From the NCBI GenBank assembly GCA_020724485.1, contig DYGW01000011.1:1-35556 (forward strand): a stretch of DNA of 35,556 nucleotides, in the 5' to 3' direction. Shown here one piece after another: positions 1 to 35,556 of this stretch; position 1 is the first letter of the stretch; every line of letters begins with the position of its first letter. Below the pieces are notes generated by a model that searched no databases, was not told the origin of the DNA, and saw nothing but the letters and a program-made list of their open reading frames with translations. Origin of the DNA: Thermoflexus sp. GTDB lineage: Bacteria > Chloroflexota > Anaerolineae > Aggregatilineales > Aggregatilineaceae. A program made the translations under genes and the position numbers.

Positions 1-49
1 CTTCCGTAACCTATCATTAACCGTCAACGCAATCTTATTTGTCCATCCC

Positions 50-103
50 TCCGCTGCGGAGAGGGGGCAAGCCGAGCGCAGCGAAGCTGGGGGTGAGGTC
101 AAC
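50..103. repeat. Dispersed palindromic repeat, partial copy
   Basis: This is a partial copy of the G/C-tract repeat seen complete at 18677-18744 and 22765-22824. It keeps the inner palindrome (CTCCGCTGCGGAG), the GAGCGCAGCGAA linker and the right end GGGGGTGAGG, but the left CCTCACCCCC arm is missing. It lies in the gene-free stretch 1-284. I see no convincing coding sequence there: the only short reading frame has composition set by the repeat. Confidence 0.7.
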
Positions 104-223
104 CAGACTCCATCTTCAAGTTTCCTATGCTGCTGTCCGCCGTAGACCCATTGGCGCGCGGTGTACCGAAACCCGTCTCGCTGCGCGCGGCGCGCATTCC
201 GCCGTTTTGGGGGCCTGGAACGC

Positions 224-243
224 GCGGTGTGAGAGCACACCGC
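224..243. other. Perfect 8-bp stem hairpin
   Basis: GCGGTGTG and CACACCGC form a perfect 8-bp stem around the loop AGAG. There is no clear T-run on either side, so it may be a weak terminator for a gene left of the window or only a structured spacer. It lies 40 bases before the regulator promoter. Confidence 0.45.
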
Positions 244-284
244 AATTGTGACAAACGGCAGACGTGAGACGATCATGTTGTCAA

Positions 285-313
285 TTGACTGCCGGGCAGC
301 AGCGTGCTAAGAT
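285..313 (+). promoter_or_regulatory. Sigma70-type promoter of the Fe-S regulator gene
   Basis: TTGACT (285-290) and TAAGAT (308-313) are separated by exactly 17 bases, which predicts a transcript start near 320. The match is 5 of 6 in the -35 box and 4 of 6 in the -10 box. The promoter sits directly upstream of the operator-like palindrome and of the regulator at 366. Confidence 0.6.
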
Positions 314-320
314 TTGTTAA

Positions 321-342
321 ATTTATGAATAATATCGTAAAT
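321..342. promoter_or_regulatory. Operator-like imperfect palindrome
   Basis: The arms ATTTATGA and TCGTAAAT are reverse complements with one mismatch and are separated by 6 bases. The AT-rich site stands out in GC-rich DNA and begins at the predicted transcription start, a typical place for autorepression. The likely ligand is the regulator encoded at 366-1001; this is inferred from position only. Confidence 0.5.
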
Positions 343-365
343 ATCACGAAGGCGAGCGAGTAACC

Positions 366-1001
366 ATGCAGCAGACGAGACGTCACATCCTCGAAATCCT
401 CAAGGAGCGCAAAGAGGCCACGATTGACGAGATTGTGACCGCGCTCAGCGAACGCATCGGCAAGATCACGGCGGTGACGGTGCGCCATCACCTCGAGATT
501 CTGCGCGGCGATGGGTTGGTGGCGGCACCGGCAGTTCGCCGGCGCAGCGCACCGGGGCGGCCCCAATACGTGTACACGCTCACCGAACGCGCTGCCGATC
601 AGTTCCCGAATAACTACCAGGGCCTGGCCTCCGGCCTGCTGGAACAGCTCAAGAGCCAGCTTCCAGCGGCGCAGGTGAACCAGATTCTGAACGGCGTCGC
701 CGAGGCCATGGCCGAAGACGCGATGGTGCCCGATGCGCCGCTGGAGACACGGCTGGATCACGCCGTCGCCTACCTGGACCGGCATGGTTACACGGCATCG
801 TGGTCGCAGAACGGCCAGGGGCTGATCCTGTCCATCACCAACTGCCCCTACGAGCAGGTGAGCTGCAGCAGCCCTGAGCTGTGCAAGATGGACAAGCGGC
901 TGGTAGATTCGCTGGTGGGGGTGACGACCCGGCGCATCAGCCACCAGATTGAAGGCGACGAGGCGTGCTCGTACCTCATCCCGCGTAAGAAACACGACTG
1001 A
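366..1001 (+). CDS. SufR-like winged-helix regulator with Cys cluster
   Basis: A 211-residue DNA-binding regulator. Residues 1-75 look like a DeoR/ArsR-type winged helix: a helix-turn-helix with TVRHHLEILR at 38-47, then a wing with GRPQYVYTLT. The C-terminal half carries Cys160, Cys167, Cys173 and Cys201, in the arrangement CPYEQVSC, PELC and DEAC. SufR-like regulators use such a region to bind an Fe-S cluster. I infer sensing of Fe-S or redox status and autoregulation through the palindrome just upstream. The suf genes are not in this window, so the target is unknown. The start ATG follows a GAAGG/GCGAG purine stretch. A strong terminator at 1037 makes it a one-gene unit. Confidence 0.8.
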   Translation: MQQTRRHILEILKERKEATIDEIVTALSERIGKITAVTVRHHLEILRGDGLVAAPAVRRRSAPGRPQYVYTLTERAADQFPNNYQGLASGLLEQLKSQLPAAQVNQILNGVAEAMAEDAMVPDAPLETRLDHAVAYLDRHGYTASWSQNGQGLILSITNCPYEQVSCSSPELCKMDKRLVDSLVGVTTRRISHQIEGDEACSYLIPRKKHD

Positions 1002-1036
1002 CTCTCGCGCTCGCTCACGTGACCCGTGTTGAGATT

Positions 1037-1063
1037 CCCCCGCCCTCGCGCGGGGGTTGTTTT
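1037..1063 (+). terminator. Rho-independent terminator of the regulator gene
   Basis: CCCCCGC (1037-1043) pairs perfectly with GCGGGGG (1050-1056) around a 6-base loop and is followed by TTGTTTT. It lies 36 bases after the stop codon at 1001. Confidence 0.75.
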
Positions 1064-1093
1064 GTGCGCCTGGCGTGGGGCGAAGGCCACGTA

Positions 1094-1122
1094 TGGGCAA
1101 TTCGCGCCCTGCGGGTTAGACT
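1094..1122 (+). promoter_or_regulatory. Putative promoter of mltG, probably leaderless
   Basis: TGGGCA (1094-1099) and TAGACT (1117-1122) are separated by 17 bases, each matching 4 of 6 consensus positions. The -10 box ends 6 bases before the ATG at 1129, so the predicted transcript starts at about the start codon. No Shine-Dalgarno sequence is visible. Confidence 0.4.
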
Positions 1123-1128
1123 CGTGTC

Positions 1129-2493
1129 ATGGATGGGAACGACCACACACCCCGGCAGCGCCTGGCCCTGCGCCGCACTGCTGTGCTGTTGCTGATCGGC
1201 GGGGTGCTGGCCTGGATGGTCACTCTGGGCGCGGTGGTGATGGGCGTCCGCTCGGCCCAGCAGCAGACTCAGCCGGCGCCGCCTATTGGCGTGGCGCGCC
1301 TGCCCACCCTGGCGGCAACGATAGTCACGCTGACGCCGACCGTCACGCGCACGCCATCCCCGACCGTCACCGCTTCTGCGACGCCGTCCGCCAGCCCTAC
1401 CAGCTCGCCCACACTGGCAGCGAGTCAACTCCCGGCTGAGGCCGCGCCGACTCAGCCTTTCACGCCTACGCCGGTCGCGGAGGCGGGCGAGAACGCCGCG
1501 CCGACTGCCGTTGCCCAGGCGGGCGAGCCAGCGCAAGGGGCGGGGGTGCAACCCTGCGCGCCGCCCGCCGGCTGGGAGCGGTATGTCGTGCAGCCGGACG
1601 ACACGTTGTTCGCGTTCGTGTTGGGGGCGGGGGCGACGCTGACGGTGGACGACCTGATGGCGGCCAACTGCCTGACCAGTCGCTACCTGCGCGTGGATCA
1701 GGTGATCTATCTGCCGCCGGGTGCGGGGGAGAACGCGCCGCTGTCGGTGCCTTCCGGCCCGGCGACTGACTTTGGGGCGCGCGGCCCGCGCACGCCCAAC
1801 TGCCCCTGCACGATCACGGTAGGCGTGGGCTGGCGGCGCGAGCAGATCGCCGACGCCATCAACGCGGCGCAGACGCTGTTCACCGGCGGGGATTTCCTGG
1901 CGGTGACGGGGCCGGACGCCGCTCCGCCGTTCGACTTCACGGCGGAGCGCCCGCCGGGGAGCACACTGGAGGGCTTTCTGTTCCCCGGCACGTACACGGC
2001 CCAGAACGACACGACCGCCGAGCAATTCCGCGACATGCTGCTCAGCGCGTTCGCGGCCAACGTCACCCCGCAGATGCGCGCCGATGCCGCCGCGCAAGGC
2101 ATCAGCTTCTACCAGGCGCTCATTCTCGCCTCTATCGTGCAGCGCGAGACGCGCGCCCCGGAGATGCAGCCGCTCATCGCCAGCGTGCTCTACAATCGCC
2201 TGCGCGACGGCAATCGCCTCGCCCAGACGGTCACCGTGCAGTACGCGCTGGGAGGGCCAGGCAATTGGTGGCCGCGCGTGACGGCCAGCGGGCTGGAGGT
2301 GGACTCGCCGTACAATTCCTACACGCGGCGCGGCTTGCCGCCCGGCCCCATTGACAGTCCCGGCCTGTCGGCCATCATGGGGGCCATTTACCCGGCGCAG
2401 ACCGAATACCGCTACCATACGGCTGCCTGCGGCGGCGGCATCGCCTTCGCCGTCACCTACGAAGAACACCTGGCTAACGTCAACTGCGAGTGA
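1129..2493 (+). CDS. mltG: Endolytic murein transglycosylase MltG with LysM-like domain
   Basis: A 454-residue inner-membrane enzyme that cuts nascent peptidoglycan and sets glycan strand ends. Residues 16-38 form one membrane segment. A Thr/Pro-rich extracytoplasmic linker runs to about 140. Residues 150-196 resemble LysM (YVVQPDDTLFAF, then DQVIYLPPG). The YceG/MltG domain spans about 228-454. It includes LEGFLFPGTY (280-289), SIVQRET with Glu340 at the expected catalytic position, ASVLYNRL, DSPYNSYTRRGLPPGPI and a C-terminal EEHLANV. The usual QTDPTV motif is QTVTVQ here. The LysM-like segment between membrane anchor and catalytic domain suggests glycan targeting. A terminator follows, facing the minus-strand operon. 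Confidence 0.9.
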   Translation: MDGNDHTPRQRLALRRTAVLLLIGGVLAWMVTLGAVVMGVRSAQQQTQPAPPIGVARLPTLAATIVTLTPTVTRTPSPTVTASATPSASPTSSPTLAASQLPAEAAPTQPFTPTPVAEAGENAAPTAVAQAGEPAQGAGVQPCAPPAGWERYVVQPDDTLFAFVLGAGATLTVDDLMAANCLTSRYLRVDQVIYLPPGAGENAPLSVPSGPATDFGARGPRTPNCPCTITVGVGWRREQIADAINAAQTLFTGGDFLAVTGPDAAPPFDFTAERPPGSTLEGFLFPGTYTAQNDTTAEQFRDMLLSAFAANVTPQMRADAAAQGISFYQALILASIVQRETRAPEMQPLIASVLYNRLRDGNRLAQTVTVQYALGGPGNWWPRVTASGLEVDSPYNSYTRRGLPPGPIDSPGLSAIMGAIYPAQTEYRYHTAACGGGIAFAVTYEEHLANVNCE

Positions 2494-2522
2494 GCGCCGG
2501 GTTCATGGTGCGCTCAGGCCGT

Positions 2523-2548
2523 GCCGGACGGCTAGCCCGGCGGTTTTT
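2523..2548 (+). terminator. Terminator after mltG
   Basis: GCCGG (2523-2527) pairs with CCGGC (2537-2541), followed by GG and TTTTT (2544-2548). A competing hairpin GCCGT/ACGGC lies at 2518-2532. The signal overlaps the last codons of the convergent gene ending at 2532. Confidence 0.55.
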
Positions 2549-3050
2549 CCCCTGCCGCGCCGCCGATCTGCTCCATCTGGCCCCACTGGCTGGCTTCGCG
2601 GCGCAGCACTTCCTCTGTCTGGTAGACAAGCAGCGGGAAGTAGCGGTTGTAGTCGCCTGACCCCAGGTAATCCTCATCCGGCATGGCCAGCCGCGCCTGC
2701 TGCAACGCCAGCCACGTATCCTCGTAAATGGACGCCTGGCGCTGCCACTGGTACAGCGCGCGGAAGGCCGATACCGCAGCGGCAAATGCGGGAAGCAGCG
2801 CCGTCACGAAGGCGAAGAAGGCTTTGTCGGCAATGACCGAATACGACGAGATGACCGTCGAAATACCCATCAGGCCCGCCGACACCCACAGCATCTTGTC
2901 CGAGTTGAAGGTGAATTCGGCGATGCGGCGGCGGTAGAAGCCATCCTGCAGGTTGATGCGCTGCTGGATGTAAAGCTGGGCGCGCAGCCGAGCTTCTTCC
3001 TCCGTGAACAGGGGCGGTGCCTGGGGCGGGGTGCTGTCTTGACTGCTCAT
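2532..3050 (-). CDS. SLATT/DUF4231-like two-helix membrane protein (second of pair)
   Basis: A 172-residue protein with a soluble, charged N-terminus, two adjacent hydrophobic helices at about 53-73 and 77-99, and a cytoplasmic helical tail. The order is typical of the DUF4231/SLATT superfamily: a first helix with AQLYIQQRI, a transmembrane hairpin, then an amphipathic helix with YEDTWLALQQARL. SLATT proteins are thought to be membrane effectors, often encoded beside nucleotide-sensing or nucleotide-making partners in conflict systems. Here the immediate partner is a second SLATT-like gene 30 bases upstream. GAGGA lies 7 bases before the ATG. Its function here is not established; the family call is from topology and motif memory. 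Confidence 0.65.
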   Translation of the reverse strand: MSSQDSTPPQAPPLFTEEEARLRAQLYIQQRINLQDGFYRRRIAEFTFNSDKMLWVSAGLMGISTVISSYSVIADKAFFAFVTALLPAFAAAVSAFRALYQWQRQASIYEDTWLALQQARLAMPDEDYLGSGDYNRYFPLLVYQTEEVLRREASQWGQMEQIGGAAGEKPPG

Positions 3051-3080
3051 GGTTGTGTCCTCGCTGCCTGGGTTGCCGGG

Positions 3081-3890
3081 TCAGTTATCGCCGGGCGGGG
3101 TGCTATCGCGGCGGCGCGGAGCGCGGGATCGGGCGGGCGGTTCTGGCTCAGGCGCTGGCTCGGTGGGCGGGGTAGGGGCCGCTGTGTCCGCGCTGGCCGG
3201 GCGCTCGGCGATGCGCGTCTCGCGCAGCACCTCGATCACCTTGCCGCGCATCCGCTGCACCCGCTCGCGGTCGCTGGGGCTGTCGAAGGGGGTCTGGCGG
3301 GCCAGGAAGAGGAAGTAGGTCGAGCGCAGGATTTCGGCCTGAACGCGCGCCTTGTACCAGCGTTTCTGCGGCGTCTGGTTGGCGTCGAGGAAAGACACAG
3401 TGGCGGCGATGCCGCTCACCAGCGCAGTGAGAAAGCCGAGCATCTCTGTCCACTGCAGCGAGCCGACGATGGTCCCGGCCTGGCCGGTCCAGCCCTGCGC
3501 GTAGAGGAAGACGTTGACCGCGGCCAGAGCCGTCGTCAGGAAGGCGGCCAGGATGAACGCCCACTGGTACTGGTAGTAGCGATTCTGGAAGAACCGGGCC
3601 TGCTGGTTCATGCGCCAGAAATGGGGCAGCAGGTGCTGGTCTAGCTCGCGGATGTCGGCGGAAAGCTCAGCGGAGAGCGGCCCATCAACCAGCGCGGGCG
3701 CGATGAACCCCTCGGCGATCAGGTCGCGCGCGTACTGGTCGTCTGGCGGGCGCGTCCATTCGCGCCCGATGTGGCGCGACGGCACGCGCCGGATGAAGAA
3801 CCACTGGGGCCGTTCTTCTTCGCGCTGCGCCAACGCCTTCATGCTTGAGGTGGCGCGTTTGTCGAGCTTGGAATCGTGCTGCTGTGCCAT
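3081..3890 (-). CDS. SLATT/DUF4231-like two-helix membrane protein (first of pair)
   Basis: A 269-residue protein. A charged N-terminal region includes EEERPQWFFIRRVPSRHIGREW. Then come a helix with RFFQNRYYQYQW (99-110), membrane helices at about 110-131 and 149-169, and a helix with RWYKARVQAEILRSTYFLFLA. The C-terminal 40 residues are Pro/Glu/Arg-rich and probably disordered. The FFQNRYYQYQW segment before a two-helix hairpin is characteristic of DUF4231. It is larger than its downstream neighbour and not a recent duplicate, so the two may form a heteromeric complex. GAGGG lies close to the ATG. It is the third gene of a probable four-gene operon. Confidence 0.7.
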   Translation of the reverse strand: MAQQHDSKLDKRATSSMKALAQREEERPQWFFIRRVPSRHIGREWTRPPDDQYARDLIAEGFIAPALVDGPLSAELSADIRELDQHLLPHFWRMNQQARFFQNRYYQYQWAFILAAFLTTALAAVNVFLYAQGWTGQAGTIVGSLQWTEMLGFLTALVSGIAATVSFLDANQTPQKRWYKARVQAEILRSTYFLFLARQTPFDSPSDRERVQRMRGKVIEVLRETRIAERPASADTAAPTPPTEPAPEPEPPARSRAPRRRDSTPPGDN

Positions 3891-3940
3891 AGGCCCTCAC
3901 ACTCTGCAAGCAACTCTACGGACTGGCGGTCGGCGCGAGC

Positions 3941-4927
3941 TTATACAGCGGCTGGGGGCGCTTCCCCCGCGTAGACGGCGGCGATGTCCCAGTCGGGCAG
4001 GGACTCGTCCTCGATGCAAACGGCGAGCAGGAGCGTGCGCACTGGCCACTGGGCCGGCTCGAAATCGTGCTGCATGAGCGCCACGACGTGCGGGAAGCGG
4101 CGGGCGGCGATGCGCTCGCCGATGGTCACGCGCAGCCGGATGGTGGGCGGCTCGTCGGGCAGCGGCTGGATCAGCCCGGTCAGCGCCCGCTTGAGCGCGT
4201 GCAGGGCCGCGCGCAGCCGGTCATCCATCGTCACAGTCCAGGCGGCGACGTACTGCCGCTCGCCAACGACTTCGGCGTGCACCCCGGCGATCTCAACGGG
4301 CAGCGGCAGGCGCGCGCGCGCCCAGCGTTCGAGCGCGGCGTCCAGGGCGTCAAGGTCGGGCGTGAAGAAGCGCGGCGTCAGCGGGATGCCCGGCGGCGGC
4401 ATGTCCTCCACGTCGCCGGTCGCGCGTAGCTCCAGGACTTGCGCGCCCAGTTCGGGCGGCAGACCGAGCAGCACCTGGTAGGTCAAGCCGACGGCGGGCG
4501 GGGCGGCGGGAATCTGCGGGCCGATGTCCCGCGCGACAGGCGTCGGGGGCGGGCTGGGCGCTACCGCCCGGACGGGAACGGAGGTGGCCGGCGGCGGCAG
4601 GGCATCGTCGAGCATATCGAGCAGGTCTTCGGTCGCGGTGTCGAGTGCGTCTTCGGCGCGGGTGGAGCCTGGCTCGGCGGGCAGGGCGTCGTCCAGCGCG
4701 GCCAGGAAGTCGTCGGTGTCCTCGGCCAGCGAGACGGGCGGCGTGGCGAAGGCAGCGAAAGGCCGGTCTTCGGGCGCTGGCGCGGGGTAGCGCGGCGGCA
4801 GGGCGTCGTCCAGCGCGGCCAGGTCAATTGGCTCCGGCTCGTCCGCGCCTGTCCACAGCATGTCGTCGAAGTCCTCGTAGGACACGTCGTCGGCTGGCTC
4901 GTCGTCGGGCTGGTAGTAGTCGGTCAT
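3941..4927 (-). CDS. Acidic repeat protein with degenerate 2H-phosphoesterase-like domain
   Basis: A 328-residue protein starting at the ATG preceded by GAGGG at 6 bases; an upstream in-frame ATG at 4939 is less likely. The first 120 residues are very acidic and Pro-rich and contain three repeats around LAALDDALP, LAALDDALP and LDMLDDALP (37-43, 75-82, 103-111). Residues 148-305 resemble the 2'-5' RNA ligase/2H fold, with IPLTPRFF (181-188), a helix pair, LRVTIG (265-270) and FEPAQWPVRTLLL (289-301). The His of both HxT motifs appears replaced (Pro182, Arg266), so catalysis is doubtful. It may be a binding or scaffold protein. I would not assign a reaction. Confidence 0.55.
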   Translation of the reverse strand: MTDYYQPDDEPADDVSYEDFDDMLWTGADEPEPIDLAALDDALPPRYPAPAPEDRPFAAFATPPVSLAEDTDDFLAALDDALPAEPGSTRAEDALDTATEDLLDMLDDALPPPATSVPVRAVAPSPPPTPVARDIGPQIPAAPPAVGLTYQVLLGLPPELGAQVLELRATGDVEDMPPPGIPLTPRFFTPDLDALDAALERWARARLPLPVEIAGVHAEVVGERQYVAAWTVTMDDRLRAALHALKRALTGLIQPLPDEPPTIRLRVTIGERIAARRFPHVVALMQHDFEPAQWPVRTLLLAVCIEDESLPDWDIAAVYAGEAPPAAV

Positions 4928-4956
4928 GGTGTCCCTCATGCCCGCGTGGGGCGACC

Positions 4957-5814
4957 TCAGCGCGTCAAGTCCCCGAACGAAACAAGATGGATGCCTTCGG
5001 CCCGCACGCATTCATGGGTCGCGGCGTGGGTCAGGTGGAGAATCTCCTCTTGGCGCTTGTCGCGATAGCCGCTGAGGCCCAGTTCGTCGTCCACGTACCC
5101 CGGATGACACATCAGTTCAGTGATGCCATCGTCGGGCAGATTAGTCAGGATGACCAGCAGATCGCCGAGCGTGGCCGTCTTGTCGAAGTAGCCCATCTCG
5201 AAGCGCGCCGGCCAGAAGGGGGCCGGGCCTGCGGCGAGCACCGCTTGCAGACGCTCGACCAGGGGCAGGGCCACGCTCGCGTCGAACTCCGGCAGGATGC
5301 GCGCCAACGCCGCCGCTGCCATGTCGGGGGGCAGATCAGCCATGCCCGCGCGCATGGGGATGCCGAAGCCCGCCGCGATCTCCAGCATAGCGCGCAGCGC
5401 GTCCGGGTGCAGGTAGGCGGCGTGGTGGTGGGAGTCCAGATGATCGGGCGGGCGACCGGCCAGGCTGAGGAAGCGATCCACTTGGGCGGCGATCTCGCGT
5501 TGCAGGTGATCTGGCTCGAAGCGGTTCATCTGAGCGGGCCACGTGCTGATGTGGACGAACTCTCCCCCGTCGGCCAGCAGCGAGCGCACCGTCTCTGGCG
5601 CGGACACAGGGCAACCGGCGGTCAGCGTGACGTGCAGGCCAATGCCCAGGTCGGGGGCTTCGGCCAGGGCACGCTCCAAGCCTGGCGCGGCGGCGGGATA
5701 GTTGACCATGACCGTCGTGGAGGTGACGATGCCGCGCAGGTGCGCTTCGAGAATGCCCCGGTTGATGCCGGGCGACCGCCCAAAATCATCAGCGTTGACG
5801 ATGAGTTGTTTCAT
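4957..5814 (-). CDS. ChbG/YdjC-family carbohydrate deacetylase
   Basis: A 285-residue cytoplasmic hydrolase of the YdjC/ChbG family, metal-dependent deacetylases acting on N-acetylated oligosaccharides such as diacetylchitobiose. The start at MKQLIVNADDFG is chosen because the family begins there; a longer reading frame to 5997 runs into a repeat. Metal-site motifs are visible: NADDFG (Asp9, Asp10), GLHVTL (His61) and HLDSHHH (129-131). A conserved CHPGY follows near the end. It heads a minus-strand cluster, 29 bases before the acidic 2H-like gene. The actual substrate is unknown. It could recycle peptidoglycan- or glycan-derived GlcNAc units. Confidence 0.85.
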   Translation of the reverse strand: MKQLIVNADDFGRSPGINRGILEAHLRGIVTSTTVMVNYPAAAPGLERALAEAPDLGIGLHVTLTAGCPVSAPETVRSLLADGGEFVHISTWPAQMNRFEPDHLQREIAAQVDRFLSLAGRPPDHLDSHHHAAYLHPDALRAMLEIAAGFGIPMRAGMADLPPDMAAAALARILPEFDASVALPLVERLQAVLAAGPAPFWPARFEMGYFDKTATLGDLLVILTNLPDDGITELMCHPGYVDDELGLSGYRDKRQEEILHLTHAATHECVRAEGIHLVSFGDLTR

Positions 5815-5877
5815 GTGCCCCGTCCGTAGAGTGAGTCGTCGGTGATCAGTGATCGGATTGAGGTCTGTCACGGCGCG

Positions 5878-5970
5878 CTGAGCACTCAGCAGACTGAAAA
5901 CTAACAACCGAGAACAGACAACTGACAACCAATAACCAACAACCAAGAACCAACTACCAACCACCAACAC
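5878..5970. repeat. Heptanucleotide tandem repeat block (STRR-like)
   Basis: Eleven consecutive degenerate 7-base units run without interruption from 5894 to 5970. They drift from CTGAAAA, CTAACAA and CTGACAA to CCAATAA, CCAACAA, CCAAGAA and CCAACTA. Two more units (CTGAGCA, CTCAGCA) lie at 5878-5891. The block fills most of the divergent gap 5815-6107 between the two operons and disrupts any upstream extension of the ChbG gene. Related blocks occur at 22664, 27780, 27843 and 27902. Confidence 0.8.
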
Positions 5971-6107
5971 CGCCAGCCGTGTGTCTGCTCGAATCATAGC
6001 TTACACCCCGCCGGGGCGAAAGCCAACTTCGACCTGGGCGGCAATTTGTGTTACCCTACGGCGCTGTGAGCAGTAACGTGTGGCCTGAAAGGAAAGAGGA
6101 CAGACTC

Positions 6108-7700
6108 ATGACCGATTCCGTGCGCGCCGCCGTCGAGCGCCATACGGCGCAGATTCGGGCGCTCTATGTAGACTACACCCAGAAAGAGTGGATCGCGGCG
6201 ACCACCGGCACCGCCCAGGCGCTCAATGACGCCGCTAAGGCGCACCGGGCGTGGATGCGCTTCCAGGCCGATGCTGAGGCCTACGCGCAGTACAAGCAGT
6301 GGGACGAAGAGGGCGCGGCGGGCGACGACGCGCACCTGGCGCGCATGGTGCGCGTGCTGCATTTCGGGTTCGGGGCGGGGCAGCGCGACCCGGCGACGAT
6401 TGACGAGATGAGCGATCTGACGAAAGCGCTCAGCGATGCCTACACCAACTTCCGCGCCGAGGTCAACGGCCAGCGCCTGACCGCCAACGCCATCAGCGAG
6501 GTGCTGCGCGGCGAGAACGATTCCCAGGCGCGGCGCGCGGCGTGGGAAGCCAGCAAGCAGATCGGCCCGCGCGTCGCGGACCAGATTCGCCGCCTGGCCG
6601 AGCTGCGCAACATGGCCGCGCAGCGTATGGGCTTCGCCAACTTCCACCGCATGAGCCTGACCTTCGACGAGCTTGACGCGGACTGGCTGTACGCCATGCT
6701 CGACGAGCTGGCCGTCAAGACCGAGGCGGCCTACCGCAGCGCCAAAGCCGAGCTTGACGCCGAGCTGAGCGCGCGCTTTGGCGTGCCAGTGGACGACCTG
6801 ATGCCCTGGCACTACGCCGACCCGTTCGCCCAGGACGCGCCGATCCTGGCCGATTACGACTACGACGCGCTGTTCGTCGGGCGCGCACTTGAGCCGCTGA
6901 GCGTCGCCACCTACGACGGGCTGGGCATGGACGTGCGCGACATCCTGCGGCGCAGCGATCTCTACGAGCGTGAGGGCAAAGACCAGCACGCCTTCTGCAC
7001 GCACATTGACCGCGAGGGCGACGTGCGCATCCTGTGCAACCTCCAACCCAACCTGCGCTGGATGGAGACGCTGCTGCACGAGCTAGGGCACGCCGTGTAC
7101 GACAAGTATATCCCCCAAGACCTGCCCTGGCTGTTGCGGACGATCCCGCACATCCTGACCACTGAGGCGATGGCTATGCTGATGGGCGCGGAGACGCTCG
7201 ACCCGGAGTGGCACGAGCGCGTGCTGGGCGCGGACGCGGCGGAGGCGGCGCGGGCCGGGACGGCGGGCTACCGGCGGCTGCGCCTGCAAGAACTGATCTT
7301 CGCCCGCTGGGTGCTGGTCGTGGTGAACTTCGAGCGTGCGCTCTACGAAGACCCGTCGCGCGATCTGGACGCGCTGTGGTGGGAGCTGGTGCAGCGTTAC
7401 CAACTGCTCAACAAGCCGGACGGGCGCGAGAAGCTGCCCGACTGGGCGACAAAATACCATATCGCGCTGGCTCCGGCCTACTACCAGAACTACCTGCTGG
7501 GGCGCATGATGTCCTTCCAGTGGGAAGACTGGCTGCGCAAGCACGCCGGTGGCATCGTCGGGCGGCGGGCGGCTGGCGAGTTCTTCTGCGAGCGTATCTT
7601 CGCCGTTGGCAACACCATGCCCTGGAATGACGGGTTGGAGCACGCAACCGGCGAGCGGCTCAACCCCGATTACTTCGTCGAGAAGTGCGCCCAATTCTGA
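6108..7700 (+). CDS. M3/M2-like zinc metallopeptidase (oligoendopeptidase type)
   Basis: A 530-residue cytoplasmic peptidase of the gluzincin clan, related to M3 oligoendopeptidase F and M2. The zinc motif HELGH is at 324-328, with the third ligand Glu353 in TTEAMAM 25 residues downstream, the usual spacing for this clan. The rest is all-helical, as in the family. There is no signal peptide, so the likely role is cutting cytoplasmic oligopeptides. The start is set by AGAGGA 7 bases before ATG 6108; a longer frame from 6048 lacks such a site. It leads a four-gene plus-strand run; the TIR-like gene begins 6 bases after its stop. Confidence 0.85.
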   Translation: MTDSVRAAVERHTAQIRALYVDYTQKEWIAATTGTAQALNDAAKAHRAWMRFQADAEAYAQYKQWDEEGAAGDDAHLARMVRVLHFGFGAGQRDPATIDEMSDLTKALSDAYTNFRAEVNGQRLTANAISEVLRGENDSQARRAAWEASKQIGPRVADQIRRLAELRNMAAQRMGFANFHRMSLTFDELDADWLYAMLDELAVKTEAAYRSAKAELDAELSARFGVPVDDLMPWHYADPFAQDAPILADYDYDALFVGRALEPLSVATYDGLGMDVRDILRRSDLYEREGKDQHAFCTHIDREGDVRILCNLQPNLRWMETLLHELGHAVYDKYIPQDLPWLLRTIPHILTTEAMAMLMGAETLDPEWHERVLGADAAEAARAGTAGYRRLRLQELIFARWVLVVVNFERALYEDPSRDLDALWWELVQRYQLLNKPDGREKLPDWATKYHIALAPAYYQNYLLGRMMSFQWEDWLRKHAGGIVGRRAAGEFFCERIFAVGNTMPWNDGLEHATGERLNPDYFVEKCAQF

Positions 7701-7706
7701 CGCGGG

Positions 7707-8246
7707 ATGCAATACCTATACGTCAGCTACCCCGATCACGACTACGACTTCGCCCACCGCCTGGTTGACGACCTGCAGGCGACGGGCTATGTTGTGTTCG
7801 TGGACGCGGTCGCGGCGCGGGGGACGATGGCCTGGGCCGCCGAGACACGCCACGCCATTCGCGCGGCGGGGGCGGTGCTGATGATCCTCGATCCGGCGCG
7901 CGGACGGCGCGTCGGGATGCGTCACGAGGGTGTCCTGGCCGGGCGGCGGCGCACGCCCACTTTCGTGCTGCTGCGCTCCTCCGGTGACCTGCCACGCTAC
8001 CTGGGGCGGGCGACGGTGATTGACTTCTCGGCGGAGTACGACGCGGCGCTGGCCGACCTGCTGGGGGGGCTGCCCTCTGCGGCGGAGCTTCTGGCCGCCG
8101 AAGCGCCGCCGCGCCGCCCGCTGCGTCGCCCGCCGCGCCGCCGCGACTCGCGCTGGCGTGAGCGGTTGGTCTGGACGCTGGCCGTCGTCGCAGTGCTCGC
8201 CCTGTGTTCCCTGGCAGCTATCGCGCTCGGCCTCATTCCGGTGTAG
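7707..8246 (+). CDS. TIR-like domain protein with C-terminal membrane anchor
   Basis: A 179-residue protein. Residues 2-122 match the bacterial TIR pattern: LYVSYPDHDYDFAHRLVDDL (strand A and helix A), YVVFVDAVAARGTMAW (BB loop region), AIRAAGAVLMILDP, RHEGVLAGRRRTPTFVLL and VIDFSAEYDAALADLL. Glu74 falls where the catalytic Glu of NAD-cleaving TIR domains lies, but the Trp usual four residues earlier is Gly70. An Arg/Pro-rich linker leads to one membrane helix at 154-176, giving a cytoplasmic TIR domain tethered at the membrane. NADase activity cannot be judged by eye; a protein-interaction role is equally possible. The tight spacing to both neighbours suggests co-transcription. Confidence 0.75.
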   Translation: MQYLYVSYPDHDYDFAHRLVDDLQATGYVVFVDAVAARGTMAWAAETRHAIRAAGAVLMILDPARGRRVGMRHEGVLAGRRRTPTFVLLRSSGDLPRYLGRATVIDFSAEYDAALADLLGGLPSAAELLAAEAPPRRPLRRPPRRRDSRWRERLVWTLAVVAVLALCSLAAIALGLIPV

Positions 8247-8313
8247 GATCGAATTAGGCGGGAGATTGGCGCTCGCCGAGCCGCACGCGAGACAGGGAGA
8301 ATACGGGAAGCCT

Positions 8314-10092
8314 ATGGATCGCTCAGTGCCCAAGACCGGAAGCGAAGAGATCGCGCTCTACATCCGCACCTACTACTCGCTGCTGCGCTCCAGCCGCGCC
8401 GTGCACCTCGACGCGCTGGTTGAGACGCACCTGACGGTGAACTCATCCCTGCACACGCGGGCGCGCGCGCCGATGCCCGACGCGGCGGCGCTGTTCTACG
8501 CGGCGATGCGCCTGCCGCCGTGCATGGCCGATGTTGAGCTGGTAGTGATGGGCCAGACCGACCGCGTCTTCCACGATCACGGGTTCGCGCACGTGGGCGA
8601 GTGGGAGCGCGTGATCGCGCCCGCCCGCCGCCGGCGCATGGCCTTCGACGGGAAGCAGACGCTGGCCGTCTACGTCGCCAGCGGCTCGGACATTGACGAC
8701 CTGATCCCGATCCTGGTCGCCTACCAGATCGAATGGAACAAGCTGCACGACTTGCTGCAATCGGTGGCGGCCCAGGCGAGCCTGGCCGCCTTCAGCGCCG
8801 ATTCCTCGCTGAGCCGCACGGCGGAGCTAGCCCGCGCGCTGGGCATGACGGCGGATGATCTGAGCCGCTTGCAGGACGCCTGGGGCAAAGACACGATCGC
8901 CACGCTGAAGAAGATCGCGCGCAGCCCCAAGCGCCTGGCGGTGCAACTGCTGGCGGGCACCTACATCAACTACCAGCGCGCCACGTCCGACTGGTGGTTC
9001 AACGTGCGCCAGCACGTCGAGCACGTCCGCCTGCAGGATCGCCCGGTCTACTTCATTTCCAGCAACGTGCACGCTGTCCCTAACCTGCTGAGCGGATTCG
9101 CGCTGCGCGAAGAGGAGCGTATCTTCGAGTTCGTGGAGAAGGCGGGTGACCCCGGCCTGACCGCCGAATACGACTATGTGCGCGTGCGCGACGAACTGAA
9201 CAATAAGAACAATTTCCTCTATTATGCGCTGCGGCGCTACACCAGCCTGGCCGATGTGGACGCGCGCCGCCGCCAGGCCGAGGCCGAGGCCGGGATCAGC
9301 CGCGTGCCCAGCCTGCACGGCTTCGACATCGAAGCGCAGGTCATCGAGCTAAACAAGCTCGACCCGGCGCGCATGGACTCGCGCATCGTCCCTGCCAGCG
9401 CCAGCGACATGGCCCTGCTGCGCCACAGCGACGCGCTGATCGTCAACATTGACTACCCGCTGGGCATGGCCGCCTACCACGTGCTGGCCAAGATCAGCCA
9501 GTATGTGACGCGGATGCAGGGCATCTACGTAATCGGCAAGGCGGCGACGCTCAACGCGCGAGTGGGCGACGTGATGATCGCCAACGTGGTCTACGACGAG
9601 CACAGCCAGAACTCGTACCTCTTCGGCAACTGCTTCAGCGCGTCCGATGTCATCCCCTACCTGACGCTGAACAGCGTGCTCGACAACCAGAAAGTGGTCA
9701 GCGTGCGCGGGACGTTCCTGCAGAACGTCCAGTACATGGACGTGTTCTACCGCGAGGGCTACACGATTGTGGAGATGGAGTCCGGGCCGTACCTGTCGGC
9801 GGTCTACGAGATGGTGCGCGCCCAGCGCCACCCGGTGGACGAGATCGTCAACCTGTACATCGCGCCGTTCGATCTTGGCTTCCTGCACTACGCCAGCGAC
9901 ACGCCGCGCAGCAAAGGGCGCACGCTGGGCGAGGGCAGCCTGAGCTACCTGGGCGCGGAGCCGACCTACGCGACGGCCATCGCCACGCTGCGGCGTATCT
10001 TCAAGCAGGAGATCGAGCGCCTGCGCGGGCTGCCGCCGTCCGTCACTGGCTCGCCGGCAGAACTGGAGGTGACGACTGATGCAGGTGAGTGA
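8314..10092 (+). CDS. Uncharacterised protein with nucleoside-phosphorylase-like C-terminal half
   Basis: A 592-residue soluble protein. The N-terminal 340 residues are mostly helical and I recognise no named domain. Residues 360-565 resemble the phosphorylase/nucleosidase fold: YVIGKAATLNARVGDVMIA (405-423) is like the GTAGGLNP..GDLV segment of purine nucleoside phosphorylases, and TIVEMESGPYLSAVYEM (484-500) is like the EMExxAL segment that binds the nucleoside ribose. It may belong to a family I recall as DUF6909, unverified. The in-frame stretch from 8020 is shadow of the TIR gene; ATG 8314 begins the real protein. It follows the TIR gene by 67 bases and overlaps the nitroreductase start. 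A purine or NAD-derived substrate is a reasonable guess only. Confidence 0.7.
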   Translation: MDRSVPKTGSEEIALYIRTYYSLLRSSRAVHLDALVETHLTVNSSLHTRARAPMPDAAALFYAAMRLPPCMADVELVVMGQTDRVFHDHGFAHVGEWERVIAPARRRRMAFDGKQTLAVYVASGSDIDDLIPILVAYQIEWNKLHDLLQSVAAQASLAAFSADSSLSRTAELARALGMTADDLSRLQDAWGKDTIATLKKIARSPKRLAVQLLAGTYINYQRATSDWWFNVRQHVEHVRLQDRPVYFISSNVHAVPNLLSGFALREEERIFEFVEKAGDPGLTAEYDYVRVRDELNNKNNFLYYALRRYTSLADVDARRRQAEAEAGISRVPSLHGFDIEAQVIELNKLDPARMDSRIVPASASDMALLRHSDALIVNIDYPLGMAAYHVLAKISQYVTRMQGIYVIGKAATLNARVGDVMIANVVYDEHSQNSYLFGNCFSASDVIPYLTLNSVLDNQKVVSVRGTFLQNVQYMDVFYREGYTIVEMESGPYLSAVYEMVRAQRHPVDEIVNLYIAPFDLGFLHYASDTPRSKGRTLGEGSLSYLGAEPTYATAIATLRRIFKQEIERLRGLPPSVTGSPAELEVTTDAGE

Positions 10093-10600
10093 AGCGATCA
10101 AGACCAACCGCGCCGTGCGCCAGTTCGCTGAGCGCCCCGTCGCGCCGGAGGATATTGCGCGCATCCTCAACGCGGGGCGGCTGTCTGGCTCGGCCAAGAA
10201 CCGCCAGCCCTGGACGTTCGTCGTCGTCACGGTGCGCGAGACGCTGCGCGCGCTGGCGGCGTGCGGTCCCTGGTGCGGGCACGCGGCGGGGGCAGCGTTC
10301 GCCGTCGTGCTGGTGGTGGATGATCTGGAGACTCCTCCGACGCTGACCACGCCGTTCGACCTGGGGCGGGCCAGCCAGAACATGATTCTGGCCGCGTGGG
10401 AACTGGGCATCGGCTCGTGCATGGGCACGATCTACGAGCCAGAGGCAGCCCGCCGGGCGCTCGGCATCCCCGAAGGCAAAGATGTGCCCTGGCTGATCTC
10501 GTTCGGCTACCCGCACCCCGACGACGACCCGCGCACGCGCCCGCCGCGTGCCGGTGGGCGGCGCGCGCTGGATGAGGTGGTGCGCTGGGAGCGGTGGTGA
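10079..10600 (+). CDS. Nitroreductase-family FMN oxidoreductase
   Basis: A 173-residue member of the nitroreductase superfamily, FMN-dependent NAD(P)H oxidoreductases acting as homodimers. The N-terminus, with KTNRAVRQFAERPV (8-21), holds the phosphate-binding Arg residues. LSGSAKNRQPWTFVVV follows the usual SARNxQPW pattern. FDLGRASQNMILAAWELGIGSCMGTI is the dimer-core helix, and IPEGKDVPWLISFGYP is the typical C-terminal strand. It is short for the family. Its start overlaps the end of the previous gene by 14 bases and has an excellent GGAGGTGA 6 bases upstream, so coupled translation is likely. The substrate is not predictable. Confidence 0.85.
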   Translation: MQVSEAIKTNRAVRQFAERPVAPEDIARILNAGRLSGSAKNRQPWTFVVVTVRETLRALAACGPWCGHAAGAAFAVVLVVDDLETPPTLTTPFDLGRASQNMILAAWELGIGSCMGTIYEPEAARRALGIPEGKDVPWLISFGYPHPDDDPRTRPPRAGGRRALDEVVRWERW

Positions 10601-10654
10601 GGACTCCCGGTAGGGGATATTCAGCGGTGTCCGGGAGCACGGGTCGGGTGCAAC

Positions 10655-10700
10655 GCCCCTTCCCCTGACCCCCTCCCTGGCTCTGCCGGGGAGGGGGAAG
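10655..10700. repeat. Dispersed palindromic repeat, diverged copy
   Basis: CCCCTTCCCCTGACCCCCTC is followed by a CCGGGGAGGGGGAAGT segment, matching the left and inner parts of the repeat at 18677-18744. It occupies the 179-base gap between the convergent nitroreductase and fmt genes and may serve as a transcription end. Confidence 0.6.
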
Positions 10701-10779
10701 TACCGCACCGGTGAGGCGTGCGCAGCCAGGCTTAACTTGCTGCGCCCCTTTGTTTTTCCACACGCGCCAGGAATTGCCG

Positions 10780-11760
10780 TCAGCCTAATCGGCTACCCAC
10801 GAAATCCGGTGCGCCGTTGCGAAATGCCTCCGCGCTGAGCGCCTGGCGGCCCTCAAGTTGCAGGCGCAGCGGCAGATAGACTCCGCTCCCAGTGCCGACG
10901 GCCAGCGGTCCCAGCCCGTCCAGCGGGGTGCCGTCGGTGCTGGCGACCTGTCCCGGCGCGAGGCCGAGATTGGCCGTCGAGGGGAAGCCGGCCAGCACCT
11001 TGAGCCGGCGACCATTCCAGGTGGTAAAGGTGCCGGGCCAGGGCGTGAAGGCGCGCACGTGGCGGTCAATGGCGATGGCAGAGGCCGACCAGTCCAGCGC
11101 CCCGTCTTCGCGCCGGAGTTGGGGGGCGTGGGTGATCAGGGCGGAGTTGTCCGGCTGAGGGTGGGGGGAGATGCTGCCGCTGAGCAGCCATTCCAGGGTG
11201 TGGAGGAGCAGTTGCGCGCCCAGGGGGGCCAGCTTGTCGTGCAGCGTCTGGCCCGTCTCCGCCGGATCAATCGGAATCGAGTCCTGGAGCAAGATGGGGC
11301 CGCTATCCAGCCCGGCATCCATGATCATGGTGGTGATGCCCGTGCAGCGGTCGCCAGCGCGGATGGCCGCCTGGATGGGAGCCGCGCCGCGCCAGCGGGG
11401 TAGCAGCGAGGCGTGCACGTTGATCGGGGCGATGCGCGGCAGGTCCAGCACGGGCTGGCGGAGAATCTGGCCGAAAGCGACGACCACTAGGAAGTCCGGT
11501 GTCCAGGCGCGAAGCTGGTCGAGGGCGGCTGGTTCGTGTGCTTGGAGCGGCTGGATGACGGGCAGACTGGCGCGCAGGGCAACCTGCTTGACCGGCGACA
11601 TCTGCACGCGCTGGCCGCGCCCGGCAGGGCGATCTGGCTGGGTGACGACGCCGGCGACCTCGAAGTGGGACGTGTCGAGCAGGGCGCGCAGCGCGGGCAC
11701 GGCGAAGTCTGGCGTGCCCATAAACACGATGCGAGTGACGGGCCGCGCGTCTCTGTCCAT
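10780..11760 (-). CDS. fmt: Methionyl-tRNA formyltransferase
   Basis: A 326-residue enzyme that transfers a formyl group from 10-formyltetrahydrofolate to Met-tRNA(fMet) for translation initiation. The N-terminal catalytic domain begins RIVFMGTPDFAVPAL. It has PDRPAGRGQ, the catalytic-site segment NVHASLLPRWRGAAPI (Asn114, His116) and the Asp152 region MDAGLDSGPIL. The C-terminal tRNA-binding domain spans about 210-326. The ATG at 11760 is preferred to an in-frame ATG at 11793 because GGGGAG lies at suitable distance before it. The usual def partner is not adjacent. It is divergent from the tRNA-His gene. Confidence 0.95.
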   Translation of the reverse strand: MDRDARPVTRIVFMGTPDFAVPALRALLDTSHFEVAGVVTQPDRPAGRGQRVQMSPVKQVALRASLPVIQPLQAHEPAALDQLRAWTPDFLVVVAFGQILRQPVLDLPRIAPINVHASLLPRWRGAAPIQAAIRAGDRCTGITTMIMDAGLDSGPILLQDSIPIDPAETGQTLHDKLAPLGAQLLLHTLEWLLSGSISPHPQPDNSALITHAPQLRREDGALDWSASAIAIDRHVRAFTPWPGTFTTWNGRRLKVLAGFPSTANLGLAPGQVASTDGTPLDGLGPLAVGTGSGVYLPLRLQLEGRQALSAEAFRNGAPDFVGSRLG

Positions 11761-11794
11761 GTCAAGTCTCCCCGTCCGGCTAGCGAAACTCACC

Positions 11795-11824
11795 CTGGCA
11801 GGCCATATCCAGTTGTGCTACAAT
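11795..11824 (+). promoter_or_regulatory. Promoter of tRNA-His
   Basis: CTGGCA (11795-11800) and TACAAT (11819-11824) are separated by 18 bases, predicting a start near 11831, six bases before the mature tRNA. It lies in the 76-base gap between fmt and the tRNA. Confidence 0.5.
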
Positions 11825-11836
11825 GCGCACCACTAT

Positions 11837-11913
11837 GGTGGCTGTGGTGCAGTGGTTAGCACGTCTGACTGTGGATCAGAAGGTCGTGGGTTCAAATCCC
11901 ACCAGCCACCCCA
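11837..11913 (+). tRNA. tRNA-His (GTG)
   Basis: A complete cloverleaf. The acceptor GTGGCTG (11838-11844) pairs with CAGCCAC (11903-11909). The D-stem is GTGC/GCAC, the anticodon stem TCTGA/TCAGA has the loop CTGTGGA with anticodon GTG at 11871-11873, and the T-arm is GTGGG-TTCAAAT-CCCAC. The histidine-specific extra G(-1) at 11837 is encoded opposite C73 (11910), and the 3' CCA is encoded at 11911-11913. Confidence 0.97.
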
Positions 11914-11917
11914 ACCG

Positions 11918-11946
11918 ACGGCGCGTCACGCGCCGTTTTCGTTATT
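11918..11946 (+). terminator. tRNA-His terminator
   Basis: ACGGCGCG and CGCGCCGT form a perfect 8-bp stem around the 3-base loop TCA (11926-11928), followed by TTTCGTTATT. The loop TCA is the reverse complement of the TGA stop of the convergent SRPBCC gene, so terminator and stop codon share bases. Confidence 0.75.
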
Positions 11947-13329
11947 GTGCGTTTGCCAGCGGTCGGACCGCAGGGCGTGCGCCCGCACGCAAGCGCGCAC
12001 CAGGCCCAGGCGCGCTCGCAGCCCGCCGGCGCTGGCAAATAGCCGGACGCGCGGCGGACGCTTGAGGCCGCGTCGCAGTGTCTCGCGGTGCTGCTCGACG
12101 GTTTTGCGCGTCTCCACCGCCTGGATCAAACCTTGCAGGGCGTCCTCGTCCTGCTCGCTGGGACGGCGCAGGCCAAAGACCTCCCAAATGCTCACCTCGC
12201 CGGTGTCGGTCTTCGGCGTCGGCGGCGGCAGGATGCCCTCGCGCTCGGCCTGTTCTCTAGCAGCGGGCGCTGGCACGCTTGGCACCCCACGCGGCGGCGT
12301 GGAGCGCGTTGGGACGGTCTCGGCGTCTTGCGGAGCCGGTCGCGCAAACGATGCCGGGGCGCTGTCGGCGGGCAGCAGCACTGCCGGGATGCCGCGCGGC
12401 GGCGTGACCCGCCGGTAGTCTGGCTCTGCTTCGCCGGGCGGCGTGCTGACGGGAGGCTGCGGCTCCGGCGGCGCGATCAGCGGCGGCGGGGTGATGGTTG
12501 GCGGCAGCGGCACTTCCTCTGGAGCCAGTTCGACGGGCGGCGAAGGCGCTTCGGCCTCTGTTTCCAGCGGGGGCGTGGGTGCTGGGATTGGACTCTCTTG
12601 CTGGGCGGCTGTGGCCTCACGCAAACCGGCGGGCGGTTTTGGCTCGGTGTTCGCCTCGTAACTGACGGTGTGTGCTGCTGGGGCAGCGGTTTCCTCAACC
12701 GGGGATGCGGGCGGTGCGCCCTCTGGTTCCTCTGCGCCGCCAACCGGAGCGCCCTCTGGGGCGATCACGGGGTGGAGCGGGTCAGCGCCGACAGGGGCAG
12801 GGTGGCGGCGCTGGTACTGGGCGCGCTCGGCAGCGTTCAGCCGCCCCTGGATACCCAGCCGGGCGCGGTAGGCGTCGTCCATGCGCAGGCCAAGCGCGTT
12901 CACCTGCTGGCGTAGCTCGCGCAGGCTGGCGGCCATCATCGCCGCGAATTGCTTGCGCCCGCTCAGCCGGTCGTGCAGGAGTCCGAATGGGCCTCTGGGC
13001 TGGTATTCGACCGTCCACTGTACGCTGGTGCCGTCCGGCCCCGGCTGCAGGCGGATGCGCCCGCGCATGGCGCGATACGGCCCGCCCTCGATCAACTCGT
13101 ATTCATAGCCCAGGCCGTCCACCCAGGCTGTGATCTGCTCGATGACGTCCTTGCCGCCGCCGGTCACGGCGCAGCGCCGGCGGGTGCCCAGCCCGGTCTG
13201 CTGGGTGGTGAGCACCGAGACGCTCGTATAGCCGGCGTGCCACTCGGCGAGCTTGTAGGGGTCGGAGATGAACTCCCAGATGATCTGCGGGGGCGCGTCA
13301 ATCAGGATGCGCTGGTCAATCAACGTCAC
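11926..13329 (-). CDS. SRPBCC-domain protein with long Pro-rich tail
   Basis: A 467-residue protein with a GTG start preceded by GGGAAACC. Residues 1-145 form an SRPBCC/polyketide-cyclase-like START fold, with RILIDAPPQIIWEFISDPYK at the start, the strand GTRRRCAV and the long C-terminal helix FAAMMAASLRELRQQV. The family binds hydrophobic ligands. Residues 160-370 are a low-complexity Pro/Glu/Ala region containing two TPPRG(I/V)P motifs. The last about 100 residues are again ordered-looking (SIWEVFGLRRPSEQDEDALQ, then a basic helix), so the tail may be a docking module. There is no signal peptide. The ligand is unknown. It is convergent with tRNA-His. Confidence 0.7.
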   Translation of the reverse strand: MTLIDQRILIDAPPQIIWEFISDPYKLAEWHAGYTSVSVLTTQQTGLGTRRRCAVTGGGKDVIEQITAWVDGLGYEYELIEGGPYRAMRGRIRLQPGPDGTSVQWTVEYQPRGPFGLLHDRLSGRKQFAAMMAASLRELRQQVNALGLRMDDAYRARLGIQGRLNAAERAQYQRRHPAPVGADPLHPVIAPEGAPVGGAEEPEGAPPASPVEETAAPAAHTVSYEANTEPKPPAGLREATAAQQESPIPAPTPPLETEAEAPSPPVELAPEEVPLPPTITPPPLIAPPEPQPPVSTPPGEAEPDYRRVTPPRGIPAVLLPADSAPASFARPAPQDAETVPTRSTPPRGVPSVPAPAAREQAEREGILPPPTPKTDTGEVSIWEVFGLRRPSEQDEDALQGLIQAVETRKTVEQHRETLRRGLKRPPRVRLFASAGGLRARLGLVRACVRAHALRSDRWQTHNNENGA

Positions 13330-13523
13330 GGTTTCCCGTCCGTTCTAGTTCCGTTCACGATCTGGCACATGCGCTTGCGGGGGCATGGCTATCACCTTCT
13401 CCCGGCCCGCACACCCATTCTAGCGTAATGTGCGCCGGACTGAAAGTGTGGCGCTCGTCAGGGTGCGTGCAAAACCTGTCCGGCACTATAGGAGCGTTGC
13501 TTTGCTGCGCCCCGCGCGGCAAT

Positions 13524-13538
13524 AGACTTCGGAAGTCT
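13524..13538. repeat. Short palindrome AGACTTC-G-GAAGTCT, copy 1
   Basis: Seven-base perfect arms around one base. An identical copy lies at 14174-14188. The transposase homology on the minus strand ends exactly here (after the VRRW segment), so the palindrome marks the truncation point of the relic. Confidence 0.7.
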
Positions 13539-14076
13539 GCGCACCAGCGGCGCACCTGCCCGATCTAGCACACGCTCGTTTTATGCCGTTTGCCATCCGC
13601 TTCGTTGCTTTGTTGGCTGGGAGCCAGCACCGTCAGAAAGGGCAGCACCCAGACCCGTCGGCTCCAGGGCACGCGCACCAACAAGGTCATGCTTTCCCAG
13701 CGCAACCCCGCACTGATGACCTTGTGCTTCGTGCTCGAACGAACCGCATCCCGATAGATGCGCCTCGCTCTTCTTGCCTTCGCGACGTTCCAACGTCTCG
13801 TCCGCTGCCATCACCACCGGGCTGCCCGCCGGCACCAAAGCAGCCACCAACAAAGCCAACAGAATCTGGCTCACCCGCAGACTCGACCACACCGCCCGGT
13901 TCAACACCCGATGATCGCGCTGGAACTGCCGCTCCTCGCTCAGACCCATCACCCGCAAGACCGAGGTCACCGTCCGTTTCCCTGGGGTTAGAAGCGCGCC
14001 CACCACCAACACGGGCACCCCATCCCACGTCCGGGCACTGAAAACCTGGCGCAAAATGCTGCATGACACGGATCAT
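13539..14076 (-). pseudogene. Broken IS701/DDE-type transposase (N-terminal part)
   Basis: Reading the minus strand across frames restores a transposase N-terminal half of the DDE superfamily endonuclease/IS701 type. The pieces are MIRVMQHFAP, then FSARTWDGVPVLVVGALLTP, KRTVTSVLRVMGLSEERQFQ, HRVLNRAVWSSLRVSQILL, ADETLERREGKK, IYRDAVRSSTKHKVISAGLR and PWSRRVWVLPFLTVLAPSQQ, then GKRHKTSV. Joining them needs a frame change near 14045 (one extra base) and another near 13760. An in-frame TAG follows KTSVC at about 13568, and the homology stops at the palindrome at 13538. The catalytic C-terminal part is absent. It is a dead remnant; no intact copy is present in the window. Confidence 0.8.
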
Positions 14077-14173
14077 CTCTAAGCATTCTGACCTCCTGGT
14101 GTCATGACCATGACCGGAGACAGCTTACCTTGCCCTCCTTCGTTCATCCAGCTAATGGATAAAGTCGAGTGCC

Positions 14174-14188
14174 AGACTTCGGAAGTCT
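14174..14188. repeat. Short palindrome AGACTTC-G-GAAGTCT, copy 2
   Basis: Identical to 13524-13538 and about 100 bases upstream of the transposase relic start. The two copies bracket the relic. They could be element ends or independent REP-like repeats. The rest of 13330-14261 outside the relic shows no coding signal. Confidence 0.65.
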
Positions 14189-14261
14189 ATCTGAGGCGTC
14201 GCGCCTGGCGGGGGCGTATGGCAATGCACCCCGACGAGGTCAATTTGCCGCCGCCCAGGGC

Positions 14262-15101
14262 CTAATCCAGCACACCCTCGCGGCGCAGGATGTCGCGCAG
14301 GTGATCGCGCCGCGCCGTACCCGCCAGCGTCTCCAGGCGGCGCACACCCAGCGGGTCAATCTCCTCGCGCAGCAGACGCACTTCTTCCGCTGTGGGCGGG
14401 GGCGTTTCGCGCAGGTCGGGCGCGACCGCCAGCGGGAAGCCCGTCTTGGCCTGGACGCGCTCCGCTGTCACGCCGGGATGCGCTGTCACCAGGCGCATCG
14501 TTCCCTCCGCCCAATCGAATACACCCAGGTTGCTGACCAGGACGCGCGGCCCTGCTCCGGCGCGACGCTCGCTGGTGTGCCCCAGGCCGCTGCGCCAATC
14601 CAGCCTCGGCACGAAGATCGCCCGCGAGTGGCGCGGCACGTAAAGGTACACACCCAGCGAATAGACCGTCACATCAGGGATGCCGCCTGTGCCGGGCAGG
14701 CGCAGCCGGGGGCGGGCATAGTCCTCGCCAATGGCGATGTTGTTGAAGTTGCCGGTGGAGTCAACCTGGGCCGGGCGGAAGAACTCCTTGGGGGTGAGCA
14801 TGTGCAGAGCGTCGCAGGCCAGGGTGACGAAGCTGGCGTGGGTCAGCGCCTTGCCCGACCACAACTCCTCGGCGCGGGCCAGGCCGAGCGGCGCCCAATC
14901 CTGCACCATGCCCTGGCCGATGGCCGAGGCGAAGAAGGCGTTGGGGGCGTGTGTGCGTTGGGCCAGGATGTACCCGGCAGCGACCAGCGGCGTGGCCAGG
15001 CCCTGCACCAGCACGTCGCCGTCCTCAACCTGCCGCGCGATGCAGACGGCGATCAGCTCGTCAAGCGTGTGGTCGGCGGCAGGTTGAGCCTGGAGGATCA
15101 C
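14262..15101 (-). CDS. CoA-transferase family beta subunit (GctB/IpdB-like)
   Basis: A 279-residue type I CoA-transferase B-like subunit, with GTG start. Visible family segments include LDELIAVCIARQVEDGDVLVQGLATPL, AYILAQ-like helices, LWSGKALTHASFV, NFNNIAIGEDYARPRLRLPGTGG and GPRVLVSNLGVFDWAEGTMRLV, then HPGVTAERVQAKTGFPLAV. The glutaconate CoA-transferase and IpdAB (steroid ring-cleavage hydrolase) families share this layout, so substrate and even reaction (transfer or hydrolysis) stay open. The alpha partner lies 2.4 kb away at 17482-18312, separated by two protease genes. It starts 30 bases after the zinc protease stop and is probably co-transcribed with it. Confidence 0.8.
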   Translation of the reverse strand: MILQAQPAADHTLDELIAVCIARQVEDGDVLVQGLATPLVAAGYILAQRTHAPNAFFASAIGQGMVQDWAPLGLARAEELWSGKALTHASFVTLACDALHMLTPKEFFRPAQVDSTGNFNNIAIGEDYARPRLRLPGTGGIPDVTVYSLGVYLYVPRHSRAIFVPRLDWRSGLGHTSERRAGAGPRVLVSNLGVFDWAEGTMRLVTAHPGVTAERVQAKTGFPLAVAPDLRETPPPTAEEVRLLREEIDPLGVRRLETLAGTARRDHLRDILRREGVLD

Positions 15102-15131
15102 AGGGTGCTCGCTCGCTGCGGGAGGTGCCTG

Positions 15132-15827
15132 TCAATCGCGGTTGCGACTGCCAAAGACGAGCATCGCGTAGTAGAGCAGGGTGAGCAGCGAGGTGGCGAC
15201 CGCCGCCACATAGGTGAAGGCCGCCGCCCGCAGCACGGCCTTTGCGCCCGCCGCGTCCTGCTCGTTGGCGATCAGACCGGTGTCGCGCAGCAGGGACATG
15301 GCCCGGCGGCTGGCGTCTAGCTCAACGGGCAGCGTGACGACCGTGAACACTGTCGCCCCGGCGAACAGGATCAGCCCCACGACAGCCAGCCCGGTGACGT
15401 TGAGGATCAGCCCGGCGAAGATCAGGCCAATACCCAATTGCGGGCCGAGCGTCGCGCTGGGGATGAGCATGGCGCGCAAGGACATCAGCGGGCTTTTCTG
15501 TTGATCTTGCTGGACATGGCCGAACTCGTGGGCGGCGATGGCCATAGACGCGACCGACGGCTGCGTGGCTACATTCGGCGACAGACGCACCACGCCCGCG
15601 CGCGGATCGTAATGGTCGGACAGCTCGCCCTGGCCCATTTCCAGCCCCACGCGCTGGATGCCGCCGTCGCGCATCAGAATCTGGGCGGTCTGCTGCCCGG
15701 TGACGCGCCGGCTGTTGGGTACGTTGCCCCACTTCTGGTACGCCCCGCGCACCCACGCCTGGGCCAGCCCACTGAGGATCAGCGTCGGCAGCAGGACAGC
15801 AATGATATAAATCGGGTCGAAGAACAT
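15132..15827 (-). CDS. YugP-like membrane zinc metallopeptidase
   Basis: A 231-residue membrane protein of the neutral zinc metallopeptidase family (Zn_peptidase_2/YugP). It has an N-terminal membrane helix (4-24), the family segment VPNSRRVTGQQTAQ..L, the strand VVRLSPNV, and the active-site motif AIAAHEFGHVQQ with His100, Glu101 and His104. Two long hydrophobic helices span about 122-168, followed by LPVELDASRRA with a likely third zinc ligand Glu, and a final membrane helix at 202-226. AAGGAG lies 7 bases before the ATG. Its targets are unknown. It lies between an S41 processing protease and a CoA-transferase subunit. Confidence 0.88.
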   Translation of the reverse strand: MFFDPIYIIAVLLPTLILSGLAQAWVRGAYQKWGNVPNSRRVTGQQTAQILMRDGGIQRVGLEMGQGELSDHYDPRAGVVRLSPNVATQPSVASMAIAAHEFGHVQQDQQKSPLMSLRAMLIPSATLGPQLGIGLIFAGLILNVTGLAVVGLILFAGATVFTVVTLPVELDASRRAMSLLRDTGLIANEQDAAGAKAVLRAAAFTYVAAVATSLLTLLYYAMLVFGSRNRD

Positions 15828-15840
15828 CCCTCACTCCTTC

Positions 15841-15856
15841 GGAGCGGCTGCGCTCC
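15841..15856. other. Hairpin in the 5' leader of the zinc protease gene
   Basis: GGAGCG and CGCTCC form a 6-bp stem with loop GCTG. On the minus strand it sits just upstream of the AAGGAG ribosome-binding site of the gene starting at 15827. A TATACT -10-like box lies on the same strand at 15909-15914, without a good -35 box. Confidence 0.35.
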
Positions 15857-15963
15857 ACCAGGTCTCTGATGCAGCCAGGTCTGCCGCTCGATACAACGTG
15901 ACAGTTGCAGTATACCCAGGCACGATTAGAGCGGCATTAGAGCCAGCTATGAAACGCGCAAGA

Positions 15964-17391
15964 TCAGGGGCCTAATGTGCTGCTCTCCGGCTGCTTGCGG
16001 GTGAGCGTTTTCTCTGCGGTGGCGTATGCCCCCTCGAGAACGGCCACTGCTGCCGCAAGCTGGTTGTCGTCGTCACCGCCGTCTGCGTCCGGCTCGTAGG
16101 CAACAACAACGTCCGGTTGGATGCCGTGATCGCTCGCCGAACGCCCGTCGGGCGTGTACCAGCGCGACACGGTGACGCGGATGCCGCCGCCGTTGGATAG
16201 AGTGTACCAGCGTTGCACCGATCCCTTGCCAAAAGTGGGCATCCCAACCACGGTCGCGCGGTGATGATCCTGTAAGGCCCCCGCGACCAGCTCTGACGCG
16301 CTGGCGCTGCCCTGATCCACCAGGACGACCATCGGCACGTGCGCGGCGATCACCTCGCCCATGCGCGGGTACTCGGTGGAGCGATCGGGCGTGCGCTCAA
16401 CGAGAATGTTGCCGTCTTCAAGGTACGCGCTGGCGATCTGGATGGACGTGGTCAGATAGCCGCCGGGATTGCCGCGCAAGTCCAGGATCAGGCCGCGCAG
16501 CGCGTCGGCGTTCATGGCTTGGAGAGCCTCGATCATCTCGGATGCTGTGTCATCCTCGAAGCCGTAAAGCTGGATGTAGCCGATCTCGCCCTCCAGCACG
16601 CGGCTGGTCACGCTTGGCACGCTGATCCGCTGGCGCATGACATCAAAGGTCAGGATTTCCGCCACGTTCGGGCGGCGGATGCCCAGCCGGACCAGGGTCT
16701 CTGCCGGGCCGCGCACCATGCTGATGATCTCGTTCTGCGACAGCCCGGTGACATCCTGTCCCTCGACCGCGACAATCACATCGCCGGCGCGCAGTCCGGC
16801 GGCTTCGGCGGGCGACCCAGGGATGATTGTGACCAGTTCCAGCCCGCCGTATTCCTCGCTGAGGCGGACGGTGGCGCCGATTCCTTCATACTCGCCGCTC
16901 ATCCCTTCCGAAACGCGCGCGTAGGTCTCCGGGTCCATGTAATCGGTGTGAGCGTCACCGGCGGCGGCCATCAGGCCGTACAGCGCCGCGTCGAGCAGCT
17001 TCTCATCGTCCACCAATGGGTTGGCGGTGTGAATGGCCGCCCAGGCGTCCCACAGCGGCGCGAGGGCAGCGTCTTCGCCGGCGCTCTCGTCCAGCGGCGA
17101 GTGGAGGCTGATCGCAACATCCGGCGTTGCAGCGAAGCGAGCCATCGAGTCAATGGCCCCGCTCACCAGGGCGCTGTCGTCGAGCGGGTCTACGTAGTTG
17201 TCGTGCAGCAGTCTCCACGCTTCGCGGAACGCTGTAAAGAGCGTCTCGCTCCCTGCCGGCTGTCCGCCCTGGGCGAAGGTGGGCACGCTCGCCGGAATAT
17301 GCCAGGCGAGCAGGGCGGCAGCCAGCAGCGCGATCAGCAGGGCGGCGAGGACGGGGGCACGGTGCGCGCGGAGCGGCTTTGAGCGGTGCAT
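15964..17391 (-). CDS. S41 C-terminal processing peptidase with PDZ domain
   Basis: A 475-residue exported serine protease. The N-terminus has a basic stretch and a hydrophobic signal/anchor at about 12-32. A helical N-terminal domain runs to about 160, PDZ spans about 165-245 (EYEGIGATV, IIPGSPAEAAGLRAGDVI), and the S41 core about 265-430. It has GLILDLRGNPGGYL (300-313), the catalytic Ser364 in GSASASE and the general base Lys389 in FGKGSVQ. This is the CtpA/Prc type that trims or degrades periplasmic proteins. GGAGA precedes the ATG and a perfect TATAAT lies upstream at 17424-17429, so it can be transcribed apart from the CoA-transferase alpha gene. Confidence 0.93.
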   Translation of the reverse strand: MHRSKPLRAHRAPVLAALLIALLAAALLAWHIPASVPTFAQGGQPAGSETLFTAFREAWRLLHDNYVDPLDDSALVSGAIDSMARFAATPDVAISLHSPLDESAGEDAALAPLWDAWAAIHTANPLVDDEKLLDAALYGLMAAAGDAHTDYMDPETYARVSEGMSGEYEGIGATVRLSEEYGGLELVTIIPGSPAEAAGLRAGDVIVAVEGQDVTGLSQNEIISMVRGPAETLVRLGIRRPNVAEILTFDVMRQRISVPSVTSRVLEGEIGYIQLYGFEDDTASEMIEALQAMNADALRGLILDLRGNPGGYLTTSIQIASAYLEDGNILVERTPDRSTEYPRMGEVIAAHVPMVVLVDQGSASASELVAGALQDHHRATVVGMPTFGKGSVQRWYTLSNGGGIRVTVSRWYTPDGRSASDHGIQPDVVVAYEPDADGGDDDNQLAAAVAVLEGAYATAEKTLTRKQPESSTLGP

Positions 17392-17423
17392 GGAATAATC
17401 TCCATAGGATGCGGTCAGTCCAG

Positions 17424-17429
17424 ATTATA
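17424..17429 (-). promoter_or_regulatory. Perfect -10 box upstream of the S41 protease gene
   Basis: TATAAT on the minus strand, 33 bases before the ATG at 17391, predicts a start near 17417. No good -35 box is seen at 16-18 bases, so an activator or another motif may be needed. Confidence 0.45.
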
Positions 17430-17481
17430 CGCATGGTGCCCAGTAAACCGCATGAGAGGCTGCTTAGAGGGTGCGCGGCCA

Positions 17482-18312
17482 TCACGCCGATCCCGCGTCC
17501 TCACCCAGGACGCCCGCCAGGTACCCGGCGAAGTTGCCGTTGGCGCAGGCTTCCACGTAACGCAGTAGCTCGCCGCCGCCGACCGGGTAGAGCGGGTAGG
17601 CCGAGGTGGGCCACGCGCCGCGCGGGGCAGGCGCGACCGCCGTGACCAGCGGACCGGGCAGGTCTACGTCGCTGGCTAGCCGGTCAACGATCTCTTCCGC
17701 TGTGACGATCACCGTCGCCGCGATCCCCGCCAACTCCGGGTCAATGCCCAGGTTCTTGTTCAGCCGGGCGTTGCCGCGCCGGTCGGCGACCAGGGCGTGG
17801 ATCACGGCCACGTCGCACGACAGGGCGGGGAAGGCGACCAGCGCCTCGCCGCTGTACGGGTCGCGGATGGTCTGTACATCCGGGCGCAGCGCCAGCAGAT
17901 CGGTGCCCAGCCAGGCTGTCGAGGGCATGAAACCCACGCCCGCGAGCCTCGCCCGAATCCCAAAGGCGAGGCTCGCCTCCGTTTCCTCGATCACGCGAAG
18001 CTGCCCAGCGCTGGCGGCGGCGGTGAACATGGGGGCCAGCCCGAACGCCTCCAGCCCAAAGTAGCAGGTGCGCGTCTGGCTGATGCAGCCCGCGCCGACC
18101 AGCAGATCGGACTCGTAGCCGGCGGTGAAGCACAACAGGGTCAGGCCAGTGGGCGGCTGCGGGTGGCGCAGTAGCTCGCGCACAAACGCGACCGGGCGGC
18201 GATAGAGCATGTTGCCGCCCAGGGCCAGCGTCTGGCTCGGCTGGACCAGCGCCGTAGCTTCGGCCAGGGTGATTCGCTTGTCGGCGGGCGAGAGACGGGA
18301 CAGGGCAGACAT
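17482..18312 (-). CDS. CoA-transferase family alpha subunit (GctA/IpdA-like)
   Basis: A 276-residue type I CoA-transferase A-like subunit. It opens DKRITLAEATALVQPSQTLALGGNMLYRRPVAFVRELLR, a layout shared by GctA and IpdA (strand, GG(N/F) loop, P(M/V)A..REL). Then come TLLCFTAGYESDLLVGAGCI, FGLEAFGLAPMF, IRDPYSGEALVAFPALSCDVAVIHA and DRRGNARL. The start at ATG 18312, with AAGGAG about 10 bases upstream, is chosen because the upstream extension to 18549 translates a dispersed repeat. The beta partner is at 14262. Together they likely form an alpha2beta2 enzyme that activates or hydrolyses an acid's CoA ester; the substrate is not evident. Confidence 0.82.
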   Translation of the reverse strand: MSALSRLSPADKRITLAEATALVQPSQTLALGGNMLYRRPVAFVRELLRHPQPPTGLTLLCFTAGYESDLLVGAGCISQTRTCYFGLEAFGLAPMFTAAASAGQLRVIEETEASLAFGIRARLAGVGFMPSTAWLGTDLLALRPDVQTIRDPYSGEALVAFPALSCDVAVIHALVADRRGNARLNKNLGIDPELAGIAATVIVTAEEIVDRLASDVDLPGPLVTAVAPAPRGAWPTSAYPLYPVGGGELLRYVEACANGNFAGYLAGVLGEDAGSA

Positions 18313-18429
18313 GGCAGGCGCGCTCCTTGCCGCATGACCGCGCGGCGCGATCACGGTAACACATTGCCCTGCGTCGCACAACCCCGGCGATGGAGTCCGC
18401 GAACAAGTAGTCAGGCAGTTCTCAGGACA

Positions 18430-18535
18430 CCCCCATTCCCCAACCCCTTCCCCCACGCTGCGCGGAGGGAAGGGGAGCAGGCCCGCCGCTTGTCTCCCTT
18501 CCTCCCTCGTGGGGGAAGAGCCGGGGATGGGGGGG
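18430..18535. repeat. Dispersed palindromic repeat, second subfamily
   Basis: It starts CCCCCATTCCCCAACCCC and contains CCCCTTCCC...GGGAAGGGG around ACGCTGCGCG. It closes with GGGGAAGAGCCGGGGATGGGG, so outer and inner arms nest. The first 49 bases (18430-18478) are identical to 35504-35552 at the window end. With the repeat at 18677 it fills most of the gene-free stretch 18313-18810. Confidence 0.75.
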
Positions 18536-18631
18536 ACAAACACGTTCACGACTTGTTCGTGGCCCCCCCCGCATCCCGCTATTGCAGAGGCGGTGGTCAG
18601 CGGCTATAGTTGACATGTCCGGGCACTCTCC

Positions 18632-18777
18632 GGACGATCATTACCTTGATTGCCAGTTCGTTGCTTCCGCTCGCAACCTCACCCCCTGACCCCCTCTCCG
18701 CTGGCGGAGAGGGGGAAGTTGAGCGCAGCGAAACGGGGGTGAGGTAAACAACCGACAGTCAAGGCTGGACGATCATT
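18632..18777. repeat. MITE-like palindromic repeat with flanking 11-bp direct repeats
   Basis: The core 18677-18744 has outer arms CCTCACCCCC and GGGGGTGAGG and an inner stem CCTCTCCGC/GCGGAGAGG. Outside it, CCTTGATTG (18644-18652) and CAGTCAAGG (18756-18764) are inverted repeats with one mismatch. The exact 11-mer GGACGATCATT flanks both sides (18632-18642 and 18767-18777), as a target duplication would. It lies just upstream of the RicT-like gene. Confidence 0.65.
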
Positions 18778-18810
18778 CCGCATCTGACAGATGGCGAAGG
18801 TCTTTACCGC

Positions 18811-19956
18811 ATGACATTGCACAGCGAACACCCTACGCACACCGTCACCGCTCACGTCGCCGGTGTGCGCTTCTTCGAAGTTGGCAAGGTCTACCATTTC
18901 AGCTACGCTCACATCCCCGATTTGGCGGTGGGTGACCATGTGGTTGTCGAGACCACGCGCGGCGTCCAACTGGGGCAGGTGATGAACTTCGCCGTGCCAG
19001 AGCCGGGCAGCGACCTGCGCGACTACAAGCCCGTGCTGCGCCGGGCCACCCCCACCGACCTGATGAGCCAGCGTCTGTGGAAGGCTCGCGAGGTCGAGGC
19101 GCTGATCACCTGCCGCGAGAAAGCCGCCGAAGTGGGCGGCCTGCAAGACGCGAAGTTCGTCGCCGCCCAGTACAATTTCGACGGCTCGCTGCTGACCTTC
19201 CTCTATAGCGCCGAGGACAAGCTCAACACCAACAAGCTGCGTGCCGTGCTCCAGCGCGGCTTCCGCGCCAAGATCGAGCTGCGCCAGATCGGGCCACGCG
19301 ACGTGGCCAAGCTGATTGGCGGCATGGGCGCGTGCGGCATCCCGCGCTGCTGCAGCACGTTCCTGACCGACTTCAGCCCGATCTCGATCAAAATGGCCAA
19401 GGCGCAGGGCATCTCGCTCAACCCGACGGAGATCACGGGCATGTGCGGGCGGCTGCGCTGCTGCCTGATCTACGAGTACGAGCAGTACGTCGAGGCGCGC
19501 AAGCAGCTTCCCAAGCGCAACAAGCGCGTCGGCACTCCGCACGGCGAGGGCAAGGTCATTGACGTGCACCCGCTGCGCGACGCTGTCACTGTGCTGGTCG
19601 AAGAGACGCAGTATGTCGTGAACCGCGAAGACATCGTCCCCCTGGACGAACTGGCGGCGTTGCAGGCAAAGGCCGACGCCGGCTGCGCTAAGGCGGAGAA
19701 TGGCGGCTGCGACTGCGGCGCACGCCAGCCCATCGCCGAGGAGGACGACGAGGGCGGCGCGGGCTATGACGACGAGGCCCTGCCCGGCGAGCCAATTTCG
19801 CCGCAGAGCCACCTTTCTGCCAAACCTGGCGACCAAACCAGCGACGTATCGCGCGAAGGGCGGCGCGGGCGCTCGCGCCGGGGTCGCCGCCATCGTCCGG
19901 GCAGCGGGCCGAGACCAAACCGGGGCAAACAGGAGAAGCCAGACCAGCATGAGTGA
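18811..19956 (+). CDS. PSP1/RicT (YaaT)-like protein
   Basis: A 381-residue member of the PSP1 family. In Bacillus, RicT joins RicA and RicF in an Fe-S-containing complex affecting RNase Y and RNA maturation. Residues 17-225 hold the PSP1 core (VRFFEVGKVYHFSY, GDHVVVETTRGVQLGQV, KFVAAQYNFDGSLLTFLYSAE). The cysteine set is Cys175, Cys180, Cys181, Cys212, Cys217 and Cys218 in ACGIPRCC and MCGRLRCC, the likely cluster ligands. The C-terminal 100 residues add two or three more Cys (AGCAKAENGGCDCG) and end in an Arg-rich, probably RNA-binding or disordered tail. The next gene begins within its stop codon region. Confidence 0.85.
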   Translation: MTLHSEHPTHTVTAHVAGVRFFEVGKVYHFSYAHIPDLAVGDHVVVETTRGVQLGQVMNFAVPEPGSDLRDYKPVLRRATPTDLMSQRLWKAREVEALITCREKAAEVGGLQDAKFVAAQYNFDGSLLTFLYSAEDKLNTNKLRAVLQRGFRAKIELRQIGPRDVAKLIGGMGACGIPRCCSTFLTDFSPISIKMAKAQGISLNPTEITGMCGRLRCCLIYEYEQYVEARKQLPKRNKRVGTPHGEGKVIDVHPLRDAVTVLVEETQYVVNREDIVPLDELAALQAKADAGCAKAENGGCDCGARQPIAEEDDEGGAGYDDEALPGEPISPQSHLSAKPGDQTSDVSREGRRGRSRRGRRHRPGSGPRPNRGKQEKPDQHE

Positions 19957-20671
19957 GAGCACTTCACCCAACGGCATGGCGACGGTCATGGGCATTTTCG
20001 CCCATCCCGACGATCCGGAGTTCTTCTGCGGCGGCACGTTCGCGCGCTGGGCTGCTGAGGGCAAGCGCGTGATCTTCGTGTTGGCTACCAGCGGCGACAA
20101 AGGTTCAAGCGATCTGACCATCACCTCAGAGCAGTTGGTGGCAATCCGCGAGTCCGAGGAGCGCGCTGCCGCCACCCGGCTGGGTGTGGGGGAGGTGATC
20201 TTCCTGCGCTACCCGGATGGCGAGCTACAGCCTACACTCGACCTGCGCCGCCAGCTCACTCGCCTGATCCGCCTGAAGAAGCCGGATGCTGTTGTCACCA
20301 ACGACCCGACGGCGCGCTGGTATGGTACGCAGTACATCAACCACCCCGATCACCGCGCCATCGGCGATGCGGCGCTGGACGCGGTCTTCCCGGCGGCGCG
20401 CGGTCACCTGGTGTTCCCGGAGTTGTTCCAGGTGGAGGGCCTGGCCCCCCACAAAGTGACGACTGTTTACTTATGCGGCACCCACGATCCGAACGCCAAG
20501 ATTGACGTGACCGCCTATCTTGATATCAAGATCGCCGCACTGCGCGAGCACAAGAGCCAGATCGCTGACATGGAGGAGATGGAGCGCCGCCAGCGCGCCA
20601 ACGTGGACGCCGAGTTCGTTGGCGACGGGCCGCGCTACACTGAGGCGTTTCGCGTGTTCGCCCTGCGCTGA
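19949..20671 (+). CDS. PIG-L/LmbE-family deacetylase
   Basis: A 240-residue zinc-dependent N-deacetylase of the PIG-L/LmbE family (mycothiol MshB, bacillithiol BshB and GlcNAc-lipid enzymes). The zinc/active-site motif IFAHPDDPEF is at the N-terminus (about 16-25), SGDKGSSD and IRESEERAAATRLG follow, and the second metal motif NHPDHRAIGDA lies mid-protein. The ATG at 19949 overlaps the previous stop by 8 bases, with AGGAGA upstream, which indicates translational coupling to the RicT-like gene. A thiol-biosynthesis role is possible but not shown; no BshA/BshC homologue is nearby. Confidence 0.88.
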   Translation: MSESTSPNGMATVMGIFAHPDDPEFFCGGTFARWAAEGKRVIFVLATSGDKGSSDLTITSEQLVAIRESEERAAATRLGVGEVIFLRYPDGELQPTLDLRRQLTRLIRLKKPDAVVTNDPTARWYGTQYINHPDHRAIGDAALDAVFPAARGHLVFPELFQVEGLAPHKVTTVYLCGTHDPNAKIDVTAYLDIKIAALREHKSQIADMEEMERRQRANVDAEFVGDGPRYTEAFRVFALR

Positions 20672-20717
20672 CGCCGGAAACCACCGGCGCTGTCCGGTGA
20701 CTTGCCGAGCGACCTGC

Positions 20718-20744
20718 GTGACGGCGTCTCTCCCGCGCCGTCAC
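20718..20744. other. Strong hairpin before the M20 hydrolase gene
   Basis: GTGACGGCG (20718-20726) pairs perfectly with CGCCGTCAC (20736-20744) around a 9-base loop. A second perfect stem, CGCCGG/CCGGCG, lies at 20672-20689 right after the previous stop codon. Neither has a T-run; they may be weak terminators or mRNA-stabilising stems between the two genes. Confidence 0.5.
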
Positions 20745-20769
20745 CGCGACTGTGGGGGAGTGACCACTG

Positions 20770-21969
20770 GTGATTGACTTCAAGGCGCACATCGCCGCCC
20801 GCCAGGACGCCTGGATCGCCCTGCGCCGCGACCTGCACCGCCATCCCGAACTGGGCTTCGCGCTGCCGCGCACGGCAGGAATTGTCGCCGAGCGGCTGCA
20901 TGAGCTGGGTCTTGAGGTACAGACCGGCGTCGGCGAGTCGGGCGTCGTCGCCGTGCTGGATGGGGCGGCGGACGGGCCGACCGTGCTGGTGCGCGCCGAC
21001 ATGGACGCCCTGCCCATCCAAGAAGAGAACGAGATTCCTCACGCCTCGCAGACGGCGGGCGTCATGCACGCCTGCGGGCACGACGGGCACACGGCTATTG
21101 CCCTGGCTGTCGCTGAACTGCTCAGCGCGCGCCGCGCTGAGCTGGCCGGACGGGTCAAGTTCATCTTCCAGCCTGCCGAGGAGATCGGTCGCGGCGCTCA
21201 GGCGATGATCGCCGCCGGTGCGCTGCAAGCGCCTGCCCCGGAGGTCAGCCTGGGGCTGCACCTGTGGAACGATATGCCGGTCGGGTTCCTGGCTCTGGTG
21301 GATGGCCCGATGATGGCGGCGGCGGGCGACATCACCATCACCATTCACGGGCGCGGCGGGCACGGCGCGTTGCCTCACGAGACCCGCGACCCGATCGTCG
21401 CCGGGTGCCAGGTCGTCAGCGCGCTGCAAACCATCGTCAGCCGCAACGTGCGCCCCACCGAGGTGGCCGTCGTGTCGGTGACCGAGTTTAAGGCAGGCGA
21501 CTCGTTCAACGTGATCCCTTCTTCGGCGCGGCTGCGCGGCACGATCCGCGCCTTTCAGAGCGAGGTGATCGCCCTGTTGGGGGAGCGCGTGCGCGCCATC
21601 AGCCAGGACATCGCCGCCGCGCTGGGCTGCCAGGCGGAGGTCACGGTCGAGCAACTCACCCTGCCGGTGGTCAACGATGCCGGGGTCAACGAGCGTCTGC
21701 GGGCGGTGTTCCAGGCGGTCGCGCCGGGCGTGCAGCTTATCCGCAACTTCCAGACCATGGCCGCCGAAGATATGTCCTACTTCCTGGAAGCCGCGCCGGG
21801 GACGTTCTTCTTCGTCGGCTCGGCCAACCCGGAGCGCGGCCTGGATTACCCGCACCATCACCCGCGCTTCGACTTCGATGAAGCAGCCATTCCGCTGGCC
21901 GTCGAGTTACTGGCGGCGGCGGTTGCCTCGTATGTCCTGCCCGGCGCGCAGCCGGATCGTGCGGAATGA
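20770..21969 (+). CDS. M20 family amidohydrolase (HipO/IAA-hydrolase type)
   Basis: A 399-residue M20D metalloamidase that cleaves N-acyl amino acids (hippurate hydrolase, IAA-amino acid hydrolase, N-acetyl-diaminopimelate deacetylase relatives). It has the GTG start preceded by GGGGGAG, RRDLHRHPELGF near the N-terminus, the metal motifs VRADMDALP and MHACGHDGH, FQPAEE with the catalytic Glu, the dimerisation-domain HGRGGHGALPH, and the final PHHHPRFDFDE. It has full family length and no signal peptide, so it is cytoplasmic. The S51-like gene starts 10 bases after its stop. The exact substrate is uncertain. Confidence 0.92.
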   Translation: MIDFKAHIAARQDAWIALRRDLHRHPELGFALPRTAGIVAERLHELGLEVQTGVGESGVVAVLDGAADGPTVLVRADMDALPIQEENEIPHASQTAGVMHACGHDGHTAIALAVAELLSARRAELAGRVKFIFQPAEEIGRGAQAMIAAGALQAPAPEVSLGLHLWNDMPVGFLALVDGPMMAAAGDITITIHGRGGHGALPHETRDPIVAGCQVVSALQTIVSRNVRPTEVAVVSVTEFKAGDSFNVIPSSARLRGTIRAFQSEVIALLGERVRAISQDIAAALGCQAEVTVEQLTLPVVNDAGVNERLRAVFQAVAPGVQLIRNFQTMAAEDMSYFLEAAPGTFFFVGSANPERGLDYPHHHPRFDFDEAAIPLAVELLAAAVASYVLPGAQPDRAE

Positions 21970-21979
21970 GGATCGCAGC

Positions 21980-22654
21980 GTGCCGCAGCTTAACGTCTTT
22001 CGCTGGCAGCCGGGTCGTGGGTGGCTCGTCCTTTCGGGCGGCGGATCGCTGGAATCAGACGATGTGCAGAGCGTGGAAGCGCACCTGCTGGCCCGGACTG
22101 TCTCGCAGGGGCCGCTTGCGTATGTGTGGGCGGCGGGTGACCTGGACACCGCCGACCGCCACATGGACTCGCTGCGCGAGCTAGGCGCGCGCACGGGCTA
22201 CCTGGTGGACATTCTGAGCGAGACCGACGAAGAGATTTTCGCCCAGATCAGCGAGGCTGGCGTGATCATCATCGGCGATGGCCCGCAACAGGACGCGCTC
22301 CACGACGCGCTGAGCAGCGTCGTGCTGGAAGCGATGCGCTCCGCCTTCAGCCGGGGGGCGACGATCTACGCCGTCGGGCTGAGCGCCGCGCAGTTCGGCG
22401 CGCACCGCCTCGGCGAGCGAGACCTTGCGCCGGGCCTCCAGTGGTTGGAGCGGGCGATTGTCGTCTCCGGCTATACACCGAATATGGCTGACGGGCTGCA
22501 CCAGGTCGTGCGCCAGATGCCGCACAGCTTTGGACTGGGGATCGGTCACGGGGCGGCGCTGGCGCTCGGCCCGCTCGGCGAGGTGGAAGTATGGGGCAGC
22601 GCAGCGGTGACAGTGGCGCTGGGCCAGGACTACACAGCGGATGCGCAGGACTGA
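21980..22654 (+). CDS. Diverged peptidase S51 (cyanophycinase-like) protein
   Basis: A 224-residue protein with GTG start and GAGGA 7 bases upstream. The pattern follows the S51 family (cyanophycinase, dipeptidase E). GVIIIGDGPQQDAL (94-107) replaces the usual FTGGDQxxL, AVGLSAAQFG (131-140) keeps the nucleophile Ser135 where GTSAGA is expected, and GLGIGHGAALALGP...VEVWGSAAVTVALGQDY (185-218) matches the C-terminal GIGIDExTAL..V.G motif. Several consensus residues differ, so activity is uncertain. Next to an M20 amidohydrolase it could finish degradation of a peptide or acyl-peptide, but that is inference. Confidence 0.65.
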   Translation: MPQLNVFRWQPGRGWLVLSGGGSLESDDVQSVEAHLLARTVSQGPLAYVWAAGDLDTADRHMDSLRELGARTGYLVDILSETDEEIFAQISEAGVIIIGDGPQQDALHDALSSVVLEAMRSAFSRGATIYAVGLSAAQFGAHRLGERDLAPGLQWLERAIVVSGYTPNMADGLHQVVRQMPHSFGLGIGHGAALALGPLGEVEVWGSAAVTVALGQDYTADAQD

Positions 22655-22663
22655 CGAGGGCGT

Positions 22664-22691
22664 GAGTCATGAGATGTGAGTCGGGAGATTG
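22664..22691. repeat. Heptanucleotide tandem repeat, four units
   Basis: GAGTCAT, GAGATGT, GAGTCGG and GAGATTG are four adjacent 7-base units beginning GAG. They start 10 bases after the S51-like stop codon and resemble the block at 27780-27807. Confidence 0.6.
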
Positions 22692-22695
22692 TCCG

Positions 22696-22883
22696 GCATT
22701 CCCGGCTCAAGACTCACGATCCACAACGAACTCTGATTGTTTAGCTCGTTCTTTTCGCCCGCAACCTCACCCCCTCTCCGCCAGCGGAGAGGGGGAAGTT
22801 GAGCGAAGCGAAACGGGGGTGAGGTCAATCACTGGCGATCAAGATACAACCACTGTGCGACACAGCATTGATAGCATTCCCGG
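22696..22883. repeat. MITE-like palindromic repeat with flanking 10-bp direct repeats
   Basis: The core 22765-22824 is nearly identical to 18677-18744 (arms CCTCACCCCC and GGGGGTGAGG). The right flank ACTGGCGATCAAG (22831-22843) is, inverted, a 12 of 13 match to the left end of the other copy (18645-18657). GCATTCCCGG occurs at 22696-22705 and again at 22874-22883. The second copy lies immediately before the purA ribosome-binding site. Confidence 0.6.
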
Positions 22884-22899
22884 TTGAGGAGGAACAGAC

Positions 22900-24183
22900 A
22901 TGCCCGCGACGGTGTTGGTCGGCGCGCAATGGGGCGACGAAGGCAAAGGCCGCATCGCCGACTGGCTGGCTCGCCAGTCGGACGTGATGGCGCGGTATGC
23001 TGGCGGTGACAACGCCGGGCATACGGTCATCGCCGGCGAGCGCGAGTTCAAGCTACACCTGGTGCCTTCGGGCGTGGTGCACCCTGGCCTGCGCTGCATC
23101 TTGGGCAGCGGCATGGTCGTCAACCCGCTGCGTCTGGTCGAGGAGCTAGACATGCTCGCCGGGCAGGGCGTGGACATCGGGCCGGAGCGCGTTCACCTGA
23201 GCGCGCGCGCCCACCTGATCACGCCCGGTCACCTGGCCCTCGACGGCGCTGCCGAGCGCGCGCGCGGGGCCACGTCCATTGGCACGACGCGGCGCGGCAT
23301 CGGCCCGGCGTACATGGACAAGGCAGCCCGTATTGGTCTGCTGGCCGGGGAGATGCGCGATCCCGGCTCGTTTGCGGCGAAGGTGAAAGCGGCGCTGGAG
23401 CGAGCCAACGCCATCCTCAGCGGGCAGTATGGCCTGGAGCCGGTTGACGCCGACGGGCTGGCCCGCGCGTGCGGCGAAGCGGCGGCGCGCCTGGCCCCCT
23501 ACGTGACCGACACCACGGCGCTGCTGCACGACCTGCTGGACGCGGGCCAACGGCTGCTATGCGAGGGCGCGCAGGGCACGCTGCTCGACCTGGATCACGG
23601 GCATTACCCCTATGTGACCAGCTCCTCGGCTACCGTTGGCGGGGCGCTGACCGGGCTGGGTATCGCGCCGCAGCACATCATGCGGGTGGTGGGCGTCGCC
23701 AAAGCCTACTGTACGCGCGTCGGCAACGGCCCCTTTCCTACCGAGCTATTTGACGCCACCAGTGAGCAACTGCGCGCTGCCGGGCACGAGTACGGCACGA
23801 CGACCGGGCGTCCGCGTCGCTGCGGCTGGCTGGACGCCGTCGCCCTGCGCTATGCGGCGCGCGTCAACGGCTTCACCGAGCTGGTCATCACCAAACTCGA
23901 CGTGCTCAGCGGGCTGGACGCCCTGCAGATCGCGGTTGCCTATGAGCGCGACGGCGAGCGCACGACGGCGCTGCCAGTCTTCACACCGGACTTTGAGCGC
24001 GTCCGCCCCGTCTACGAAACGCTGCTCGGCTGGGCAGAGGATGTCTCCGCCGCCCGCCGCTTCGATGATCTCCCGCCAAACGCCCGCCGCTACATCCGGC
24101 GCATTGAGGAATTGAGCGGCGTGCCGGTCTCGCTGGTCAGCGTGGGGCCGGAGCGCGAGCAAGCCGTCCGGCTGGCGGATTAG
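22900..24183 (+). CDS. purA: Adenylosuccinate synthase
   Basis: A 427-residue enzyme that joins IMP and aspartate using GTP, the first committed step from IMP to AMP. The N-terminal GTP/IMP loop is GAQWGDEGKG (8-17, with the catalytic Asp13). It has RYAGGDNAGHTV, ATSIGTTRRGIGPAYMDKAAR, LCEGAQGTLLDLDHGHYPYVTSS and VAKAYCTRVGNGPFPTEL. The base-recognition segment TTGRPRRCGWLD and the C-terminal KLDVLSG follow. Length is normal. GAGGAGG lies before the ATG. The BtuF-like gene follows after 4 bases, so it heads a short operon; no other purine gene is adjacent. Confidence 0.97.
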   Translation: MPATVLVGAQWGDEGKGRIADWLARQSDVMARYAGGDNAGHTVIAGEREFKLHLVPSGVVHPGLRCILGSGMVVNPLRLVEELDMLAGQGVDIGPERVHLSARAHLITPGHLALDGAAERARGATSIGTTRRGIGPAYMDKAARIGLLAGEMRDPGSFAAKVKAALERANAILSGQYGLEPVDADGLARACGEAAARLAPYVTDTTALLHDLLDAGQRLLCEGAQGTLLDLDHGHYPYVTSSSATVGGALTGLGIAPQHIMRVVGVAKAYCTRVGNGPFPTELFDATSEQLRAAGHEYGTTTGRPRRCGWLDAVALRYAARVNGFTELVITKLDVLSGLDALQIAVAYERDGERTTALPVFTPDFERVRPVYETLLGWAEDVSAARRFDDLPPNARRYIRRIEELSGVPVSLVSVGPEREQAVRLAD

Positions 24184-24187
24184 GACG

Positions 24188-24991
24188 ATGAGCGCACCGC
24201 CGGTGATCCAGCCGCCGCGCCGCGTGGTGTCGCTGGTGCCCAGTCTCACCGAATCCCTGTTTGACCTGGACCTAGGCGACCGGCTGATCGCGGTCAGCGA
24301 CTACTGCACGCACCCCGCCGAGCGCCTGAGCGGGCTGCCCCGCGTCGGCGGCACGAAGACCCCCGACGTGGCGCGCATCGTCGCCCTACAGCCTGACCTG
24401 GTGCTGCTCAACGACGAGGAGAATCGCCGCGAGGATGCCGAAGCCCTGGCCGCAGCCGGGATTCCGCTGTGGGTCACCGGCCCGCGCTCGGTGCTGGAGG
24501 CGGTGAACCTGCTGTGGCAGATCATGGACGTGTTCGATCACCCGCTGATGATCCCCCGCGTGCGCGAGATCGAGCGCGCCTACGATTACACGCTGGCTGC
24601 GGCGCGGGCATCTGCGCCGGTGCCGGTCTTCGTGCCCATCTGGCGCGACCCCTGGACGACTTTCAGCGCAGGCACCTACGCTGGTGACATGCTGCGCGTG
24701 TGCGGCGGGGCGAACGTCTTCGCGGCGGGGGCAAGGGACAGCGCCGCGCGCTACCCGCAGATCACGCTGGACGATGTGGTAGCCGCCCAGCCGGAGGTCA
24801 TCCTGCTGCCGGACGAGCCGTACCCCTTCAGCCAGGACGACGCAGCCGAGCTATCCAGGCTCGACTTGCCAGCCGCGCGATTCGGGCGTATTTATTCGAT
24901 TGATGGAAGTCTACTGATGTGGCACGGCACGCGCGCGGCCTATGCGCTGCGCGACCTGCCGTTGCTGCTGATGGGGGGAACAAACCCATGA
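24188..24991 (+). CDS. BtuF-like helical-backbone metal-receptor protein without signal peptide
   Basis: A 267-residue protein with the fold of class III solute-binding proteins (BtuF/FecB). It opens RRVVSLVPSLTESLFDLDLGDRLIAVSDYCTHP, then LPRVGGTKTPDVARIVALQPDLVLLNDEENRREDAEALAAAGIPLWV, the long connecting helix, and VAAQPEVILLPDEPYPF. Transport versions have a Sec or lipoprotein signal; here the domain starts at residue 10 with no hydrophobic leader, and no permease or ATPase genes are adjacent. It may be a cytoplasmic cobalamin, heme or metal-binding protein. The stop overlaps the next start by 4 bases (ATGA). Confidence 0.8.
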   Translation: MSAPPVIQPPRRVVSLVPSLTESLFDLDLGDRLIAVSDYCTHPAERLSGLPRVGGTKTPDVARIVALQPDLVLLNDEENRREDAEALAAAGIPLWVTGPRSVLEAVNLLWQIMDVFDHPLMIPRVREIERAYDYTLAAARASAPVPVFVPIWRDPWTTFSAGTYAGDMLRVCGGANVFAAGARDSAARYPQITLDDVVAAQPEVILLPDEPYPFSQDDAAELSRLDLPAARFGRIYSIDGSLLMWHGTRAAYALRDLPLLLMGGTNP

Positions 24992-25965
24992 TGATCCGGT
25001 CAATCACCCACTACGCGCTCGAAGCACTGTGCGCCCAGGCTTTGGAGGCGATTATCGTTATTGACATGCAGGGATGCATCATCCTGTTCAACCCGGCGGC
25101 GGAAGCGGCCCTGAGCCTGTGCGCGCGCGATGTTGTGGGTCATGCGCTGAGCGACTACGCCGTGCTGCAACCGCTGGCGGCTTGCTTGAGCGACGCGGAC
25201 AACAGCCAGGGCGCGATCCGCGCGATGTTGCCGCTCGCTTCCGGTGAGCAAGTTCCTGTGCAGGTGATCGCGTTGCTCGATGGGGTGCCGTCAGCGGGCG
25301 AAGACCTGGTGGAGAACCTGGTACACGATCTGAAGGTGCCCGTCGCAACCGCCAAAAGCTTCATTGACCTGCTCCAAGAAGTAGGCGAGCTAAACGAGCA
25401 GCAGATGGATTGGGCCAATCGCGCCCGGCTGAAGATGCTGACTATGGTGGACGCCATCAACGAGGTCATTGACACGTTTTGGATGGATGCCAGCGGGCGG
25501 CTGCACCTGCAGCAGACAGACCTAGTTCCCATCATTCGCAAGATCGAGCGCGAGTCGAGCGACTTGGCCCGGCTGCGCAGGGTCAAGACCGAGCTAGACC
25601 TGCCCGCAGACAGTTGCACAGTCCTGGTTGACGCCACCCGCATCAAGGGCGCGATCAGCAACCTGGTCAACAATGCCATCAAATACTCGCTCAACGGTGG
25701 CATAGTGTGCATTGCGCTGCGCCAAGAGCCTGGCTTGATCACGTGCCAGGTGACCGATCAGGGCATCGGCATTCCCGCAGAGGAGCTAGAGCGCATCTTC
25801 GAGCGGGGCTACCGCGTGCGCAGCAAAGGGACGGAACGCATCGAAGGCACCGGCGTCGGCCTGGCTATCGTCAAGACGGTCATCGAGAAGCACGGCGGAG
25901 AGGTCTTCGTCAGCAGCACGCCCGGAGAGGGCAGCGTCTTCGGCTTCACCTTGCCCATCGCATAG
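24988..25965 (+). CDS. Orphan PAS-sensor histidine kinase
   Basis: A 325-residue kinase without membrane helices. An N-terminal PAS-like domain spans about 10-97 (AIIVIDMQGCIILFNPAAEAAL). The dimerisation/phosphoacceptor helix is at 104-165 with His113 in NLVHDLKVPVA (HD...P form). The ATPase domain covers 185-325 with NLVNNAIKYS (N box), DQGIGIPAEELERIFERGY (G1/F boxes) and GTGVGLAIVKTVIEKHGG (G2). It is probably a cytoplasmic redox or ligand sensor. No response regulator gene is next to it, and it overlaps the BtuF-like gene by 4 bases, which hints that the ligand bound by that protein could feed its signal. It is convergent with the lipid kinase gene. Confidence 0.92.
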   Translation: MMIRSITHYALEALCAQALEAIIVIDMQGCIILFNPAAEAALSLCARDVVGHALSDYAVLQPLAACLSDADNSQGAIRAMLPLASGEQVPVQVIALLDGVPSAGEDLVENLVHDLKVPVATAKSFIDLLQEVGELNEQQMDWANRARLKMLTMVDAINEVIDTFWMDASGRLHLQQTDLVPIIRKIERESSDLARLRRVKTELDLPADSCTVLVDATRIKGAISNLVNNAIKYSLNGGIVCIALRQEPGLITCQVTDQGIGIPAEELERIFERGYRVRSKGTERIEGTGVGLAIVKTVIEKHGGEVFVSSTPGEGSVFGFTLPIA

Positions 25966-25982
25966 GCACACACCTCGCGTCG

Positions 25983-26987
25983 CTATTCGTCGTCCGCGTG
26001 GTGCTGCAGCCAGTCGGTTGACAGCCACTCGAAAGACGACCAGGGGCGAGGTCGCTCGCGCGGGACAACAATAGGCAGCGCGCGCGGCATGAGGTCGGCG
26101 ATGATCGGCGTCGTGCCCAGCGGGTCGCCGTCAATCTGGGTGGGCTGCGGCGTCCTGGCATCTACGACAATGCGCTTGCGCGCCGAGAAGTAGATGATCG
26201 ATTCCGGTGGTAGGCCGCTCCCCGCCACCAAATTGGCCACACCGGTGAGCACGCGCGCCGGGTTGAGCGGGCGCAGCACGCCCGCATAGAGCAGACCGTC
26301 ATCCGGCTGGATCGCGTCGTTGATCACGGAGATGCCGTTGATCCAGGTCAGCGCGCCAGTTGCCGTGACAAAGGCCAGAATACCCTCCACCCGGATGGGC
26401 GACTGCCCGTCGAGCGAGATCAGGTACTCCACCGGCTTGGTCTGGCGCAGGGACTTGATCCCGGAGATGCCATAGGCGAGCAGGCCCAGCCGGTCTTTGT
26501 CCTCGCGCGTGACATCGAAGGCCACCTCTGCCTCAAACCCGGTTGAGACGCGCAGCACCGAGCAGCGATCCCCCACGCGGGCCAGGTCAATGCGCCGGAT
26601 CAGCCCAGGGCCGAGCGCCACCTTCAGGGCCGGCTCCAGGCGGTGCGGCAGCCCCAGGAAGCCAGATACCACGTTGCCCGTGCCGACCGGCACCCACGAG
26701 AAGGGTAGCATCGCCTCGCCCAGGGCGCGCTGCGCCCCCGAGACGCTCTCCATCAGCGTGCCGTCGCCGCCAGCGATGAGGATGCGGTCTGCGCCAGCAG
26801 CGACGCCCTGCTCGATGGCTTGCGCGAAGTCGAAGTCGGGCGTGGTGGCGTGCAGGGTGATGCGCGGGTGGCGAATCGCGCGCAGCCGCTCCAAAACCGC
26901 TTGCCCTCGCTTCGATCCCGATGCGGGGTTGACCATAGCCAGAATGTGCTGGGGCGCGTCCACGCCCGGCCACTGCGTCTCGGTCAT
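25983..26987 (-). CDS. YegS/DagK-type lipid kinase
   Basis: A 334-residue cytoplasmic lipid kinase of the diacylglycerol/sphingosine kinase superfamily. ILAMVNPASGSKRG opens the nucleotide domain, ILIAGGDGTLMESVSG (69-84) carries the GGDGT signature and VPVGTGNVVSGFLGLP follows. The C-terminal beta domain includes GFEAEVAFD, NGISVINDAIQPDDGLLYAGVLRPL and QIDGDPLG. I start at ATG 26987 rather than 27014: the family begins just before NPASG, and a TATACT box at 27026-27031 would leave only about 5 bases of leader for the longer form. It likely phosphorylates diacylglycerol or a related lipid for phospholipid recycling. Confidence 0.88.
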   Translation of the reverse strand: MTETQWPGVDAPQHILAMVNPASGSKRGQAVLERLRAIRHPRITLHATTPDFDFAQAIEQGVAAGADRILIAGGDGTLMESVSGAQRALGEAMLPFSWVPVGTGNVVSGFLGLPHRLEPALKVALGPGLIRRIDLARVGDRCSVLRVSTGFEAEVAFDVTREDKDRLGLLAYGISGIKSLRQTKPVEYLISLDGQSPIRVEGILAFVTATGALTWINGISVINDAIQPDDGLLYAGVLRPLNPARVLTGVANLVAGSGLPPESIIYFSARKRIVVDARTPQPTQIDGDPLGTTPIIADLMPRALPIVVPRERPRPWSSFEWLSTDWLQHHADDE

Positions 26988-27025
26988 AGTCGCTCTTGCT
27001 GCGTGTCCCTCCATCTACCATCTAC

Positions 27026-27031
27026 AGTATA
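27026..27031 (-). promoter_or_regulatory. -10-like box upstream of the lipid kinase gene
   Basis: TATACT on the minus strand with only a weak TTCTGG at 17 bases upstream. Its position argues for the shorter start codon, or for a leaderless transcript if the ATG at 27014 is used. Confidence 0.35.
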
Positions 27032-27062
27032 CCCGCAACCGCCGCGCGCCAGAAATCCTCAT

Positions 27063-27692
27063 TCAGATTGACACCTGGCGCGTGGTCGGCGTCGGCATGG
27101 GCGTCTGGGTGGGGGTCGGGGGAGTGGCCGGGTTCGGCGTGGGGGTCGGCGTGGACGTGACTACCGGCGGTGGCGTGAAGGAGGGAGTCGGGCTGACGGT
27201 CGGCAGCGGCGTATAGGTGACGGTTGGCGTCGGTGTCGGGTTCACTGGCTCGATCACGCTCTCGTGCATGTAGACCGTGTCGCGGTAGGCGCCGTTAGGG
27301 TTTAGCTCGACTACGTACCATTCCGGGTTGCCGGGCGCGCGTGAATAGACACATAGCTCAGTGCCGTAGGGGACGACATCGCGCACCGGGCATTGCAGCC
27401 GATCCGTGCTGGGGCAGTCGCGGTACACCGCCCGCTCGACGCTGACGCGGAACATCTGGCAGGGGGGCAGCGGCGTGAACGTCGCGGGGACATACAGCGT
27501 CGGCAGCCTGAGCAGGGGGGCCGCCCCTGCGGTCGCGGTGGAGAACGCCTGGCGGGTTACATCTGCCGTGATGTCGCCCTGATCCTCAAGAAACGAGAGA
27601 ACCCCCGTCCACACGTAATAGCCGCCGAACACGACTAGCGCCCCAATCAGAACGATCAGCAGCGGCGAAGGCCCGGACGAGCGGTAAGTCAT
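27063..27692 (-). CDS. Membrane-anchored protein with Thr/Pro-rich tail
   Basis: A 209-residue protein; ATG 27692 with GGAG upstream is preferred over GTG 27713. One membrane helix lies at about 10-32 (PLLIVLIGALVVFGGYYVW). An extracytoplasmic region follows with Cys pairs in PPCQMFRVSVERAVYRDCP and LQCPVRDVVPYGTELCVY. It resembles a small SH3-like barrel (VYRDCPS...WYVVELNPNGAYRDTVYMHESVIEP), a fold often found in cell-wall binding proteins. The last 55 residues are a TPTPT linker with no domain beyond, so the linker ends free or the protein is truncated. The same linker style occurs in the LysM lipoprotein and MltG. Function unknown. Confidence 0.7.
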   Translation of the reverse strand: MTYRSSGPSPLLIVLIGALVVFGGYYVWTGVLSFLEDQGDITADVTRQAFSTATAGAAPLLRLPTLYVPATFTPLPPCQMFRVSVERAVYRDCPSTDRLQCPVRDVVPYGTELCVYSRAPGNPEWYVVELNPNGAYRDTVYMHESVIEPVNPTPTPTVTYTPLPTVSPTPSFTPPPVVTSTPTPTPNPATPPTPTQTPMPTPTTRQVSI

Positions 27693-27779
27693 TGTGCTCT
27701 GCTCCGTCACCACTCCGTTGCGCGCGTCACGTCAAGTGTGCGTCCGGCAGAGGCCGCCCCCAACGGCCTGCCACACAGT

Positions 27780-27807
27780 GAGTCACGAGTCCTGAGTCTA
27801 GAGTCTA
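27780..27807. repeat. Heptanucleotide tandem repeat, four units
   Basis: GAGTCAC, GAGTCCT, GAGTCTA and GAGTCTA are four adjacent 7-base units in the 209-base gap between the Thr/Pro-rich protein gene and the kinase gene. Confidence 0.75.
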
Positions 27808-27842
27808 GCAGATGCCCCAGATTGATTTCGCACAATGAGGGG

Positions 27843-27922
27843 GTTATTGGTCGTTGGTTATTAGTTGTTGGTAGAACGTACCCGACACGGAGCCGCCCTT
27901 ACCAAGAACCAATCACCAATCG
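27843..27922. repeat. Inverted pair of heptanucleotide repeat blocks
   Basis: Five units at 27843-27877 (GTTATTG, GTCGTTG, GTTATTA, GTTGTTG, GTAGAAC) face three units of the complementary type at 27902-27922 (CCAAGAA, CCAATCA, CCAATCG). The unit CCAAGAA also occurs in the block at 5894-5970. The right block abuts the stop codon of the deoxynucleoside kinase gene. Confidence 0.75.
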
Positions 27923-28531
27923 TCACTTCAGCCTCACCAATTCGCGCCGCACGTCCTTCGCTGTCCAGGGGTATGTGCCGTCCAGCACCAGCACCGAGCA
28001 CTCGGCAACGGCTGGGTCGAGCAGCCACTCATCGTGGCGCGCCTCAAGCTGGCGCAGGTAGTCCAGCGAGACGCCCTTTTCCTCGCGGCGACCGCGCGCC
28101 TGCAGGCGGCGGTAGCACTCCTCGGCGGGCGTGCGCAGGTAGATGATCGCGTCGGGTCGGGGCGCGGACTCCTTGAAGTGATCCCAGAAATGGCAGTAGA
28201 GTGCCCATTCCGTGTCGTCCATCAGGCCCTGCTGGTGCAGGCTCTTGGCGAAAACGTGGCGGTCGCAGTAGATAGACCGCTCGAAGACGATGTCGCGCTT
28301 GGGGCGCAGCACGCGCTGCACGGCCTGCGTCCGCGTCACGTAGGCGCAGATTTGCAGCGTGAACGCCCAGCGCGGCGTATCGGTGTAGAAACGCTCTAAC
28401 AGGTTCGCGGCAAAGCCGCTTTGCCAACGTTCGACCGGCTCCGGGACGAACACGAAGTGGTCGCCGGAAGCCAGCGCTTTTCCCAGCGTTGTCTTGCCCG
28501 CCGCGATGTTACCCTCTAGCAGGACGAGCAT
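27923..28531 (-). CDS. Deoxynucleoside kinase
   Basis: A 202-residue P-loop kinase of the dNK family (deoxyadenosine/deoxyguanosine kinase and relatives), salvaging deoxynucleosides to monophosphates. The P-loop GNIAAGKTT is at 7-15, EPVERW (31-36) binds substrate, and FERSIYCDRHVFAKSL (83-98) has the ERS motif with Arg85 and the family D-R pair. LRTPAEECYRRLQARGRREEKGVSLDYLRQLEARHDEWL is the lid region. GAGGAG lies 6 bases before ATG 28531; the longer upstream frame is not supported. Base specificity cannot be told by eye. It stands near but not inside the succinate dehydrogenase operon. Confidence 0.88.
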   Translation of the reverse strand: MLVLLEGNIAAGKTTLGKALASGDHFVFVPEPVERWQSGFAANLLERFYTDTPRWAFTLQICAYVTRTQAVQRVLRPKRDIVFERSIYCDRHVFAKSLHQQGLMDDTEWALYCHFWDHFKESAPRPDAIIYLRTPAEECYRRLQARGRREEKGVSLDYLRQLEARHDEWLLDPAVAECSVLVLDGTYPWTAKDVRRELVRLK

Positions 28532-28690
28532 ATTCTGCTCCTCGTTGCACAATGACAGCACCGGCGAGCCGGGCGAGCCTCGCCGGTGATCCCTGTCCTG
28601 CCCCCTGCGAGGCGCGCACCTGGCGCGCGTCGCGATTCTACGGGGCAAATGCAATTGCTGCCAAGTCTGCTCACTGGCGCGGCCAGCGCA

Positions 28691-29410
<720 letters not shown>

Positions 29411-29435
29411 CACAACCCTCTTCCGTAAGCCTGCA

Positions 29436-31235
29436 CTAGTAAACGCGCTCTTTGGGCTTGAAACGGGGATCGGTCTCGGCCAGCGACAGGTCAACCGGCT
29501 TGTCGTGAGTCAGCGTCACCAAGCCGTCCTCGGCGCGGAAGGCCAGCGTGTGCACCAGCCAGTGCTCGTCGTCGCGCTGGGGGAAGTCCTCGCGCGAGTG
29601 CGCGCCGCGACTCTCCTGGCGGGCCAGCGCGCTGATTGCCGTCACCTCGGCGATGTCCAGCAGGCAGCCTAGCTCCCACGCTTCGAACAGGTCGGTGTTG
29701 AAGCGCCGGCCCCGGTCGTCAATGCCCAGGTTGTGCCGGTACTCGTCCTTGAGGCGGCGCACTGTGTCAATCGCCTGCTGAATCCCTTCCGCCGTGCGGA
29801 AGACGCCGACATGTTTCATCATGATCTGCTGCATCTCGGCGCGAAGCTGGTAGGGCTTGCGCGCGCCGTCGGCCCGGCGGATGCGCTCAAGCGCCGCCTC
29901 GACTTCGCCGGTCGGGTTGGCGGGCAGCGGCGCGAAGTCCGCCCCCTGGCAGTACGCGGCCATGTGCTTGCCAGCGCGCCGCCCGAAGACGATCAAATCG
30001 GTCAGGCTGTTGGTGCCCAGGCGATTGGCGCCGTGCACGCTGACGCAGGCCGCCTCGCCCGCCGCATACAGCCCGGCCAACGGCGTGCCCGCCGCGTCAA
30101 TCACCGCGCGGCCATCGAGATCGGTGGGGATGCCGCCCATGCCGTAGTGCGCGGTCGGCTGGACAGGGATTGGCTCCTTGACCGGGTCTATGCCCAGGTA
30201 CGTCCAGCAGAAATCGAGGATGTCCGGCAGCTTGGACTCGACATACTCGCGGGTGATGCGCCGGTCGTCGCCGGCTTCGGCCAGGTAGCGGTTGACCGTC
30301 TCCGGCGTCACGTCGAGGTGGACGTAGCGTTTGCCCTTGATCCCGCGCCCCTCCTCGATCTCCAGATAGATGGCGCGCGAAACTATGTCGCGGCTGGCCA
30401 GGTCTTTGATGCGCGGCGCGTAGCGTTCCATGAAACGCTCGCCCCGGTCGTTGAGCAGCACGCCGCCCTCGCCACGCACACCCTCGGTGATCAGGATGCC
30501 CATCTTGTAGATGCCGGTGGGGTGAAACTGGAAGAACTCCATGTCCTGCATGGGCACACCGCGCCGAAAGGTGACGGCGTTACCGTCGCCGGTCAGCGAG
30601 TGGGCGTTGCTGGTGATTTCCCACACGCGCCCCCACCCGCCGGTGGCGAAGAGCACAGCCTTGCTGTGGAAGACGTGTAGCTCGCCGTCGTCCAGGTTCA
30701 CAGCGACCACGCCGACGACTGCGTCGCCGCTGCGGATCAGGTCAATCACGTAGAACTCGTCATGAAAGGTGACGTTGTTCTTGATGCACTGCTGGTAGAG
30801 CGTCTGCAGGATCATGTGCCCGGTGCGGTCGGCGGCGTGACAGGCGCGGCGCACCGGCTGCCCGCCGAAGCCGCTGGTGTGCCCGCCGAAGCGCCGCTGC
30901 GAGATGCGCCCGTCTGGCGTGCGGTCAAAGGGCAGGCCCAGGTGCTCCAGCTCGATTACGGCGCTGATCGCTTCCTGGGCGAGCACTAACGCGGCATTCT
31001 GGTCGGAGAGGTAGTCGCCCCCCTTGACCGTGTCGAAGGCGTGCCATTCGGGGCGATCCTCATCCAGGTTGCCCAGAGCCGCCCCAATGCCTCCCTGTGC
31101 CGTGCCGGTATGGGAGCGCGTCGGGTAGAGCTTGCTGATCACGGCGGTCTTGACGTGGCGCGAGGCGTACAGCGCGGCCATCAGCCCGGCGCCACCCGCG
31201 CCGACAATCACCGCCTCATACTGGTGTGTCTGCAT
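29436..31235 (-). CDS. sdhA: Succinate dehydrogenase flavoprotein subunit
   Basis: A 599-residue catalytic subunit that oxidises succinate to fumarate. It has the N-terminal FAD motif [14 protein letters not shown] and [16 protein letters not shown] with the His that normally carries covalent [52 protein letters not shown] and ERFMERYAP (active-site Arg region) follow. Then come [14 protein letters not shown] and [22 protein letters not shown]. The ATG at 31235 with GAGGAAG 5 bases upstream is preferred over a TTG at 31247. It follows the fused membrane subunit by 25 bases. Confidence 0.97.
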
Positions 31236-31260
31236 AGTCTTCCTCAAGATTCTGTCCTGC

Positions 31261-32271
31261 TCACCACGCGGGGCGAAGGCTAATCCACGATGTCAGGTCT
31301 TCGGCGATGCGGTAGGCCGTCTCGTCCACGCCAGCCAGCAGCGCGGCCATGCCCACGACGATGAGCGCCACCGCCCCAAACACCAGCGCGTAGTTCAGCG
31401 CGCGGTTGACCAGCGGGGCGTGGGCGTAGTCGTTGACCACGTAGCGCAGCCCGTTGAAGCCGTGCAGCACCACCAGCGCCAGCAGCAGCCCGTCGTACAC
31501 GCGCCAGACGGCGACTCCGGCGACCAGCATATCCCACCGCTGGCCGACGAACTCAATCGCCTTGCCGCTCTCGTTGACCGTGTCCGTGCCAACGATGCCG
31601 ATGCCACCGCCGGTGATGTCGAACACGCCCTGAATAACGTGCATCAGCGCCAGGTGGCCGAATACCAGCGGCAGGATGAGCATCCCCGACAGGCGCATGA
31701 ACGACCACAGCGCCGTCTCGAAGCGCCCCGGCAGGTCGAACGTGGCGCGGCTGCGCGCGATCAGCCCAAACAGCGCCGACAGGACGAGCGCCGCCGCCAG
31801 GATGACAACGAAGCCGACGACGAACTGGGCCTGTGTCTCGATGATCTCGTCCAGCCCGGCAATATCGCGGCCTTCCTCGCCGTAGAAGTCCAGCACATGG
31901 CCGATCATCAGCGCGAAGGTGGGCGCGAGCACGATCAGCGTGGCGGCGAAGACAATAGTGGCCGCGCGGCGCTGGTAGACCCACCAGGCCGGCTTGTAGT
32001 CCAGCAGGATGATGCGCAGCCCGTTGAAGGCGTGGTAGACGACGCAGGCTACCAGCAAGAACTCGCCGATGGTGAAGAGCGGGCTTTGGTATTCGCGGAT
32101 GGCCTGCTCGTAGTCCTCCGGGTAGAACGCCGCCCAGGATGTGTCAATTACATGCAGAATCAAAAACAGCACCGTGCCCAAGCCAGACACACGGTGCAGC
32201 ACCCAATTCCATTGGCCGAGCTGTCCCCGGTAGCGCAGAGTCTCGGTAACGGTTGTCACCAACGATGTCAT
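31261..32271 (-). CDS. Fused succinate dehydrogenase membrane anchor (SdhC-SdhD)
   Basis: A 336-residue membrane protein built from two similar halves, each with three membrane helices. The first half has [18 protein letters not shown] (23-40) and [13 protein letters not shown] (80-92). The second repeats this as [21 protein letters not shown] (191-211) and [13 protein letters not shown] (270-282). The R.SG and H..NGLR motifs are those of SdhC and SdhD around the heme and quinone site. Normal subunits are about 110-130 residues and separate; here they are one chain joined around residue 180. GGGAGG precedes the ATG. It is the first gene of the operon and anchors SdhA and SdhB in the membrane. 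Confidence 0.9.
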
Positions 32272-32378
32272 GTTGCTTTGCCTCCCGCTTGCACGGAAAA
32301 TGCGCTTGAGCGGAGCGCCCGCGCTCGATTCGCAGCCGCTTTACCCCGCTGTGCGGCGCGCCCACTCGTTAGATTCGT

Positions 32379-32404
32379 ACAAATTTGTTTGTTACCAAAA
32401 TAAC
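32379..32404. promoter_or_regulatory. Palindromes in the sdh-citrate synthase control region
   Basis: The perfect 10-base palindrome ACAAATTTGT (32379-32388) abuts the -35 box of the citrate synthase promoter. GTTA-CCAAAA-TAAC (32391-32404) overlaps the -35 box and spacer. The AT-rich patch is the only one in the 331-base divergent gap 32272-32602 and is a plausible site for a regulator of both TCA-cycle units. No clear sdh-side promoter was found. Confidence 0.4.
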
Positions 32405-32417
32405 GTGGTGATATACT
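32389..32417 (+). promoter_or_regulatory. Promoter of citrate synthase
   Basis: TTGTTA (32389-32394) and TATACT (32412-32417) have exactly 17 bases between them. The predicted start near 32424 leaves a leader of about 180 bases before ATG 32603, in which I see no clear riboswitch or terminator. Confidence 0.65.
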
Positions 32418-32602
32418 CTACCATCAGAAGTTGCCGTGAGCAACATGGCCGCGCGCCTGCATCCTCCCTTGCATTCTGCCCACCCACGCGCCGCCTTCCC
32501 CGTCTGGCATGGCAGCTTCCGCCAGCCCATGCGTCGTACCGCTTGCTGCTGGCATTCAGCACCGGCAATACAATTCATCACGCTTGAGGAGACACTCGAC
32601 CT

Positions 32603-33748
<1,146 letters not shown>

Positions 33749-33780
33749 GCGGCGCGGCTCAATCGCCCTCATTGCCTCCG

Positions 33781-33817
33781 AAGCCAGGCTCCGGCACGTC
33801 CGGTCGCCTGGCTTTTT
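33781..33817 (+). terminator. Terminator after citrate synthase
   Basis: AAGCCAGGC pairs with GCCTGGCTT, with an inner CCGG/CCGG stem, followed by TTT. It lies 33 bases after the stop codon. Confidence 0.8.
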
Positions 33818-33883
33818 GGTTGCGTGTGGGCAGGCGTTCCCAGTCAAACGCTCTCACGGGCGCGCGCGAAACCTGTGGGCGCG

Positions 33884-33912
33884 TTGTGGAAACGGGCCGT
33901 TCGGTGTATGCT
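33884..33912 (+). promoter_or_regulatory. Putative promoter of the LysM lipoprotein gene
   Basis: TTGTGG (33884-33889) and TATGCT (33907-33912) have a 17-base spacer, predicting a leader of about 65 bases before ATG 33984. Confidence 0.45.
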
Positions 33913-33983
33913 GGATGGGGACTCGGCCAGGGAAGGGGCGGATGCGCGTGGTATCTCCGGTGGCGTCAAGGAGAGGTGGCGTG

Positions 33984-34868
33984 ATGAGCAGAAAGTCTGA
34001 GAGGTCTCGTATGCTGCTGGCAGGCGTGCTGGTGCTGGTGGCGCTGGTCTTCACCGCCTGCTACAAAGACGCGGGCGAGAATGTGGCGCCTACCTCGCGG
34101 CAGGTGACCATTGGCGACATTACCCCGACCACGCCCGCCCCGCCAACTCAGGCATCCACGGCCACGCCCAGCGACGCATTGCTGGCGACGCCCACGCGCG
34201 GCCTGGTGCCCACGACCACCCCCTCCGATTCCGTGCAGAGCGAACTACCGGCCACCACTGCACTGCGCGAAGGCGACCTGGCTGAGATGCTGGCGACGCC
34301 GACCGATCTGCCGTTGTTCCAGCCCAGCTTCACGCCGGTGGGCGCGGCAGGCACGCCCACCGAAGCGGCCACGCGCACGACGATCACCACGCCTATCATG
34401 AGCGACATCCGGCCTTCGCCCACGCCGTCGCCGACGATTGATCCGTCCAAGATGCCGACGCCGACGGACATTCCCATTGGGCTAAACCCGTGCATTCACG
34501 TCGTCACCTTCGGGGACACGCTCTACTCGATTGCCAGGGACAACGAGGTGACGTTGGAGGCGCTGGTCGCGGCCAACTCCACCCTGCTGGGCGGCAACCC
34601 GAACGCCATCCTGCAGGTTGGCTGGCAGCTCAAGCTGCCCGGCTGCACGGATGAAGAGGAAGGGCTTGTGGCCGAGGGCACGCCCTCCGCTACGCCGGGC
34701 GGCACTCCGTCCGGGCCGGTGGTGCACATCGTCCAGGCGGGCGAGGGCATTTACGCTATCGCGCGCAAGTACGGCGTGACCTACGAGTCGATTGTCGCCG
34801 CCAACAACCTGGCGAACCCGAACCTGATCTATCCCGGCCAGGAATTGATCATCCCCTTGGGCCAGTGA
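33984..34868 (+). CDS. Lipoprotein with two LysM domains
   Basis: A 294-residue exported protein. The N-terminus is a lipoprotein signal: basic residues, the hydrophobic stretch LLAGVLVLVALVF and the lipobox FTAC with Cys26. A Thr/Pro-rich linker spans 30-160. LysM 1 (about 166-213) reads HVVTFGDTLYSIARDNEVTL, ending QVGWQLKLPG. After a second Gly/Thr/Pro linker, LysM 2 (about 246-293) reads HIVQAGEGIYAIARKYGVTY, ending YPGQELIIPLG. It likely binds peptidoglycan or another GlcNAc polymer on the outside of the cell; no catalytic domain is present. AGGAGAGG precedes the ATG. Reading frame upstream of 33984 is not used. Confidence 0.9.
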   Translation: MSRKSERSRMLLAGVLVLVALVFTACYKDAGENVAPTSRQVTIGDITPTTPAPPTQASTATPSDALLATPTRGLVPTTTPSDSVQSELPATTALREGDLAEMLATPTDLPLFQPSFTPVGAAGTPTEAATRTTITTPIMSDIRPSPTPSPTIDPSKMPTPTDIPIGLNPCIHVVTFGDTLYSIARDNEVTLEALVAANSTLLGGNPNAILQVGWQLKLPGCTDEEEGLVAEGTPSATPGGTPSGPVVHIVQAGEGIYAIARKYGVTYESIVAANNLANPNLIYPGQELIIPLGQ

Positions 34869-34895
34869 GTCGGTAGGTCGGCAAGCAGCGAGGCA

Positions 34896-34925
34896 ACCAG
34901 GCACGCCGCAGCCGGCGTGCCTGGT
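34896..34925. terminator. Bidirectional terminator hairpin
   Basis: ACCAGGCACGCCG and CGGCGTGCCTGGT form a perfect 13-bp stem with the 4-base loop CAGC. It lies midway between the convergent LysM lipoprotein and NHLP-type genes. The T-run is poor on both sides (GTTGTCT on plus), so termination efficiency is uncertain. Confidence 0.65.
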
Positions 34926-34944
34926 GTTGTCTGTCAGGCGGGGA

Positions 34945-35241
34945 TCATTTGCCGCCGTACTTATTGCTCAGCAGGTTGAGCAGGGTGCTGGCGTCGAGAG
35001 CCGCGTCTTTGCCGCTCATGAGCGAGAAGGCTCCCATGAAGCCACTCTTCGACTGGCGATTCTCCAGGTCCATAGTCAGCTTGTCGAAGGCATCGGCAGG
35101 CAGGTTGCGCAGCGCCTTCTCTTCGGCTTCTTCCAGTTCATACCCGGCCAGCGCCGCATCCGGGTCCGACAGTAGCAAGGCGCGAAACTCCTCGTCAGTT
35201 AGGGCGCGGCTGATGATGGTGGTGAGGTCTTGCTTGGCCAT
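34945..35241 (-). CDS. NHLP/Os1348-type leader-like small protein
   Basis: A 98-residue soluble protein. Residues 5-55 match the nitrile-hydratase-leader-like (NHLP) pattern found in Os1348/Franean1_4349-type putative RiPP precursors: ISRALTDEEFRALLLSDPDAALAGYEL followed by EEAEEKALRNLPADAFDKL. The C-terminal 35 residues (FMGAFSLMSGKDAALDAS...NKYGGK) contain no Cys and only a few Ser/Thr, so a classical thioether or azole core is not obvious. AAGGAG lies 8 bases before the ATG, and there is a good promoter. No maturation enzyme or exporter is visible before the window ends. It may be a precursor, or a stand-alone leader-fold protein. Confidence 0.7.
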   Translation of the reverse strand: MAKQDLTTIISRALTDEEFRALLLSDPDAALAGYELEEAEEKALRNLPADAFDKLTMDLENRQSKSGFMGAFSLMSGKDAALDASTLLNLLSNKYGGK

Positions 35242-35329
35242 GCGGTTTCTCCTTGTCTACGGCGCGGTGTGGGCACCGGGCGCGAACGGCGGTGATGGTG
35301 CTTGAGAACGGTGCGCTAATCTTAACCTG

Positions 35330-35358
35330 ATTATATTATTCTCGAAATGCGCGACCAA
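35330..35358 (-). promoter_or_regulatory. Promoter of the NHLP-type gene
   Basis: On the minus strand TTGGTC (35353-35358) and a perfect TATAAT (35330-35335) have a 17-base spacer. The inverted repeat TAATC/GATTA (35317-35333) overlaps the -10 box and could bind a regulator. The remaining bases to 35500 show nothing else. Confidence 0.65.
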
Positions 35359-35503
35359 GACATAGCAAACCCGGCTTTTTTGCAGGTTCGCTGCACGATT
35401 TTACAGCCCCGCAACGGTTGCCAGGCGTGGCGGGCGCGGCAGCCCTCAGGGCGCGGGTCCACGAACAACCTGTTAGGGCTGGGCACTTGGGCGCTGAGAT
35501 TGC

Positions 35504-35556
35504 CCCCCATTCCCCAACCCCTTCCCCCACGCTGCGCGGAGGGAAGGGGAGCCGGC
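35504..35556. repeat. Dispersed palindromic repeat, second subfamily, cut by window end
   Basis: Identical over 49 bases (35504-35552) to 18430-18478. The right part lies beyond the window. Confidence 0.75.

Follow-up and report, generated by a model that had tools for sequence, protein, structure and literature searches.

The DUF6909 protein encoded beside a TIR gene in Chloroflexota: a candidate purine N-ribosidase with a modelled nucleoside phosphorylase fold

The gene run and its TIR protein

The window analyzed here, a 35,556-nucleotide stretch of the Thermoflexus sp. contig DYGW01000011.1, harbors four genes placed head to tail on the + strand (6108-10600), which were confirmed to encode a metallopeptidase, a TIR protein, a DUF6909 protein and a nitroreductase (Table 1). 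The first product of the run is an M3/M2-type zinc metallopeptidase. A previous sequence-only reading had described a TIR-like membrane protein paired with a phosphorylase-like one, with a peptidase before and a nitroreductase after them, and both flanking genes were recovered by Pfam on the same strand. The run is compact: the TIR gene begins 6 bp after the peptidase gene ends, DUF6909 follows the TIR stop by 67 bp, and the nitroreductase gene overlaps the end of DUF6909 by 14 bp. Since, in addition to this tight spacing, no terminator-like site was found on the + strand between the four genes, they likely form one transcription unit, as the sequence-only reading had stated outright for the pair.

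Table 1. Genes, domains and proposed active-site residues in the gene run of the window
Feature	Position	Strand	Basis
First gene: M3/M2-type metallopeptidase of 530 aa	6108..7700	+	Pfam Peptidase_M2 67 bits, Peptidase_M3 53 bits
TIR protein, 179 aa	7707..8246	+	Pfam TIR_2
TIR domain, residues 1-129; then Arg-rich linker; predicted C-terminal tail-anchor helix, about residues 147-173			
DUF6909 protein, 592 aa	8314..10092	+	Pfam DUF6909
DUF6909 N-terminal domain, residues 1-222, mostly helical	8314..8979	+	Pfam, model, 141-sequence alignment
DUF6909 C-terminal NP-I domain (modelled), residues 223-567	8980..10014	+	VIA Z 19.8; Foldseek E 2.7e-6
N251, proposed counterpart of Amn N205	9064..9066	+	Invariant 141/141; inferred from motif and strand position
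K409 (motif GKAATLN), aligned with H of Amn GHCGGLR	9538..9540	+	Invariant 141/141; hhalign register
M488-E489, counterparts of Amn M404-E405 (ribose and base)	9775..9780	+	Invariant 141/141; hhalign register
D529 (motif YASDTP), candidate general acid, matching Amn D428 (motif SDKP)	9898..9900	+	Invariant 141/141; hhalign register
Nitroreductase-family FMN protein, 173 aa	10079..10600	+	Pfam Nitroreductase 76.7 bits

The TIR-like domain and the membrane tether proposed for the product of 7707-8246 were both borne out. The domain scored 46.2 bits with Pfam TIR_2 (PF13676), above the cut-off of 28 bits, and its AlphaFold2 model (pLDDT 86.5) was superposed by VIA on the TIR domains of SPARTA (Z 15.6) and SARM1 (Z 15.2) over about 120 residues. 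A hydrophobic C-terminal helix preceded by an Arg-rich linker was present in all 11 orthologues that could be read to the stop codon, which suggests a tail-anchored protein whose TIR domain faces the cytoplasm. Moreover, E74 was invariant across 15 orthologues and aligned with the glutamate of the BabAgo/TIR-APAZ (SPARTA) TIR, and its distance from the domain start agreed with that of catalytic glutamates such as E279 of TcpO, in a construct that starts at residue 204 (PMC10022894). The protein thus carries the catalytic glutamate that TIR NADases hold in helix C, and NAD cleavage by it is possible.

Although the fold and the glutamate at its usual position are shared with SPARTA TIR-APAZ proteins and SARM1, the TIR domain studied here is stand-alone with a tail anchor, and is associated with neither APAZ/Argonaute nor SAM/ARM domains. 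None of the companions of the known TIR defence systems Thoeris, SPARTA and TIR-STING (ThsA, Argonaute, STING) was found, nor any system-level PADLOC match; this tool returned only weak matches to the TIR part, of at most 28 bits, and for the neighbours nothing beyond a 15-bit Avs1a match. In this search, none of the defence families scored convincingly. TIR-domain matches are abundant in genomes of the window's GTDB family, reaching 13 per genome when the window TIR was used as query.

Fold and candidate active site of the DUF6909 protein

The 592-aa protein is a full-length member of the Pfam family DUF6909 (PF21850), matched with 722.3 bits against a gathering cut-off of 27, from profile position 2 to 535 of 535 and over residues 33-564. 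The sequence-only reading missed that the protein is a single Pfam family from end to end. This family has no assigned function, and the literature searched contains no paper naming it. A PDB sequence search with a profile of 62 DUF6909 relatives returned nothing significant, whereas the AlphaFold2 model built from the alignment of these relatives (pLDDT 87.2, pTM 0.87) had AMP nucleosidase as its top Foldseek match (E 2.7e-6), and residues 223-567 of the model were superposed by VIA-align on a DeoD-type purine nucleoside phosphorylase (PNP) with Z 19.8 and an rmsd of 2.6 over 214 residues. The modelled C-terminal domain therefore has the NP-I (purine nucleoside phosphorylase) fold, which upholds the nucleoside-phosphorylase-like character first noticed in the bare sequence. 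Both motifs quoted in favor of a phosphorylase-like C-terminal half (residues 360-565) are present, but the domain is larger, starting at residue 223. Residues 1-222, in turn, matched no known domain by sequence, and the structural matches found by VIA covered residues 223-567 only; among 141 sequences, R105-R107, D129, E140 and K143 of this N-terminal domain were invariant.

AMP nucleosidase (Amn, E. coli b1982; PDB 2guw, 7uwq and 1t8s) resembles the DUF6909 protein in having an N-terminal domain before the NP-I domain. It differs in its AMNp_N domain (PF10423), which had no match in the 62 DUF6909 members, as was also the case for PNP_UDP_1 (PF01048) at E values up to 10. When the C-terminal domains of DUF6909 and Amn were compared by hhalign, an E value of 0.05 was obtained, which is not significant (the Amn/DeoD control gave 1e-4), and no alignment was returned for the N-terminal domains. 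Sequence-level proof of kinship with Amn was accordingly abandoned, since the phmmer, profile and hhalign searches were all non-significant.

The mapping of residues onto Amn rests on motifs, on the hhalign register and on strand order in the predicted structure. In the Klebsiella enzyme, N205, W383, M404, E405 and D428 surround the base and the sugar, R381 and K436 lie at the phosphate, and distant Amn homologues keep only M404, E405 and D428 (PMC9584410). The hhalign register paired, in order, the DUF6909 motifs GKAATLN, GDVMI, VEMES and SDTP with the Amn motifs GHCGGLR, GDYVL, IDMES and SDKP, and in the model VEMES lies where a strand passes into a helix, and SDTP where a strand ends. N251, K409, M488, E489 and D529 were invariant in all 141 DUF6909 sequences, including two distant Persicobacter copies of about 24% identity. 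By this register the protein would retain the Met-Glu ribose motif and the Asp general acid that mark NP-I enzymes (M488, E489 and D529), as well as invariant counterparts of the Amn base and sugar residues N205, M404, E405 and D428, the first of these being matched to N251 by motif only. For the Amn phosphate residues R381 and K436 the likeness is less clear: R381 has no counterpart, the invariant DUF6909 motif GTFLQN being devoid of Arg, and the basic loop that follows D529 is variable among DUF6909 sequences.

The same comparison bears on whether the protein could be a true phosphorylase, using inorganic phosphate to split purine nucleosides, rather than a hydrolase. The top VIA matches were DeoD-type PNPs (PF01048), with which it shares the fold and the Met-Glu and Asp motifs. 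Identity to them is about 9-11%, and the DUF6909 protein has an extra N-terminal domain of 222 aa. Against a phosphorylase, the phosphate-binding motif is changed: the DeoD phosphate residues R87 and S90 would fall, by motif register, on a hydrophobic residue and on K409. Moreover, many of the xanthine-dehydrogenase-linked loci described below already have an orthodox PNP downstream, and a phosphorylase activity is considered unlikely.

Conservation of the pair and distribution of DUF6909

Within the window's GTDB family, the peptidase, TIR, DUF6909 and nitroreductase genes were found together in most loci. The whole segment is, however, syntenic: the YdjC gene and the 2'-5'-RNA-ligase-like gene, both on the other strand, and the downstream fmt gene were kept about as often. 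Because the adjacency of the unrelated YdjC and fmt genes is equally conserved, that of TIR and DUF6909 carries little weight as functional evidence. The RNA-ligase-like gene (3941-5011, - strand) adjoins the YdjC-like deacetylase gene and encodes a C-terminal part with a weak match (23 bits, below the cut-off) preceded by a long acidic N-terminal part; it is poorly conserved (30-45%), albeit syntenic. Further along the - strand (2532-3890), two adjacent genes encode 2TM proteins matching SLATT_1 (48.5 bits) and DUF4231/SLATT_3 (50/33 bits). SLATT-type 2TM proteins are linked to nucleotide-signalling conflict systems. This couple was kept in part of the family (loci L035, L039 and L043), and PF18181 was found in 13 of its 18 genomes.

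The sequence-only reading had proposed that the TIR and DUF6909 genes form an NAD/nucleoside-handling or immune module. In such a module, the TIR protein would cleave NAD or make an ADP-ribose product and the DUF6909 protein would act on this product or serve as effector. In most of the family the two genes are neighbours on one strand, the TIR protein retains an NADase-type glutamate and a fold close to that of NADase TIRs, and the SLATT_1 and DUF4231/SLATT_3 genes lie upstream. The proposal did not survive wider comparison: in other families, no relative of the window TIR was found near DUF6909 in any of 67 loci, searched up to 10 kb. The link is thus confined to one GTDB family, inside which YdjC, fmt and other unrelated genes are block-conserved to the same extent. 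Even in that family, a sister genome (G016) kept YdjC, DUF6909 and the nitroreductase after losing the peptidase and TIR genes, and in another genome (G010) a 1.2-kb insert splits TIR from DUF6909. DUF6909 mostly occurs without a TIR of the window type, no PADLOC system was recognized, and phages and viral contigs yielded no relative. The immune or NAD module was therefore dropped; the gene pair is probably no new immune module, and a functional partnership of the two proteins is very improbable. This case illustrates how two genes kept together in a single family may look like an immune module and yet fail to be supported as one when more genomes are compared.

Within the window's GTDB family 17 of 18 genomes carry DUF6909; it was also present in 33 of 61 relatives and in 140 of 400 Chloroflexota genomes (about a third), nearly always in one copy, and a pattern scan of GTDB genomes yielded 573 confirmed DUF6909 stretches. 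AMNp_N, the Pfam mark of classical Amn, was absent from the 400 genomes of the phylum. A phage or plasmid origin was also evaluated and rejected, since searches of phage records and viral contigs yielded no DUF6909 relative and the only plasmid matches were two Persicobacter replicons; DUF6909 is a single-copy chromosomal gene. The protein encoded by these two plasmids of Bacteroidota (L161, positions 3251-4939, and L162) is a distant DUF6909 member of full length, and its gene in L161 immediately follows that of a SAM-dependent methyltransferase. Another record, titled Pleurocapsa minor, a cyanobacterium (JAHHHY010000001.1), carries a Chloroflexota-type operon of DUF6909 and xanthine dehydrogenase genes; its DUF6909 falls among those of Chloroflexota in the tree and the record is probably a mislabelled MAG.

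Molybdenum hydroxylase operons, proposed function and probable relocation

Outside the window's GTDB family, a xanthine-dehydrogenase-type subunit gene was located at most three genes from DUF6909 in 50 of the 64 evaluable loci, and on both sides of it in 41. The usual order, with genes named by Pfam and NCBIfam, was XdhC, metallophosphoesterase, FAD/2Fe-2S subunit, small membrane protein, DUF6909, molybdopterin subunit, YqeB and YqeC-MocA, often with an orthodox PNP gene downstream and with the F420 genes CofC and CofD (by Pfam) and CofE (by eye) upstream. YqeB and YqeC are markers of selenium-dependent molybdenum hydroxylases, and on uric acid and xanthine C. difficile grows less well or not at all once yqeB is deleted (PMC11448449). 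The hydroxylase scores lay below the NCBIfam cut-offs, and the family models do not fix the substrate. An orthologue of the large (molybdopterin) subunit was found in all 33 DUF6909-positive relatives and in 23 of 28 negative ones, a modest association (Fisher p 0.017, uncorrected for kinship), and the hydroxylase clearly occurs without DUF6909 in many genomes. A universal link to xanthine dehydrogenase was rejected, since no such gene lies beside DUF6909 in other classes of the phylum, where the family has no fixed partner and its neighbours include, for example, genes for a DNA methylase, a HAD hydrolase and an Nramp transporter.

The location of DUF6909 between hydroxylase subunit genes and beside maturation genes, together with its unusual invariant N-terminal motif (R105-R107/D129/E140/K143), could also indicate a protein in which the NP-I fold has been reused to help with the assembly, regulation or cofactor handling of the molybdenum hydroxylase. 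The strict retention of the catalytic Met, Glu and Asp of NP-I enzymes argues against such a helper, as do the many genomes in which the hydroxylase does without DUF6909 and the classes in which DUF6909 lies away from the hydroxylase, and this role seems quite unlikely.

With somewhat greater confidence than doubt, the DUF6909 protein is proposed to be an Amn/PNP-like purine N-ribosidase of purine catabolism that was relocated beside an unrelated TIR gene. According to this proposal, built on the model and on the invariant residues, the two-domain protein would split a purine nucleotide or nucleoside at its N-ribosidic bond: E489 and M488 would hold the ribose and the base, the departing purine would receive a proton at N7 from D529, C1' would be attacked by water or phosphate, and basic residues (K409, the loop after D529 and perhaps R105-R107) would handle a phosphate. 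In the ancestral site, inside the operon of a xanthine-dehydrogenase-type molybdenum hydroxylase, the freed purine bases would feed the hydroxylase. A narrower version, in which DUF6909 is an unrecognised AMP-nucleosidase-like branch with its own N-terminal domain, degrading purine nucleotides and so feeding a YqeB/YqeC-type and possibly selenium-dependent molybdenum hydroxylase, is put forward tentatively; if it is true, some Chloroflexota have a direct route from nucleotides to purine oxidation. Fold, candidate active site and operon context make DUF6909 a testable purine N-ribosidase, and this reading may help to explain how substrate is supplied to YqeB/YqeC-type hydroxylases. Its value would lie in giving a likely chemistry and pathway to a DUF family.

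In related families DUF6909 is found inside the YqeB/YqeC-type (selenium-dependent) molybdenum hydroxylase clusters of purine catabolism, whereas the window's own genome keeps this operon on another contig with DUF6909 absent from its usual slot, in the order metallophosphoesterase, FAD/2Fe-2S subunit, small membrane protein, molybdopterin subunit, YqeB, YqeC-MocA and PNP. The same gap at the DUF6909 position was observed in a second genome (G003). In the tree, whose backbone is unresolved, the sequences of the window's family grouped (93/100) with that of locus L033, also from this family and on a contig that begins inside the DUF6909 gene, among mostly xanthine-dehydrogenase-linked lineages, with a second linked group further out. 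This nesting, together with the linked outer group, favors loss of the linkage in the window's family, and the empty slot in the operon of its own genome indicates that the gene probably moved. Relocation of DUF6909 out of the operon is thus the simpler reading and the probable one; the gene would have landed between the TIR and nitroreductase genes, the TIR being a separate, lineage-specific neighbour. The operon of the window's genome spans positions 2637-11631 of its contig (G000:C140, locus L158) and, with its YqeB gene, YqeC-MocA fusion and PNP gene, is possibly a selenium-dependent molybdenum hydroxylase cluster.
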